In this document: piece by piece, positions 1 through 64,000 of the stretch | Layout of the letters: every line of letters starts with the position of its first letter | Position numbering within the stretch: position 1 is the stretch's first letter | Source of the DNA: Rhizobium sp. CC-YZS058 | Lineage (GTDB): Bacteria > Pseudomonadota > Alphaproteobacteria > Rhizobiales > Rhizobiaceae | Direction: 5' to 3' | DNA length: 64,000 bases | Assembly: GCF_034720595.1 (NCBI RefSeq) | Contig: NZ_JAYESJ010000001.1 | Span: forward strand, 1,266,001 to 1,330,000 | The notes under the pieces: model-generated | Database searches by the model: none | What the model was told of the DNA's origin: nothing | The model's input: the letters and a program-made list of their open reading frames with translations, nothing else | Made by a program: the position numbers and the translations under genes

Positions 1-1
1 T

Positions 2-1288
2 TGCTGCGGTGTCGGCGCGCCGTTGCCGGACGATGTCGTGCGGCTGATCATGGCGCTGAAGCTCATCTCGCTCGGTCGCGGCGCCTCGGGCGTCCGCCTG
101 GAGCTGGTCCGGCTGATCGAGGCGATGCTGGAGCAGGGCGTTCTGCCGGTCATTCCGGAAAAGGGCTCGGTCGGGGCGTCGGGCGATCTGGCGCCGCTTG
201 CCCATCTGGCAGCAGTGATGATGGGGGAGGGCGAGGCGGTCTTTCAGGGCGCGCGGCTTCCCGGTCGCGAAGCGCTGGAGCGGGCCGGGCTCGAACCCGT
301 TGTGCTTGCCGCCAAGGAAGGTCTGGCGCTGATCAACGGCACCCAGGCCTCGACGGCGCTGGCGCTTGCCGGTCTCTTCCGTGCGCACCGCGCCGCGCAG
401 GCGGCGCTGATCACCGGTGCGCTGTCGACCGATGCCGCCATGGGCTCCTCCGCGCCGTTTCATGATGATATCCACACGCTGCGCGGCCACCGGGGCCAGA
501 TCGATGCGGCGGCGGTCCTGCGCGGCCTGCTCACCGGTTCGGTCATCCGCGAGAGCCATATCGAGGGCGACGAGCGGGTCCAGGATCCCTATTGCATCCG
601 CTGCCAGCCGCAGGTGGACGGCGCCTGCCTCGACCTCCTGCGCGCGGTGGCGCGGACGCTGGAGATCGAGGCCAATGCGGTAACCGACAATCCGCTGGTG
701 CTCTCCGACGACAGCGTCGTCTCCGGCGGTAACTTCCACGCCGAGCCGGTGGCCTTCGCCGCCGACCAGATCGCGCTCGCCGTCTGCGAGATCGGCGCCA
801 TCGCCCAGCGCCGCATTGCGCTTCTTGTCGATCCCGCCCTGTCGTACGGCCTGCCGGCCTTTCTCGCCAAGAAGCCGGGACTGAACTCCGGCCTGATGAT
901 CGCCGAAGTCACCTCGGCGGCGCTGATGAGCGAGAACAAGCAGATGTCCCATCCGGCCTCGGTCGATTCGACGCCGACTTCGGCCAACCAGGAAGACCAT
1001 GTGTCCATGGCCTGCCATGGCGCCCGGCGCCTGCTGCCGATGACCGACAATCTCTTCGGCATCATCGGCATCGAGGCCTTGACGGCCGCGCAAGGGGTCG
1101 AGTTCCGCGCGCCGCTTGCCACCAGCCCGGAACTGCAGAACGCCATCGGCGCGATCCGCGGCGTCGTCGAAACGCTCGAGACCGACCGCTACATGGCCAA
1201 CGACCTGGCGGCGGCGAGTGCGCTGGTTGCCACCGGCGCGCTTGCCGCTGCGGTCTCCGCCGGCCTCCTGCCGCAGCTGGAGGCATGA
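2..1288 (+). CDS. hutH: Histidine ammonia-lyase (5' end outside window)
   Basis: This enzyme removes ammonia from L-histidine to give urocanate, the first step of histidine catabolism in the cytoplasm. The frame is open from base 2, so the true start lies upstream; 428 residues are present of about 510 usual for the family. The motif [11 protein letters not shown] carries the Ala-Ser-Gly triad that cyclises to the MIO electrophile, and the later stretch NFHAEPVAF is typical of the aromatic ammonia-lyase fold. The next gene, hutG, begins at the base right after this stop codon, so the two are translated as one operon. The ATG at base 23 is internal and not a credible start. Confidence 0.95.
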
Positions 1289-2098
1289 ATGGCTGTCTTC
1301 GAGCTTCGCCAGGGAACCTCGCCCGTCATCCTCGCCTTCCCCCATACCGGCACGGCGGTGCCCGAGCGCGTCTACGACCGGCTGAACGACAATGGCCGGC
1401 TGCTCGCTGACACGGACTGGCACATTCATCGCCTCTATGAGGGGCTGCTGCCGCGGGCGACGACGATCCGCGCGCTCTTCCACCGCTATGTGATCGACGC
1501 CAACCGCGATCCGGAAGGGATAAGCCTCTATCCCGGCCAGAACACGACCGGCCTCGTGCCCGAAACCGATTTCGACGGCCTGGCGATCTGGCGCGAGGGG
1601 GAGGCGCCGGATGCGGCGGAGATCGCAGCGCGCCGCGCGGCGTTCCACGCACCCTACCATGCCGCGCTCGCAGCCGAGGTGGAGCGTGTGCGCGATCTGC
1701 ACGGCATCGCCGTCCTCTACGACTGCCATTCGATCCGCGGGCGTATTCCTTTCCTGTTCGAGGGCATTCTGCCGGATTTCAACATCGGCACCAATGACGG
1801 CACGAGCTGCGATGCGGCCTTCGAGGCCGCGGCCTATGAGGGGGCGTGCGACGGAGACGGGTATACGCGCGTGCTCAACGGCCGCTTCAAGGGCGGATGG
1901 ACCACGCGCCACTATGGACGGCCCGATCGCGGCGTCCATGCCCTGCAGATGGAGCTTGCCCAATCCACCCATCTCGCCCGCGAGGCGCCGCCCTTTGCCT
2001 ATGACGAGGCGAAGGCGGAGCGCCTGCGCGTCCCGCTTCGCACCATCCTGACCACCCTTGAGACCCGGGCGCTTGCGCTGTCGCGCCGGCCGGACTGA
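1289..2098 (+). CDS. hutG: N-formylglutamate deformylase
   Basis: The product (269 aa) hydrolyses N-formyl-L-glutamate to glutamate and formate, the last step of the five-enzyme histidine pathway that runs through HutF. Diagnostic stretches are AFPHTGTAVPERV near the N-terminus, NRDPEGISLYPGQNTTGLVP, and DCHSIRGRIPFLFEG, which supply the acid and histidine ligands of the N-formylglutamate amidohydrolase fold. The ATG abuts the hutH stop with no gap. Presence of this gene implies that hutF, and probably hutI, lie upstream of the window; that is inference. Confidence 0.92.
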   Translation: MAVFELRQGTSPVILAFPHTGTAVPERVYDRLNDNGRLLADTDWHIHRLYEGLLPRATTIRALFHRYVIDANRDPEGISLYPGQNTTGLVPETDFDGLAIWREGEAPDAAEIAARRAAFHAPYHAALAAEVERVRDLHGIAVLYDCHSIRGRIPFLFEGILPDFNIGTNDGTSCDAAFEAAAYEGACDGDGYTRVLNGRFKGGWTTRHYGRPDRGVHALQMELAQSTHLAREAPPFAYDEAKAERLRVPLRTILTTLETRALALSRRPD

Positions 2099-2119
2099 CG
2101 ACGAAGAGAGGAACGATCG

Positions 2120-3805
2120 ATGAGCAATCCGCGCCACAATATCCGCGACGTGCGGTCGCCTCGCGGTCCGGAGCTGACCGCCAAGAGCTGGATGACCGAA
2201 GCGCCGCTGCGCATGCTGATGAACAATCTCGACCCGGACGTGGCCGAAAACCCGCATGAGCTGGTCGTCTATGGCGGCATTGGCCGGGCGGCCCGCACCT
2301 GGGAGGATTTCGACCGGATCGTCGCGGCCCTGACCGATCTCGAGGAAGAAGAGACGCTGCTCGTCCAGTCGGGCAAGCCGGTCGGCATCTTCCGCACGCA
2401 CAAGGATGCGCCGCGCGTGCTGATCGCCAATTCCAACCTCGTGCCGCACTGGGCCACCTGGGACCATTTCCACGAGCTGGATAAGAAGGGCCTCGCCATG
2501 TACGGCCAGATGACGGCCGGCTCCTGGATCTATATCGGCAGCCAGGGCATCGTGCAGGGCACCTATGAAACCTTCGTCGAGGCGGGGCGCCAGCATTATG
2601 GCGGCGATCTCACCGGCAAATGGATCCTGACCGGCGGGCTCGGTGGCATGGGCGGCGCCCAGCCGCTCGCCGCCGTCATGGCTGGCGCCTGCTGCTTGGC
2701 CGTCGAATGCGACGAGACCCGCATCGATTTCCGCATCCGCACCCGCTATGTCGACGAGAAGGCGACCTCGCTCGACGAGGCGCTGGAGAAGATCGACCGC
2801 TGGACGAAGGCCGGCGAGGCCAAATCGGTCGGGCTGCTCGGCAATGCGGCCGAGATATTTCCCGAACTACTCGCCCGCATGAAGGCCGGTGGAGCGCGGC
2901 CGGATATCGTGACCGACCAGACCTCGGCGCATGACCCGCTGAACGGTTATCTGCCGATCGGCTGGACCGTGGAAGAGGCGAAGGCGAAGCGCGAGAGCGA
3001 GCCCAAAGCCGTGGAGGCGGCGGCGCGCGCCTCGATGCGCACCCATGTCGAGGCGATGGTCGGCTTTTGGAACACCGGCGTGCCGACGCTCGATTACGGC
3101 AACAATATTCGCCAGGTCGCCAAGGACGAGGGGCTGGAGGATGCCTTCGCCTTTCCCGGCTTCGTGCCGGCCTATATCCGCCCGCTTTTCTGCCGCGGCA
3201 TCGGCCCGTTCCGCTGGGCGGCACTGTCCGGCGATCCGGAGGATATCCGCAAGACCGATGCCAAGGTGAAGGAGCTTCTGCCCGACAATGCGGCCCTGCA
3301 TCGCTGGCTCGACATGGCGGGCGAGCGGATCGCCTTCCAGGGCCTGCCGGCCCGCATCTGCTGGGTCGGTCTCGGCGACCGCCATCGCCTCGGCCTCGCC
3401 TTCAACGAAATGGTGCGCAATGGCGAACTCAGCGCCCCGATCGTGATCGGCCGCGATCACCTTGATTCCGGATCGGTCGCCTCGCCGAACCGCGAAACGG
3501 AAGCAATGAAGGACGGCTCCGACGCCGTCTCCGACTGGCCGCTGCTCAATGCGTTGCTCAACACCGCATCGGGCGCCACCTGGGTCTCGCTGCATCACGG
3601 CGGCGGGGTCGGCATGGGCTTCTCGCAGCATTCCGGCGTCGTCATCTGCTGCGACGGGTCGGAGGCTGCCGATCAGCGCATCGCCCGCGTGCTCTGGAAC
3701 GATCCGGCCACCGGCGTCATGCGCCATGCCGATGCCGGCTACGAGATCGCGCTCGACTGCGCGCGCGACAAGGGCCTGCGCCTGCCCGGCATTCTCGGCA
3801 CCTGA
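2120..3805 (+). CDS. hutU: Urocanate hydratase
   Basis: This 561-aa cytoplasmic enzyme hydrates urocanate to imidazolonepropionate with a tightly bound NAD+ acting as electrophile. Length and sequence match the family along the whole chain: [11 protein letters not shown] near the N-terminus, the glycine-rich NAD site [12 protein letters not shown], and [18 protein letters not shown], in which Cys414 corresponds to the active-site cysteine of characterised urocanases. An AGAGAGGAAC-like purine-rich stretch lies just before the ATG, 21 bases after the hutG stop, so it is part of the same operon. Confidence 0.96.
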
Positions 3806-3809
3806 GCCG

Positions 3810-4391
3810 ATGGGCGGCGTCACGATCCTGCGCAGCGCCGGTCACCGGCGCATGCCCTGGAAGAATGGCGGCGGAGAGACCACGGAAATCGCCGTGTTTC
3901 CTTCCGATGCCGGACTGGACGACTTTCTCTGGCGCGTCAGCATGGCGCGGGTGGCAAGCGATGGTCCGTTTTCCCGCTTCCCCGGCGTCGAGCGGACGCT
4001 GGCGATCCTGGAGGGAGCCGGCATGGCGCTCACGATCGACGGCGGCGAGGCGCTCGTGATGCACCGGCAATCCCCGCCGCTTGTTTTTCCAGCGGATCGG
4101 CCGACCGAGGCGCGGCTGATCGACGGCCCGATCCTGGACCTCAATGTCATGACCCGGCGCGGCGTGACCGGCCACAGGGTGAGGCGGCTCGCGATCGGCG
4201 AGCAAGCGCGACTCGATGCCGAGGCTCCGACGACGCTCCTCCTGGCCCTCGACCCGGTGGAGATCGTGGGCGAGGAGCGCCTCGACCGGTTCGACGCCGC
4301 GATCCTCACGGCGTCCGTCGAGGTGCGAGCAGACCGGGAAGCGGACGCCTATCTGATCGAGATCAGGCCGCCCGCGCCGCCAGCGCGCTGA
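3810..4391 (+). CDS. hutD: HutD family protein
   Basis: A 193-aa protein of the HutD (Ves-like, cupin-fold) family. The N-terminal signature MPWKNGGGETTEI followed by FLWRVSMARVASDGPFSRFPGVERTL is characteristic. The family is linked to hut operons and is thought to bind a pathway intermediate and limit flux; its exact job is not settled. It begins four bases after the hutU stop and is the last gene of the operon. Its final 29 bases overlap the 3' end of the convergent oxidase gene on the other strand. Confidence 0.88.
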   Translation: MGGVTILRSAGHRRMPWKNGGGETTEIAVFPSDAGLDDFLWRVSMARVASDGPFSRFPGVERTLAILEGAGMALTIDGGEALVMHRQSPPLVFPADRPTEARLIDGPILDLNVMTRRGVTGHRVRRLAIGEQARLDAEAPTTLLLALDPVEIVGEERLDRFDAAILTASVEVRADREADAYLIEIRPPAPPAR

Positions 4392-5508
4392 AGGAGAAGG
4401 GGGCGATCGGCAGGGCGGTTTCGCCCTTGAGCGCCAGATCGGCCAGAATTTCTCCGATGACGCTCGCGAACTTGAAGCCGTGGCCCGAACAGGGCGAGGC
4501 GACCACGATCCGGTCTTCGCCCGGCAGAGTATCGAGCAGGAAGGTCTCGTTCGGCAGCATCGTGTAGCGGCAGGCAACCGCGCGGCTGCGCCGTGTATGC
4601 CCGGTCGGCAGGCGGCGGGCGATGAACGTGTCGATCAGCGCGACATCCGCCGCATCGACCGGCGGGTTCGGCTGGTCGGGGTCGATCACCTCTTCCAGAT
4701 GCAGATGCCGTCCCACCTTGAATCCGTCGGGGCCGATGACCGGGAAGCCGAAATAGGCGCCGTTCGTGCCCTCGTCGATGATGAAGGCCGGCATGCGGCC
4801 CGGAACCGTCAGAAACCCGTCCTCCGGCTGATACCAGGCGACGACCTGCTTGATCGGCACGGCATGGCTGCGCAGCGCGGGAACCAGCTGGCTGATCCAG
4901 GGCCCGGTGGCGACCACCACCTTGCCGGCACGCAGCGTGCCGGATGGGGTCGAGAGCGTCACCCCCGCATCATCCGGCTCGATCGCCGTGACGCGCTCGT
5001 TGAAGCGAAGCTGCGCGCCGGCGGCGGCCGCCAGCCGCAGATGGCCGGCGATGGCCCGTTCGGGCCGAACATAGCCGCCCTGCGGATCAAAACAGGCAAC
5101 GTCTCCTTCTTCGAGAACGAAGGCCGGGTGGCGGCGCTGGACCTCCGCCCGGTCCAGGGTTTCGATCGTCAGGCCATGCAGCTCGGCACTCCTCTGCGTG
5201 CCGAGCACGACATCGCTGTCCGGCTTGCCGATCTGTAGCACACCGGTCAGTGTCAGGATCTCCTCACGCAGCGACTGTTCGAGGCTGCGCCAGTTCTGGT
5301 AGGCGCGGTGGAGCAGCGGCACATAGGCGGGATCTTCGAAATAGCCGAGCCGGATCAACCGGCTATCGCCATGCGAAGAGGAAAGCGGATGGGCGGGATA
5401 AGCGGCTTCGATGCCGACGACACGCGCTCCGCGTGCAGCCAGATGCGCGGCCGCGGCACTGCCCATGGCGCCAAGGCCGATCACGGCCACATCGAAATCC
5501 TTGCTCAC
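4363..5508 (-). CDS. solA: N-methyl-L-tryptophan/sarcosine oxidase-type flavoprotein
   Basis: A 381-aa FAD-dependent amine oxidase of the monomeric sarcosine oxidase group, which oxidises secondary amino acids to the amino acid, formaldehyde and hydrogen peroxide. The N-terminus DVAVIGLGAMGSAAAAHLAARG is a Rossmann FAD site, SSSHGDSRLIR is typical of the group, and SGHGFKFAS near the C-terminus closes the flavin site. Cys313 in ACRYTMLPNETFLLD aligns with the cysteine that carries the covalent flavin. Which substrate (sarcosine, N-methyltryptophan, pipecolate) is used cannot be told from sequence. The 3' end overlaps hutD by 29 bases. Confidence 0.82.
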   Translation of the reverse strand: MSKDFDVAVIGLGAMGSAAAAHLAARGARVVGIEAAYPAHPLSSSHGDSRLIRLGYFEDPAYVPLLHRAYQNWRSLEQSLREEILTLTGVLQIGKPDSDVVLGTQRSAELHGLTIETLDRAEVQRRHPAFVLEEGDVACFDPQGGYVRPERAIAGHLRLAAAAGAQLRFNERVTAIEPDDAGVTLSTPSGTLRAGKVVVATGPWISQLVPALRSHAVPIKQVVAWYQPEDGFLTVPGRMPAFIIDEGTNGAYFGFPVIGPDGFKVGRHLHLEEVIDPDQPNPPVDAADVALIDTFIARRLPTGHTRRSRAVACRYTMLPNETFLLDTLPGEDRIVVASPCSGHGFKFASVIGEILADLALKGETALPIAPFSFSALAARAA

Positions 5509-5861
5509 GCTGGTCTTCTCCTGTCTCGCAATCCGGCAGCGCAGCGGCGCGCCTGCGTCTTTTGAGAGCGATTAACCCATGTCCGCCTGCACCGCGAGTG
5601 CTTTTGTCAGGACCGGACATCCGATGGCGTCCAGACGAAGACGATTGGATGTTTAGATCGCATTAAGGTTGCAAGGTTAGCTTCAACTTGCCAAGGCCGC
5701 TCGATCGGCCGGGACGGACGCATGATGCGGCCGATGATGCCGGACGCGGCATGATGTCCTCGCGCATATTGATCTCCGCTTTCACCCCGTACTGCCCATT
5801 GCGCAGGCCCGTCCGCGCGTGCACCCTTTCGGCTGCGCGGTCGCTGTTGAAGGAATTGAAC
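5509..5861. other. Intergenic region upstream of chemoreceptor gene
   Basis: About 350 bases between the divergent oxidase and chemoreceptor genes. It must hold both promoters, but I could not assign boxes with confidence. No general-stress promoter, strong hairpin or small gene with a convincing ribosome site was seen. Confidence 0.4.
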
Positions 5862-7949
5862 TTGCCCAGACGGTCCAACCTGATGACGCGCATTCTCCTT
5901 GCCGCGTCCGTCGCCGTGGCCGGCGCCTTTGCCGGCTTCTCCATCTATATCGACTCGCTGCAGCACGGCGCGGCCACGCAGGCCGTGGAATCGACCGTGG
6001 CCTCATCGGGCAAGCAGGCGGCGCAAAGCGTCGCCAACTGGCTGAACGGCCGCGTGACGCTGACCGACATGACCGCGCAGGCCGCCGGCAGCGCGGAGGG
6101 CTCCGACGGGCTGCTGCGCGTTCTGAAGAACGACGTCCTGGTCAAGGAATTCATGACTACCTATGTCGGTGACGAGACCGGCCGCTTCACCATGTGGCCG
6201 GACAGCCCGATGCCGGAAGGCTACGATCCGCGCCAGCGGCCGTGGTATCAGGACGCCGTAAAGGCAAGGAGCGCCGTTCTGACCGATCCTTATATCGACG
6301 CCTCCAGCAACGAGCTGATCATCAGCGCCGCCGTTCCGGTCGAAAAGGATGGCAAGCTTCTGGGTGTCGCCGGCAGCGACTTTTCGCTGAAGACGTTGGT
6401 CTCCATGATCCGCTCCATCGACGCAGGACCGGGCGGTTTCGCCTTTCTCGTCAACAAGTCCGGCCAGATCCTGGTCCATCCCGATGCCAAGCTGGTGACC
6501 AAACCGCTTGCCGAGGCCTTCCCGGTCGCCACACCGGCGATCGACGGCCGCATCTCCACCACCGAACTTTCCGGCAAGCCGATGCTTGTCAGCTTCGTGC
6601 CGGTCGCCGGCCTGCCGACGGTCGAATGGTATGTCGGCTTCGCGGTCGATTCCGAAGCGGCCTATGCCGGCGTCGGCCAGTTCCGCACGGCCGCGGCGGT
6701 GGCGACGCTGCTGGCCGTCGGCATCATGATCGCGCTTCTGGCGACCCTGCTCAGCCGGCTCGTCATCCGCCCGGTGACCGAAATGACGGGTGCGATGGAA
6801 AAGCTTGCCGCCGGCCAGTACGATATCGCCATTCCGGGCGAGGAGCGCCGCGACCAGATCGGCTCCATGGCCGCGGCCGTCGCCGTGTTCCGCAGCAATG
6901 CGCTCGAGCGCCTGCGTCTCGAAGGCGAGGCCGAAACCGGGCGCTCGCTTTCTGAGAAGGAGCGCCGCGAGCGCGAAACGATGAAGGCCCGCGAAACCGC
7001 CGATATCCAGCATGCGGTCGAGGAACTGGCGACCGGTCTCGGACGCCTGGCCGATGGCGATCTCGCCTATCGGATCGCGACCCCCTTCGTTCAGCATCTC
7101 GACCGGCTGCGCGCCGACTTCAACAATGCCGTCGGCAAGCTGCACGACGCACTCGACACGGTCGGCAGCAATGCCAAGGCAATCGATGCCGGCGCCAGCG
7201 AGATCCGGCACGCGGCCGACGATCTGGCGCGCCGCACAGAGCAGCAGGCGGCTTCGGTCGAAGAAACGGCAGCAGCGCTCGAAGAGATCACCACCACCGT
7301 GCGTGACAGCGCACGGCGGGCCGAGGAGGTCGGCGCGCTGGTGGCTCGCACGCGGGCTGGTGCCGAGAAGTCGGGCGATGTCGTCGGCAAGGCGGTTCAG
7401 GCCATGCAGGGCATCGAGCGCTCGTCGGGCGAGATCGCCAACATTATCGGCGTGATCGACGAGATCGCCTTCCAGACGAACCTGCTCGCGCTCAATGCCG
7501 GGGTCGAAGCGGCACGTGCCGGCGAGGCCGGCAAGGGCTTTGCCGTGGTGGCCCAGGAGGTGCGCGAGCTTGCGCAGCGTTCCGCCAATGCCGCCAAGGA
7601 GATCAAGGCGCTGATTACCACCTCCAGCGACCAGGTGCGCGCCGGCGTGACGCTGGTGGGCGAAACCGGGCAGTCGCTGCAGGCGATCGTCGGCCAGGTG
7701 CAGGAGATCAATGGCCACGTCAATGCGATCGTCATCGCGACCCGCGAACAGTCGACCGGGCTGCAGGAGATCAACACTGCCGTCAACAGCATGGACCAGG
7801 GCACGCAGCAGAACGCCGCCATGGTCGAGGAACAGACGGCGGCAAGCCACGGCCTCGCCTCCGAAGCGGCTGCCCTCAATGCGCTCCTTGCCCAGTTCCA
7901 GCTGGCGGGCGCGCAGGACATGGCCGCACCGCGCCGCCGCGCGGCCTGA
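5862..7949 (+). CDS. Methyl-accepting chemotaxis protein with dCache sensor
   Basis: A membrane chemoreceptor that passes a periplasmic ligand signal to CheA/CheW. With this start it has 695 aa: TM1 at about 11-30; a periplasmic double-Cache domain with the typical YDPRQRPWY and [16 protein letters not shown] stretches; TM2 at about 277-297; a HAMP domain at about 300-360; and a long signalling coiled coil whose hairpin tip, [20 protein letters not shown], sits near 540. The C-terminus lacks a CheR-binding pentapeptide. The start is uncertain. TTG 5862 has AAGGA about 8 bases upstream; ATG 5883 is the first ATG near TM1; the frame is open back to 5688, but that extra part looks non-coding. 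No other che gene is in the window. Confidence 0.88.
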
Positions 7950-7973
7950 GACGGACGAGCGACAAAGGGGGGA

Positions 7974-7998
7974 GGGGCCGGGGAAACCGGCCCCTTTT
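7974..7998 (+). terminator. Intrinsic terminator after chemoreceptor gene
   Basis: An 8-bp perfect stem, GGGGCCGG and CCGGCCCC, is separated by five bases and followed directly by TTTT. It lies 25 bases after the stop codon. Confidence 0.8.
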
Positions 7999-8120
7999 CC
8001 ATGACGATCGTCTGCCTTGGTCGGCGCCGACTTGCCAAGCCAAAGCGCGTCGGCCATAGGCTTGCGGCTTGAGTGACGTGCATCGGATTGTCGGTGCCGC
8101 GCTTCGCGGAGGTCGCACAC

Positions 8121-9107
8121 GTGAAATATCATTCCTTTGGGCGGATGCCGTTCACCGTCTCCAATATCGGCTTCGGCGCCTGGCAGATCGGTGGATCCTG
8201 GGGCGAAATCAGCGAGGCCGATGGCCGCGCGGCGCTGACGGCGGCACTCGATGCCGGCATTACCTTTATCGACACCGCCGATGTCTATGGCGATGGCCGG
8301 TCCGAGAAGATCATCGCCGAGGTGCTGGCCGAGCGCTCCGGCGAGCGTCCGATGGTCGCCACCAAGGCCGGGCGCCGGCTGAGCCCGCATGTGGCGGACG
8401 GCTACACCAAGGCCAATCTCGAAGGGTTCATCGATCGCAGTCTCGCCAATCTCAAGGTCGAGTGCCTGGACCTCGTCCAGCTCCACTGCCCGCCGACCGA
8501 GGTGCTCTATCGCCAGGAGGTGTTCGAAGGCCTGGCCGAGATGCAGGCGGCAGGCAAGATCGCCGGCTATGGCGTATCGGTCGAAAAGGTCGAGGAAGCG
8601 CTGAAGGCGATCGAATATCCGGGCGTCGTCAGCATCCAGATCATCTACAACCTGTTCCGCCAGCGTCCGGACCATCTTTTCTTCACCGAAGCGCGGCGGA
8701 AGAACGTGGCCGTCATCGCCCGCGTGCCGCTGGCAAGCGGCCTGCTCTCCGGCAAGATCAAGGCCGAGACGCAGTTTGCCGCCGATGACCACCGCAATTT
8801 CAACCGCAACGGCGAAGCCTTCGATGTCGGCGAGACCTTCGCAGGCGTACCCTTCGAGGTCGGCCTGCAGGCGGTCGAGGAGGTGCGCACGCTGGTGCCG
8901 GAAGGCGCGAGCATGGCCGCCTTCGCGCTACGCTGGATCCTGATGAGCGATGCCGTCACCGTCGTCATCCCCGGCGCCCGCAATGCAGAGCAGGCGCGCG
9001 GCAATGCCGCCGCCGCCGACCTGGCGCCGCTTTCGGCCGATGTCATGAGCGCTGCGCGCGAGATCTACACGCGGTTGATAAAGCCGCATGTGCACCAGCG
9101 CTGGTAG
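8121..9107 (+). CDS. Aldo/keto reductase
   Basis: A 328-aa NADPH-dependent oxidoreductase of the aldo/keto reductase superfamily (TIM barrel). The catalytic tetrad can be seen: Asp51 and Tyr56 in FIDTADVYGDG, Lys82 in MVATKAGR, and His122 in DLVQLHCPP. The C-terminal cofactor stretch VVIPGARNAEQARGNAAAADL is also typical. GTG 8121 is preferred because GGAGG lies 8 bases upstream; an earlier in-frame start at 8073 has no such site and would add residues unlike the family. The physiological substrate is unknown. The next gene converges on it. Confidence 0.87.
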   Translation: MKYHSFGRMPFTVSNIGFGAWQIGGSWGEISEADGRAALTAALDAGITFIDTADVYGDGRSEKIIAEVLAERSGERPMVATKAGRRLSPHVADGYTKANLEGFIDRSLANLKVECLDLVQLHCPPTEVLYRQEVFEGLAEMQAAGKIAGYGVSVEKVEEALKAIEYPGVVSIQIIYNLFRQRPDHLFFTEARRKNVAVIARVPLASGLLSGKIKAETQFAADDHRNFNRNGEAFDVGETFAGVPFEVGLQAVEEVRTLVPEGASMAAFALRWILMSDAVTVVIPGARNAEQARGNAAAADLAPLSADVMSAAREIYTRLIKPHVHQRW

Positions 9108-9117
9108 GCAGCGCGCG

Positions 9118-9144
9118 GCCCCCGGAGCGCATGCCACCGGGGGC
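9118..9144. terminator. Hairpin between convergent genes
   Basis: A perfect 8-bp stem, GCCCCCGG and CCGGGGGC, lies in the 47-base gap between the convergent reductase and cytochrome genes. There is no clear T-run, so its strength as a terminator is uncertain; it may serve both directions. Confidence 0.55.
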
Positions 9145-9154
9145 ACCGTCTCGA

Positions 9155-9550
9155 TCAGGGATTGGCCTTGAGATAGGCGATGACGTCATCGATCGAGGAT
9201 TGCGACCAGAAGCCCCAGAAGCGCATGCTCGTGCCCGGTACCTTGCGCTTCGGGCTGGAGAGGAACGCCGAGAGATCGGCCTCGGTCCAGATCAGCCCCT
9301 GCTCGCCCGCCGCCAACATCGCCTCGGAATAGCGATAGCCCGGCACGCTGCCGGCCTTGCGGCCGACGACGCCCTGCAGGCTGGGGCCGAAGACCGTGCG
9401 ATCCCCTTGCACCACGTGGCAGTTGGAGCAGGCCTTGAATGTGGCCGCCCCGCGTGCCGCATCCCCGCCCTCTGCCCAGGCGGGGAACGAGAACGCAAGG
9501 AGGGCGGCGAGGCAGAGGCCCGACCGTTCGAGAGGCGATCTCCGTCTCAT
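9155..9550 (-). CDS. Small class I c-type cytochrome
   Basis: A 131-aa exported electron carrier. An N-terminal signal peptide (RRRSPLERSGLCLAALLAFSF, ending near AWA) directs it to the periplasm. CSNCH is the single haem-binding motif, followed by GDRTVFGPSLQGVVGRKAGS as in cytochrome c2/c556-like class I proteins. The likely axial Met lies in KVPGTSMRFWGF. The ATG at 9550 sits directly before a basic n-region; upstream in-frame starts exist but spoil the signal peptide. It stands alone, so the redox partner is unknown. Confidence 0.85.
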   Translation of the reverse strand: MRRRSPLERSGLCLAALLAFSFPAWAEGGDAARGAATFKACSNCHVVQGDRTVFGPSLQGVVGRKAGSVPGYRYSEAMLAAGEQGLIWTEADLSAFLSSPKRKVPGTSMRFWGFWSQSSIDDVIAYLKANP

Positions 9551-9633
9551 GGCTGCTCGCTCCTTCAGACCGGCACGCATCGACGCGCGTCCCTCGAAAT
9601 CTAGTGCGCGTCCTTCGACAGGGGAGGGTCGCC

Positions 9634-10572
9634 TCATTCGGCCGCGGCAAGGGGCGCGGCGACCGGGCTGCGGGCACGGCTGGGGGAGGTGCCGATGATC
9701 CGCTTGAAGGCGCGGCTGAAGGAGGCTTCCGACTCGTAACCGAGCCGCTCCGCCACCAGCGCCACGCGCTGCCCCTCGCGCAGCCATTGATGCGCCTGCT
9801 GCATCCGCATGCGCGCCACATAGCGCGCCGGCGTTTCGCCGACTGCTTCGGCAAAGCGCTGGGCGAAACCGGAGCGAGACGCGCCCATCTCGCGCGCCAG
9901 CGCCTCCACGCTCCAGTCCTGCGCCGGATCGAGGTGGATGGCGGCAAGCACCCGGCCGACATCGGGATGGCGCACCGCGGCCAACCAGCCCGAGGAATCG
10001 CCGCAGCCGTGCTCCACCCAGGTGCGAATCAGCGTCGCCGTCAGCACATCGGCGAGCCGGGCCAGGATGCCGCCAGCGCCCACCCGGTCCATATCCACCT
10101 CCCGCATCATCGCGTCCAGCAGCGGCGGGATCGTCGGTTCGCTGGCGGCAAGGTTGCGTGTTTCCATCACCGTCGGCATCATCTGCAGGAGCGGGTGGCG
10201 CTTGTCGATGTTGAAGCGCATTTCGGCGAAGAACAGCGTGTTGCGCTTTTCCGCGCAGGGGCATTGCAGGTCGATAATGCCGTCGCAAACCGTCTTGCGC
10301 GGCATAGTGCCGACCGGCACCGGCGGCAGGCCGGGCTTGCTCGCCAGAACATGCGCATCCCCGCGCGGCAGAAGCACCGCATCGCCGGGTCTCAGCTCGA
10401 TCCAGCCGCCATCCGGCGCCTGAAGGAAGGCATGCCCGGCCGCAAGAAAATGAAAATGCGCCTCCTCCTTGGCGGGGAAACTGGTGGCGAAGGGATGCGA
10501 GGGCTGGCAGCGCCCATACTCCACCCCATCGAGCCGAAGACCGCGCAACATTTCGGTCAAGGGATCATGCAT
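9634..10572 (-). CDS. AraC family transcriptional regulator, cupin sensor domain
   Basis: A 312-aa DNA-binding regulator. The N-terminal part resembles the cupin-type sensor of exporter-linked AraC proteins (AHFHFLAAGHAFLQAPDGGWIELRPGDAVLLPRG), and the last about 100 residues hold the two helix-turn-helix motifs (WSVEALAREMGASRSGFAQRF and VALVAERLGYESEASFSRAFKR). Start: ATG 10572 has GAGG six bases upstream; ATG 10584 is four codons earlier. It is divergent from the MFS exporter gene with about a 107-base gap, an arrangement in which the regulator usually controls the exporter. That link is inferred. Confidence 0.87.
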   Translation of the reverse strand: MHDPLTEMLRGLRLDGVEYGRCQPSHPFATSFPAKEEAHFHFLAAGHAFLQAPDGGWIELRPGDAVLLPRGDAHVLASKPGLPPVPVGTMPRKTVCDGIIDLQCPCAEKRNTLFFAEMRFNIDKRHPLLQMMPTVMETRNLAASEPTIPPLLDAMMREVDMDRVGAGGILARLADVLTATLIRTWVEHGCGDSSGWLAAVRHPDVGRVLAAIHLDPAQDWSVEALAREMGASRSGFAQRFAEAVGETPARYVARMRMQQAHQWLREGQRVALVAERLGYESEASFSRAFKRIIGTSPSRARSPVAAPLAAAE

Positions 10573-10679
10573 TGCCGGCCTCATCTGTTGGACGAATGGT
10601 CAAGAATTTTGGATTTACTAGCATAGAAACGCCAGGGCGTCACGCTTAGCCTCCAGTCATCCTCCCAAGGAGATTGTTG

Positions 10680-11900
10680 ATGACCGCACCTTCCCTTTCC
10701 ACCCTCGATGAAGATCTGCTCGCCGACCGGGGCGATGAAGCGCCAGCCCTTTGGGCGGGCGTCGCGTCGCTCGCGCTCGGCGTCTTCGGCCTCGTCACCG
10801 CCGAGTTCCTTCCCGCCAGCCTGCTGACGCCGATCTCGCAGGATCTCGGCGTCAGCCTCGGCGCCGCCGGCCAGACCATGACGGTCACGGCCGTCGTCGC
10901 CGCCTTCGCCGGACCCGGCATCGTCATCGGCACGGCGCGGCAGGATCGCCGCCTCGTGCTTTTCGGCCTGACTGCGGCGCTCATTCTCTCCAGCGCGCTG
11001 GCCGCCACGGCCGATGGGCTGGTGCAATTGCTGCTTGCCCGTGCGCTGCTCGGCATCGGGCTCGGCGGCTTCTGGGCCATGTCGCTGGCGCTCGCCATGC
11101 GTTTGGTGCCCGGCCGGTTGATGCCGCGCGCCATGGCGATCGTCATGTCCGGCGTCTCGGCCGCCACCGTCTGTGCCGCACCGATCGGCGCCTATGTGGG
11201 CGATGTGCTCGGCTGGCGGGCAGCCTTCGTCATTTCTGGCGTCCTCGGTCTCGCCGCGCTGCTCCTGCAGATCCTCACCCTGCCGGCCATGCCGCCCAAG
11301 GGCTCGGCGAGCCTTTCGACCATGGCGGCGGTGCTGCGCCGTCCCGCGATCCGGCTCGGGCTTCTGACCGTGCTGCTCGTGGTGTCCGGCCACTTCGCCG
11401 GCTTCACCTTCGTCCGCCCCTTCCTCGAAAGCGGGCCGCAGATGAGCGTCGCCGGCATTTCCGCGACCCTGCTCGCCTTCGGCATCGGCGGTTTCATCGG
11501 CAATCTGGCCGGCGGGTTCCTGGCCGAGCGCAACACGCCGCGGGCCATCATCTTCGCCGCCAGCGGCATCGCCGCCATGGCCTTCATCCTCGCCTTTGCC
11601 GGCGCCCATGCCGGGCTGGTTGCGGCGGTCACCGCGCTTTGGGGCTTCTTCTTCGGCGCACTGCCGGTCAGCGTCCAGAGCTTCGTGACCAAGGCTGCCG
11701 GCGACGAGGCGGAAAGCGCCGGGGCGATGATGCTCACGACCTTCCAGATCGCCATTTCCAGCGGCGCGATCTTCGGTGGGCTGATCGTCGAAACCCAGGG
11801 GCCGGCCGGCGTCTTCGCCTTCACCGGCATCGCCGCCCTCCTCGGCGCCACCGCCATCACCCTCGGCAGCCGCCGCCCGATGGCGCTCAGCGAAGGCTGA
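10680..11900 (+). CDS. MFS transporter (DHA1-type efflux, AraJ-like)
   Basis: A 406-aa inner-membrane major facilitator permease with about 12 hydrophobic segments. The stretches LGVFGLVTAEFLPASLLTPISQDLGVSLGAAGQ and ALLGIGLGGFWAMSLALAMRLVP are typical of the sugar/drug exporter group containing AraJ and SotB-like proteins. ATG 10680 follows AAGGAG by about 7 bases, and two in-frame TTG codons precede it. It is divergent from the AraC regulator gene, probably its controller. The substrate cannot be told from sequence. Confidence 0.88.
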   Translation: MTAPSLSTLDEDLLADRGDEAPALWAGVASLALGVFGLVTAEFLPASLLTPISQDLGVSLGAAGQTMTVTAVVAAFAGPGIVIGTARQDRRLVLFGLTAALILSSALAATADGLVQLLLARALLGIGLGGFWAMSLALAMRLVPGRLMPRAMAIVMSGVSAATVCAAPIGAYVGDVLGWRAAFVISGVLGLAALLLQILTLPAMPPKGSASLSTMAAVLRRPAIRLGLLTVLLVVSGHFAGFTFVRPFLESGPQMSVAGISATLLAFGIGGFIGNLAGGFLAERNTPRAIIFAASGIAAMAFILAFAGAHAGLVAAVTALWGFFFGALPVSVQSFVTKAAGDEAESAGAMMLTTFQIAISSGAIFGGLIVETQGPAGVFAFTGIAALLGATAITLGSRRPMALSEG

Positions 11901-11923
11901 GCGAACGGAGCGAATCGACCACC

Positions 11924-11961
11924 GCGAAACGCCGCCTTCCCGCCGGAGGGCGGCGTTTCGC
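11924..11961. terminator. Long hairpin between convergent genes
   Basis: Perfect 13-bp arms, GCGAAACGCCGCC and GGCGGCGTTTCGC, surround a 12-base loop between the MFS gene and the convergent LysR gene. There is no long T-run; it is likely a bidirectional terminator. Confidence 0.6.
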
Positions 11962-12068
11962 ACTGTGCGGGCGCATGCCGAAAGGTGAGTCGGGGCAGAG
12001 TCTTGCGTAAGTTTCGTGAGACGGAGTCGGAGCGTGTTCGCGTGGTCTGTGAAGGCGACTTTCCGCTC

Positions 12069-12980
12069 TCACAATCCCTCGGCCCGATGGCTCTGGATCA
12101 GCTTGGCAAGCCAGTCGACGAAGACGCGGACCTTGTTGGAGAGGTGGCGGGTTTGGGGGTAGACGATGTAGAGGGGGATGCTTTCGCCCGACCAGTCGGG
12201 CAGAATGCGGACGAGCTCGCCCTTGCGCAGCGCTTCGGCGACCATGAAGCGGGGCGACTGGACGACGCCCATGCCTGCGAGCGCCGCGCTGACATAGGAG
12301 CGCGCATCGTTGACCGAAACCACGTAATTGGGCGTGATCTCCACGAGCTCCTCGCCGCGGCGGAATTCCATGGGGTAGATACGGCCGGTCTGCGCGCCGA
12401 GATAGCCGACCGCCCAGTGGCTGCCTGTCAGGTCCTGCGGGCTTTCCGGCATACCGAAGCGCTCGAGATAGAGCGGGGCGGCGCAGGGCACCATGGCCAT
12501 CTCTCCCACCTTGCGGGCGATCAGCGACTGGTCGCCGGGCGTGCCGGCGCGCAGCGCGCAATCGACGTTCTCGGCGATGTAATCGACCAGCCGGTCGCCG
12601 ACGCCGATATCGAGGCGGATCTGCGGATAGTGCTCATAGAAGTCGCAGAGCGCCGGTACGACGATGAGGTCGGCGAAGGCGCCGGCCATCTCCACCCGCA
12701 GCCGCCCGCTCGGCTGCGTCTGCGAATTGGACAGGCTGGAATCGAGTTCGTCGAGTTCAGCCAGGATCTGCATGGCGCGTTCGTAATAAAGCGCGCCGTC
12801 ATTGGTCACCATCACCCGCCGGGTCGTGCGGTTGAGAAGGGTCGTGCGCAGATGCTGTTCCAGCCCCTGCACGAGGGTGGTGACCGAGGTCTTGGGAATG
12901 TTGAGCGTGGCGGCGGCGCGGGTGAAGTTGCCGGTTTCCACCACCCGCACAAAGGCCCGCATTGCCGAGATCTGGTCCAT
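12069..12980 (-). CDS. LysR family transcriptional regulator
   Basis: A 303-aa regulator. The N-terminal winged helix (MRAFVRVVETGNFTRAAATL, then a recognition helix with KTSVTTLVQGLE) is followed by a LysR substrate-binding domain of the CrgA-like subgroup (SGRLRVEMAGAFADLIVVPAL). The ATG at 12980 is preceded by purine-rich GGAGCGGAGC. The frame stays open far upstream, but that part lies antisense to the neighbouring hydrolase gene and is not coding. It is divergent from the hydrolase-like and RND efflux genes and may control them. Confidence 0.88.
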   Translation of the reverse strand: MDQISAMRAFVRVVETGNFTRAAATLNIPKTSVTTLVQGLEQHLRTTLLNRTTRRVMVTNDGALYYERAMQILAELDELDSSLSNSQTQPSGRLRVEMAGAFADLIVVPALCDFYEHYPQIRLDIGVGDRLVDYIAENVDCALRAGTPGDQSLIARKVGEMAMVPCAAPLYLERFGMPESPQDLTGSHWAVGYLGAQTGRIYPMEFRRGEELVEITPNYVVSVNDARSYVSAALAGMGVVQSPRFMVAEALRKGELVRILPDWSGESIPLYIVYPQTRHLSNKVRVFVDWLAKLIQSHRAEGL

Positions 12981-13121
12981 GCTCCGCTCCTGCTGCGCTG
13001 CGTCATTGTTCGCCGATCCCGAACAGTGATGTCGTGATCCGCGTCTTGTGTCGTTTCTGCGGAATAATAATATGCAAACCAACAAAGCCGCAAGTGACGG
13101 CTTACAGTCCAAGGATCGACG

Positions 13122-13967
13122 ATGACCGGCGAGTGGCGCGAGATGGCGGTGAAGGGGCAGGGCGGCGTGCCGCTTTCGCTGCGCCTGCATGCACCGGCGG
13201 CGGTCGGCAAATGCGCGCCTCTGGTGCTCTTCCTCGGCGGCGGCGCCTTTCTCGACAAGGGCCTGCCGCAGGAGACCGGCCCTGCGGTGCGCGCGCTCGG
13301 CGCCGGCGGCGCCATCGTGCTCGAGGCCGATTACGCCACGGCCTCCGGCAACGGCTTCCCGCAGGCGCTGGACACCGCCTTCGAGGCGCTGCAGCATGTC
13401 TCGGCCAAGCGCAAGCACTTCGGCGGCGGGGTCAAGGCGCCGCTCTTCGTGGCGGGCACCGAGGCGGGCGGCAATGTCGCGGCCGGCGTGGCGCTGAAGG
13501 CACGAGACCAGATGCCAGGCGGCCTGACGGGGCAAATCCTCCTGTCGCCGATGATCGATCCGCGCATGACCACGCATTCCATCCGCCGGGCGAGCGAGAT
13601 CGGCATGCTGGACCGCTGGTCGGACGGATGGCGCAACTATCTGCGCGAAACGCTCTGCGGCACCCAGCATCCTTATGCGGCGCCCTGTCTCTGTTCCCGG
13701 CTGATGGGGGTTGCCCCCGCACTGGTGCTGACATCCGAGGACGATCCGCTGAAGGACGAGGCGCTCGGCTATGCCGACCGGCTCGCGCAGGGCGGATCGC
13801 TGGTGAGGCGGACGATCCTGCCGGACAGTTTCGGCTGGACCGGCATCTACAGGGGCAAGACCGGGCTTTGGGTCGAGGCATTGCGCACGGCCTTCAGCCA
13901 GTTTGTCGAGGAGCTTCGGCCCGGCGCCAGGCCGGGTCTGCGGGCGGGGGCCGTCGTCCCCACCTGA
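13122..13967 (+). CDS. Alpha/beta-hydrolase-like protein, catalytic residues lost
   Basis: A 281-aa protein that follows the hormone-sensitive-lipase type of alpha/beta hydrolase fold, but the active site is degenerate. The oxyanion motif HGGG reads LGGG (near 38-41), and the nucleophile elbow GDSAGG reads GTEAGG with Glu114 in place of Ser. The His-containing loop near 237 reads DSFGWTG without His. The acid region EDDPLKDE is kept. It is therefore probably not a hydrolase and may bind a ligand or scaffold. It lies 56 bases upstream of the RND adaptor gene on the same strand, so a joint transcript is likely. ATG 13122 gives a natural N-terminus. Confidence 0.7.
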   Translation: MTGEWREMAVKGQGGVPLSLRLHAPAAVGKCAPLVLFLGGGAFLDKGLPQETGPAVRALGAGGAIVLEADYATASGNGFPQALDTAFEALQHVSAKRKHFGGGVKAPLFVAGTEAGGNVAAGVALKARDQMPGGLTGQILLSPMIDPRMTTHSIRRASEIGMLDRWSDGWRNYLRETLCGTQHPYAAPCLCSRLMGVAPALVLTSEDDPLKDEALGYADRLAQGGSLVRRTILPDSFGWTGIYRGKTGLWVEALRTAFSQFVEELRPGARPGLRAGAVVPT

Positions 13968-14023
13968 CACCTCTTTTTTGATGAGTGATTGAGAACGGCC
14001 CGAACCGGCCGAGGAGTAGCATC

Positions 14024-15217
14024 ATGACAGCGACACGCAACCGCTGGGCCCTGACGGGCGCCGGCCTGGGCCTTGCTGCGTCCATCGCAGCCGCCACCGT
14101 CACCTTCGACCTGCCATTCGGCAGCCATGCGAGCGCGGAGACGACGCAAGCCGCCGCCCCGCCGCCGGCAACGCCGGTGACCGTCACCACCGTCGAGCCG
14201 AAGCGCGTCTCGACCTGGCAGGATTTTTCCGGCCGGCTCGAAGCCGTCGGCCGCGTGCAGATCCGCCCGCGGGTGGCCGGCACCATCCAGTCGGTCCATT
14301 TCCGGGAAGGCGGTCTCGTCAAGGCCGGCGATCTTCTGGTGACCATCGATCCCGAGCCCTACAAGGCTGTGGTCGAGCAGGCCGAAGGCCAGGTCGCCTC
14401 GGCCCGCGCCCGGCTGGCACTGACCAAGACCGAGCTTGACCGCGGCGAGAAGCTGGCTGCCAAGCAGGTCATTCCCGATACCGATCTCGTCCAGCGCGGC
14501 AGCGCCTATCAGGAAGCGGAAGCCACCCTGCAATCGGCCCTCGCCACGCTGAAATCCGCCCAGCTGAATCTCGATTATACTGAGATCCGCGCGCCGATTT
14601 CCGGTCGCGTCGGCCGTCTCGAAATCACCGAGGGCAATCTCGTCGCCGCCGGTTCGGAGGCGCCGCCGCTGACGACGCTGGTCTCCATGGACCCGATCTA
14701 TGCGAGCTTCGATGCCAATGAGGAGCTGGTGGGCCGGACGCTTGCCGCGCTGACGCCCGGTGCCGATGGAACGCCGGATCTCGGCGCGGTACCGATCGAA
14801 CTCGGGCTCGCCAGCGACGCCGGCACGCCCGTGCATGGCACGCTGCAACTTGTCGACAACGAGGTGAACGCTGCCAGCGGCACGCTGCGGCTGCGCGCCG
14901 TCTTCGACAATCCCGGCGGACGGCTGATTCCCGGCCAGTTCGTGCGGCTGCGCATGGGCGAGCCCAAGGCCGAGGAGCATCTGATGATCAGCGAGCGGGC
15001 GATCGGCACCGACCAGGACAAGAAGTTCGTCTATGTCGTGGGCGCCGACAACACGGTCGCTTACCGCCAGGTGGCGCTCGGCGCGGCGGTCGAGGGACAG
15101 CGGATCGTGACCAGCGGGTTGAACGCCGGCGATCGGATCGTCGTCAACGGCCTGCAGCGCATCCGCCCCGGAGCACTGGTCGCGCCGTCGAGCGAGCCGG
15201 AACTCGCGCAAAAGTAA
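14024..15217 (+). CDS. RND efflux periplasmic adaptor subunit
   Basis: A 397-aa membrane-fusion protein that bridges an inner-membrane RND pump to an outer-membrane channel. A hydrophobic N-terminal segment (LTGAGLGLAASIAAATVTF) anchors or exports it. The biotinyl-lipoyl halves are seen in GRVQIRPRVAGTIQSVHFREG and LDYTEIRAPISGRVGRLEITEGN, with an alpha-hairpin between them. GAGGAG lies 7 bases before the ATG. The pump gene follows after 129 bases; no TolC-type channel gene is in the window. Confidence 0.92.
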   Translation: MTATRNRWALTGAGLGLAASIAAATVTFDLPFGSHASAETTQAAAPPPATPVTVTTVEPKRVSTWQDFSGRLEAVGRVQIRPRVAGTIQSVHFREGGLVKAGDLLVTIDPEPYKAVVEQAEGQVASARARLALTKTELDRGEKLAAKQVIPDTDLVQRGSAYQEAEATLQSALATLKSAQLNLDYTEIRAPISGRVGRLEITEGNLVAAGSEAPPLTTLVSMDPIYASFDANEELVGRTLAALTPGADGTPDLGAVPIELGLASDAGTPVHGTLQLVDNEVNAASGTLRLRAVFDNPGGRLIPGQFVRLRMGEPKAEEHLMISERAIGTDQDKKFVYVVGADNTVAYRQVALGAAVEGQRIVTSGLNAGDRIVVNGLQRIRPGALVAPSSEPELAQK

Positions 15218-15346
15218 TATTTCGCACCGGGCCTTGGGGCCCGCATGCACCCCACGCTTGAAGCCAGTGCCTGCCCTTGCGGTCCATGCCGGATCCGCGA
15301 GCGGCAGCCTGTGCCAGTCTCGTTCATTCCCGGAGAGGGTTTCGAT

Positions 15347-18300
15347 ATGAACATTTCCCGTTTCTTCGTCGACAGGCCGGTCTTTGCCGGCGTGCTGTCG
15401 GTGCTCATCCTGGTGGCAGGCCTGCTCGGCATGCGCGCGCTGCCGATCTCCGAATATCCCGATGTCGTGCCGCCGTCGATCGTGGTGCGCGGCACCTATC
15501 CGGGCGCCAACCCCAAGGTGATCGCGGAGACGGTGGCGACGCCGCTGGAAGAGTCGATCAACGGCGTCGAGGACATGCTCTACATGTCCAGCCAGGCGAC
15601 CTCCGATGGCGTGCTGACGCTGACCGTCACCTTCAAGCTCGGCACCGATCCGGACAAGGCCCAGCAGCTGGTGCAGAACCGCGTCTCGCAGGCCGAACCG
15701 CGCCTGCCGGCCGAGGTTCGCGCATTGGGCGTCACCACGGTCAAGAGCTCGCCCGACCTGATGATGGTCGTGCACCTCGTCTCGACCGGCGACCGCTACG
15801 ACCTGACCTATCTGCGCAACTACGCGGTGCTGAACGTCAAGGACCGGCTCGCCCGCATCGAGGGTGTCGGCCAGGTCCAGGTCTTCGGCGCCGGCGACTA
15901 TTCCATGCGCGTCTGGATCGACCCGCAAAAGGCGGCCGAGCATGATCTTGCCGCAAGCGACATCACCAACGCCATCCGCCAGCAGAACGTTCAGGCCGCC
16001 GCCGGAACGATCGGCGCTTCGCCGAGCCTGCCCGGGGTCGATCTTCAGCTCTCGGTCAACGCACAAGGCCGCCTGCAGACGCCGGAGCAGTTCGGCAACA
16101 TCATCGTGAAAAGCGGCGCCAATGGCGAGATCACACGGCTGCGCGATGTGGCGCGGGTGGAGATGGGCGCAGCCGACTATACGCTGCGCTCCCTGCTCGA
16201 CGGCAAGCCGGCCGTGGCCGTGCCGGTCTTCCAAGCGCCGGGCTCGAACGCGATCGCCATCTCGGATGCAGTCCAGGCGACGATGAAGGAGCTGAAGCTC
16301 GCCATGCCGGAAGGGGTGAGCTACGAGATCGTCTACGACACGACCGAATTCGTCCGCTCCTCGATCGACAAGGTCATCGATACGCTGCTCGAGGCCGTGG
16401 CCCTCGTCGTTCTCGTCGTCATTCTCTTCCTGCAGACCTGGCGTGCCTCGATCATTCCGCTGATCGCGGTCCCCGTCTCGATCGTCGGCACCTTTGCCGT
16501 CATGTATGTCTTCGGCTTCTCCATCAATGCGCTGACGCTCTTCGGCCTCGTGCTGGCGATCGGCATCGTGGTGGACGATGCGATCGTCGTGGTCGAAAAT
16601 GTCGAGCGCAACATCGAGGCGGGCTTCTCTCCGCGCGAGGCGACCTATCGGGCGATGCGGGAAGTCTCGGGTCCGATCATCGCGATTGCGCTGGTGCTGG
16701 TCGCCGTCTTCGTGCCGCTCGCCTTCATCACCGGTCTTTCGGGCCAGTTCTACCGCCAGTTCGCGCTGACGATCGCGATTTCGACCGTCATCTCGGCGAT
16801 CAATTCGCTGACGCTGTCGCCGGCGTTGGCCGCCCTGCTCTTGAAGGACCATCATGCCAAGAAGGATTTTCTGACCGTCTTCATGGACAAGACGCTCGGC
16901 TGGTTCTTCCGCGGCTTCAACCGCGCCTTCGGCGCCATGTCGCGTGGCTATGGCCGCAGCATTGGCGGGCTGCTCACCCGCAAGAGCGTCGTCATGGTGA
17001 TCTATCTGGCGCTGGCCGGCGCCACCTACAGCATGTTCAACGCCGTGCCCGGCGGCTTCGTGCCGGCGCAGGATAAGCAATATCTGATCGGCTTCGCGCA
17101 GCTTCCCGATGGCGCCACGCTCGACCGGACGGAAGAGGTGATCAAGAAGATGAGCGCGATCGCGCTCGAACAGCCGGGCGTCAAGAATGCGCTGGCCTTC
17201 CCGGGCCTGTCGATCAACGGCTTCACCATCGGCTCCAATGCCGGCATCGTCTTCGCCGTGCTCGACGATTTCGAGGACCGCAAGACGCCCGAGCTTTCGG
17301 GCGGGGCGATCGCCATGCAGCTGAACCAGAAGTTCGCCGGCATCCAGGATGCCTTCATCGCCATGTTCCCGCCGCCGCCGGTCAACGGTCTCGGCACGAC
17401 GGGCGGCTTCAAGCTGCAGATCGAGGATCGCGCCGGCCTCGGCTACCAGTCGCTGGACGAAGCGGCCAAGGCCTTTATCGGCAAGGCCTACCAGACGCCG
17501 GAACTCGCCGGCATCTTCTCGAGCTACCAGATCAACGTGCCGCAGCTCTATGCTGATCTCGACCGCACCAAGGCCGAGCAGCTGGGGGTATCGGTCACCG
17601 AGGTCTTCGATGCGCTGCAGATCTATCTGGGGTCGCTCTATGTGAACGACTTTAACGCCTTCGGCCGCACCTACAGCGTGCGCGTCCAGGCGGATGCGAA
17701 GTTCCGCGCCAAGCCCGAGGATATCGGCCAGCTGAAGGTCCGTTCGCAATCGGGCCAGATGATCCCGCTGTCGGCCCTCCTCAAGGTGGATGCGACGACC
17801 GGGCCGGAGCGCACGACGCGCTACAACGGTTTCCTCGCCGCCGACGTCAATGGCGGGTCGGCGCCGGGCTTCTCCTCCGGCCAGGCTCAGGCGGCGATCG
17901 AGCGGATCGCCGACGAAACGCTGCCCTCCGGCATCGACTTCGAATGGACGGACCTGACCTATCAGCAGATCTTGGCGGGCGATTCCGGTATCCTCGTCTT
18001 CCCGCTCGCTCTGCTGCTCGTCTATCTGGTGCTGGCCGCGCAATATGAGAGCCTGACGCTGCCGATCGCGATCATCATGATCGTGCCGATGGGTGTGCTG
18101 GCGGCGCTGACCGGCGTCTGGCTGACCGGCGGCGACAACAACATCTTCACCCAGATCGGGCTGGTGGTGCTGGTGGGGCTCTCGGCGAAGAACGCGATCC
18201 TGATCGTCGAATTCGCGCGCGAGCTCGAATTTGCCGGACGGACGCCGGTTCAGGCGGCCGTCGAGGCGAGCCGTCTGCGCCTGCGGCCGATCCTGATGAC

Positions 18301-18586
18301 CTCCATGGCCTTCATCATGGGCGTCGTGCCGCTGGTCATCTCGACCGGTGCCGGTGCCGAGATGCGGGCCGCCATGGGCGTCGCCGTGTTCTCGGGCATG
18401 ATCGGCGTCACCGTGTTCGGCATCTTCATGACGCCGATCTTCTACGTGCTGGTCCGGCTGCTGTCCGGCAACCGGCCGCTGAAGAACCATGGTACGGTCG
18501 AGGAAATCGATCCCGCCCATGGCGCTTATGCCGGCAGGGACGAGAAGGACGAGCCGCAGCTCGCCCTGCCGCTCGCCGCCGAGTAA
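15347..18586 (+). CDS. RND multidrug efflux pump, AcrB/MexB-like (HAE1)
   Basis: A 1079-aa proton-driven inner-membrane transporter with the full HAE1 layout: TM1 after MNISRFFVDRPVFAGVLSVL, two large periplasmic loops, and TM4 with the proton-relay pair in LAIGIVVDDAIVVVENVERN. The second half carries the TM10 lysine in LVGLSAKNAILIVEFARELE. The ATG at 15347 is the standard family start; the open frame back to 15245 adds residues unlike the family. Substrates are probably amphiphilic drugs or plant compounds, which is general knowledge of the family and not shown here. Confidence 0.95.
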   Translation: MNISRFFVDRPVFAGVLSVLILVAGLLGMRALPISEYPDVVPPSIVVRGTYPGANPKVIAETVATPLEESINGVEDMLYMSSQATSDGVLTLTVTFKLGTDPDKAQQLVQNRVSQAEPRLPAEVRALGVTTVKSSPDLMMVVHLVSTGDRYDLTYLRNYAVLNVKDRLARIEGVGQVQVFGAGDYSMRVWIDPQKAAEHDLAASDITNAIRQQNVQAAAGTIGASPSLPGVDLQLSVNAQGRLQTPEQFGNIIVKSGANGEITRLRDVARVEMGAADYTLRSLLDGKPAVAVPVFQAPGSNAIAISDAVQATMKELKLAMPEGVSYEIVYDTTEFVRSSIDKVIDTLLEAVALVVLVVILFLQTWRASIIPLIAVPVSIVGTFAVMYVFGFSINALTLFGLVLAIGIVVDDAIVVVENVERNIEAGFSPREATYRAMREVSGPIIAIALVLVAVFVPLAFITGLSGQFYRQFALTIAISTVISAINSLTLSPALAALLLKDHHAKKDFLTVFMDKTLGWFFRGFNRAFGAMSRGYGRSIGGLLTRKSVVMVIYLALAGATYSMFNAVPGGFVPAQDKQYLIGFAQLPDGATLDRTEEVIKKMSAIALEQPGVKNALAFPGLSINGFTIGSNAGIVFAVLDDFEDRKTPELSGGAIAMQLNQKFAGIQDAFIAMFPPPPVNGLGTTGGFKLQIEDRAGLGYQSLDEAAKAFIGKAYQTPELAGIFSSYQINVPQLYADLDRTKAEQLGVSVTEVFDALQIYLGSLYVNDFNAFGRTYSVRVQADAKFRAKPEDIGQLKVRSQSGQMIPLSALLKVDATTGPERTTRYNGFLAADVNGGSAPGFSSGQAQAAIERIADETLPSGIDFEWTDLTYQQILAGDSGILVFPLALLLVYLVLAAQYESLTLPIAIIMIVPMGVLAALTGVWLTGGDNNIFTQIGLVVLVGLSAKNAILIVEFARELEFAGRTPVQAAVEASRLRLRPILMTSMAFIMGVVPLVISTGAGAEMRAAMGVAVFSGMIGVTVFGIFMTPIFYVLVRLLSGNRPLKNHGTVEEIDPAHGAYAGRDEKDEPQLALPLAAE

Positions 18587-18613
18587 CGACTCCGCGATCG
18601 TCCGATCGATTGA

Positions 18614-18640
18614 CACGCCCCTGCCACCCGGCGGGGGCGT
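18614..18640 (+). terminator. Hairpin after RND pump gene
   Basis: The inverted repeat ACGCCCCTGCC and GGCGGGGGCGT (one mismatch) is followed by TGTCCTGTTC. It lies between the pump gene and a convergent small gene. Confidence 0.55.
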
Positions 18641-18648
18641 TGTCCTGT

Positions 18649-18936
18649 TCAGGGCCTGTCGCTCAAGCCCACCTGGCGGGCGAAGGTCTTGAAGCTCGCG
18701 CTTTCGCCGCGCTCGGCCGCGTCATTGGCGAGGCTCAGGAGGCGGATCGGGAAGAGAATGCCCTTCTGGTTGGAGCCCGAAAGCTCGCTGCCGGCGCTGG
18801 CCGCCGCTTCCTCCTCCGCATTCTTCAGAGCGCTGCGGATGTCCTGATGCGTCGCCAGGCCCTTCTCCGTCAGCATGCGGGTGATGGCGGCGACCGCCAT
18901 GGTCAAGCCTTCGAGCTGCAGATTGGCCGTGTTCAT
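18649..18936 (-). CDS. Small conserved-looking protein under a stress promoter
   Basis: A 95-aa soluble protein that I do not recognise. It is mostly helical by composition (LEGLTMAVAAITRMLTEKGL, then HQDIRSALKNAEEEAAASAG) and has no signal peptide or membrane segment. The ATG at 18936 is preceded by AGGAGGAGGAG, an unusually strong ribosome site. A perfect GGAAC-N16-CGTT promoter lies 36 bases upstream, so it is probably induced in the general stress response. It is a single-gene unit. Confidence 0.7.
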   Translation of the reverse strand: MNTANLQLEGLTMAVAAITRMLTEKGLATHQDIRSALKNAEEEAAASAGSELSGSNQKGILFPIRLLSLANDAAERGESASFKTFARQVGLSDRP

Positions 18937-18971
18937 GCCCGGTCTCCTCCTCCTGATGCCGATCGAGCCAG

Positions 18972-18996
18972 AACGGCGCGTCCCTGCCGAGGTTCC
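18972..18996 (-). promoter_or_regulatory. EcfG/RpoE2-type general stress promoter (perfect)
   Basis: Minus strand GGAAC, 16-base spacer, CGTT, ending 36 bases before the ATG at 18936. It matches the alphaproteobacterial general-stress sigma consensus GGAAC-N16/17-CGTT in every conserved base. Confidence 0.75.
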
Positions 18997-19008
18997 CGCG
19001 GCTTGGCC

Positions 19009-20103
19009 TCAATAGCCGGTCATCTCCAGATAGCCGCGGCCTTCATGGCTGCCTGAAAAGAAGATCGGCCCTTCCCAGTAGGGCGTTCGGGTGGCCATCC
19101 AGGCTTGCGGGTTCAAAGGTTCGGTGACGATGTCGAGCCCGCGGTCGGCAAGGCGCACCTGCCAGCGTGTCGGAACGTCCCGCCCCGCAACAGGGCTCTG
19201 GCCGAGCGGCGAGACGCTGAGGGCGCCGGCGGCGAGAGGCGTCGGCGTGCCATCGGCGGCGATCCAGGTGGCGGAGGTATAGCCGGCGCCGCCATCGCGC
19301 AGGCGAAAGCCCATCAGCTTCTCGCCGCTCGTGAAATGCAGTGAGAACCAGTCCCATCCGGTCTGGTCGCTGGCAAGCGGTTGCGAGGACCATTCGCGGT
19401 CGAGCCAGGCCTGTCCGGTGACGGTGACAGGGCCGGAGGGAAGCGTCAGCCTGCCCTCGACGCGGTAGAAGGGCTGGGAATAATAGAAGCTCGCCTGGCC
19501 GGCTGCGGATTTGACCGAATAGCCGTTCTGCCCCTGCGGCACGAGCGGGCCGGTGGCGGTGAGCGAGAGATCGTAGGAGAACGCCGCGCCGCTTGCCTGC
19601 AGTGTGACATGGGCGAGCTGGTCGGTGCTCTGCGGGGCATCTGCCCGCCGGGCAAGGCGCCAGTCGTCGATCCAGGCGGCAAAGGGGGCCGCCGTCACGC
19701 CCGCCTGGCCGATGCCGCCGCGCGACAGTCGCTCGGAAACGAACTGCGTCTCCCGCGTCGTGATCGCCGCATGGCCGAGCCAGATCTGCGGGCTCTGCCA
19801 GCCTTCCGCCTCGCGCGGGGCGAGCGCCGAACGGAACAGCGTCCACTGAACCCCGTAGGGCGTGCCGTCGGGGCCTTCGAGATTGGCGGTCAGATACCAC
19901 CATTCGATCCTGAAATCCGGGTGCGCCCCGTGATCGCGCGGGAAGAGGAAGGGCCTGCCCGGCGCCGGCACCGAAAACCCTTCCGCCGTGGTGCCGAGGC
20001 CGGCAAAGCCCTGGGTCAGGCCGGTGCGCGGCAGGGCAAGGCCGGCAAGGCCAGCAAGGAGCAGGCGGCGGCGCGACAGGCCGAGCGGAGCGCTAGCGTT
20101 CAT
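19009..20103 (-). CDS. CrtC/AttH-like lipocalin-fold secreted protein
   Basis: A 364-aa protein of the family that includes AttH and carotenoid 1,2-hydratase CrtC, which has two lipocalin-like barrels. The stretches HGAHPDFRIEWWYLTANLEGPDG and GQAWLDREWSSQPLASDQTGWDWFSLHF are its signatures. The N-terminus LSRRRLLLAGLAGLALP looks like a twin-arginine signal, so it is probably exported folded. Its start overlaps the permease stop by 11 bases, so it is co-translated with the ABC transporter. The substrate is unknown; no carotenoid genes are nearby, which argues against a carotenoid role. Confidence 0.8.
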   Translation of the reverse strand: MNASAPLGLSRRRLLLAGLAGLALPRTGLTQGFAGLGTTAEGFSVPAPGRPFLFPRDHGAHPDFRIEWWYLTANLEGPDGTPYGVQWTLFRSALAPREAEGWQSPQIWLGHAAITTRETQFVSERLSRGGIGQAGVTAAPFAAWIDDWRLARRADAPQSTDQLAHVTLQASGAAFSYDLSLTATGPLVPQGQNGYSVKSAAGQASFYYSQPFYRVEGRLTLPSGPVTVTGQAWLDREWSSQPLASDQTGWDWFSLHFTSGEKLMGFRLRDGGAGYTSATWIAADGTPTPLAAGALSVSPLGQSPVAGRDVPTRWQVRLADRGLDIVTEPLNPQAWMATRTPYWEGPIFFSGSHEGRGYLEMTGY

Positions 20104-22504
20104 TGGCGAAGACCTTCAGCAGATCGGCCGGCGAGAGTACCGCCAGCCGGCGCAGCGGGATGAGGGCTGAGATCAGGCTGGCCAAGAGCGCCAGCGCGCC
20201 GAGCCGCAGCCAGTCGGACGGGAAGATGTGGATCGGCAGCCGCCACCCGAAGGCCTCGACATTGACGATGGCCAGCAGCACCCAGGCAAGCCCCAGGCCG
20301 ACGGGCAGGGCGGCGATCAGCGTCAGCAGCGCCAGCAGCAGCGTGCGCACCAGTTCCAGCCAGACCAGCTGCCGGCGCGTAAGCCCCATGGCCCAGACGG
20401 GGGCAAGCTGCGGCAGGCGCATGGTGGACAGCGTCATCAGGCTCGCGAACATGGCAAGCCCCGCAACACCCAGCGTCAGCACGTTCAGCGCCGCGGTGAC
20501 GGAGAAGGTCTGCTCGAAGATTTCCAGCGAGCGCCGCTTGAGCGCGCCCTGGTCGATCATCGCCGTCTCGGGCAGGCCGAAGCGATCGCCAAGCGCGCGT
20601 TTGAGCGCCGGCACGTCGGCGGGTGGCAGGCGCAACCCGTAGCGCAGCCGCTCGACCTCCGGATAATGGGCGGCCAGCGCCTCGACATTGACGATCACCT
20701 GGCCGACCGGATTGCCGTAATCGGAATAGATGCCGACGACGCGCGTGCTCCAGCCGCCGGGCAGCACCAGCGGGTCGCCGACGGCGATCCCGTCCCGCCG
20801 GCTCATCTGCTCGTTCACCAGGGCTCCGGTGCCGCGCGCCACCTGGTCCCAGGCGTCCGGGGCGCGGTCGAGGAGCGGCCAGTTGTCGCGATAGGTGGCA
20901 TGGTCGGCGGCACCGTAGATCTCGGCCGGCTGGCCGCCCACCGTCCCCTCGACGCTCCAGATCGGCAGGATCGCCTGCACCTTGCCCGGCAGGAAGGCGC
21001 GCAGGGCTGCCGCCTCCGCCTCGCTGCGCGCGGTCACATAGAGTTCCGAAGCGAGCCGCTGATCGAGCCAGCCGGTGAAGGTGAGGCGGAAACTCGAGAC
21101 CATGGTGCCGACGCCGATATTGGCCGAGAGCGCGAGCAGCAGCGCCATCAGCGCCAGCGACAGGCCGGGCAGTTGCTGGCGCGTATCGGCCCAGAACCAC
21201 TGCGCAAGCGCCCGGCGCGAGAGCCGTTCCATGCCGGAAAGGAGGAGAGTGAGGACGACCGGAAGCAGGAGGGCGGCGCCGAGCAGCAGCGCGCCGAGCA
21301 CGGCAAAGCCCGCAACCAGCCCGGAGCCCCAGACCGCGAGCGCGACCGACGCCACAAATAGGAGCAGGCTCGCCAGCGCCTGGATGCGAAGCGCCCGTTC
21401 GGACGCCCGCGCCCAGGCCCGCGGTTGGGCAGGCGCCAGAAGCGGCATATGCGCGACGCGCCAGAGGCTCTGCGCCGCCGCGGCGAGCGCGCCCAGAACC
21501 GCGATCAACAGGCCGGAGAGCCACCACTCCGGCCTCAGCGTCAGCGTGCCGGGCACCGAGGCGCCATAGAGCCCCTGCAGGGTCGCCGCCACGCCCGGCA
21601 GCAGGAGGGAACCGACGAGATAGCCGAGCGCGACGCCGGCAAGGCCGGCAAGCGTCGCGAAGGCGAGCAGCTCCGCGACCAGCAGCACGGTCAGCGCGCG
21701 GGCGGAGAGGCCGAGCGAGCGCAGCGTGCGGAAGGTCGCCCGTCGCTGCTCGAAGGCAAGGCCGATGGCGGAATAGACGATGAACAGGCCGACGGCGAAG
21801 GCGAGGAAGCCGAAGGCGGTCAGGTTAAGGTGGAAGCTGTCGGTCAGGCGCGAGATGTCGCCGCCGGCCTCCGGCGACTTCAAGGTCAGGTCCGGGGCGA
21901 TTTCCGCAAGCGGCCGGCGCGCTGCCGGCTGTTCCGGCGCAAGCAGGAGCCGGCTGATTTCTCCGGGTCGGTTCAGCAGCGTCTGGGCGATCCCGATATC
22001 GGCGGTGCCGGTGCCGGGCACCATGCTGGCCTCGGCCTTGAGCGGCACAGGCGACGTGAGGCCAAGAGACGCTGCCGTCTCCGGTGCGACGAAGATCAGG
22101 CCGGGCGGGGTAATGAAGGGCAGAAAATCGCCGAGCGCTTCGCCGGACAGCGCGCCGGCTTCGCCGGGCAGCGTTGCCGGGTCGATGCCGATCAGCCGCA
22201 ACCGCGTGCTGCCGATCTTGAGCTCTCCTTCGAGGACGGGCGAGACCAGCCAGCCGGCGCGCCGCAGCGAAACATAGGTCGCCTGCGCAATCGGACGGCC
22301 ATCGGCATGGACGAGCTGGGTCAGCTGGTCCTGGCCGATCAGCCGCGCCGCACGATCATAGCTCGCCCGGGCTTCGGCATTGATGGCCTGCACGCCGGAC
22401 CAGAGCGCCGTGGCGAGCGAGAGGCCGACGAGCAACATGAGGAGCTGCATCGGCCGCCGCCGCCAATGGGAAAGCAGCGCGCCGAGCGCGGCAGCCCAGC
22501 TCAT
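20093..22504 (-). CDS. ABC transporter permease, large FtsX type
   Basis: An 803-aa inner-membrane protein with two FtsX/MacB-like modules. TM1 lies in PMQLLMLLVGLSLATALWSG, followed by a periplasmic domain; a mid-protein set of TMs follows around SAIGLAFEQRRATFRTLRSLG, then a second periplasmic domain and a final three-TM set (LNVLTLGVAGLAMFASLMTLS onward). Such permeases move lipids, lipoproteins or peptides out of the membrane rather than importing solutes. It overlaps the ATPase gene by 4 bases upstream and the CrtC/AttH-like gene by 11 bases downstream. Confidence 0.86.
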   Translation of the reverse strand: MSWAAALGALLSHWRRRPMQLLMLLVGLSLATALWSGVQAINAEARASYDRAARLIGQDQLTQLVHADGRPIAQATYVSLRRAGWLVSPVLEGELKIGSTRLRLIGIDPATLPGEAGALSGEALGDFLPFITPPGLIFVAPETAASLGLTSPVPLKAEASMVPGTGTADIGIAQTLLNRPGEISRLLLAPEQPAARRPLAEIAPDLTLKSPEAGGDISRLTDSFHLNLTAFGFLAFAVGLFIVYSAIGLAFEQRRATFRTLRSLGLSARALTVLLVAELLAFATLAGLAGVALGYLVGSLLLPGVAATLQGLYGASVPGTLTLRPEWWLSGLLIAVLGALAAAAQSLWRVAHMPLLAPAQPRAWARASERALRIQALASLLLFVASVALAVWGSGLVAGFAVLGALLLGAALLLPVVLTLLLSGMERLSRRALAQWFWADTRQQLPGLSLALMALLLALSANIGVGTMVSSFRLTFTGWLDQRLASELYVTARSEAEAAALRAFLPGKVQAILPIWSVEGTVGGQPAEIYGAADHATYRDNWPLLDRAPDAWDQVARGTGALVNEQMSRRDGIAVGDPLVLPGGWSTRVVGIYSDYGNPVGQVIVNVEALAAHYPEVERLRYGLRLPPADVPALKRALGDRFGLPETAMIDQGALKRRSLEIFEQTFSVTAALNVLTLGVAGLAMFASLMTLSTMRLPQLAPVWAMGLTRRQLVWLELVRTLLLALLTLIAALPVGLGLAWVLLAIVNVEAFGWRLPIHIFPSDWLRLGALALLASLISALIPLRRLAVLSPADLLKVFANER

Positions 22505-23157
22505 GCGATGCGCCCGGCGGTCAGATGGACGCGACGATCCAGACGGTCGGCCAGCCGCTGCGAGTGCGTGACCATGAGCAGCGCGGCGCCCGTTTCGGCG
22601 ACGAGCGACAGCATGAGGGCCAGCACCTGCTCGCTCGTCGCCTCGTCGAGATTGCCGGTCGGTTCGTCGGCCAGCACCAGCTTCGGCCTGGCGGCCAGCG
22701 TTCGGCCGATCGCCACGCGCTGCTGCTGCCCGCCGGAGAGCTGTTCCGGATAGCGCAAGAGGAGCGAGGCGAGACCCAGCCGCTCGGCGAGCTTGGCGTT
22801 CCAGGCGGGGTCGTGCCGGCCGGCAAGCCGGGCGTGGAAGGCAAGATTGGCACCGACGGTGAGCGAGGGGATGAGGTTGAACTGCTGGAAGATCAGCCCG
22901 ACCGTGCTGCGTCGGAGCGCTGCGCGGCCGGCATCGCCGAGCGCCGCCATGTCAGCGCCATCGATGAGGATCTGCCCGCGGTCGGGCTCGTCGAGGCCGG
23001 CGGCCAGATGCAGGAGCGTGCTCTTGCCGCTGCCGGATTCGCCGGTCAGCGCCAGGCTTTCGCCGGCGGACAAAGAAAGGTCGATCCCGTCCAGCACGGT
23101 CAGCGGCCCCTCCGCCGTCCGATAGGTCTTCGACACGTCCGTCATTGCGATGACCAT
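22501..23157 (-). CDS. ABC transporter ATP-binding protein, LolD/MacB type
   Basis: A 218-aa ATPase partner of the FtsX-type permease. Walker A is GESGSGKST, the signature is LSGGQQQRVAIGRTLA, and Walker B is LVLADEPTGNLDEAT; the PTGNLD form is typical of LolD/MacB/YbbA ATPases. The ATG at 23157 follows AGGAG by four bases. The order ATPase, permease, CrtC-like protein on one strand resembles the attEFGH set of Agrobacterium and the YbbAP-type exporters. Confidence 0.9.
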   Translation of the reverse strand: MVIAMTDVSKTYRTAEGPLTVLDGIDLSLSAGESLALTGESGSGKSTLLHLAAGLDEPDRGQILIDGADMAALGDAGRAALRRSTVGLIFQQFNLIPSLTVGANLAFHARLAGRHDPAWNAKLAERLGLASLLLRYPEQLSGGQQQRVAIGRTLAARPKLVLADEPTGNLDEATSEQVLALMLSLVAETGAALLMVTHSQRLADRLDRRVHLTAGRIA

Positions 23158-23386
23158 GCGGCTCCTGCCCGTTCTGTCGCCTTCACTCCGGAATATAGGA
23201 GAGCGGCGGTCGCCTGCGAGGCGTCATTCTGCCGCGCGCGCCTCTTCAATGCCGTTGCCCGAAACCTGTCGGTGGGAATGAAACTATCTGCGCCTGCCTC
23301 AGTTGGACGACCCTGCAGCCGGGGACCTGGTCGGGCTCTCGGACTTCGAGCGACAGACACCAGAAACAGAACAGGCGGGTTTCATC

Positions 23387-24562
23387 ATGCGGGCATTGGT
23401 TTGGCACGGCAAGGAAGACATCCGGTGCGATAGGGTCAGCGATCCCGAGATCGAGGATCCGCGCGATGCGATCATCAAGGTGACCAGCTGCGCCATCTGC
23501 GGCTCGGACCTGCACCTCTTCCACAACTTCATCCCTGCCATGATGCCGGGCGACATCATGGGCCATGAGATGATGGGCGAGGTGGTGGAAACCGGGTCCG
23601 ACATGCGCGGCAAGCTCAAGAAGGGCGATCGCATCGTCGTGCCCTTCACCATCAATTGCGGCGAATGCGAGCAGTGCAAGCGCGGCAATTATTCGGTCTG
23701 CGAGCGGAGCAACCGCAACAAGGCGATCGCCGACAAGGCCTTCGGCCACACGACGGCCGGGCTCTTCGGCTATACGCATCTGACCGGCGGCTATCCGGGC
23801 GGGCAGGCGGAATATATGCGCGTGCCCTTTGCCGACGAGACCCACATCAAGGTGCCCGACAGCCTGACGGACGAGCAGGTGCTGTTCCTGGGCGATATCT
23901 TCCCGACCGGCTGGCAGGCCGCCGTCCATTGCGACATCGAGCCGACCGATACGGTGGCGGTCTGGGGTTGCGGCCCGGTTGGCCAGATGGCGATCCGCAG
24001 CGCGATCCTGCTCGGCGCCAAGCAGGTGGTCGCGATCGACTGCATCTCCGAACGGCTCTCGATGGCCAGCGCCGCCGGCGCGATCACCATCGACTTTTCC
24101 GAAGAGAGCGTCGTCGAGCGGCTGAACGAGCTGACCTCCGGCAAGGGACCGGAAAAGTGCATCGACAGTGTCGGCCTTGAAGCCCACGTCTCGATAGGTC
24201 AGCCGGACACGCTGCTCGATCGCGCCAAGCAGATGATGATGCTGGAGAATGACCGGCCGCATGTGCTGCGCGAGATGATCTATGTCTGCCGTCCCGGCGG
24301 CATCCTGTCGATCCCCGGCGTCTATTCCGGCCTCGTCGACAAGATCCCGATGGGCCAAGCCATGAACAAGGGTCTCACCTTCCGCATGGGCCAGACCCAT
24401 GTGCGCCGCTGGACCGACGATCTCCTGCGCCGCATCGAGGAAGGCCAGATCGACCCGTCCTTCGTCATCACCCATACGGCGACGCTGGAGGAGGGGCCCG
24501 AGATGTACAAGGTGTTCCGCGACAAGCAGGACAGCTGCATCAAGGTCGTCCTCAAACCCTGA
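23387..24562 (+). CDS. Zinc-dependent alcohol dehydrogenase
   Basis: A 391-aa medium-chain dehydrogenase related to the glutathione-independent formaldehyde dehydrogenase group. Catalytic zinc ligands lie in CAICGSDLH and MGHEMMGEV, the four structural-zinc cysteines in [15 protein letters not shown], and the NAD site is [14 protein letters not shown]. The ATG at 23387 begins the conserved [12 protein letters not shown]; the open frame back to 23303 is not family-like. A weak stress-promoter-like match (GAAAC-N16-AGTT at 23280) lies upstream. The downstream small gene is likely co-transcribed. Confidence 0.88.
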
Positions 24563-24601
24563 TCCTCCCGCCCCACTCCCAGACCTTGAAGGAGGTTGTC
24601 C

Positions 24602-25165
24602 ATGACATTCCTGTCCAATCTGACCCGGTCGGAAGGTGATCCGAAGGTGATCTCGACCGGCCCCAGCTCGCGCTCGACCGCCGACAGCCTCGCCAAGGGG
24701 CTCGGCTGGTTCAGCCTGGCGCTCGGCGCGGCCGAACTCATGGCGCCCGGCCGCATCGCCCGCACGCTCGGCATGGAGGGCAAGGAAAACCTGATCCGCG
24801 CCTACGGCATCCGCGAGATCGGCGCCGGCATGCTGACCCTTTCCGTCGACAGCCAGGCCGGCCTGATGAGCCGGGTGGCCGGCGATGGGCTCGACATCGT
24901 CACCCTGATGGGTGCGATGGGCGAGGACAATCGAAAGCGGCAGAATGTCGGCGCGGCTCTGGCCGTCGTACTCGGCATCACCGCGCTGGATCTCGTGGCC
25001 ACCAAGGCCGCCACCGCGCGCCACGCGCGCACCGCGGCGGGACCGACGGGGCGCGACTTTTCCGACCGGTCCGGCTTTCCCAAGGGCGTTGCCGCGGCCC
25101 GCGGGGCAGGCGTCACGCCGCCGCGCCAGCTCTCAGACCTGCGTGCCGCGCCGCGTCCAGCCTGA
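24602..25165 (+). CDS. Unknown small membrane-associated protein
   Basis: A 187-aa protein. Its middle part (GLGWFSLALGAAELMAPGRIARTLGMEGKENLIRAYGIREIGAGML) resembles the membrane segment seen next to or fused with polyketide cyclase/SRPBCC proteins in rhizobia, but no SRPBCC domain follows here. Hydrophobic segments lie at about 30-50 and 118-135; the C-terminus is basic and Gly/Arg/Pro rich. AAGGAGG sits 6 bases before the ATG, a near-perfect ribosome site, 39 bases after the dehydrogenase stop. The function is unknown. Confidence 0.7.
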   Translation: MTFLSNLTRSEGDPKVISTGPSSRSTADSLAKGLGWFSLALGAAELMAPGRIARTLGMEGKENLIRAYGIREIGAGMLTLSVDSQAGLMSRVAGDGLDIVTLMGAMGEDNRKRQNVGAALAVVLGITALDLVATKAATARHARTAAGPTGRDFSDRSGFPKGVAAARGAGVTPPRQLSDLRAAPRPA

Positions 25166-25177
25166 GCCGGACGCCCG

Positions 25178-25229
25178 CACGATCGGCTGCAGTGCGGATG
25201 ATCTTTCTTCCGCACTGCAGCAGATCGTG
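25178..25229. repeat. Long imperfect palindrome upstream of glgE
   Basis: Outer arms CACGATC and GATCGTG and inner arms CTGCAGTGCGGA and TCCGCACTGCAG are separated by a two-base internal mismatch and enclose a 10-base loop. It lies between the preceding small gene and the glgE promoter. It may be a terminator without a T-run, or a dispersed palindromic element. Confidence 0.6.
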
Positions 25230-25230
25230 A

Positions 25231-25255
25231 GGAACCGAACCGGCTCCCCGGGGTT
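25231..25255 (+). promoter_or_regulatory. EcfG/RpoE2-type stress promoter for the glucan operon
   Basis: GGAAC, 16-base spacer, GGTT, 27 bases before ATG 25283. This fits the RpoE2 form of the consensus (GGAAC-N18-TT). Transcription would start near 25262, which excludes the in-frame TTG at 25256 as the translation start. Confidence 0.6.
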
Positions 25256-25282
25256 TTGGACCAAAAGCTGCGAGACGTCCTC

Positions 25283-28200
25283 ATGAATGCACATGCCCGT
25301 CCCGAAACCACCGCCCGCCTGACCCAGCCGCCCCGCATCTACTATATCCATCCGCTGCTCGTCGGCGGCCTGGACCAGTGGCGTGGCCTCTTCGATCACG
25401 CCCGCTCGCTCGGATTCGATACGGTGCTGACTGCGCCGCTCTATCCGCGCGGCGAAGGGGCCAGCGTCTTCGTCAGCCGCAGTCAGGATCGGCTCGACCC
25501 TGCCTACGGGCTGGGCGACGATCTCGAACGCGGAATGCTGAACCTCGCCGATGCCGCCCGCGCGGCCGGCGTCCGATTGATGATGGATTTCGTCGTCGAC
25601 CGGATCGCCGAAGAGACCGGCGGCGCGCGACAGGCGCTCGATCCCCGAATTCCTCCGCTTCTCTCCGGCAGCCGTCCGCTCGCACCGATCGGCGAGGGGG
25701 AGGGCGTGACGCATCTGGCGGAGCGGCTGACGCGCCTCGCTTCTCTTGGCCTGAGCGGCGTGCGCTGCCTCGGCCTGGAGCAGGCCGATCCCGATGCCTG
25801 GCGTGCGCTGGTTGCCCGGGTGCGCAGTTCCGCGCCGGACTTCAGCCTCCTTGCCTGGACGCCGGGAACGGCCTTTGCAACCCGTGTGGCGCTGGCCGGG
25901 GCCGGCTTCGACGGATGTTTTTCCTCCTTTGCCTGGTGGGATCTGCAGGAGCGCTGGTTCCTAGAGGAAGCCGCAGTGCAAAACGCCTTTCCGCTGCAGA
26001 TTGCCGCCCCCGAGGCGCCCTTTGCCAAGCGCGTGGCGCACGGAACGGAAAGCGCCGAGGTGCTGGAGCGCCGGGCGCGGCGCATGCTGCGTCTCTCTGC
26101 GCTCCTCGGCGGCGGGCTGATGGTACCGATGGGCTTCGAATTCGGGCTTGCCGCCCCGCTCGATCCGCTGTTCGGACAGGCCGAGGGCCTGCGCGGCCTG
26201 AAAGACCGCGGTGCCTTCGATCTTTCCGCGGAAATCCGCAGCGTCAACCAGATGCTCTCGGCCACGCGTCCCTTGCGCCGCCCGCCGCCGCAGCTGCTGA
26301 CGGCCTCGCAATCCTCGGTTTCGGCACTGCTCATAGGCGACAAGCCGGACCTTCGCCTCGCCGAACAGGTACAGATCGTGTTGTACAACCGCGATCTGCG
26401 CAACAGCGCCCGCGTGCCGTTCAACGCGTTGCGCGAGGCTGCGGCCGCCTTTCTTCCGCTCGTGTCTGCCGATGATCCGTCGCTGACGCTGGATGCCGAT
26501 CTGCGTTTGCCGCCCGGTGCCGTTCGGGTCTCCGAAGGGCGGGCTTCGCGCGCCATCCGGCTGGAGGGTTTCGCTGTCGACGCGACGCAGGCGGCCGCGT
26601 CCCCGCGGCTTGCCATCGAGGCCGTGACACCCTCGGTCGACGACGGACGTTTTCCCGTCAAGCGCGTCGTCGGGGAGACTGTCCGTGTCGAGGCGGATAT
26701 CTTCGGTGACGGCCATGATCCGCTTGCAGCCGCGCTGTTCTGGCGGGCGGCGGATGAGGCGGAATGGTCCGAGGTTGCGATGCAGCTGGTGGTCAACGAC
26801 CGCTGGCGCGCGGAGTTTACGCCGCGGCGCATGGGCCGGCACGAATTCGTCGTCGAGGCCTGGCGCAACCCCTTCGCCATCTTCCGCTACGAGCTCGGCA
26901 AGAAGCACGAGGCGCGGCTCGACCTGACGCTCGAAAACCAGGAAGGCATCAACCTTGTCAGCCGTGCTGCGGCCGAAGGGCCGGCGGAGACGAAAGCGGC
27001 GCTCCTGGCTCTCGTTGCGAAACTGGAGGCGGCGGACGCGTCTGCTCGGACGAGCCTGCTGCTCTCGGCCGATGTCTCGGCGCTGATGGCACGCGCCGAT
27101 CGGCGGCCGCATCGGGTCCGCTCGGCCGTGATTCCGCTCGATGCCGAGCGCAAGGCGGCAGCCTTTGCCAGTTGGTTCCAGGTCTTCCCGCGCTCGCAGA
27201 GCGGCGACGCCAATCGGCATGGCACCTTCGACGACGTGATCTCCCGCCTGCCGGCGATCCGCGAGATGGGCTTCGACGTCCTCTATTTTCCGCCAATCCA
27301 CCCGATCGGCACCACGAACCGCAAGGGCCGCAACAACACGCTGACCCCCGGGCCGAACGATCCCGGCAGCCCCTATGCGATCGGCTCGGACGCTGGCGGG
27401 CACAAGGCCATCCATCCGGAGCTCGGCGATTTCGACGATTTCCGCCGGCTGGTCACCGCGGCGGCGGAGCAGGGCCTCGAGATCGCCCTCGACCTCGCCA
27501 TCCAGGCCTCGCCCGACCATCCCTGGCTCAAGGAGCATCCCGGCTGGTTCGACTGGCGGCCGGACGGCACGATCCGCTATGCGGAAAACCCGCCCAAGAA
27601 ATACGAAGACATCGTCAATGTCGATTTCTACGCAAAGGACGCCGTGCCCTCGCTCTGGACCGAGCTGCGCGACACCGTCCAGCTCTGGGTCGATCAGGGC
27701 GTCAAGCTCTTCCGCGTCGACAATCCGCACACCAAGCCGTTTCCCTTCTGGGAATGGCTGATCGCCGATATCCGCGCCCGGCACCCGGAGGTCGTCTTCC
27801 TCTCGGAGGCCTTCACCAAGCCGAAGGTCATGTACCGGCTGGCGAAAGTCGGGTTCTCGCAGTCCTACACCTACTTCACCTGGCGCAACACCAAGTGGGA
27901 GCTGGAGGAATACATGCGGGAGATCACGACCGAGGCGCCGAAGGACTTCTTCCGCCCGCACTTCTTCGTCAACACCCACGATATCAACCCGGATTTCCTG
28001 CAGAACGCGCCGCGCTCGGCCTATCTGATCCGCGCCGCGCTGGCCGCGACGCTGTCCGGGCTCTGGGGGGTCTATAACGGGTTCGAGCTGTGCGAAGGCC
28101 GCCCCGATGCCAAGCGCAAGGAATATGCCGACAGCGAGAAATACGAGATCCGCGCCTGGGACTATGACCGGCCGGGCCATATCAAGGGCGAGATCGCGAT

Positions 28201-28522
28201 GCTCAACCGCATCCGGCGCGACAATCCGGCCCTTCACTCGCATCTCGGCCTGACCTTGCTGCCGGCTTGGAACGACAATGTGATGTTCTTCGAGAAGGCG
28301 AGCGCCGGTCGGGAGAATGTCGTGCTGGTCGGCATCAGCCTCGATCCGCATCACGACCAGGAAGCCGATGTCGAGATCCCGCTCTGGTCGTGGAACCTTC
28401 CGGACAGTGCATCCCTTCCCATGGAAGATTTGATCGCCAACCGCGCCTTCACCTGGACAGGAAAAATCCAGCGCCTGCGCTTCGGCCCGCACCTGCCGTT
28501 CGGCATTTGGCGCGTGAGATGA
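25283..28522 (+). CDS. glgE: Alpha-1,4-glucan:maltose-1-phosphate maltosyltransferase with extra N-terminal domain
   Basis: This 1079-aa cytoplasmic enzyme adds maltosyl units from maltose 1-phosphate to alpha-glucans. The C-terminal two thirds are classical GlgE: a beta-sandwich domain, FASWFQVFPRSQSGDANRHG, the nucleophile Asp in GVKLFRVDNPHTKP, the acid Glu in VVFLSEAFTKPK, and FVNTHDINPDFL. Before this are about 430 residues that characterised GlgE (about 660-700 aa) lacks. They look like a worn GH13 barrel (PRIYYIHPLLVGGLDQWRGLF, RLMMDFVVDRIAEETGG) without an evident catalytic set. ATG 25283 is chosen because of the promoter position. The treS-maltokinase gene overlaps its end region. 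Confidence 0.93.
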   Translation: MNAHARPETTARLTQPPRIYYIHPLLVGGLDQWRGLFDHARSLGFDTVLTAPLYPRGEGASVFVSRSQDRLDPAYGLGDDLERGMLNLADAARAAGVRLMMDFVVDRIAEETGGARQALDPRIPPLLSGSRPLAPIGEGEGVTHLAERLTRLASLGLSGVRCLGLEQADPDAWRALVARVRSSAPDFSLLAWTPGTAFATRVALAGAGFDGCFSSFAWWDLQERWFLEEAAVQNAFPLQIAAPEAPFAKRVAHGTESAEVLERRARRMLRLSALLGGGLMVPMGFEFGLAAPLDPLFGQAEGLRGLKDRGAFDLSAEIRSVNQMLSATRPLRRPPPQLLTASQSSVSALLIGDKPDLRLAEQVQIVLYNRDLRNSARVPFNALREAAAAFLPLVSADDPSLTLDADLRLPPGAVRVSEGRASRAIRLEGFAVDATQAAASPRLAIEAVTPSVDDGRFPVKRVVGETVRVEADIFGDGHDPLAAALFWRAADEAEWSEVAMQLVVNDRWRAEFTPRRMGRHEFVVEAWRNPFAIFRYELGKKHEARLDLTLENQEGINLVSRAAAEGPAETKAALLALVAKLEAADASARTSLLLSADVSALMARADRRPHRVRSAVIPLDAERKAAAFASWFQVFPRSQSGDANRHGTFDDVISRLPAIREMGFDVLYFPPIHPIGTTNRKGRNNTLTPGPNDPGSPYAIGSDAGGHKAIHPELGDFDDFRRLVTAAAEQGLEIALDLAIQASPDHPWLKEHPGWFDWRPDGTIRYAENPPKKYEDIVNVDFYAKDAVPSLWTELRDTVQLWVDQGVKLFRVDNPHTKPFPFWEWLIADIRARHPEVVFLSEAFTKPKVMYRLAKVGFSQSYTYFTWRNTKWELEEYMREITTEAPKDFFRPHFFVNTHDINPDFLQNAPRSAYLIRAALAATLSGLWGVYNGFELCEGRPDAKRKEYADSEKYEIRAWDYDRPGHIKGEIAMLNRIRRDNPALHSHLGLTLLPAWNDNVMFFEKASAGRENVVLVGISLDPHHDQEADVEIPLWSWNLPDSASLPMEDLIANRAFTWTGKIQRLRFGPHLPFGIWRVR

Positions 28523-28536
28523 TGGGAGAGATGAGA

Positions 28537-31500
28537 ATGGATGCAACGACCGCCGAGAGCCGGGCCGAGAACGAACCCCATGCCGAAACGGCCGGCCCGG
28601 ACGTGACGGCGACCGAGCAAATGGACCCGCTCTGGTTCAAGGATGCGATCATCTACCAGCTGCACATCAAGTCGTTCTGCGACGGCAATGGCGACGGCAT
28701 CGGCGACTTCCAGGGCCTGCTCGGCAAGATCGACCATATCGCCTCGCTTGGCGCGACCGCGATCTGGGTTCTGCCCTTCTTCCCGTCGCCGCGCCGCGAT
28801 GATGGCTATGACATCGCCGATTACGGCAATGTCAGCCCCGACTACGGGACGATGGACGATTTCCGCGCCTTCGTGGCCGCTGCGCATGAGCGGGGCCTGA
28901 AGGTCATCATCGAGCTCGTCATCAACCACACCTCCGACCAGCACCCCTGGTTCCAGCGCGCGCGCACTGCGCCGATCGGCTCGCCGGAGCGCGACTTCTA
29001 CGTCTGGTCGGATACGGATCAGAAGTTTCCCGAAACCCGGATCATCTTCCTCGATACGGAAAAGTCGAACTGGACGTGGGATCCGGTCGCCGGCCAGTAC
29101 TACTGGCACCGCTTCTACTCCCACCAGCCGGATCTCAACTTCGACAATCCGCTGGTCATGGAAGAGCTGCTCTCCGTGATGCGCTTCTGGCTGGAGACAG
29201 GGATCGACGGATTCCGCCTGGACGCGATCCCCTATCTCGTCGAGCGGGAAGGGACGAACAACGAGAACCTGCCGGAAACCCATGACATTCTGAAGCGCAT
29301 CCGTGCCGCGCTCGATGCCAGCCATCCGGGCCGCATGCTGCTGGCAGAAGCCAATCAGTGGCCGGAGGACACGAACGAATACTTCGGCGACGGCGACGAA
29401 TGCCACATGGCCTTCCACTTCCCACTGATGCCGCGCATGTACATGGCGATCGCCAAGGAAGACCGCTTCCCGATCACCGACATCATGCGCCAGACGCCGG
29501 AGATCCCGGAAAATTGCCAGTGGGCGATCTTCCTGCGCAATCATGACGAGCTGACGCTCGAAATGGTCACCGACGCCGAGCGCGACTATCTCTGGAACAC
29601 CTATGCCGCCGACCGGCGGGCCCGCATCAATCTCGGCATCCGCCGGCGGCTTGCGCCCTTGATGGAGCGCGACCGGCGCCGCGTCGAGCTGATGAACGCG
29701 CTGCTGCTCTCCATGCCCGGCACGCCCGTTCTCTATTACGGCGACGAGATCGGCATGGGGGACAATATCTACCTCGGCGACCGCGATGGCGTGCGCACGC
29801 CGATGCAATGGTCGCCGGACCGCAATGGCGGCTTCTCGCGCGCCGACCCGGCCCGCCTCGTGCTGCCGCCGATCATGGACCCCCTCTATGGCTATGAGGC
29901 GGTCAATGTCGAGGCGCAGTCGGCCGATGCCCACTCGCTGCTCAATTGGACCCGGCGGATGCTGGCGCTGCGCGGCCGCCATACGGCCTTCGGGCGCGGC
30001 TCGCTCAAATTCATCAATGCCGGCAACCGCAAGATCCTGACCTATCTGCGCGAATATGACGGCGAGACGATCCTCTGCGTCTTCAACCTCTCGCGCCTGC
30101 CGCAGGCCGTCGAGCTGGATCTTTCGGCCTTCGAAGGTCGCGTTCCGATCGAACTGACCGGCATGTCGCCGTTCCCGCCGATCGGCCAGCTCACCTATCT
30201 CCTGACCTTACCGCCCTATGGCTTCTTCTGGTTCCAGCTGGTGGCGGAAGCCGATGGTCCGGTCTGGCGCACCGATCCGCCGGAGCAGCTCCCCGATTTC
30301 GTGACCATGGTCATGAGGAGAGATCTCCTGGAGGTGGTCGAGGAGCCGCGGCTGGCCGGCGTGCTGTCGCGTGATGTCTTGCCGACCTATCTCGAGAAGC
30401 GCCGCTGGTTCGGCTCCAAGGGCGAGCGGTTGAAGCGCGCCGAGGTGGTGGCGGCGACGCCCATGGGCTTTCCGCACAATGTCCTGCTCGGCGAGCTGGA
30501 AGCGGAGATGGACGGGCATACCGAGACCTATCTCCTGCCGCTTGCCGTCGCCTGGGACGAGACGCAGCCGCCGGCACTCGCCCAGCAACTGGCGCTCGCC
30601 CGTATCCGCCAGGGTCGCCGCGTCGGCTTCCTCACCGATGGTTTCGCGATGGAGAGTTTCGCGCGCGGTGTCATCAAAGGGCTCTGCGAACGCGCCACGA
30701 TCTCGGGGCGCAACGGCACGCTGGAGTTTCTCGGCACCGACCAGCTCGATTGCATGGCGGTGACCGACGACATGCCGGTGCGCTGGCTCTCGGCCGAACA
30801 GTCGAACAGCTCGCTGATCGTCGGCGATCTCGCCATGGTCAAGCTCATCCGCCACATCTTCCCCGGCATCCATCCGGAAGTGGAGATGACCCGCTATCTG
30901 ACCGAAGTCGGCTATCAGAACACCGCGCCGCTGCTCGGCGAAGTCGCGCGGACCAATGCCGATGGCGTCCGCACGACCCTGATCATCATCCAGGGCGCGA
31001 TCCGCAACCAGGGCGATGCGTGGAACTGGATGCTCACCAATCTGCGCCGCGCGCTCGACGAAGTGTTGCTCGCCGAGGGCGAGGTGGATGGCAGCGCGGA
31101 AAACTTCCGCCCGCTCGTCGATTTCGCCGGCATGGTGGGCAAGCGGCTCGGCGAACTGCATGTGGCGCTGAGCCGCCCGACCGAGGACGAGGCCTTCGCG
31201 CCGGTGACGGCGGGGCAAGCCGAGATCGAGAGCTGGCGCGAAACGATCCTGGCGCAGGTCACCGACAGCCTGCAGATCCTCTCCGACGCACGGTCCAAGC
31301 TGGAGCCGGAGGTGGCGCAGGCCGCCGATGCGCTGCTGGCGCGCCGCGACGCGGCAATGGCCATCGTTGCGGATCTGGCCAGGTCCGCTGAGGGCACGCT
31401 GATGACCCGCAACCATGGCGATTTCCACCTCGGCCAGGTTCTGGTGGCGGAATCCGACGCCTTCGTCATCGACTTCGAAGGCGAACCCGCCCGCGATCTG

Positions 31501-31873
31501 TCGGAGCGCCGCGCCAAGACCAATCCGCTGCGCGATGTGGCGGGTCTCCTGCGCTCGCTCGGCTACCTCGCGGCGACCGCCGAACTCGACGTCGAGGGCG
31601 TCGGCGATCCGGGTGACCCGCGCCGGCCGGGGCTGATCCGCGACTTCACCTGGACGGCGCACCAGTCGTTCCTGCGCAATTACTTCGAGGCGACCTCCGC
31701 CTCCGAAGCGCTGGCGCTGACGGAAGACCAGCGGGTCCGCATCCTCGATCTCTTCCTCCTCGAAAAGGCGGCCTACGAGATTGCCTACGAGGCCCGCAAC
31801 CGGCCGAAATGGCTGCCGATCCCGCTCGAGGGCTTCGCCACCATCGTCCACAGATTGTCGGAGCCGACAGAGA

Positions 31874-31881
<8 letters not shown>
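28537..31881 (+). CDS. treS: Trehalose synthase-maltokinase fusion
   Basis: A 1114-aa two-domain enzyme. The first about 560 residues are trehalose synthase, a GH13 isomerase of trehalose and maltose: [20 protein letters not shown], nucleophile Asp in [13 protein letters not shown], Glu in [11 protein letters not shown], and [11 protein letters not shown]. The remainder is a maltokinase (Pep2/Mak) with the kinase-like [10 protein letters not shown] and VIDFEGEP motifs. Together they convert trehalose to maltose 1-phosphate, the GlgE donor. GGGAGAG precedes ATG 28537 by six bases; ATGs at 28519, 28522 and 28531 are alternatives overlapping or abutting the glgE stop. The glgB start overlaps its last 8 bases. 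Confidence 0.93.
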
Positions 31882-34081
<2,200 letters not shown>

Positions 34082-34147
34082 TCGACGACGCTCCACCAAC
34101 CGTACCCTCGGGCTTGCCCCGGGGATTCGCTGGGGTGGCTTCGTGCG

Positions 34148-34665
34148 TTAGGATTGACGGGCGGCACGGCATCTCTTCGATGTCCAAGTCAGGGATGTGT
34201 GGGCGGAAGCTCGGCACAAGGCCGAGCATGACGGCCCTGGAATTCCGGCCTTCGTGACGAGGGAGGCCTCGGAATTCAGCACGCATTGCGCCCTCCGACC
34301 GTCATCCTCGGGCCTGTCCCGAGGATCTGCCGCGGCTGCTGCGGGCGCTGAGATGGGCCGCTCCTTGCATCTCTTCGAAGTCCAATGCCCGGATGTGTGG
34401 GCGGATGCTCGGCACAAGGCCGAGCATGACGGCCCTGGAATTCCGGCCTTCGTGACGAGGGAGGCCTCGGAATTCAACACGCATTGCGCCCTCCGACCGT
34501 CATCCTCGGGCCTGTCCCGAGGATCTGCCGCGGCGGCTGCGGGCGCTGAGATGGGCCGCTCCTTGCGTCTCTTCGATGTCCAATGCCGGGATGTGTGGGC
34601 GGATGCTCGGCACAAGGCCGAGCATGACGGCCGTGGAATTCCGGACGTCTTCGTTCCGCTCGTCA
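34148..34665. repeat. 198-bp tandem repeat rich in REP-like palindromes
   Basis: The 700-base gap between glgB and malQ holds about two and a half copies of a 198-base unit, anchored at CTCTTCGA (34173, 34371 and 34569). Each unit carries two short palindromes: TCCTCGGG-N5-CCCGAGGA (34305, 34503) and ATGCTCGG-N7-CCGAGCAT, the latter with one change in the first copy. The period is a multiple of three, so spurious repetitive reading frames appear, but I see no gene. The rest of the gap (34666-34779) shows nothing recognisable. Confidence 0.85.
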
Positions 34666-34779
34666 GGCGCGCGTGAACCCGGCGCCTGCTTCAGGCGCAG
34701 TGCTTGGATGTGGGGGCAGGCACCAGCGACGAGCATGGCGGGACGTTTGCGAGCCTCCACGGAGGTCAAAGACCGCCGT

Positions 34780-36672
34780 TCACCCCCGCCGCGGGCGTTC
34801 CTCGCACAGGGCTTCGGTCACGCGACGCAGCAGGGGTATCGTGGGCAGCTCTTCCAGCGTCACCGAGAGTTTCGGCTTCCAGTTCGGATAGTCGCTGCTG
34901 GTGCCGGGGATGTTGGTCGGTGCGCGTTCGCGGGTGAGATCGGCGAGGCGGACGGCGACGAGCAGCGAGGGGGTGCGCGCGACGAAACGGTGGGCACCGA
35001 CGATCAGGTCTTCGAGCGCGGCATCGTCGGGCGAGGTCGCGGACAGGCGCGTGGGAGCGTCGAGCCCGGTTGCTCCCAAAACCTTGATCAGATCGCGCCG
35101 CTCCGACCGGCGCTGCGCCTGCTGCTCCCGGGTCAATTCGGGCGGCTGCAGGCCATGCTTGTCGCGCATGCGGATATCGGCGCCGCGCCACCAGCCGTCC
35201 AGCGTCTGGTGGTCGTGGGTGGAAATGCAGGCGAGCGCCAGCTCCGGATAGGTCTCGGCGGGCTTGAAGCCCGTCTCGCTGCGCTCATAGGAGAAAATGC
35301 GGTAGGACAGGATCTTGGCCTTGGCGAGATCGTCCTGCAGGCCGGGCGGAAGGATGCCGAGATCCTCGCCGATCACCAGGCAGCGATGCTCGGCCGAGCA
35401 GCGGGCGAGAATGGACAGCAGGGCATCCTGGGGATACTCGACATAGGCACCCCCGTCCGGCTTCAGATCGAGCGGAACGAGGAAAAGGCGGCGGAGCGCC
35501 GCCGCATGGTCGATGCGGATCGCCCCGGCGTAGCGCATTGCCGCCTTGACCATCCGCTCGAAGGGCGAATGCCGGCCCGCGGCGATCGTCGCCGGCTGCA
35601 GGGCGGCCAGCCGCCAGTCCTGGCCCTCGGCCGCGAAGGGATCGGGCGGGCTGCCGATCGTAGCGGTCGCGACGTAATGGTCGCGCTCGCTCCAGGTGGC
35701 CGAACCGTCCAGGGCCTCCCCGACCGCAAGGTCGAGATAGAGACCGATGCGCAAGCCCGCCGCCTTGGCGCGGTCGACCGCCTGGGTCAGCTGTTCATGG
35801 GCAACCCATTGTAGCCACATGTGGAAGCGATGCAGATCGCCGTGCTCCCTGGCAAAGGCAGCAACCTCGTCGGTGAGCGGATCCTGATAGGCCTTCGGCC
35901 AGCCATGCCACCCGGTGCTTTCGCCGGCGGCGCCCCGAACCTCGGAGAGCGCCTCGAACAGCCCGTGCCGACGTAGCGCTTCGCCGCGCTCCTTGATGAA
36001 GGCGGTGAACCGCGCCTCCGCATCCCTGTCATCGCTATTGGCCGGCCAACCGTCGTAAACGGCGCGCAGCGCGGCGCGCTTGGCCGCAGCGACGCCGACA
36101 TAATCGACCTTTCGCCCGGCGCGCAGGGCAGCGATCCGCTTTTCCGAAGCCATGTCCGGCCTGTAGCCCGCCAGGCGATCGACCGCGATCATCAGCGGGT
36201 TGAGAAACTGGCGGTTCGACGGCTCATAGGGGCTGCAGCGGTCGGGATCGGCGAGGAAGGGGGCGTGAAGCGGGTTCAGCCCGATGAAGTCCGCCCCAAG
36301 CCTGCCTGCAAGATCGGCCATGACAGCCAGATCCTCGAAGTCGCCGATGCCCCAGTTGCGGGCCGAGCGGAGCTCGTAGAGCTGAAGCGCGAGGCCCCAG
36401 ACCTTCTCCTCGGCCAGGAAGGCCGGGACATAGCTTGCAGGAATGGGCTTCCTGCTCCGCCGCGGCGGTGCGGCGGAGGCCGTGTCGGCGGGATCGATCC
36501 CCAGCGCCTCCAGCATCTGCCGCTTGGTTTCGTCGGAGATCGGCGTCTGCGTGCCGTTGAGGCCCGGACGCATCAGGTCGATCCCATGCCGCCGCGCCAC
36601 GGCATCCAGCGGGCTGTCGGCCGCCGCGGTCTTCAGCGAGGGGGCGGCCTTCGAGCGAGCGGCAGCGGTCAT
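34780..36672 (-). CDS. malQ: 4-alpha-glucanotransferase (amylomaltase)
   Basis: A 630-aa GH77 disproportionating enzyme that transfers alpha-1,4-glucan segments. Motifs seen: YELRSARNWGIGDFEDL and GADFIGLNPLHAPF, the nucleophile Asp in GAIRIDHAAALRRLFLVP, Glu in CLVIGEDLGILPPGLQ, and CISTHDHQTLDGWW. The length fits bacterial MalQ with an N-terminal extension of about 90 residues rich in Ala/Pro/Arg. It lies 53 bases downstream of treZ on the same strand and is likely in one operon with it. Confidence 0.93.
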   Translation of the reverse strand: MTAAARSKAAPSLKTAAADSPLDAVARRHGIDLMRPGLNGTQTPISDETKRQMLEALGIDPADTASAAPPRRSRKPIPASYVPAFLAEEKVWGLALQLYELRSARNWGIGDFEDLAVMADLAGRLGADFIGLNPLHAPFLADPDRCSPYEPSNRQFLNPLMIAVDRLAGYRPDMASEKRIAALRAGRKVDYVGVAAAKRAALRAVYDGWPANSDDRDAEARFTAFIKERGEALRRHGLFEALSEVRGAAGESTGWHGWPKAYQDPLTDEVAAFAREHGDLHRFHMWLQWVAHEQLTQAVDRAKAAGLRIGLYLDLAVGEALDGSATWSERDHYVATATIGSPPDPFAAEGQDWRLAALQPATIAAGRHSPFERMVKAAMRYAGAIRIDHAAALRRLFLVPLDLKPDGGAYVEYPQDALLSILARCSAEHRCLVIGEDLGILPPGLQDDLAKAKILSYRIFSYERSETGFKPAETYPELALACISTHDHQTLDGWWRGADIRMRDKHGLQPPELTREQQAQRRSERRDLIKVLGATGLDAPTRLSATSPDDAALEDLIVGAHRFVARTPSLLVAVRLADLTRERAPTNIPGTSSDYPNWKPKLSVTLEELPTIPLLRRVTEALCEERPRRG

Positions 36673-36725
36673 GGCAGGGTCCTTTCGTAAGCGTAAAAGA
36701 GAAGCCGGGCCGAAGCCCGACCCCG

Positions 36726-38498
<1,773 letters not shown>

Positions 38499-38646
38499 GG
38501 AGAAGCGTGCCTTTCGAGCATCGTGGACGGACCGGGGCACAAATCGCGAAAGGGGCAAAAGGTTCAGCCTCCAAGGCAGGATTTACGCCGATCCCATGTT
38601 GGGAGCGTTGCGGGCGGCCGAAACTGAGGTTGCAGCAAGATTTCCG

Positions 38647-38671
38647 GGAACTGTCGACGGCTGCCTCGGTT
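38647..38671 (+). promoter_or_regulatory. EcfG/RpoE2-type stress promoter for the Ndi operon
   Basis: GGAAC, 16-base spacer, GGTT, 62 bases before ATG 38734. It has the same form as the glgE promoter. Confidence 0.6.
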
Positions 38672-38733
38672 GGAGGGTCCTGGCGATGGTGGCACCCCCG
38701 CGACCGCGTCTGAAGACGAACCCGGAGACGAAC

Positions 38734-39642
38734 ATGACCGACGAGACAACACGGGGCGGCGGCGGCACAAGGCCCGCCTCGCCAACGCCGCAGGGCTTTT
38801 CGACACAGGCCACGTCCAGCCCCACCTTAAATCCTACGGGCGCTCCGCACGCCGGCGGAAACAAAACGGCATCCACACTCGGCCTGTCCTCGACCGGCGA
38901 CCACGACCGCGGCGGACAGGCTTCGTCCGGCGGGCAGGGTGGAGCCCGGCAGGGATCCGGCGCAACCGACGACCATGCCACGGGTGCTCAAGGCTCCACG
39001 ACGGGCAGCGGTACCAAGGCGGCGGTCGGCGATCTGAAGGCACGCCTGCACGAGGATGTGGAACAGGCGCGCGAGGGGCTCAAGTCCTACTCCCATTCCG
39101 CCATGGACCGCATGCAGGAAACGCTGAATGAGGAAGCCGGCTATGCCGCCCGCCAGGTGGCCGGCGTTGCCGATGCGCTGACCAAGGTCGGCGAGCAGCT
39201 GGAAGGCGGCGATCAGGCGCAGATCGGACGGACCGCGCGCCGTCTGGGCGAGACCGTCCAGTCCTTCGCGCGCGACATCGAAGGCAAGGATGCCGGCGAG
39301 ATCATGCAGCTGGCCGAAAACTTCGGCCGCCGCCAGCCGGTCGCCTTCCTCGGCATGGCCGCCCTGGCAGGCCTGGCCGCCAGCCGCTTCATCACCGCCT
39401 CTTCGCGCGGCAGACGCGCGGTCTCCGGTTCCTTTGCCGGCACCACGGTCAACCGCAGCGGTCAATCAGGCCATGAGACTGGCGGCCATGAGACTGCCGG
39501 CCATGCGACGTCCGGTCAGGCTGGCAGCGGTGCCCCGTCCGCATCGCCGCGCACACCCGCCACCTCGGCGCATCCCGCGCCCGGCCAGACCACAGGCTCG
39601 GCGCAGGGCCTGAACACGACGGGAGGCCGGATCGATGGCTAA
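38734..39642 (+). CDS. Nutrient-deprivation-induced-type protein with low-complexity tails
   Basis: A 302-aa protein. Residues 1-95 are Gly/Ser/Thr/Ala-rich and probably disordered. The centre (VGDLKARLHEDVEQAREGLKSYSHSAMDRMQETLNEEAGYAARQVAG) is a long amphipathic helix region, then a hydrophobic stretch AFLGMAALAGLAASRFI acts as a likely membrane anchor. The C-terminal tail has Gly-His-Glu-Thr/Ala repeats. It resembles the rhizobial nutrient-deprivation-induced protein family found before holin-family and DUF3618 genes. ATG 38734 follows a GGAGACGAAC stretch. The downstream gene overlaps by 8 bases. Confidence 0.78.
   Translation: MTDETTRGGGGTRPASPTPQGFSTQATSSPTLNPTGAPHAGGNKTASTLGLSSTGDHDRGGQASSGGQGGARQGSGATDDHATGAQGSTTGSGTKAAVGDLKARLHEDVEQAREGLKSYSHSAMDRMQETLNEEAGYAARQVAGVADALTKVGEQLEGGDQAQIGRTARRLGETVQSFARDIEGKDAGEIMQLAENFGRRQPVAFLGMAALAGLAASRFITASSRGRRAVSGSFAGTTVNRSGQSGHETGGHETAGHATSGQAGSGAPSASPRTPATSAHPAPGQTTGSAQGLNTTGGRIDG
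39469..39513 (+). repeat. 15-bp tandem repeat inside the Ndi-type gene
   Basis: Three consecutive 15-base units, each beginning GGCCATG, code for a Gly-His-Glu/Ala-Thr-Gly/Ser/Ala-type repeat in the C-terminal tail of the protein. Confidence 0.75.
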
Positions 39643-40054
39643 TCCTTCCGACAATGTCTCGCTGACCGAACTGATCGGCGGCCTCGTCAGCGACGTCTCC
39701 GGCCTGCTGCGCAAGGAAGTCGATCTTGCCAAGACCGAAGCATCCGAAAAGGTCTCCTATGCCTTGAGCGGCGTCGAGACCCTTCTGATCGGCACTGTCC
39801 TCGCCATCGGCGCGGTCGGCGTGCTCTTGAGCGCGCTGGTCGGCGGCGTTGCGGCCCTGCTCGTGTCCATGGGTCTCGGCCCGGTCGCGGCGGATGCGCT
39901 GGCAGCGCTGATCGTCGGCGTCGTCATCGCACTCATCGCCTGGGGCATGATCTCGCGCGGTCTCGCCCCGCTGCGCGGATCGAATTTGAAGCTCGAGCGG
40001 ACGGCAGACTCGCTTCGCCGCGACGCCGCCGTGATCAAGGAGACACGCCCATGA
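39635..40054 (+). CDS. Phage holin family / YqjE-like membrane protein
   Basis: A 139-aa protein with two close transmembrane segments (LLIGTVLAIGAVGVLLSALV and ALAALIVGVVIALIAWGMI) preceded by SLTELIGGLVSDVSGLLRKEVDLAKTEA, the hallmark of the Phage_holin_3_6 (holin-X) family. In stress operons such proteins are envelope proteins rather than phage lysis factors. It overlaps the upstream gene by 8 bases and the next by 4 (ATGA). Confidence 0.85.
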   Translation: MANPSDNVSLTELIGGLVSDVSGLLRKEVDLAKTEASEKVSYALSGVETLLIGTVLAIGAVGVLLSALVGGVAALLVSMGLGPVAADALAALIVGVVIALIAWGMISRGLAPLRGSNLKLERTADSLRRDAAVIKETRP

Positions 40055-41052
40055 CCGACAAATCCTCCGCGGAACTCCAGCAGGAAATCGAGGACGATCG
40101 TCGCCGGATCGAGGACCGCCTCGGGGCGATCCAGGAACGCATGTCGCCCGGCCAGATGGTGGATGAGGTGATCGCCTATGCCAAGGGCAGCGGCGGCGGC
40201 GATTATCTGCGCAGCCTCGGCGGCCAGGCCAAGGCCAATCCGATTCCGCTGGCGCTGATGGGCGTGAGCCTCGCCTGGCTGATGGCCGCTCCGAAACGGG
40301 CGGACAGCGGGGATGCCGCTTCCACAACCTCCGGCAGTTCTGCAGCCAGCCCCGACTATCCGCTCTACACGGCGCAAGGTCCCGTGCGGCGCATCGGCCC
40401 GCCCGAGATCAGCAACGGCGCGCGCTATTCCCACTTCACCGACGACTCCGGCACGAAGCTGAAGGCGCTGACGGACCGCAGTGGCCGGCGGGCCGGGCAC
40501 TTTGTCGACGAGGCGGGCAAGACCTATCGCGGCCTTGCCGATGCCACCGGCCGGCAGGTGACCTCGATCCTCGACGAGGCCGGATCGATGCTCGATGCCT
40601 CGCTCGGCTGGCTTTCCCATGCGGTCGACAGCGTGACGCACACGACAAGCCAGACGAGTGCGAGAGCCGGCGCAACCATGCGGCGCGCCGCCGGAAGCGC
40701 TTCGGGCCACGCCTCTGACTTCGGCTCTGGACTGATGGACCGCTCCGGCCGGTTGAACGAGACGCTGCTCTCCACCTTCCGCGATCAGCCGCTTATCGGC
40801 GGCGCGCTCGCCTTTGCGCTTGGTGCGGCGATCGGCGCGGTGCTGCCGAACACGGAGATCGAGGACGAGGCGATGGGCGATGCCGCGGCGGCGCTGCGTT
40901 CGGACCTTGCCGATAAGGCGGCCACGCTCGCCGACAAGGGCCAGGACATTGCAGCGAGCGTTGCCGAAAAGGCTGCCGAGGTCGCGACCGATCTGCATGA
41001 CACGGCGCGTGACCGCGTGATGGAAGAGGCCGATCGCGTGCGCAACAGCTAA
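40051..41052 (+). CDS. DUF3618 domain-containing membrane protein
   Basis: A 333-aa protein. The N-terminal SSAELQQEIEDDRRRIEDRLGAIQERMSPGQMVDEVI is the DUF3618 signature. Hydrophobic segments lie near 65-80 (IPLALMGVSLAWLMA) and about 250-265 (IGGALAFALGAAIGAVLP). In between, GRRAGHFVDEAGKTYRGLADATGRQ and the following helical stretches resemble LEA/apolipoprotein-like amphipathic repeats, and the C-terminal ADKAATLADKGQDIAASVAEKAAEVATDLHDTA is a clear LEA-like helix. It is the last gene of the Ndi-holin-DUF3618 operon, joined by an ATGA overlap. Confidence 0.82.
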   Translation: MTDKSSAELQQEIEDDRRRIEDRLGAIQERMSPGQMVDEVIAYAKGSGGGDYLRSLGGQAKANPIPLALMGVSLAWLMAAPKRADSGDAASTTSGSSAASPDYPLYTAQGPVRRIGPPEISNGARYSHFTDDSGTKLKALTDRSGRRAGHFVDEAGKTYRGLADATGRQVTSILDEAGSMLDASLGWLSHAVDSVTHTTSQTSARAGATMRRAAGSASGHASDFGSGLMDRSGRLNETLLSTFRDQPLIGGALAFALGAAIGAVLPNTEIEDEAMGDAAAALRSDLADKAATLADKGQDIAASVAEKAAEVATDLHDTARDRVMEEADRVRNS

Positions 41053-41123
41053 GGATCGATCGGCGGAGTGGGTTCCTCCGGCTGGCGGCGGGCTCGGCAA
41101 CGATCCGCCGCCAGGATCGATGA

Positions 41124-41154
41124 GGCCCCTGGCGTGTGCGGCGCCGGGGGTTTT
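41124..41154 (+). terminator. Intrinsic terminator after the DUF3618 gene
   Basis: GGCCCCTGGCG and CGCCGGGGG form a stem (one mismatch) followed by TTTT, 72 bases after the operon's last stop. The remaining 150 bases to the kinase gene show only the small palindrome ATTTGCAAAT. Confidence 0.7.
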
Positions 41155-41304
41155 CTCGTCACAGCGTTCAATATTTGCAAATGACGGCTGCAAAAGCGCG
41201 TTGGCGCCCCTATCTAGCGTGCCGGAAGCCCAGTCGCGCCTTTCCCTGGTGCGGCTGCGGCCGGCCATCGCCATTGCGACTGGCTCGAGAGACGGTAAGA
41301 CGGG

Positions 41305-43158
41305 TTGGATCGCGTGGACGGACAGGATCGGGTGGCGCAGGATCAGCGCCGCGGGCAGACGCTGCTGGACTACGGCATTCTCGATACGCCGCGCGAGCAG
41401 GATTTCGACGAGATCGCCGAAATGGCTGCCGATATCTGCGAGACGCCGATCGCGGTCGTCAACCTGATCGCGCAGGACCGGCAGTTCTTCAAGGCGGAGG
41501 TCGGCCTGGGGGCGCGCGAAGCGCCCCTGAACGGCGCCTTTTGCCGGCAGGCCGTTCTCGAAGAAGAGATGCTGATCGTCCCCGATGCGATGCAGGATCC
41601 GCGTTTTGCCTGCAGCCCCCTGGTCGCCGGTCCGCCGCATCTGCGCTTCTACGCAGGCGCGCGGCTGACCACGCCGCAAGGCGTGCCGATCGGCACCGTC
41701 TGCGTGCTCGACCATCGACCCCGGCAGCTCAACGACATGCAGAAGCGGGCCCTGAAGGGCCTGGCGCGCCAGGCAATGGCGCAGCTCGAGCTGCGCCGTC
41801 TTGCGCGGCTTGAACGTGCTGCGCGGCAGAGCGCGGAGAGCGGCGAGCGGCGCTATCGGGCCGTGTTCGACAGTGCGGTCGACTATGCGATCGTCGTCCT
41901 CGACCGCGAGGGCATCATCCGCGACTGGAACGAAGGAGCTGTTCGCATCCTCGGCTGGACGCCTGAGGAGGTGATCGGGCAGGACGTGTCGCTGTTCTTC
42001 ACGCCCGAGGACCGCGAGCATGCGATCCATACGAAAGAGATGGCAAGCGCCTACACGGTCGGCCGCGGCATGGACGAGCGCTGGCACCTGCGCAAATCCG
42101 GCGAGCTGTTCTGGGCCAATGGCGAGATGATGCCGCTGAAGGACGAGGACGGCGCACTCGTCGGCTATGTGAAGATCCTGCGCGACCGCACCGACCAACG
42201 TCTGGCCGAAGAACGGCTCAAAGCGAGCGAGAAGCGCTGGCGTGAACTCTTCGAGCAGATGGCCGAGGGCTTCTTCATCGGCGAACTGATCCGCGACGAG
42301 CGCGAGCTGCCGATCGACTATCGCTTCATCGAGATCAACCCAGCCTTCGCCACCCAATCCGGCATTCCCGCCTCGGCGGTCGGCACCACGATCCGCGCCT
42401 ATGTCAGCGACGTGCCGCAGCAGCTGCTCGACCATTGCGCGATTGCGGTGGACACGGGCGAGCCGCAGTCCTTCGAGATCCATATTTCCCAGCTCGGCCG
42501 CTGGTTCGATGTGCGCTGCGCGCGTGAAAGCGAGGGCCGCTTCCTCTGCCTGTTCTTCGACATCACCGCTCGCAAGACGGCCGAGCAGGAGCGGGAGCTG
42601 CTGACGGCCGAGCTTGCGCACCGCGTCAAGAACACCTTCTCCGTCGTCCAGGCGATCGTGGCGCAGACGCTGCGCAAGGCTGAGCCGAGCCTGAGCGAAA
42701 CGCTGCAGAGCCGCCTGGCGGCACTGAGCCAGGCGCATGGCGTTCTGCTGCAGAGCAATTGGGAAACCTCGACGGTCGAGAAACTCACGCTTGGCGTCCT
42801 CAGCCTCCAGGCGGAGCCGGGCCGTTTCGTGCTTGCGGGTCCGCATGTCACGGTCGGCGCCAAGACCGCGCTGTCGCTTTCGCTCCTGCTGCACGAGCTC
42901 GCCACCAATGCGCTCAAATATGGCGCTCTTTCGGTAGAGGGCGGGCGGGTGGAGATCGCCTGGACGCTTGAAGACGACGTCTTCCGCCTGGTCTGGCGCG
43001 AGGAGGGCGGTCCGCCGGCGACCCGGCCCGAGCGACGCGGCTTCGGCTCGCGCCTGATCGAAATGGGCATCAACGGCGCCCGCAGCACAGCGCTCGACTA
43101 CGGCCATACCGGCCTCACCGCGACATTCACCGCGCCACGGCAGGTTGTGGCGAGCTAG
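41305..43158 (+). CDS. GAF-PAS-PAS sensor kinase of the HWE family
   Basis: A soluble histidine kinase of up to 617 aa. A GAF domain covers about 15-170 (LDYGILDTPREQDFDEIAEMAADICETPIAVVNLI). PAS domains lie at about 185-300 (RYRAVFDSAVDYAIVVLDREG) and 310-430. The catalytic part has the phospho-acceptor stretch ELAHRVKNTFSVVQAIVAQT with the HRVKN form of HWE/HisKA_2 kinases and the ATP-site LLLHELATNALKYGAL. It has no transmembrane segment, so it senses a cytoplasmic cue. HWE kinases often feed PhyR and the general stress response in this class. The start is TTG 41305 or GTG 41332; the latter has AGGA upstream. Confidence 0.88.
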   Translation: MDRVDGQDRVAQDQRRGQTLLDYGILDTPREQDFDEIAEMAADICETPIAVVNLIAQDRQFFKAEVGLGAREAPLNGAFCRQAVLEEEMLIVPDAMQDPRFACSPLVAGPPHLRFYAGARLTTPQGVPIGTVCVLDHRPRQLNDMQKRALKGLARQAMAQLELRRLARLERAARQSAESGERRYRAVFDSAVDYAIVVLDREGIIRDWNEGAVRILGWTPEEVIGQDVSLFFTPEDREHAIHTKEMASAYTVGRGMDERWHLRKSGELFWANGEMMPLKDEDGALVGYVKILRDRTDQRLAEERLKASEKRWRELFEQMAEGFFIGELIRDERELPIDYRFIEINPAFATQSGIPASAVGTTIRAYVSDVPQQLLDHCAIAVDTGEPQSFEIHISQLGRWFDVRCARESEGRFLCLFFDITARKTAEQERELLTAELAHRVKNTFSVVQAIVAQTLRKAEPSLSETLQSRLAALSQAHGVLLQSNWETSTVEKLTLGVLSLQAEPGRFVLAGPHVTVGAKTALSLSLLLHELATNALKYGALSVEGGRVEIAWTLEDDVFRLVWREEGGPPATRPERRGFGSRLIEMGINGARSTALDYGHTGLTATFTAPRQVVAS

Positions 43159-43178
43159 CTCATTCTGCGGTCAGGCAG

Positions 43179-44720
43179 TCAGATTTCCTCGATCCGGCGT
43201 TCCTCCAGCGGCAGGATGGCGAGTTCGCGCCAGTCGATTTCTTCGAGCAGCAGATTGTATTCGTCGACGGTCACGCGGTTTTCGATGCGCAGCTGTTCGA
43301 GCCTGTCGCGCTGGGCGCCGATGGCTGTCAGGGCCAAAGCCCGGTAGGCGCGCATGGCCCCCTTGTTGTCCGTATCCGACAGGGCCTGCTTTTCCATGAC
43401 GAATTTCGAGCGAATGAGCTCGGCTTCCGGGCCGGTCTCGTCCTTGATGACGACATAGCCGGCCCTTGCGATCTCCGTTCTCAGCGCTGCCAGCTCGCGT
43501 GGTCCATCATCGCGGCGGTCGAGGCCGAGGCGGACGATCAGGGGGGCGAGCGTCAGCCCTTGGAAGACCAGCGTGGCCAGCACCACGGCGAAGGCTGCCA
43601 GAAGCACCACGTCGCGCTGCGGAAAATCGGCGGGCAGCGCGAAGGCGGTCGCCAGCGTGACGAGACCGCGCATGCCGCACCAGCTGGACAGGATGGCCTG
43701 CTTGGTCGAGGGAATATCGGTTTCGCCGCGCCTGCGCATGACGATCGCATGGATGCGGTTGAAGCCGATGCAGACGACGAAGCGGGTGACGATGACGATG
43801 ACGACGGTCAGCGCCGCGAAGCGCACGGCATCGCCCAGATGGCCGTGCGGCATGGTGCCCAGGATGTCGCGCACCTGCATGCCCATCAGCAGGAAGGCCA
43901 TGACGTTGAGCACGAAGACCACCACGCTCCACACCGCATAGGACTGGACGCGCATGCGCGCCGAGGAACGGACATCCGGGCTGCGTGCGATCGTCATGGC
44001 GAAGGCGACGATGGCGAGCACGGCGGAAAGGTGGAGATGTTCCGCGACGATCCAGAGCAGGAAGCACTGGACGAACTGGAGAAGATTGCCGCCCAGCGTG
44101 CCGGCCACCGCCTTGCCGAGCCTGCGGAAGAGGAAGGCGGTGGCAATGCCGAGCAGGATGCCGCCCGGAGCAGCGATGACGAATTGCAGCCCGACGGTGG
44201 TGCCGATATTGCCGGTGGTCTGGACGGCCAGGGCCGCGGAGAAGATCAAAAGCGCGGCGGCATCGTTGAACAGGCTTTCGCCGCGCAGCACCGCATCGGT
44301 GTTGCGCGGGATCGACATGCCGGAAAGCACCGCCGTGGCCGCCGCCGCATCCGGCGGGGCAACGACGGCGCCAAGCACCAGGGCGGCCGCGAACGGCAGG
44401 CCCGCATAAGCCCAGCCGGCCACCGCGACGGTGAGCGCCGTCACGACCACGCCGCCGACCGCGAAGACGACGAGCGGGACCCAATAGCGTCGGGCCGTGC
44501 CGAGCGGGAAGTCGAAGGCGGCGTCGAGCAGGGCAGGGGCGATGAAGAGCGCCAGCGCGATCTCCGGATCCAGCGCGATATAGGGCACGCCCGGTACCAG
44601 CGCGACGGCCGTGCCCGCCATGGCGAGCATGGAGGGATAAGGCACGGAGAGCCGCCGCGCGACTTGCAACAGCAGGACCGCAACGAGGAGCAGGACGAGC
44701 AGGGTCTCGAAGAAGTTCAT
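43179..44720 (-). CDS. CPA1-family Na+/H+ antiporter
   Basis: A 513-aa inner-membrane cation/proton antiporter. About 12 TMs run through the first 400 residues; the ion-binding region is in LVLGAVVAPPDAAAATAVL and SLFNDAAALLIFSAAL, the NhaP/CPA1 arrangement of acidic residues. A hydrophilic C-terminal tail of about 110 residues (ALRTEIARAGYVVIKDETGPEAELIRSKFV onward) is probably a cytoplasmic regulatory domain. It converges on the HWE kinase gene with a 20-base gap. Confidence 0.9.
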   Translation of the reverse strand: MNFFETLLVLLLVAVLLLQVARRLSVPYPSMLAMAGTAVALVPGVPYIALDPEIALALFIAPALLDAAFDFPLGTARRYWVPLVVFAVGGVVVTALTVAVAGWAYAGLPFAAALVLGAVVAPPDAAAATAVLSGMSIPRNTDAVLRGESLFNDAAALLIFSAALAVQTTGNIGTTVGLQFVIAAPGGILLGIATAFLFRRLGKAVAGTLGGNLLQFVQCFLLWIVAEHLHLSAVLAIVAFAMTIARSPDVRSSARMRVQSYAVWSVVVFVLNVMAFLLMGMQVRDILGTMPHGHLGDAVRFAALTVVIVIVTRFVVCIGFNRIHAIVMRRRGETDIPSTKQAILSSWCGMRGLVTLATAFALPADFPQRDVVLLAAFAVVLATLVFQGLTLAPLIVRLGLDRRDDGPRELAALRTEIARAGYVVIKDETGPEAELIRSKFVMEKQALSDTDNKGAMRAYRALALTAIGAQRDRLEQLRIENRVTVDEYNLLLEEIDWRELAILPLEERRIEEI

Positions 44721-44801
44721 GGCATGCGCCTCGCGTCTGTCAGTTGCCTATTACCGAACAAAAACAGCGCGTCCGCAAGGGCAGCGCCGCGCGCGCAAGG
44801 A

Positions 44802-44832
44802 AAGACCGGCAGGCTTTCGCGCTGCCGGTCTT
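44802..44832 (-). terminator. Intrinsic terminator of the downstream membrane-protein gene
   Basis: Perfect 11-bp arms AAGACCGGCAG and CTGCCGGTCTT around a 9-base loop; read on the minus strand the right arm is followed by TTCC. It lies 33 bases after the stop of the gene at 44865-45749. Confidence 0.7.
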
Positions 44833-44864
44833 GATCGTGATGCTGGAAGCAGTGCTTTGCCGCC

Positions 44865-45749
44865 TCAGGCGACGCGGACGCGGGGCCGCTTGGTGCCGGC
44901 CATGCCGCCGAACCAGGCTGCCACGGCGCCGAGGGCGAGAGCGACGAAACCGGCAATCGCACCGGCCGAAACGGCGGCGGTTGCGGTCTGGGCAGCCTCG
45001 ACGGCCTTCTGCTTGGCGGCTTCCATATTGGCGCGGTAGGTCTGCTCATACTGGGCAACCTGCTGGCGAGCCTGGTCGACCGGGATGTTCTGGGCGCGGG
45101 CAACGGCCTCGGCGGCGCGGTTGCGGGCTTCCTCGGCCTGGGCCTCGTCGCCGGTCACGACAGCCTGGACGGCGGACACGGCGGCGCTCTGCAGGGCCTG
45201 CGGGTCATTGCCGGTTGCCGAACGGATCTGCTGCTCGATGCCGGCCATCGGGTTGGCGCTCTGTGCAATCGACGGGGCGGCTGCGGTGGCAGCGGTGGCT
45301 GCCGTGCTGCCGACGCCGCTGACGACACTGGTGATGCCGGAGAAGGCGCCGCCAACCAGCGTGCCGATCGAGGTGGTCAGGAGATAGAGAACGACGAGTG
45401 TGGTCACTGCCCAGGCGGTGACGCCATGATAGCCGCCGGTGGAGCGGCTCGGACGGCCGGACAGACGGCTGGCGATATAGCCGCCGATGAAGGAGGCGAT
45501 GATGCCCGACACGATGAACCAGACGCCGCCGGCGATCGAGAAGGTGCCCGCTGCCGGATTGTCCGACGTTGCCGGATCAAGGACGGCCGCGCCGATGCCG
45601 ACGCCGAGCAGGTTCAGGAGAAACTGGATGGCGAGCGCCAGCGCAACGCCGGCGAAGATCGCGCCCCACGACACTTTGTGGAAAGCCGACGTCGCCGAAG
45701 CGCTTTCATAGGTGTCGGTGCCGACGGGAGAATTGATGTGTGTTGTCAT
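44865..45749 (-). CDS. Multi-spanning membrane protein under a stress promoter
   Basis: A 294-aa protein with four to five hydrophobic segments (VSWGAIFAGVALALAIQFLL; GGVWFIVSGIIASFIGGYIA; AWAVTTLVVLYLLTTSIGTL; and a C-terminal AGAIAGFVALALGAVAAWFGG). An Ala/Gln-rich helical loop lies before the last TM. Similar rhizobial proteins are annotated as PhnA-like, but I see nothing that supports a phosphonate role. It is a single-gene unit with a perfect general-stress promoter 70 bases upstream and its own terminator. The function is unknown; an envelope stress role is a guess from regulation. Confidence 0.75.
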   Translation of the reverse strand: MTTHINSPVGTDTYESASATSAFHKVSWGAIFAGVALALAIQFLLNLLGVGIGAAVLDPATSDNPAAGTFSIAGGVWFIVSGIIASFIGGYIASRLSGRPSRSTGGYHGVTAWAVTTLVVLYLLTTSIGTLVGGAFSGITSVVSGVGSTAATAATAAAPSIAQSANPMAGIEQQIRSATGNDPQALQSAAVSAVQAVVTGDEAQAEEARNRAAEAVARAQNIPVDQARQQVAQYEQTYRANMEAAKQKAVEAAQTATAAVSAGAIAGFVALALGAVAAWFGGMAGTKRPRVRVA

Positions 45750-45818
45750 GGCGGGTCCTTACCGTTCGACCCACATGCCGGCCGTCGTTACGCCTGCCGT
45801 TCCACGTGAGCGCCCCTT

Positions 45819-45843
45819 AACGCGGCGCTGCCGCTTAAGTTCC
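45819..45843 (-). promoter_or_regulatory. EcfG/RpoE2-type general stress promoter (perfect)
   Basis: Minus strand GGAAC, 16-base spacer, CGTT, 70 bases before the ATG at 45749. All conserved bases match. Confidence 0.75.
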
Positions 45844-45949
45844 CGCTGTTTAAGATTCCTTGAGTCAATGTGCGGGTTCGGCCGCGCGCCGCCGACAGCA
45901 TCTCCCTGCGGCGGCGGCAGTGAGACGCGGTGGGCGGCAAGGCTGAACC

Positions 45950-47005
45950 TCACGCGGCCCGCAACGGCGGAGGCGTCTGGCGCTGCCAGCCGAGTGCCGG
46001 TGCGACATGGGTGAGCACGCTCTCGATGACATGGGCATTGTAGGCGACCCCGAGCTGGTTCGGCACGGTCAGGAGCAGCGTATCGGCCTCGGCGATCGCC
46101 TCGTCCTTCAACAGTTCGGCCACCAGACGATCGGGCTCTGCGGCATAGCTGCGGCCGAAGATCGCCCGCGTCGTGGCGTCGAGATAGCCGATCGTGTCGC
46201 TTCCCTCGCCCTGCCGGCCGAAATAGGCGATATCGCGGTCGGTGGTCAGCGGGAAGATGCTGCGGCTGACGGAGACGCGCGGCGTGCGGCTATGCCCGGC
46301 CGCCGTTCAGGCGTCGCGATACAGGCGGATCTGCTCGGCCTGCTGCTCGGCGAAGGGCTTGCCGCTCTCATCGGTCTTCAGGGTCGAGCTCTGCAGGTTC
46401 ATGCCGAGCCTGGCCGCCCAGACCGCAGTGGCGTTCGAGCTGGCGCCCCACCAGATCCGATCCCGCAGACCGGGGGAATGCGGCTCCAGGCGCAGGAGGC
46501 CGGGCGGATTGGGAAACATCGGCCGCGGATTGGGCGCAGCAAAGCCCTCGCCGCGCAGCACGTCGAAGAACACCTCCGCATGGCGGCGCGCCATGTCCGC
46601 CTCGTCCTCGCCATCCGCCGGCGCATAGCCGAAATGGCGCCAGCCGTCGATGATCTGCTCGGGCGACCCGCGGCTGATGCCGAGCTGCAGCCGGCCACCG
46701 GAAATGAGGTCGGCGGCCCCTGCATCTTCCGCCATGTAGAGCGGGTTCTCGTAGCGCATGTCGATAACGGCCGTGCCGATCTCGATCCGGTTCGTCTTCG
46801 CAGCCACCGCGGAAAGCAGCGGGAAGGGCGAAGCGAGCTGGCGGGCGAAATGATGGACGCGGAAATAGGCGCCATCCGCGCCGAGCTCTTCTGCCGCCAC
46901 CGCCAGATCGATCGATTGCAGCAGCGCATCGCCCGCCGAGCGGGTCTGCGATTGCGGCGAGGGCGCCCAGTGGCCGAAGGACAGGAAGCCGATTGTCTTG
47001 GTCAT
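45950..47005 (-). pseudogene. Luciferase-like (LLM) flavin-dependent oxidoreductase, in-frame stop at codon 233
   Basis: The frame from ATG 47005 codes for a typical LLM-class FMN-dependent monooxygenase: TIGFLSFGHWAP at the start, then VHHFARQLASPFPLLSAVAAKTNRIEIGT and LISGGRLQLGISRGSPEQII. At 46307-46309 an in-frame TGA interrupts it right after LYRDA. The same frame then runs on for 118 codons with clear family sequence (SVSRSIFPLTTDRDIAYFG, then LLLTVPNQLGVAYNAHVIE) to a stop at 45950. Total length would be 351 aa, normal for the family. One C-to-T change on the plus strand at 46307 would turn Trp TGG into TGA. The 232-aa front part alone lacks the end of the TIM barrel. Confidence 0.85.
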
Positions 47006-47253
47006 GATGATCCCCTTTGCCGGTTGTCGCTATGGCGCAGTCTCGCACGGATCGAGGGCTGCCGACAGCGCCACGCCTTGAACGCACTGTTCGCCAAACG
47101 AAGCATTGGCCCATCATCAGAACGGCTGGAGCGCACGGCCTCGGACGCCGGAAGGCGGTGAGGACATGGCTGCGAAAAAGTCCGCAGGGAGCGGCGATGT
47201 CGCCGGCCGGGATTTTGGCCGAGAGGTGATCGCGCAGGATGCTGCCGACCGGG
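47006..47253. other. Intergenic region, no feature identified
   Basis: About 250 bases between the LLM gene start and the stop of the metallo-hydrolase gene, both on the minus strand. It includes the ribosome site AAGGGGATC before the LLM start. No stress-promoter match, strong hairpin or credible small gene was seen. Confidence 0.4.
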
Positions 47254-48138
47254 CTATCGATAGGCGTCGCTGTCGCTCTTGCCCGGCATGGCCGGCTTGC
47301 GATCGTAATGCCCGCCTTCCGGCACGGCGATCGCGCGGAAATCCCGGGCGAGGAGGGCGAGTTTTTCGCGCATTTCCGCTCCTTGGACCGGCTGGCCATG
47401 GCCGGTCACGATGAGCTCGGGCTTGAGGTCCGAGAGACGCTTGACCGACGCTTCCGCGTCCATCCAGTCCGGGGTGAGGTAGCGGGGCGGACCGTGCATT
47501 TCCAAACGTTGGGTCATGACCGCATAGGCAGATTCCTGGCCGGTGGTGACGATGGCGTCGCCCGCGATCAGTGTCCGGTCGCTCTCGCGCCAGAGCGAGA
47601 CATGGCCTGGCGTATGGCCGGGCGTATGGACCCACTGCCAGCCCGGCATGCCGGGAACGGAGAGATCGGCCGGAAGCCGGTGCAGCCGCGCGCCGACATC
47701 GACCGGCGAGCGCGGATAGAGCGGCGAGAGCAGCGCCATGGCGCCGCCGCCGACCAGCGGATCGGCCGGCGGATAGGAAGCCTGGCCGTTGAGATAGGGA
47801 TGTTCGAGCGGATGAGCATAGACCGGGACGTCCCAGCCGCGCGCCAGGCTCTCCACCGATCCGGCATGGTCGAAATGGGCATGGGTCATGATGATCGCCT
47901 CCGGCCGGGCATCACGCCCGAAGCGCCGCTCCACGCAATCGCGGATCGTATCGGCCGAGGTGGGCAGGCCGGTGTCGATCAGCACGAACCGGCCACCCTC
48001 CGCCGGATTGCCGTAGAAGAGGACGTTGACGATCGAGAGCGTGCGCAGGGCAAGATCCGGCAGAACGCCATGGGTGCCGTCGCCGGGGTCGGTCAGGGGC
48101 GCGCGGGCCTCCTCGCTGAGGCCAAGCTGCGTGGTCAT
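47254..48138 (-). CDS. Metallo-beta-lactamase-fold hydrolase
   Basis: A 294-aa hydrolase with the HxHxDH zinc motif in MTHAHFDHAGS, the third His region in VHTPGHTPGHVSLW, the bridging Asp in LIAGDAIVTT, and the last His in ELIVTGHGQPV. The domain is close to glyoxalase II/AHL-lactonase-like members, but substrates of such proteins cannot be read from sequence. It has no signal peptide. ATG 48138 follows AAGGAGACGGCG, a good ribosome site. A stress-type promoter lies 43 bases upstream. Confidence 0.87.
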   Translation of the reverse strand: MTTQLGLSEEARAPLTDPGDGTHGVLPDLALRTLSIVNVLFYGNPAEGGRFVLIDTGLPTSADTIRDCVERRFGRDARPEAIIMTHAHFDHAGSVESLARGWDVPVYAHPLEHPYLNGQASYPPADPLVGGGAMALLSPLYPRSPVDVGARLHRLPADLSVPGMPGWQWVHTPGHTPGHVSLWRESDRTLIAGDAIVTTGQESAYAVMTQRLEMHGPPRYLTPDWMDAEASVKRLSDLKPELIVTGHGQPVQGAEMREKLALLARDFRAIAVPEGGHYDRKPAMPGKSDSDAYR

Positions 48139-48180
48139 CGCCGTCTCCTTCGTTGCATGGGGCCGAGAGGGGATGAGGCG

Positions 48181-48205
48181 AACCGGCCGAGAGGGCGATG
48201 GTTCC
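48181..48205 (-). promoter_or_regulatory. EcfG/RpoE2-type stress promoter of the metallo-hydrolase
   Basis: Minus strand GGAAC, 16-base spacer, GGTT, 43 bases before ATG 48138, in the gap shared with the divergent catalase gene. Confidence 0.6.
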
Positions 48206-48252
48206 AGACGTGCAGGGACGCAGCTGAAACGGAGAAAAGTTGAGCGGCGGCG

Positions 48253-48277
48253 GAAACTTCGCTCGGCATCGCCTGTT
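48253..48277 (+). promoter_or_regulatory. Weak stress-promoter-like site before Mn catalase
   Basis: GAAAC, 16-base spacer, TGTT on the plus strand, 30 bases before ATG 48307. Four of five and three of four bases fit the general-stress consensus, so this is only suggestive. Confidence 0.35.
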
Positions 48278-48306
48278 CGGCGGGCTCCCAACCAAAGGAG
48301 AGTTCT

Positions 48307-49137
48307 ATGTTCTACACCGACGGCAAGCTTCAGTTTCCGGTCCGCGTGGAGACGCCCGATCCCCTCTTTGCGCGTGCCCTGCAGCAGGCGATCGGCGGCG
48401 TGGAAGGCGAGATTCGCGTGGCCATGCAGTATTTCTTCCAGGCCTGCGGCGCGCGCGGCAACCCGAAATTCCGGGACATGCTGCTGAACACGGCGACCGA
48501 GGAGTTCGGCCATATCGAGATGCTGGCAACAGCCGTGGCACTCAACCTCGAAGGAGCGCCTTTGAGCGTCAAGGAAGACATCAGCGCCGATTCCGTCGGC
48601 GGTTCGGTGCTGAACGGGATCAACATGAAGAACCTGCTCTCGAGCGGGCTTTCGGCCATGCCGGTCGATTCCGACGGCGTGCCCTTCGACATGTCGCATA
48701 TCTATGCGAGCGGCAATATCGCGGCCGACATGACGGCCAATATCGCAGCCGAATCGACCGGCCGCGTGCTGGCCGTGCGGCTCTACAACATGACCAACGA
48801 CCCGGGTATGAAGGAGATGCTCTCCTTCCTGATCGCGCGCGATACCATGCACCAGAACCAGTGGATGGCCGCGCTCGAGGAGCTGGGCGGCGCCACCGGG
48901 GCCTTCCCGATCCCCAACAGCTTCCCGCAGGATCAGGAACAGCAGGAGTTCAGCTATGCCTGGCTCGGCTTCATGGCCGATGGCAGCGTGCCGGCTCCGG
49001 GGCGCTGGTCGGACGGCAAGTCGATCGACGGCAAGGGCAATTTCCAGCCGCAGCAGGCGACGCCGCTTGGCCAGAAGCCGGTGCTGGGCCCGGCCAAGCC
49101 AATGAGCGGCGCGCAGAAAGAACAGATCAACCCGTAA
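48307..49137 (+). CDS. Manganese catalase family protein
   Basis: A 276-aa ferritin-like di-manganese protein that dismutates hydrogen peroxide. Metal ligands are visible: Glu in GVEGEIRVAMQYFFQ, the EExxH motif in ATEEFGHIEML, Glu in NIAAESTGRVLAVRLYN, and His in ARDTMHQNQWMAALEEL. The C-terminal 60 residues (FSYAWLGFMADGS onward, Pro/Gln/Gly rich) form the tail that in known members wraps neighbouring subunits. AAAGGAG precedes the ATG. The DUF2243 gene follows after 94 bases that include a hairpin. Confidence 0.92.
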   Translation: MFYTDGKLQFPVRVETPDPLFARALQQAIGGVEGEIRVAMQYFFQACGARGNPKFRDMLLNTATEEFGHIEMLATAVALNLEGAPLSVKEDISADSVGGSVLNGINMKNLLSSGLSAMPVDSDGVPFDMSHIYASGNIAADMTANIAAESTGRVLAVRLYNMTNDPGMKEMLSFLIARDTMHQNQWMAALEELGGATGAFPIPNSFPQDQEQQEFSYAWLGFMADGSVPAPGRWSDGKSIDGKGNFQPQQATPLGQKPVLGPAKPMSGAQKEQINP

Positions 49138-49146
49138 TGAAGGCTG

Positions 49147-49172
49147 GCCGGCGCCTCTCGGGGCGCCGGCCG
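49147..49172 (+). terminator. Hairpin between catalase and DUF2243 genes
   Basis: Perfect 10-bp arms GGCCGGCGCC and GGCGCCGGCC with a 6-base loop, 10 bases after the catalase stop. There is no T-run; it could attenuate rather than stop transcription into the next gene. Confidence 0.5.
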
Positions 49173-49231
49173 CTTCACGACCTCGACGATCCAGCCGTCG
49201 CTCTAAATGACCGACGGGAGCGGAGCTGGGC

Positions 49232-49987
49232 ATGACCACGCGCCACCATCCCCTGATTGCGGCATCTCTGCTGAGCTTTGCGCTGGGGGGCTTCTTCGAT
49301 GGGGTGCTTCTGCACCAGATCCTGCAATGGCATCATCTGCTCTCCGGGATCGAGGCGATCTCCTCGCAGCTCGAACTGCAGATCCTGGCGGATGGGCTGT
49401 TTCATGCCGCCATGTATGGCGTTCTCCTGATCGGTCTTGTGCTTCTCTACCGCAGCCGCCGGGTTCGGCTCGGTGCGTCGCAGATGTTCGGCGCTGCAGC
49501 CCTTGGGTTCGGTGTCTGGCATGGGCTCGATGCGCTGCTGTCCCACTGGCTGCTCGGTCTACATCGGATCCGGATGGACACGGTTTCGCCGCTCGCCTGG
49601 GATCTTGGTTGGCTGCTGGTCTTCGGCGTCCTGCCGGCCGCGCTCGGTGTCCTCAGTCTGCGGCGCAGACCGGACGGGCGTGGGCCGCTCCCGGCCATGC
49701 TGCTGCTGGCCTTCGCCACGCCTCTGATCGGGGCCGCAGGGCTATGGCCGGCGCCGGCGGATGCCGCGCAAGCCGTTCTGTTTCGGGCCGGTCTCGATGA
49801 AGGGGGAAAGATGGCTGCGGTAGAGGCGGCAGGGGGAGCGGTTTTGTCGGTCAGTGCCGATGGGCGGCTCTGGCAGGTCCGGTTCGACGATCGCTTGCGG
49901 CCGCTCCAGCTCTACCTGCGCGGTGCCTTGCTGGTGGGTGGCGCGCCGGGCGGCGGTTGTCTCGATGCAACCCTCGTCAAGGGCTGA
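49232..49987 (+). CDS. DUF2243 membrane protein with extra C-terminal domain
   Basis: A 251-aa inner-membrane protein. The first about 170 residues are DUF2243: SLLSFALGGFFDGVLLHQILQWHHLLS, LQILADGLFHAAMYGVLLIGLVLLY, and FGVWHGLDALLSHWLLGLHRIR, with conserved His residues in or near the TMs that could bind a metal or haem. After the last TM about 65 residues follow (VEAAGGAVLSVSADGRLWQVRFDDRLRPLQLYLRGALLVGGAPGGG), which the short DUF2243 proteins lack and which should face the periplasm. The function is unknown. Confidence 0.82.
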   Translation: MTTRHHPLIAASLLSFALGGFFDGVLLHQILQWHHLLSGIEAISSQLELQILADGLFHAAMYGVLLIGLVLLYRSRRVRLGASQMFGAAALGFGVWHGLDALLSHWLLGLHRIRMDTVSPLAWDLGWLLVFGVLPAALGVLSLRRRPDGRGPLPAMLLLAFATPLIGAAGLWPAPADAAQAVLFRAGLDEGGKMAAVEAAGGAVLSVSADGRLWQVRFDDRLRPLQLYLRGALLVGGAPGGGCLDATLVKG

Positions 49988-49990
49988 ACC

Positions 49991-50017
49991 GGGCTGCCGG
50001 GACCCCGACAGCCCTGT
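49991..50017. terminator. Hairpin between convergent genes
   Basis: GGGCTG and CAGCCC arms with a further inner pairing in the loop, between the DUF2243 gene and the convergent small gene. Weak T content follows. Confidence 0.45.
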
Positions 50018-50031
50018 CTCGTTGAACGCGA

Positions 50032-50238
50032 TCAGACGTCGTTCATGCTCGGCAGCAGAAGCTCCACCTCGCGGCGGCGCTTGTCGTCGAGCGGCGCGAT
50101 ATTCTCCGACCAATAGGCATCCGCCTCGGCCGGCTCGTCATCCCAGATACGGGTGCTGACGATGTTGTCGTCCACCTTGGCCTTGCGGCGCCCGCCGAGG
50201 CGCAGATATTCCTCGGCCAGTTTCTTGCTTTCGGTCAT
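50032..50238 (-). CDS. Small acidic/basic soluble protein, unknown
   Basis: A 68-aa protein that I do not recognise. It starts SKKLAEEYLRLGGRRKAKVDD, has a central WDDEPAEADAYWSENIAPLDD and ends in a helix KRRREVELLLPSM. There is no membrane segment. AAGGAGACCGACG precedes the ATG, a strong ribosome site, which supports it as real. A stress-promoter-like site (GAAAC-N16-GGTT) lies 37 bases upstream. Confidence 0.7.
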   Translation of the reverse strand: MTESKKLAEEYLRLGGRRKAKVDDNIVSTRIWDDEPAEADAYWSENIAPLDDKRRREVELLLPSMNDV

Positions 50239-50274
50239 CGTCGGTCTCCTTGCGAATGGGTCGGTCGAGACATC

Positions 50275-50299
50275 AACCCCTTCGCAAGGCCAAAGTTTC
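50275..50299 (-). promoter_or_regulatory. Stress-promoter-like site before the small gene
   Basis: Minus strand GAAAC, 16-base spacer, GGTT, 37 bases before ATG 50238. It differs from the consensus by one base in each box. Confidence 0.4.
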
Positions 50300-50308
50300 G
50301 TCGGAGGC

Positions 50309-51736
50309 TCAGCCGTGGTTGATCATGATGTGACGCACGGCGGTGTAGTCCTCCAGCGCATAGGCCGAGAGATCCTTGCCGTAGCCGGACTGCTTCAGCC
50401 CGCCATGCGGCATCTCGCTGACCAGGGCAAAATGGGTGTTGATCCAGGTGCAGCCATATTGCAGCCGGGCGGCGGCCTGCATGGCCTTGCCGACATCCTT
50501 GGACCAGACGGAGGATGCGAGGCCGTAATCGCTGTCGTTCGCCCAGGCAACGGCCTGCTCGGACTCGGAGAAGCGGGTGACGGAGACGACAGGGCCGAAC
50601 ACCTCGCGCCGGACGATCTCGTCCTCCTGCCGCGCGCCGGCGATTACCGTCGGCTGGAAGAAGAAGCCGTCGCTGCTGCCCTTGGCGCCACCGGTCGTGA
50701 CCTCCATATGACCGAGCTCGCTCGCCCGCTCGACGAAGCTCGCCACCCTGTCGCGCTGACGCCGCGAGATCAGCGGGCCGATCTCGTTCTGGCTGTCGTC
50801 CTCGCCGGCATAACGGATGGTGGAGACGGCGCTGGTGAGGTCGGCGACCAGTTTCTCGTAGATGCCGTCCTGCGCGTAGATGCGGCAGGCGGCCGTGCAG
50901 TCCTGGCCGGCATTGTAATAGCCGAAGGTGCGGATGCCGGACACGACGGCCTCGAGATCGGCATCGTCATAGACGATGACCGGTGCCTTGCCGCCGAGCT
51001 CCAGATGGGTGCGCTTGACCGTCTTGGCCGCCGCCGTCAGCACCTTCTTGCCGGTGGCGATGTCGCCGGTGATCGAGACCATGGCGACCTTGGGGTGGTT
51101 GATCAGCGCATTGCCGACCGTCTCTCCGCGGCCGAGCACGATGTTGACCACGCCCTCGGGCAGGATATCGGCAAGCAGTTTCGCCATCTTCAGCGCCGTC
51201 AGCGGCGTCTGCTCGGAAGGTTTGAAAACGATCGTGTTGCCGCCGGCAAGTGCCGGAGCAAGCTTCCAGGCCATCATCATCAGCGGATAGTTCCAGGGCG
51301 CGATGGAGCCGACGACGCCGATCGCGTCGCGCCGGATCATCGAGGTATGGCCGGGCAGGTACTCGGCCGAAACGGGGCCGTGCAGCATGCGGATGGCGCC
51401 AGCGAAGAAGCGCCAGCAGTCGATGATGCCCGGCAACTCGTCATTGCGCACGGCATTGATCGGCTTGCCGCAGTTCAGCGCCTCGAGCGCGGCGAACCCG
51501 TCGGCATCGCGCTCGATGGCGTCGGCGATCTTCAGGAGATAGGCGGAGCGCTCGGCGGGCGTGGTGCGCGACCAGCCGGTGAAGGCCGCTTCCGCCGCGT
51601 CCACCGCCGCATCGATCTGCGCATGCGAGGCTTCGGCGAGGCTGAGGATCGTCTCGCCGGTCTTGGGGTTGAGGATGGTCTCCTCGGCCTCGGTGCCGGG
51701 CTCGAAACGTGCGCCGATCAGAAGGTCCGTATCCAT
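50309..51736 (-). CDS. patD: Gamma-aminobutyraldehyde dehydrogenase
   Basis: A 475-aa NAD-dependent aldehyde dehydrogenase that would oxidise 4-aminobutanal, the product of putrescine transamination, to GABA. It shows the ALDH catalytic Glu in [18 protein letters not shown] and Cys in [15 protein letters not shown], with [24 protein letters not shown]. The GQDCTAACR form is typical of the YdcW/PatD group rather than betaine aldehyde dehydrogenase. ATG 51736 (MDTDLLIG) is used; the open frame upstream runs into the permease gene antisense-like. It is the last gene after the polyamine ABC transporter, 34 bases downstream. Confidence 0.88.
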
Positions 51737-51770
51737 GGTCGATCTCCCAGTATGGTCGGTGAAGAAGGCA

Positions 51771-52586
51771 TTATTTTCCCCCGCCGGCAATGCGGTCGCC
51801 GTCGCGGGTGAGGAAATAGGCAAGCAGGATCGGCAGCAGCGTGACGAGCACCACCACCATGGCGACGACATTGGTCACCGGCCGCTGGCGGGGGCGGATC
51901 AGCTCCTCCAGCATCCAGATCGGCAGGGTCGATTGCTGGCCGGCGGTAAAGGTGGTGACGATCACCTCGTCGAAGGAAAGCGCGAAGGCCAGCATACCGC
52001 CGGCAAGCAGCGCCGTGCCGATATTGGGCAGGATCACGTAGCGGAAGGTCTGGAAGCCATTGGCGCCGAGATCCATCGACGCCTCGACCAGCGAGCCGGA
52101 CAGGCGCCGGAAGCGGGCGACCGCATTGTTGTAGACGACGACGATGCAGAAGGTGGCGTGGCCGAGCACGATGGTGAAGAAGGAGAAAGGGATCTCGGCC
52201 AGCGAGAAGGCCTGGCGCAGCGCGATGCCGGTGATGATGCCCGGAAGCGCGATCGGCAGGATGACCAAGAGCGATACGGCCTCCCGGCCGAAGAAGGCCG
52301 AACGCGAGACGGCAGCGGCGCAGAGCGTGCCGAGCAGCAGCGCGATGGCGGTGGCGAGCGTCGCGACCTTCAGGGAGAGTGTCAGCGCGGCCCAGACATC
52401 CGGGCGGTTCCAGGTCACCGCGAACCATTGCAGCGTCAGCCCCGGCGGCGGGAAGCGATAGCTCTTTTCCTCGGTGGTGAAGGCATAGAGGAAGATGAGC
52501 AGGATCGGCCCATGCAGGAAGATGAGGCCGAGCGCGGCGGAGAGTTTCAGCGCGAGCGGGGTCTCGGCGGTTCGATCAGAGCGCAT
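51771..52586 (-). CDS. Polyamine-type ABC transporter permease (PotC/YdcV-like)
   Basis: A 271-aa inner-membrane permease with six TMs. The EAA loop is seen in [27 protein letters not shown], which contacts the ATPase. The N-terminal TM is followed by [26 protein letters not shown], as in PotC/YdcV proteins. The start at 52586 overlaps the preceding permease gene by 11 bases, indicating coupled translation. Confidence 0.9.
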
Positions 52587-53529
52587 CGAAGGCTCCCAGC
52601 CGCCGGGCAACCGCGAGATAGACGCCCATGATGACGATCGGCACGACGGTGAAGGCCGCCGCCAGCGGCACATTGCCGGCCGTTCCCTGCTGGGCATAGA
52701 CGGCTTGGCCGATGAAGAGCCGCGAGGAGCCGATGATCTGCGGAATGATATAGTCGCCGAGCGTCAGCGAGAAGGTGAAGATCGAGCCGGCGACGATGCC
52801 GGGCAGAGCAAGCGGCAGCAGGACATGGCGGAAGGTCTGGCGCGGATCCGCGCCGAGATCGGCCGAAGCCTCGATCAGCGATCCCGGCACCCGCTCCAGC
52901 GAGGCCTGGATGGGCAGGATCATGAAGGGCAGCCAGACATAAACGAAGACGAGGAAGGTGCCGAGATAGCTGACGGACAGCGAATTGCCGCCGATGACGG
53001 GCAGCGCCAGCACCGCATCGAGCAGCGGCGAGAGATGCAGTGTCGCAAAGGCCCAGGTGAGGATGCCCTCCTTTGCGAGGATCAGCTTCCAGGCATAGAT
53101 CTTGACGAGGTAACTGGACCAGAGCGGAAGCATGACGCCCAGATAGAAGACGGCCTTCCACACGCCCTGCGCATAGCGGGCGGCGTAATAGGCGATGGGA
53201 AAGGCGATGACGATCGAGGCGAGCGTGACGGCACCGGCCATGATCAGCGTGCGCAGGATGATGTCGAGATTGGCATCCGTCAAAAGCTGGGCATAGGTGG
53301 CGAGGGTCGGCTCATAGGTGATGAGACCGGAGAAGTCGTCGATCGAGAACAGGCTCTGCGCCAGGAAAACCGCGAGCGAGCCGAGATAGACGATGCCGAG
53401 CCAGAGAAGCGGCGGGGCCAGCAGCAGCGCAAGCAGAAGCCCCGGCCGCCGCCAGAAGAGATCCGACAGCCGTCCGGCAAGGCCCGGTCGGGGCTCGCGC
53501 CCGACAAGAGGGGTCGAAAGCGCCGCCAT
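52576..53529 (-). CDS. Polyamine-type ABC transporter permease (PotB/YdcU-like)
   Basis: A 317-aa inner-membrane permease. TM1 is in [22 protein letters not shown], then the periplasmic loop [23 protein letters not shown], and the EAA loop in [33 protein letters not shown] 53529 shares its first base with the TGA of the ATPase gene, a TGATG-type overlap. It pairs with the PotC-like permease downstream. Confidence 0.9.
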
Positions 53530-54524
53530 CACGCACGCTCCATCAGATGCAGGTCGTGCCGGTTGAAGGAGAGCGTGACGTCGCTCCCTTCCGGCGGAAC
53601 CGGTCCGCTGGCGGGCAGGGCGGCGATCAGGCGCTCGCCTTCGCAATCGACCGTCAGCCGCGTGACCGGGCCGAGAAAGCTGGCGCCGACCGCCCGGCCG
53701 CGCAGGCCAAGCCCGTCGGCGGTGGGTGCCGAGAGCGTGATCGCTTCCGGCCTCAGGCTGGCGGCAGGCGCGGAGAGCCCCAGCCGGGCGCAGAGACGCT
53801 GCGAAAGAATGTTCGAGGAGCCGACGAAGCCGGCGACGAAACGGCTCTTCGGCCGGCGATAGATTTCCTCGGGCGTTCCGACCTGCTGCACCTTGCCCTC
53901 GTTGAAGACCGCAACCCGGTCGGCCATTGAGAGGGCTTCGCTCTGGTCATGGGTCACGAAGACGAAGGTCAGGCCGAGGCTTTTCTGCAGGCTCTTCAAC
54001 TCCTCCTGCATCTGTTCGCGCAGCTTGAGGTCCAGCGCGCCGAGCGGCTCGTCGAGCAGCAGCACGCGCGGCCGGTTGACGAGCGCGCGGGCAAGCGCCA
54101 CGCGCTGGCGCTGCCCGCCGGAAAGCTGGCCGGGCTTGCGGGCGCCATAGCCGGGCAGGGCGACCATGGCGAGCGCCTCCTCTGCCTGGCGTCGCCGCTC
54201 CGCCTTTCCGATACCCCTGACCATCAATCCATAGGCGACATTGTCGAGAATGGTGAGGTGGGGGAAGAGCGCGTAGTCCTGGAACACGGTATTGACCGCC
54301 CGGCGATAGGGCGGGACGCCTTCCGCCGTTTCGCCGAAGATCTCGATATGTCCGGCCGTCGGCTGCTCGAAGCCGGCGATCAGGCGCAGGCATGTGGTCT
54401 TGCCGGAGCCGGAAGGACCGAGCATGGCGAAGAACTCGCCCTCGGCAATTGCCAGATCCACCCCATCCACCGCGCGCACCGCGCCGAAGTGGCGGGACAC
54501 GGACTGGAACAGAACAGCAGTCAT
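53529..54524 (-). CDS. Polyamine-type ABC transporter ATP-binding protein (PotA/YdcT-like)
   Basis: A 331-aa ATPase: Walker [10 protein letters not shown], signature [15 protein letters not shown], Walker [20 protein letters not shown], and switch His in [16 protein letters not shown]. The last about 90 residues form a TOBE regulatory domain ([13 protein letters not shown] onward), as in PotA/UgpC-type importers. The gene for the binding protein lies upstream across a 470-base gap that holds two inverted-repeat elements. Confidence 0.92.
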
Positions 54525-54626
54525 GATGGCTCCTTCTCAAATGGGTCTGTGACGGCACACGCGCCAGGGTTGTTTCCTGCCGGGCCATCCAGCCGCTCAA
54601 GGCCGGAACTTCCACGGAACCTTCCA

Positions 54627-54729
54627 TCATCCTCGGGCTTGTCCCGGGGATCTGCCGGTGGAGAGGCTGGGATCGAGGCCGATTGTCCGGAGCGGCGTGA
54701 TTAGATCCTCGGGACAAGCCCGAGGATGA
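54627..54729. repeat. 103-bp inverted-repeat element, copy 1
   Basis: Ends are 26-base inverted repeats (starting TCATCCTCGGG, one mismatch); each end is itself a small palindrome of the TCCTCGGG-N5-CCCGAGGA type. It sits in the gap between the ATPase and binding-protein genes of the polyamine transporter. Copy 2 lies 118 bases further on with a near-identical core. Confidence 0.85.
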
Positions 54730-54847
54730 CGGTCGAGCGGTGAGCCGCCTCCTTGCTTCTTCTGCGCCGCCGATCTTTTCGCATCCCGTCGCCTTTGCCT
54801 CACGTCGCTGCTGTCTCTCCCCCAGGGCCCCTTCCGTCACCTCTCCG

Positions 54848-54950
54848 TCATCCTCGGGCTTGTCCCGAGGATCTGCCGGTGGAGAGGCTGGGATCGAGGC
54901 TGATTGTCCGGAGCGGCGTGGTTAGATCCTCGGGACAAGCCCGAGGATGA
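54848..54950. repeat. 103-bp inverted-repeat element, copy 2
   Basis: Same length, core (GGTGGAGAGGCTGGGATCG) and ends as copy 1, here with perfectly matching 26-base ends. No transposase is present, so these are non-autonomous REP/RIME-like elements. The 98 bases between the copies show nothing recognisable. Confidence 0.85.
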
Positions 54951-54997
54951 CAATCTTGGGTCAGGCGCCGCATCGGTCTGCCGTCGAGGGGCAACCT

Positions 54998-56158
54998 TTA
55001 TCGGCCGCCGATGACGCCGATATAGTCGGAAACCCAGCGGTGGTAGGGCACGCATTCGCCCTGGCTGGCGCACTTGGTCACCGGGGTCTTCCAGAACTTC
55101 ACCTTGTCGAACTGCTCGTAGCCATTGGTCCTGCAGCCTTCGTCCGTCAGCAGCGCATTGCCCTTGCAGGCCGCACCGACGGAGGGGTTGGCGCCGAACC
55201 AGGCGGAAACATCGCCCTGGACCTTGGGCGAGAGCGAATGCTCCATCCACAGATAGGCGCAGTTCGGGTGTTCGCTTTCGGCGGCCAGCATGGTCGTGTC
55301 GGCCCAGCCGGTGGTGCCTTCCTCGGGGAAGACGGAAGCGATCGGCTGCTTCTCGGCCTCAAGCAGGTTCACCTGGAACGGCCAGGAGCCGGAGGCGACG
55401 ACGCCTTCGTTCTTGAAGTCGTCGATCTGGATCATGGCGTCGTGCCAGTAGCGGCTGACGAGCGTGCGCTGGACGCGCAGAAGGTCGAGCGCGGCCTTGT
55501 ACTGCTCCTCGTTGAGTTCGTAGGGGTCCTTGATGCCGAGTTCGGGCTTGTGGGCCATCAGGTAGTTGGCGGCATCGGCCACATGGATCGGCCCGTCATA
55601 GGCCTGCACGCGGCCCTTGTTCGACTTGCCATCCGGCAGCGTCATCTCCTCGAAGACCACCTTCCAGCTCTTCGGCAGCTCGCCCTTGAAGGCCTCGGTG
55701 TTGACCATCAGCACGTTCGGGCCCCAGACATAGGGCACGCCGTAATGCACGCCCTTGACCGTGTGCCAGGGCGCGTCCTGCATGCGGGCGTCCAGCGTCT
55801 TCCAGGACGGGATGAGGTCGGTGTTGATCGGCTGGACACGCTTGCCGGCCACGAGGCGCAACGAGGCATCGCCGGACGCGGTGACGAGGTCGAAGCCGCC
55901 CTCGTTCATCAGCGCCACCATTTCGTCGGAGGTGGCGGCGGTCTTCACCGAGACCTTGCAGCCGGTCTCCTTCTCGAAGCCGGTGACCCAGTCGTAATTC
56001 TTGTCGGTTTCGCCGCGCTCGATATAGCCGGCCCAGGCGACGATCGACAGCGCGCCTTCGCCCTTTCCGAGCTCCTTGAGCGGTTCCTGGGCAATCGCCG
56101 CGGTGGCGAGGCTCATGGACAGGGCAAGCGCAGTACAGGATTTGAGGATCTTGATCAT
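54998..56158 (-). CDS. Polyamine-type ABC transporter substrate-binding protein (YdcS/PotD-like)
   Basis: A 386-aa periplasmic binding protein. The signal peptide is LKSCTALALSMSLATAAIAQ (cleavage near AIA-QEP). The family stretch LSIVAWAGYIERGETD and the ligand-site region FDLVTASGDASLRLVAGKRVQPINTDLIPSW match the YdcS group. ATG 56158 (MIKILKS) fits a normal signal peptide; an earlier in-frame start at 56245 does not. The transporter genes and patD downstream suggest putrescine as ligand; that is inference from context. Confidence 0.9.
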   Translation of the reverse strand: MIKILKSCTALALSMSLATAAIAQEPLKELGKGEGALSIVAWAGYIERGETDKNYDWVTGFEKETGCKVSVKTAATSDEMVALMNEGGFDLVTASGDASLRLVAGKRVQPINTDLIPSWKTLDARMQDAPWHTVKGVHYGVPYVWGPNVLMVNTEAFKGELPKSWKVVFEEMTLPDGKSNKGRVQAYDGPIHVADAANYLMAHKPELGIKDPYELNEEQYKAALDLLRVQRTLVSRYWHDAMIQIDDFKNEGVVASGSWPFQVNLLEAEKQPIASVFPEEGTTGWADTTMLAAESEHPNCAYLWMEHSLSPKVQGDVSAWFGANPSVGAACKGNALLTDEGCRTNGYEQFDKVKFWKTPVTKCASQGECVPYHRWVSDYIGVIGGR

Positions 56159-56279
56159 CGGTCGGCTCCCGGTTTGGCGGCCGCTTGGCGGCTCGTTCGT
56201 TCCCAGGCAAAAGGTGCCTCGCCTTCCGAGCCTTCGCAAATTCATTTAACAGAACGGCGATATCGGAAATTCCGAATGG

Positions 56280-57188
56280 TTAGCGCGCTCGGCCGCTGCG
56301 CAGCGCTTCGGCGACGCCGATGAAGTCGCGGGCCGATTGCGGCAGGCCCGATCCCTTGCGCCACACCATGCCGACCTGGACGACGGGGAGGGCGCCCGAC
56401 ACGTCCCGGCTTTCGATCCGGTCGCCCTCGAGCGACCAGGGTCGGTAGACCAGATCCGGCAGCAGTGCGATGCCGGCGCCGGTCGCGACCAGGCTGCGCA
56501 CCGCCTCGACCGATCGCGTGCGAAAGGCCACATGCGGCCTGGCGCCGAGCGCGGTCAGAAGCTTGCCCGTGTTCTCCTCGATCTCGTCGACGGTGAGCAT
56601 GATCAGGGGCTCGCGCGCGACATCGGCGATCGAGATGATATCGGCGGAGACCAGCGGATGGCCGAGCGGCAGCCAGAGCCGATAGGGCGAGGTTTCGATG
56701 ATCTCCGCCTGCAGGGCCATGCGGTCGCGCAGGTTGGAAATGACCATGACCGCCACATCCAGCTCGCCGCCGATCAGCAGATGTTCGAGATAGGAGCCAT
56801 TGTCCTCGATCGCGCTCACATCGACGCGCGGGCAGGCGCGGCGGAATCGGGCGAGAAGGTCGGAGAGCACATAGCCCGCGACGAGCGAGGTGACGCCGAG
56901 ATTGAGTTTTCCGCCTTCGCGTTCCTCGACCGCGCCGAAGGACCGCCGGGCATCCTGCACGCCGGCGAGGATCTTGGTCGCATGGCGCAGGAACTGGTGG
57001 CCGTTATGGGTGATGTGCAGCCCGCGCGGATGTCGCTCGAACAGCGATACGCCGAGATCGGTCTCCAGCTCCTTGATCGCCTCGGTGATCGAGGACTGGG
57101 AGATCGACAGGTTCTGCGCCGCGCGGGTGACCGAACCCTGTTCGGCCACGGCGACGAAATATTGCAGCTGGCGGAGCGTGAAGGCCAT
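56280..57188 (-). CDS. LysR family transcriptional regulator
   Basis: A 302-aa regulator with the winged helix LRQLQYFVAVAEQGSVTRAAQNLSISQSSITEAIKELE and a LysR effector domain (LNLGVTSLVAGYVLSDLLARF onward). It lies directly upstream of the polyamine transporter genes on the same strand and downstream of the flavin reductase gene, so it may control either. The 121-base gap to the binding-protein gene must carry that gene's promoter if it is separately transcribed. Confidence 0.9.
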   Translation of the reverse strand: MAFTLRQLQYFVAVAEQGSVTRAAQNLSISQSSITEAIKELETDLGVSLFERHPRGLHITHNGHQFLRHATKILAGVQDARRSFGAVEEREGGKLNLGVTSLVAGYVLSDLLARFRRACPRVDVSAIEDNGSYLEHLLIGGELDVAVMVISNLRDRMALQAEIIETSPYRLWLPLGHPLVSADIISIADVAREPLIMLTVDEIEENTGKLLTALGARPHVAFRTRSVEAVRSLVATGAGIALLPDLVYRPWSLEGDRIESRDVSGALPVVQVGMVWRKGSGLPQSARDFIGVAEALRSGRAR

Positions 57189-57257
57189 CCCCGCTTATCC
57201 CAAGAGCAAGCTCGCGGGGCAAGCGGCTCGATGACGTCAATCGCGTCTCTCTGTGCG

Positions 57258-57836
57258 TCAGGCCACGAAGCCGCCATAGGCGCCCTGGCGGTAGAGAAGC
57301 GGCGTGCCGCCGGTCTCCGCCAGAGCCGCCACGCGGCCGATGATGATGCCGTGGCTGTGGCGCTCGATGATCTCCTCGACCTCGCAATCGACCGCCGCCA
57401 GCGCCGCGAGCAGCACCGGCGCGCCGCTGGCGAGCGTCGTCCAGGCCGCCCCCTCATACCGCTCTGCCCCTTTCAGCCCGCCCTTTCCGGCAAAGCGGTC
57501 GGCGATCTCCTGCTGCGCGGCGGAGAGGATGTTCACGCAGAAATGCCCGTGGCGGAGAATGACCGGATAGGTGGAAGAGGTGCGGTTGATATTGACGATC
57601 ATCCGTGCCGGGTCGACGCTGAGCGCGGTGGCCGAGGTCACCGTGGCGCCGGTCCGGTCCTCATGCCCCGCGGTGACCACCGAGACGGTGGCCGCCACAT
57701 GGCGCATGATCGACTTCAGGCGCTCCGGCGCATCGGCCGGCGGGGCCGAGCGGGCGAGTTTCGCGATGGGATCTGCAGAGAAATCGGACGGGACAAGGGT
57801 GTGGGCCGGGGTGTGGGCAAGGCGCGCGGAGCTCAT
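57258..57836 (-). CDS. Flavin reductase family protein
   Basis: A 192-aa FMN-binding split-barrel protein that would supply reduced flavin to a partner monooxygenase. Typical stretches: FERLKSIMRHVAATVSVVTA-like start (residues about 38-57), ATVTSATALSVDPARMIVNIN, HGHFCVNILSAAQQEIADRFAG, and VDCEVEEIIERHSHGIIIGRV. The partner is not adjacent; the nearest flavin-dependent monooxygenase gene is the interrupted LLM gene about 10 kb away. The start at 57836 gives an N-terminal extension of about 35 residues. Confidence 0.87.
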   Translation of the reverse strand: MSSARLAHTPAHTLVPSDFSADPIAKLARSAPPADAPERLKSIMRHVAATVSVVTAGHEDRTGATVTSATALSVDPARMIVNINRTSSTYPVILRHGHFCVNILSAAQQEIADRFAGKGGLKGAERYEGAAWTTLASGAPVLLAALAAVDCEVEEIIERHSHGIIIGRVAALAETGGTPLLYRQGAYGGFVA

Positions 57837-58001
57837 GAATCATCCTTCTCAAGATTGTGCCGGCGGCACGGAGCGGTTGATGCCACGCTATAGCCTATCA
57901 ATTTTGTAGACAAAGAAGAAGAAGGTCGCCAAGGACGGCTTGTGGGGAATGGTTTTGCGTTGCTCCTGCAAGGCGAGAAACGCTGCGGCCCGATACAACG
58001 G

Positions 58002-58036
58002 ACGAAGGGCGCGGCCGATAGAGCCACGCCCTTCGT
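58002..58036 (-). terminator. Hairpin after the DUF1206 gene
   Basis: Perfect 10-bp arms ACGAAGGGCG and CGCCCTTCGT with a 15-base loop, about 20 bases beyond the DUF1206 stop. No T-run follows, so termination is only likely. Confidence 0.5.
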
Positions 58037-58056
58037 AAGGTCGGTTCTCAGGACCC

Positions 58057-58923
58057 TCAGCGCGGGCCGAGAGTGGCCGTGTTGACGCCGAGCTTGCTCG
58101 CCATTTCCTTCGGCACGGCGGTCGGATCGACGCGGGCGATATGGCGATACCGCGCTTCGATCAGGCTGTAGATGCCGAAGGCAAAGAGGCCGAGGGCCGC
58201 GATCGCATAGAGAATGCCGCCGAAGGGCAGGGCACGGACCCAGTCCATCGCATCGGCAAGGCTACCGGCCTGGCTCGGATCCACCCGCCAGGCGGCATAG
58301 AGGAAGAAGACGCCAGTGATAAGAAACACGGCGCCGCGGGCGAGCAGGCCGAAGGTGCAGACCGGCTCCAGGATGGCGCGCTTGTCGAGCGGGATCGAGA
58401 TATATTTGCTGTAGCCCTTCTTCACGCCCTTGCCGATCTGCGCGATGCCGGCACCGATGATGGCAAGGCCGGCAAGGAAGGCGAGGAGTCGGCCGAAGGG
58501 CTGGCTCATCAGCCAGGCGGCAAGGCTTTCCTCGCCGCTGCCGCCGCCATCGCTGCCGAGCGACAGCGAGAACGCGTGGCCGGCTGCATAGAGCGCCAGG
58601 CTGAGATAGGTGACGGCGCTGACCGCCAGGCCGGCGCGAATGGCATAGCCCTTGGAACTGTCCGGCTGGCGATCCGGATTGTAGACGGCCTGGACGACAC
58701 GCCAGAGGACGAAACAGAGCAGCCCGAGCGCCACGAGCCCGAGCCAGATCCAGCCGAGCGGCTGTTCGAGGATGATGTCGAGCGCCGATTTCGAATCGAC
58801 ATTGCGGCCTCCGCCGATCGATCCGAACAGCGCCATGGCGCCGACCAGCAGGTAAACGATTCCGCGTGCACTGTAGCCGAGCTTGGCGAGCATCTCCGTC
58901 TTGTGCATTCCAAGGGGGTTCAT
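58057..58923 (-). CDS. DUF1206 membrane protein under a stress promoter
   Basis: A 288-aa inner-membrane protein with three repeats of a two-TM unit, the DUF1206 layout. Each repeat starts with a Gly/Ala-Arg-Gly stretch: LAKLGYSARGIVYLLVGAMAL, YAIRAGLAVSAVTYLSLALYA, and FGLLARGAVFLITGVFFLYA. The function of the family is unknown. The ATG at 58923 is chosen; an in-frame ATG lies five codons later. A perfect general-stress promoter lies 45 bases upstream and the gene is a single-gene unit. Confidence 0.88.
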   Translation of the reverse strand: MNPLGMHKTEMLAKLGYSARGIVYLLVGAMALFGSIGGGRNVDSKSALDIILEQPLGWIWLGLVALGLLCFVLWRVVQAVYNPDRQPDSSKGYAIRAGLAVSAVTYLSLALYAAGHAFSLSLGSDGGGSGEESLAAWLMSQPFGRLLAFLAGLAIIGAGIAQIGKGVKKGYSKYISIPLDKRAILEPVCTFGLLARGAVFLITGVFFLYAAWRVDPSQAGSLADAMDWVRALPFGGILYAIAALGLFAFGIYSLIEARYRHIARVDPTAVPKEMASKLGVNTATLGPR

Positions 58924-58967
58924 GGCAGTCTCCAGCTTCCGCCGGCGGGTTCAAGCCGGCTCAACGA

Positions 58968-58992
58968 AACGTGATCGAGGCGGCTGGGTTCC
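58968..58992 (-). promoter_or_regulatory. EcfG/RpoE2-type general stress promoter (perfect)
   Basis: Minus strand GGAAC, 16-base spacer, CGTT, 45 bases before ATG 58923. All conserved bases match. Confidence 0.78.
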
Positions 58993-59062
58993 ATTTTCTA
59001 AGCGTCAACTGCGGCTAACACGTAAGAATCGCACAAGGCTCCAGCCTGGGGCAGGCCAGGAT

Positions 59063-59081
59063 GGTTAATCCTTTGTTAACC
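59063..59081. promoter_or_regulatory. CtrA-type box before minC
   Basis: GGTTAA-N7-TTAACC, which contains TTAA-N7-TTAAC, the full consensus for the cell-cycle regulator CtrA. It is also a perfect palindrome, 40 bases before ATG 59121. If translation began at the in-frame ATG 59061, the box would be inside the gene, which favours the later start. Confidence 0.65.
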
Positions 59082-59120
59082 ATTCCAACCCTAGAACATG
59101 GCAACGATTTCTTAACCTCG

Positions 59121-59864
59121 ATGAACGAAGTGCTAACAGATCCCCGCTCCATCCGTATCAAGGGCCGTTCCTTCCTGGCCGTCGTCCTTTCGCCGGATCT
59201 GCCATTGGATCAATGGCTTGTGCGGCTTGACGATCTCGCTGCCCGTTCGGCTGGCTTCTTTTTCGGCCGTCCGGCCGTGCTCGATGTCGCCGATCTGCAG
59301 CTCGACAAGGCGGGTCTGAAGGCACTGCTCGCCGAGCTCGCCGCCCGCAATGTCAGCATCATGGGCATCGAGGGCGCGCGGCCGTCGCTGATCAGCCCCG
59401 GCATGCCGCCGGCGCTCAAGGGCGGCCGTCCGGCCTCCGATTTCGAGGTGAAACAGAGCGATCCGGCCGAGCCGGCGGACGCGGCGGAAGCGCCGCGCGT
59501 CATCGAACCGCCGGCTTCGGAGATGCGGCCGTCGTCTCCGTCACTCGTCATCAACGAACCCGTAAGGTCCGGGCAATCCGTGATCTTTACAGAAGGAGAC
59601 GTGACCGTGATCGGGTCCGTCGCTTCCGGCGCCGAAGTCATCGCCGGCGGCTCCGTCCATATCTACGGCACGCTGCGCGGCCGGGCCATGGCGGGATCGA
59701 TCGGCAATGCCGGGGCGCGCATCTTCTGCCGAAAGCTCGAAGCCGAGCTGGTGGCGATCGATGGTGTCTACAAGGTGGCCGAAGACATTTCGCCCAGCCT
59801 GCGCGGCCAGCCCGTGCAGCTCTGGCTCGAAGACGATGCGATCAAGGCAGAGAAACTCAATTGA
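59121..59864 (+). CDS. minC: Septum site-determining protein MinC
   Basis: A 247-aa inhibitor of FtsZ assembly. The N-terminal domain begins SIRIKGRSFLAVVLSPDLPLDQWLV; a Pro/Ala-rich linker follows; the C-terminal right-handed beta-helix is clear in VIGSVASGAEVIAGGSVHIYGTLRGRAMAG and IFCRKLEAELVAIDGVYK. ATG 59121 is used; an in-frame ATG at 59061 lies before the CtrA-type box. minD follows after 29 bases. Confidence 0.93.
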   Translation: MNEVLTDPRSIRIKGRSFLAVVLSPDLPLDQWLVRLDDLAARSAGFFFGRPAVLDVADLQLDKAGLKALLAELAARNVSIMGIEGARPSLISPGMPPALKGGRPASDFEVKQSDPAEPADAAEAPRVIEPPASEMRPSSPSLVINEPVRSGQSVIFTEGDVTVIGSVASGAEVIAGGSVHIYGTLRGRAMAGSIGNAGARIFCRKLEAELVAIDGVYKVAEDISPSLRGQPVQLWLEDDAIKAEKLN

Positions 59865-59893
59865 GCCAGAACGGCCAGCAACAGGAGAGCAAG

Positions 59894-60709
59894 ATGGGGA
59901 AGGTTATCGTCGTCACTTCCGGCAAGGGCGGGGTTGGCAAGACAACCTCGACAGCCGCGCTCGGCGCAGCGCTTGCGCAACGGGGCGAAAAGGTCGCGGT
60001 CGTCGATTTCGACGTCGGGCTGCGCAATCTGGATCTGGTCATGGGTGCCGAACGGCGCGTGGTCTATGATCTCATCAACGTCATCCAGGGCGACGCCAAG
60101 CTGCCGCAGGCGCTGATCCGCGACAAGCGGGTCGAAACCCTGTTCCTGCTGCCGGCCTCCCAGACCCGCGACAAGGACAACCTGACCCAAGAAGGCGTCG
60201 AGCGCGTCATCGGCGAACTCAAGGAGCATTTCGACTGGATCATCTGCGACAGCCCGGCCGGTATCGAACGCGGCGCGACGCTGGCCATGCGCCACGCGGA
60301 TGTGGCTGTCGTCGTCACCAACCCGGAAGTCTCTTCCGTGCGCGACAGCGACCGCATCATCGGCCTGCTCGATTCCAAGACGATGAAGGCCGAGCGCGGC
60401 GAGCGGATGGAAAAGCATTTGCTTTTGACCCGCTTCGACCAGGCCCGCGCCGAGCGGGGCGACATGCTGAAGGTCGAGGACGTGCTGGAGATCCTGTCGA
60501 TCCCGCTGCTCGGCATCATTCCGGAAAGCATGGACGTGCTTCGCGCTTCCAACCTCGGTGCGCCGGTGACAGTGGCCGATGCGCGTTGCGCCCCCTCCAT
60601 GGCCTATTTCGACGCCGCACGCCGACTGGCCGGCGAAACGCTGCCGGTCACCATCCCGGGCGAGAAGCGTGGTCTGTTCGGCAAGATCTTCGCACGGAGG
60701 GCCGCATGA
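59894..60709 (+). CDS. minD: Septum site-determining ATPase MinD
   Basis: A 271-aa ParA/MinD-type ATPase that binds the membrane in its ATP form and recruits MinC. The deviant Walker A is [11 protein letters not shown], followed by [16 protein letters not shown] and [12 protein letters not shown]. The C-terminal amphipathic helix [14 protein letters not shown] is the membrane-targeting sequence. AGGAGAG lies about 5-10 bases before ATG 59894. minE starts inside the last codons (ATGA overlap). Confidence 0.96.
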
Positions 60710-60966
60710 ACATTTTCCGCCTTTTCGGCAAACAGCAATCCGCGCCCCAGGCGCGCGAGCGCCTGCAGGTGCTGCTCGCCCATGAGCGCGCCTCGGCCGG
60801 ATCCGATCTCGTGGCGGTGCTGCGCGAGGAGATCCTGGCGGTCATCGCCAAGCATGTTCAGGTTGATGCCGACCGCGTGCGCGTGAAGATGGACCGCGAC
60901 GAGCACATGTCGATCCTGGAGATCGATGTCGAGATTCCGCTCGGCGCCATGCCGAAAGCCGCCTGA
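60706..60966 (+). CDS. minE: Cell division topological specificity factor MinE
   Basis: An 86-aa protein that stimulates MinD ATPase and drives Min oscillation. The N-terminal membrane/MinD-binding part is [29 protein letters not shown], the dimer domain [20 protein letters not shown] and the final strand [14 protein letters not shown] overlaps the minD stop by four bases. Confidence 0.96.
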
Positions 60967-60990
60967 GCGCCGGTCCCGGATCGATGAAAC

Positions 60991-61027
60991 AAGGCCCTGT
61001 CCTGCCGAACGCGGGGCAGGGCCTTTC
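60991..61027 (+). terminator. Intrinsic terminator after minCDE
   Basis: AAGGCCCTG and CAGGGCCTT arms with further inner C/G pairing, followed by TCCCTTAAGG, 25 bases after the minE stop. The rest of the gap to the next gene on the other strand (to 61224) shows no credible gene. Confidence 0.7.
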
Positions 61028-61224
61028 CCTTAAGGCATCGGCGCATGAGGGAGGCTGACAAGCAGCCAAAAAAACGCCGGTGTGGCGTTGCGGTCTTGCG
61101 GCCGCAGGCCCCACCGGCGAGCCGGGGAATCTCACTGTTGCTTGCGCGATCCCGCCGCTTCACACCATTCCAGTCATGCCGTACCGTCCGGATTTGCGGG
61201 GGCGGACCTCCTCGCAAATCCAGT

Positions 61225-61455
61225 TCAGCAATGGCCCGCCTTCTCACTCAAAAGCAGGTTCACCTGATCCTCGGGAATAACCGGGCCAAGTTCCTTGCTG
61301 AGATCAGCCACAAGCGAACTCAAAGCGGCCTCGAGATAATGGGCGGCCGCTGAGGCCTTCACATCCCGCGCACCGTCGCGTGCGTAAGTGATGACGCGGA
61401 TCAAGCCGATCAACTCTTCGCGCCGGCTTTCCTGCGTACTCTCCATTGCGTCCAC
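61225..61455 (-). CDS. Small unknown protein downstream of the YcaO-TfuA genes
   Basis: A 76-aa soluble protein that I do not recognise. It looks mostly helical (SRREELIGLIRVITYARDGA and SAAAHYLEAALSSLVADLS). GTG 61455 has AGGGGGA four bases upstream; ATG 61446 is the alternative; the frame is open back to 61545, but that part has an odd Cys-rich start. It lies 121 bases after tfuA on the same strand and could be the last gene of that operon or a separate unit. Confidence 0.55.
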   Translation of the reverse strand: MDAMESTQESRREELIGLIRVITYARDGARDVKASAAAHYLEAALSSLVADLSKELGPVIPEDQVNLLLSEKAGHC

Positions 61456-61576
61456 GGAATCCCCCTGTAACTGACAGGCTTCATTAAACATGCCCGCAAT
61501 GAAAAAGCCCGTTGCATCGGCGTTGCACACGCAAAGGATGTTCATCCTGTGGTTAGTTCACCCTTAGGGCAGTCGT

Positions 61577-62272
61577 TCAGTCCGAATCCGGTAGAAGATG
61601 CAGGGTCCAATCAGGAAGTCGTTTAAAAACAGCAGGTTGTGTTAGGTTTATCTCATGGAGAAGCGCAAGCGCATCCTGTCGCTTCGGGTCCGTTGCATGG
61701 GCCAGGATCCGTTGCATGCTCTTTGTGTTTGCTCCCACGAACATGTCGACGATTCGCCGCCAGCTGCGCTCCTTGAAGTGGATGGCGCGTGCGGCACGCG
61801 CCCAGTCCCGCGCTTCGTCCGGTGAAATCGCGCCGGCCTGCAAGGCAGTCTCAAGGGTTGCATCGACGGTCACCAGGGGGACGCTCAAGGGCGGGTAGCC
61901 GAGTTCGGCCGGGCCGTGCTGCAGAGCGACATCTCCATCGTCGATCCGGCGCCCGCTGCGATAGTCCTCGTAGATGCGGCCGACCCCGCGCATGCCGAAC
62001 GGCGCGCATTCGACCGCCCGCAGCGCCCCCATGCTCGCCGCTCCAAGGACGGGCACGCCACGCGACAGGGCCAGCAGGATCTCCTTGTGCCAGACGGGCC
62101 GGACATGCTCGAAGATCCCATCGATCAGACCGATCGCCGCGGCGCCCTCCTCGAGCGCACGGCGCAGGTCGCCGCGCTGTGCCGGTGGTCGGATCTCGAT
62201 ATCCTCAGCCCCCATCGCGCGGACGATGGCCGCAGCATCCGGCAGGCTGGGACCGACGAAGACGACCTTCAT
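61577..62272 (-). CDS. tfuA: TfuA-like protein
   Basis: A 231-aa protein of the TfuA family, first seen with rhizobial trifolitoxin genes. TfuA proteins act with YcaO enzymes, and this pair is linked to backbone thioamide formation. The family core is unmistakable: VGPSLPDA at the start, then VPVLGAASMGALRAVECAPFGMRGVG, RIYEDYRSGRRIDDGDVAL, and HFKERSWRRIVDM. The start codon overlaps the ycaO stop by four bases (ATGA), so the two are co-translated. Confidence 0.9.
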   Translation of the reverse strand: MKVVFVGPSLPDAAAIVRAMGAEDIEIRPPAQRGDLRRALEEGAAAIGLIDGIFEHVRPVWHKEILLALSRGVPVLGAASMGALRAVECAPFGMRGVGRIYEDYRSGRRIDDGDVALQHGPAELGYPPLSVPLVTVDATLETALQAGAISPDEARDWARAARAIHFKERSWRRIVDMFVGANTKSMQRILAHATDPKRQDALALLHEINLTQPAVFKRLPDWTLHLLPDSD

Positions 62273-63450
62273 CCCAGCACCCGTCGGAGCGCGCGCGGAC
62301 CGAACCGCTGGCGCTGGGCGCCTGGCGGGTTTTCAAGCCCGGGAACGATGAGCTTGCCGACGGCGATCGGCAGACGCCCGTCGTCGAGGCGCAGCGCATA
62401 GGCCTCCGAAAGCCCGGCACTTGCCAGGCGCGCAAGCAGCAGAGGCAGGCGCTCGTTCGGCTCCGGGAGCGCGCCAGTGGAGCCGGGTCGGTGGAGGGGA
62501 TCGACCGGCGCGCGCAGGACCTTGCAGAGGTCCTCCGGGGCCGGGTCAGTGAAGAAGGCGGCGGGGACGTCGTCGCGCGCACCGCCGATGAAGGTGAGGC
62601 GCGATTGTGCGGCCTCCGTGATGGCGCGGGCGGCGGCCCCGGCAGCGGTAAAGTGCGCGCCGCTGCCAAGCGTGAGATCGACATGCCGGACCGCGCCCCC
62701 TGCAAGCACGGCGGCAGGGGCGATCAACGCCATGAAGCAGGGGAGGTTCAGGTCGGAGGAGATGTCGAACAGGCGGATGATGAGCCCCGCGCGCTCGATT
62801 CGCTGAACGAGATCGTCGATGGTCGGGGTGGCAAGGCAGGCCGGATCGATCGCCGGCGGCCGGCGGGTGGGCGGCGTCACGTGCCACAGCGTCAGCGCAT
62901 CGCGCTCCACCCGTTCCAGTAGGCCGTGCAACACCGCTTCGTCCCACGTATTGCCGGAAGCCAGCCCGTCGGAGGAGCGCCAATAGCGCGGCTTCAGCTG
63001 CGTCCGGTCGAGATGAACGGCATCGAAGGGGAGGTGGACCGTGTGGCCTGAAAGAAGATTCTCGGCCGGGGTCCAGTCGATGACCTCGTCCGGTGCAACC
63101 GGCTCGGCCCGAGGGCTGAGAAGCGTCTCCAGCGGATCGACGGATCCGCCATCCGCCTCGATGTCCCGGCTTGAGGCGGAGCGCCGGACGCAGGAGGGGC
63201 TGGACGCGATGACGCGCTCGACCGCCTCCATGACCGCGGAGGCCTGCGCGTCCTCATCGGTCAGGCCCTTGCCCTGGGCAATGGCGATGGCGCGCGCATT
63301 GGGAGTGACCGCGAACCAGACGGGAATGCCGACTCGATCAAGGCCGGTCTGCGACCCGACGCGTGTGATGCCAAGCGCAGGCAGATGCGGCGTGATCAGC
63401 GCGAGGGTTTCGGCGGGCGCGCGTGACCGGTAGGACCCCGCCGTCGTCAT
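62269..63450 (-). CDS. YcaO-domain protein (peptide backbone-modifying enzyme)
   Basis: A 393-aa YcaO protein that would use ATP to activate a peptide amide, giving azolines or, with TfuA, thioamides. The ATP-site acidic motifs are seen in DAQASAVMEAVERVIA, AVLHGLLERVERDALTLWH, and ARAITEAAQSRLTFIGGARDD. No E1/RRE partner domain is fused to it, and the C-terminus lacks the Pro-rich end of azoline-forming members, which fits a TfuA-dependent enzyme. It is 40 bases downstream of the small peptide gene and overlaps tfuA by four bases. Confidence 0.9.
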   Translation of the reverse strand: MTTAGSYRSRAPAETLALITPHLPALGITRVGSQTGLDRVGIPVWFAVTPNARAIAIAQGKGLTDEDAQASAVMEAVERVIASSPSCVRRSASSRDIEADGGSVDPLETLLSPRAEPVAPDEVIDWTPAENLLSGHTVHLPFDAVHLDRTQLKPRYWRSSDGLASGNTWDEAVLHGLLERVERDALTLWHVTPPTRRPPAIDPACLATPTIDDLVQRIERAGLIIRLFDISSDLNLPCFMALIAPAAVLAGGAVRHVDLTLGSGAHFTAAGAAARAITEAAQSRLTFIGGARDDVPAAFFTDPAPEDLCKVLRAPVDPLHRPGSTGALPEPNERLPLLLARLASAGLSEAYALRLDDGRLPIAVGKLIVPGLENPPGAQRQRFGPRALRRVLG

Positions 63451-63490
63451 GGGTCGATGACGGCGGGACCGGTTTCAGGGCCGCAAGGCC

Positions 63491-63703
63491 TCATCGGCCT
63501 TCATAATGGCCGGCGGCAGCTTCGGAGGCCGAGGAGATCGCGACCGCAAAGTCGACGCCCTTCGTCACCAGCCCGCTGCGCGGGGTGCCGGAAGCAAGCG
63601 CCCCGGCGGACTTGTCCTTGAACGGAGTGACCGTGCCGGCGCCGAGATCGGCGATCCACAGTCCGTCTTCGCCTTCTATTCCAAGAATTACAACCTGAGC
63701 CAT
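63491..63703 (-). CDS. Candidate RiPP precursor peptide
   Basis: A 70-aa peptide without Cys. The first half (starting MAQVVILGIEGEDGLWIADLGA) looks like a beta-hairpin leader. The second half is rich in Gly, Ala, Ser and Thr, with KSAGALASGTPRSGLVTKGV and then FAVAISSASEAAAGHYEGR at the end. AAGGGGA lies five bases before ATG 63703, a good ribosome site. It sits 14 bases after the TPR gene stop and 40 bases before ycaO, the usual place for a precursor. The precursor role is inferred from position, size and composition; it could also be an accessory protein. Confidence 0.65.
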   Translation of the reverse strand: MAQVVILGIEGEDGLWIADLGAGTVTPFKDKSAGALASGTPRSGLVTKGVDFAVAISSASEAAAGHYEGR

Positions 63704-63717
63704 GTCATTCCCCTTGT

Positions 63718-64000
63718 CTAGAAACCGGCTTTCCGCAAGCCTTCGCGATAGAGTTCGCGCTGCCAACTTTCCCGGTTGGGAACGACCTCGAGCCAGCGCT
63801 CCAACTCGAAGTCGGGATGTTCACGCAAGACACGCTGCTTATATACACGCGCTTGCCGTGCATTGCCAAGCATTCCCCAACTCGCGGCAGCCAATCTGTC
63901 GGCCGGTTTCGGGTTTTCCATGCGTTTGATATAGGCGAGCGCGGCTTCGAACCGGCCGAGGAAGTAGCAGGCCCCGGCAGCGGTCCAGAGATAGCTGTCC
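63718..64000 (-). CDS. Tetratricopeptide-repeat protein, C-terminal part (5' end outside window)
   Basis: Ninety-four residues are visible, running off the window edge. LWTAAGACYFLGRFEAALAYI and RLAAASWGMLGNARQARVYKQ are TPR-type helix pairs, and the end WQRELYREGLRKAGF is the usual C-terminus of rhizobial proteins that carry a cyclase or winged-helix domain followed by TPRs. It is therefore probably a regulator or sensor for the operon, but the N-terminal domain cannot be seen. It is the first gene of the set TPR, small peptide, ycaO, tfuA in this window. Confidence 0.7.
   Translation of the reverse strand, partial: DSYLWTAAGACYFLGRFEAALAYIKRMENPKPADRLAAASWGMLGNARQARVYKQRVLREHPDFELERWLEVVPNRESWQRELYREGLRKAGF

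What the first reader, a model, noticed from the sequence alone, without database searches (positions are those of the whole stretch)
61225..64000. Compact YcaO-TfuA operon, candidate thioamide-type RiPP cluster
Five minus-strand genes lie in tight order: TPR protein, 70-aa peptide, YcaO enzyme, TfuA-like protein, small unknown protein. Gaps are 14, 40, -4 and 121 bases. YcaO with TfuA is known from thioviridamide-type peptides, methyl-CoM reductase and trifolitoxin-linked genes. No azoline dehydrogenase, RRE partner, protease or exporter gene is visible, so this is a minimal and possibly undescribed layout.
Basis: partly seen in the sequence, partly recalled or inferred. Interest (0 to 1): 0.85.

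Follow-up and report, generated by a model that had tools for sequence, protein, structure and literature searches.

The report
Modular thioamide-peptide operon of rhizobia
A gene set shared by many rhizobia encodes a small precursor peptide and the enzyme pair expected to replace an oxygen with sulfur in its backbone; some relatives carry several copies of the predicted active segment, and what the product does is unknown.

Summary
The window holds the 3' part of an operon that in full reads XRE regulator – TPR protein with a winged-helix-like start – precursor peptide – YcaO – TfuA – small protein. The peptide is a RiPP-precursor family: a conserved, perhaps folded leader, then a variable core of type G-x-hydrophobic-D/E (GHYE here), which in some relatives stands in 2 to about 8 tandem copies. 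Of the best 80 of 357 related YcaO loci in named genomes, 70 have the peptide adjacent and 63 the whole six-gene order. In 199 genomes of the family, peptide and this YcaO clade occur together in 31 and neither occurs alone (bit cut set post hoc). In 10 of 10 genomes with a peptide-less ycaO locus, the peptide sits elsewhere beside a TPR gene. Best reading: YcaO–TfuA thioamidates the core, most likely at its glycine (Ser in 6 of 73 peptides). It resembles thiovarsolin pathways but has a new precursor family and constant partner genes. The thioamide itself is inferred; no mass spectrum exists.

The parts
63718..64000 (-). 3' part of the TPR protein gene; the full gene runs to window-scale position 65793 (L002:3719-5794:-, 691 aa): winged-helix/BTAD-like N-terminus, alpha/beta domain, TPR superhelix
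   Evidence: AlphaFold2 model of the L132 homologue, mean pLDDT 86.4; Foldseek TPR proteins, CadC 3ly8 at rank 32
63491..63703 (-). precursor peptide, 70 aa: leader residues 1 to about 56, core region about 57-70 with one G-H-Y-E unit (residues 65-68)
   Evidence: the leader/core border is my reading of the alignments
63494..63511 (-). predicted core GHYEGR, the C-terminal six codons; Gly65 is the predicted thioamide site
   Evidence: Gly at this column in 20 of 21 (A1) and 50 of 54 (A4) rows, Ser in the rest; the thioamide site is inferred
62269..63450 (-). YcaO, predicted ATP-dependent thioamide synthetase
   Evidence: PF02624 6.3e-67; best NCBIfam TIGR03266, 184.9 bits against a cut-off of 365; best solved relative MJ1094/6pe3, profile E 4.5e-60; motifs intact
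61577..62272 (-). TfuA, predicted sulfide-delivering hydrolase; start overlaps the ycaO stop by 4 bases
   Evidence: PF07812 3.3e-42; 6xp8 6.4e-29; K63 and S80 invariant in 75 of 75 TfuA sequences aligned
61225..61455 (-). small conserved protein, 76 aa from GTG 61455 (or 106 aa from ATG 61545); no Pfam family found
   Evidence: homologue behind TfuA or YcaO in 78 of 80 loci, 24 of 26 first-sample loci, 13 of 18 order-level loci; no Pfam match at E 0.01 in 7 homologues

Best explanation
This is a minimal RiPP operon. Two regulator-like genes (an XRE HTH protein and a protein with a winged-helix/BTAD-like start and a TPR superhelix) stand in front of a 70-aa precursor. The N-terminal leader of the precursor is recognised by the YcaO-TfuA pair. 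TfuA releases sulfide from a ThiS-type thiocarboxylate carrier made elsewhere in the genome; YcaO uses ATP to activate a backbone amide in the C-terminal core and puts sulfur in place of oxygen, most likely on the glycine of the G-x-hydrophobic-Asp/Glu unit. Proteases of the host cell then release a very short thioamidated peptide. Where the precursor has several copies of one core, each round of translation yields several copies of the same product. Shown by sequence: operon composition, leader/core build, tandem core copies, genome-wide co-retention, intact enzyme motifs. Inferred: thioamide chemistry, the Gly site, the sulfur carrier, leader recognition, cleavage, and the role of the TPR protein.
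For: Fixed gene order: of the best 80 of 357 YcaO relatives in named genomes, 63 have all six genes in order (61 with one peptide, 2 with two) and 70 have the peptide adjacent. Co-occurrence in 199 family genomes: 31 with both peptide and this YcaO clade, 0 with one alone, 168 with neither; 0 of the 33 genomes with only lower-scoring YcaO matches have the peptide; all 31 are also among the 54 genomes with TfuA. Split arrangements keep the parts: 10 of 10 genomes with a peptide-less ycaO locus carry TPR-peptide at another place; four genomes whose TPR-peptide-ycaO locus has no TfuA (L162, L185, L191, L208) have a stand-alone TfuA elsewhere; both genomes with a ycaO-less TPR-peptide locus have the YcaO clade elsewhere. 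Modular cores: 16 of 115 distinct peptides repeat a 4-mer three or more times against 0.04% of shuffles. Leader: three strands at pLDDT 69-76; residues 51-70 at 44-50. Cores such as GHYE, GLFD, GYMD and GHVD have no Cys, Ser or Thr, which heterocyclisation needs (established chemistry). YcaO is nearest the McrA-type enzyme and keeps a Met and a His (M74 invariant, H175 nearly) that I equate with the residues PMC8120280 calls preferred in TfuA-linked YcaO (section 15). TfuA keeps an invariant Lys and Ser. Two ThiS-family matches lie in the genome.
Against: No product or mass spectrum. The core Gly is Ser in 6, Thr in 1 of 73 peptides, and one (L166) lacks the D/E; a divergent subset (L050, L114, L120-L125) has other cores such as RSDAASHxYF, and L115-L117 and L119 have SGRLS-type cores, so the modified residue may differ or not be Gly. 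Some cores do contain Ser (GRSD, L186) or Cys (GLCE, L113). 10 of 80 ycaO loci lack the peptide next door. The 80 are the loci most like the window's YcaO, so the fractions describe that clade only. The small gene is missing in 5 of 18 order-level loci. Enzymes score below the curated NCBIfam cut-offs for the McrA pair. No protease, exporter or immunity gene was found in the operon.
Confidence: 0.72

Rival explanations
1. The mature thioamide peptide is a signal sensed by the operon's own TPR protein: the precursor makes several copies of one short peptide, the TPR domain binds it inside the cell, and the DNA-binding-like domain switches the operon or other genes (works like, but is not shown to be, an RRNPP-type peptide circuit).
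For: A TPR gene stands beside the peptide in 30 of 30 peptide loci of the order search, the window's own included, and in 11 of 11 fetched loci of split genomes without ycaO in the stretch (L211-L221); also in L109 and L110. The model has a DNA-binding-like N-terminus and a TPR superhelix. In 62 loci, core distances follow TPR distances with YcaO, TfuA and HTH controlled (r 0.24, permutation p 0.001), and follow YcaO with the TPR halves, TfuA and HTH controlled less (r 0.07, p 0.07). Copies of the core inside one precursor are mostly identical, as in a precursor that raises dose.
Against: The two correlations have unequal control sets, and with equal sets the taxon bootstrap of the TPR-minus-YcaO difference spans zero (-0.03 to 0.25; -0.07 to 0.25 after thinning). 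The leader also follows the TPR and HTH proteins. Related sequences inflate such correlations. In L234 (G586) a TPR gene with a large internal deletion stands before ycaO without a detected peptide. No exporter or importer in the operon. Regulators beside RiPP genes are common.
Confidence: 0.28
2. The product is a secreted antibacterial or metal-binding small molecule, with the two regulators merely controlling it.
For: Known thioamidated RiPPs are often bioactive (PMC8120280, abstract and parts seen); core sequences differ between species. In some genus mates an ABC-transporter ATPase gene lies about 1.2 kb behind TfuA on the other strand (L039:10038-12269:-).
Against: Apart from the cassette genes and the genes of another TfuA type, the widest clusters of neighbouring ORFs are ABC-transporter ATPases (12 loci, single-linkage, varied positions) and LysR regulators (8 loci) (representatives scanned); no transporter or immunity gene has a fixed place, and the window's operon is followed by minCDE instead. 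Purifying selection on the peptide does not suggest an arms race.
Confidence: 0.25
3. YcaO-TfuA modifies a cell protein, as E. coli YcaO does with uL16 and the archaeal pair with McrA, and the small peptide is a helper or regulator, not the substrate.
Against: Tandem repeats confined to the C-terminal part and their variable number are hard to explain for a helper; peptide and YcaO clade have the same distribution in 199 genomes.
Confidence: 0.1
4. YcaO makes an azoline or amidine rather than a thioamide.
For: YcaO proteins also form azolines and amidines (introduction passage of PMC8442711).
Against: All 31 peptide-bearing genomes are among the genomes with TfuA, and the six Sinorhizobium/Ensifer genomes have TfuA too; most cores lack Cys, Ser and Thr; no dehydrogenase or docking partner was found in the operon.
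Confidence: 0.06

Closest known systems
Thiovarsolins (varA-varY-varT, Streptomyces varsoviensis; PMC6511847, passages seen)
   Same: Precursor with a leader and, across the family, none to five near-identical core repeats; YcaO + TfuA + precursor are sufficient for thiovarsolin B; very short linear thioamidated product
   Different: Core there is APR/GPR with the thioamide between Pro and Arg, plus a heme oxygenase; here the core is G-x-hydrophobic-D/E, the leader was not compared with VarA by any tool, and XRE/TPR genes and the small protein are constant partners; Hyphomicrobiales instead of Actinobacteria
McrA thioglycine enzymes (archaeal YcaO-TfuA, TIGR03266/NF033432; PMC5589413, passages seen)
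   Same: Nearest curated families and nearest solved YcaO (MJ1094); glycine as likely target
   Different: Scores below the equivalog cut-offs (184.9 of 365; 175.3 of 235.2); the likely substrate is a small adjacent precursor
TfuA-related RiPP clusters catalogued in Proteobacteria (PMC8120280; parts 1-3 of 6 and section 15 read, passages)
   Same: That survey counts over 500 TfuA clusters in Rhizobium and 797 precursor families, so members of this family are probably in its tables
   Different: The words tetratricopeptide and TPR do not occur in its main text, and the parts read describe no such leader, G-x-x-D/E core or small gene; its supplements could not be opened
Thioviridamide-type thioamitides and trifolitoxin (recalled)
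   Same: YcaO and TfuA present
   Different: No Cys in the window peptide and no further biosynthetic enzyme among the operon genes scanned
RRNPP peptide-sensing regulators of Firmicutes (recalled)
   Same: DNA-binding domain with TPR, gene next to a small peptide gene
   Different: BTAD-like winged helix and an extra alpha/beta domain, peptide predicted to be modified, Gram-negative host; ligand binding untested

Membership tests
TfuA-YcaO thioamidated RiPP | YcaO with ATP-binding motifs and TfuA-type residues | tested here: met
   PF02624 6.3e-67; many motif residues invariant in 25 of 25 aligned sequences, M74 among them, H175 at 90% or more; equating these with the residues named is my mapping
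TfuA-YcaO thioamidated RiPP | TfuA with a Ser-Lys pair | tested here: inconclusive
   K63 and S80 invariant in 75 of 75, also K167; that TfuA uses a Ser-Lys pair is from PMC13185837 (passages), which residues form it is my inference; 6xp8 has Arg in the place of K63 in the alignment, so another Lys may be meant
TfuA-YcaO thioamidated RiPP | adjacent precursor with conserved leader and variable core | tested here: met
   70 of 80 loci, alignments, core repeats
TfuA-YcaO thioamidated RiPP | thioamide in the product | not testable with these tools
   needs mass spectrometry
Thioviridamide-type thioamitide | precursor with C-terminal Cys and Ser/Thr for the AviCys-type ring, decarboxylase and dehydration genes (recalled) | tested here: not met
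   no Cys in the window peptide; no such enzyme among the operon genes scanned
McrA thioglycine YcaO/TfuA | above the NCBIfam equivalog cut-offs | tested here: not met
   TIGR03266 184.9 bits of 365, NF033432 175.3 of 235.2
Thiovarsolin family | modular repeated core | tested here: met
   in part of the relatives (16 of 115 with three or more copies of a 4-mer); the window copy has one core unit
Thiovarsolin family | APR/GPR core and heme oxygenase VarO | tested here: not met
   core GHYE; no such gene among the operon genes scanned
RRNPP-type peptide circuit | DNA-binding domain plus TPR next to its peptide gene | tested here: inconclusive
   architecture similar but the DNA-binding domain looks of another kind; Trans_reg_C only E 0.01, BTAD in 2 of 35 homologues
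RRNPP-type peptide circuit | regulator binds the mature peptide | not testable with these tools
   core-TPR covariation is suggestive only

The most novel reading that the evidence does not exclude
A thioamide-peptide communication circuit in rhizobia and agrobacteria: a multi-copy precursor yields a four- or five-residue thioglycine peptide that is the ligand of the neighbouring winged-helix/TPR regulator, so that species with different cores and matching TPR domains speak different dialects. The small helical protein would serve as an escort or adaptor for the YcaO-TfuA enzymes.
Probability: 0.22. Interest if true: 0.88.

Novelty: new variant of a known kind. Interest (0 to 1): 0.66.

Why it matters
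It gives a defined precursor family, with a predicted modification unit and natural copy-number variants, to the large set of uncharacterised TfuA clusters in rhizobia. It names constant partners, a TPR protein with a DNA-binding-like domain and a small protein without a Pfam match, whose role in a thioamide pathway is unexplained. The natural split-operon species let each part be tested apart. If the TPR protein senses the product, it would be a peptide-signalling system with backbone sulfur in a Gram-negative group of agricultural importance.
Full report
WHAT IS THERE. The window is G000:C1:1266001-1330000 of a 4.77 Mb genome. The five ORFs of the finding are all present at the stated places. 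The TPR gene runs out of the window; in full it encodes 691 aa (L002:3719-5794:-). A gene for a 155-aa XRE-type helix-turn-helix protein (PF01381, 1e-12) overlaps its start. The operon is therefore HTH - TPR - peptide - YcaO - TfuA - small protein. A genus mate (G002) has a contig of the same length as that of Ferranicluibacter rubi CRRU44 (807,428 bases), so the genome is most likely of that group in the Rhizobiaceae; this is an inference from contig lengths.

THE ENZYMES. YcaO matches PF02624 over its length and TfuA matches PF07812. The best NCBIfam families are the McrA-glycine thioamidation YcaO and TfuA, both below their cut-offs. In the PDB the nearest YcaO by sequence is MJ1094 (profile E 4.5e-60, next TruD at 1.7e-26), and the only TfuA match is 6xp8 (6.4e-29). 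Many motif residues are invariant in 25 of 25 aligned YcaO. K63 and S80 are invariant in 75 of 75 aligned TfuA, though 6xp8 has Arg in the place of K63. The genome has two ThiS-family matches as possible sulfur carriers.

THE PEPTIDE. Of 40 TfuA loci that I fetched from the matches encode a relative of the peptide by tblastn between a TPR gene and ycaO, 25 with a profile. Of the other 15, 10 carry another TfuA type, 4 have a TPR gene with another ORF in the peptide's place, and 1 has TfuA without ycaO. Most relatives share a leader (MAKVVVIGIPGExGLWxADLxAGTVT...KGVDFAVAVSS) followed by a short core; the most divergent ones keep little more than its first half. The core glycine is conserved in 20 of 21 (A1), 50 of 54 (A4) and 65 of 73 peptides; Ser replaces it in 6 of the 73. 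Cores read G-x-hydrophobic-D/E: GHYE (window), GLFD, GHVD, GVFD, GYMD, GLHE. In part of the relatives the core is repeated: GLHE x3 (L046, L144, L181, L184), GKLE/D x4 (L054), GYMD x3 (L061, L069), GFMD x3 (L174), GRMD x5 plus NRMD (L172), GFFE or GFLE x4 (L111, L112), GLFE x6 plus GLCE (L113). More distant members repeat longer units such as RSDAASHHYFPNRG (L122), RSDAASHYYYPS (L124) and RSDAASHIFY (L125). 16 of 115 distinct peptides have a 4-mer three or more times, against 0.04% of shuffled peptides. L050, L058, L143 and L164 encode two precursors before ycaO. dN/dS has a median of 0.40 over 554 pairs. AlphaFold2 gives three leader strands at pLDDT 69-76 and a low-confidence C-terminal part (mean 60.3, so the fold is only tentative).

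SPREAD AND CO-RETENTION. With the peptide profile, 30 of 397 genomes of the order have a match. All 30 fetched loci, the window's own among them, have a TPR match; 27 of 30 have ycaO in the fetched stretch, and one of the three misses is a contig end. In the class samples only the window's own genome matched (1 of 385; 1 of 376; partial scoring). The YcaO profile search of named genomes found 357 relatives and kept the best 80, in records named Agrobacterium, Rhizobium, Sinorhizobium, Ensifer, Neorhizobium, Shinella, Phyllobacterium, Hoeflea, Mesorhizobium and others. 70 of 80 have the peptide, 78 of 80 the small gene, 63 of 80 all six genes in order. In 199 genomes of the family, 31 have the peptide and the same 31 have a YcaO of at least 395 bits; the other 33 genomes with a YcaO match have no peptide. 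Ten of the 80 loci have ycaO without the peptide; all ten genomes encode the peptide elsewhere, beside a TPR match and without ycaO in the stretch (in L218 the contig ends 0.57 kb behind the peptide). One of them (G970) also has a second peptide beside another ycaO-tfuA (L222). Of five Sinorhizobium/Ensifer loci without TfuA behind YcaO, four (L162, L185, L191, L208) have a stand-alone TfuA elsewhere in the genome and one (L180) has it divergent, just upstream of the operon. Genomes G586 and G035, with a TPR-peptide pair lacking ycaO, have the YcaO clade elsewhere; in G586 that ycaO lies behind an HTH gene and a TPR gene with a large internal deletion, without a detected peptide (L234). Parts that have come apart on the chromosome are thus still kept together in the genome, and the pair that mostly stays together is TPR with peptide.

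THE TPR PROTEIN AND THE SMALL PROTEIN. A model of the L132 homologue (mean pLDDT 86.4) shows a winged-helix-like N-terminus, helices in the place of a BTAD, an alpha/beta domain and a TPR superhelix (the naming of the N-terminal part is mine). Foldseek returns TPR proteins, and CadC's periplasmic domain at rank 32. BTAD is recognised in only 2 of 35 homologues, so the regulator reading rests partly on the model. In 62 loci, distances of the core follow those of the TPR half after controlling for YcaO, TfuA and HTH (r 0.24, p 0.001); with YcaO, controlling for the TPR halves, TfuA and HTH, r is 0.07 (p 0.07); the bootstrap of the difference with equal controls includes zero. The small protein has no Pfam match at E 0.01. 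It follows TfuA or, where TfuA is absent, YcaO: 78 of 80 named loci, 24 of 26 cassette loci of the first sample, 13 of 18 order-level loci, and 1 of 15 loci without the cassette.

MECHANISM. By analogy with studied systems (thiovarsolin minimal set, PMC6511847 passages; TfuA as Ser-Lys hydrolase of ThiS-COSH, PMC13185837 passages), TfuA delivers sulfide and YcaO thioamidates the core. The Gly is the natural candidate because the McrA pair makes thioglycine (PMC5589413, passages) and because it is the most constant core residue. Cleavage must be by proteases outside the operon. The function of the product is open. I give a signalling role sensed by the TPR protein 0.28 and a secreted bioactive molecule 0.25.

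NOVELTY. The chemistry and the repeat logic are known kinds. The precursor family, its constant TPR partner and the sixth gene were not described in the papers found (searches; of these papers I saw listings, and passages or parts only of PMC8120280, PMC6511847, PMC5589413, PMC13063428, PMC13185837 and PMC8442711). PMC8120280 counts over 500 TfuA clusters in Rhizobium and probably contains members of this family in tables that I could not open.

Noticed in passing
L049, L051, L057, L070, L071, L073, L074, L078: A second TfuA/YcaO type in the same bacterial family, with a conserved protein of about 1000 aa upstream of YcaO (in L051 with AAA_16 and a weak guanylate-cyclase match) and a conserved one of about 400 aa without Pfam match behind TfuA; no related peptide.
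   Followed up: partly
L072:6063-6260 and L076:6314-6442: TPR-YcaO-TfuA loci with a different tiny ORF between TPR and YcaO whose C-terminus (SNIVHAVRFR) is the same in both: possibly another precursor family with the same partners.
   Followed up: no
L055:6032-6508 and L064:5995-6426 (both in the TfuA-forward orientation): Longer ORFs (158 and 143 aa) in the peptide position that begin like the leader but have a long further part.
   Followed up: no
L109:5539-8167: Two peptide matches flank one TPR gene, one of them divergent, with no ycaO next to them.
   Followed up: partly
L125:7110-7613: The repeat unit here carries part of the leader motif (GVDRAVAADTRSDAASHIFY), as if leader end and core were copied together.
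   Followed up: no
window 59061-60966 (+): MinC, MinD and MinE genes lie convergent to the operon.
   Followed up: no
L002:10622-12869 (+): Thiamine salvage genes (hydroxyethylthiazole kinase and phosphomethylpyrimidine kinase) lie about 4.4 kb from the operon start on the other strand.
   Followed up: partly
L162, L167, L180, L208: In Sinorhizobium/Ensifer the ycaO locus lies beside one conserved 268-aa ORF; L167 (Ensifer aridi) has ycaO there without TPR and peptide, so the split may be a local loss.
   Followed up: partly
L234: HTH, a TPR gene with a large internal deletion and ycaO-tfuA without a detected peptide, while the same genome (G586) has a TPR-peptide pair elsewhere: a decaying cassette that may show how splits arise.
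   Followed up: partly
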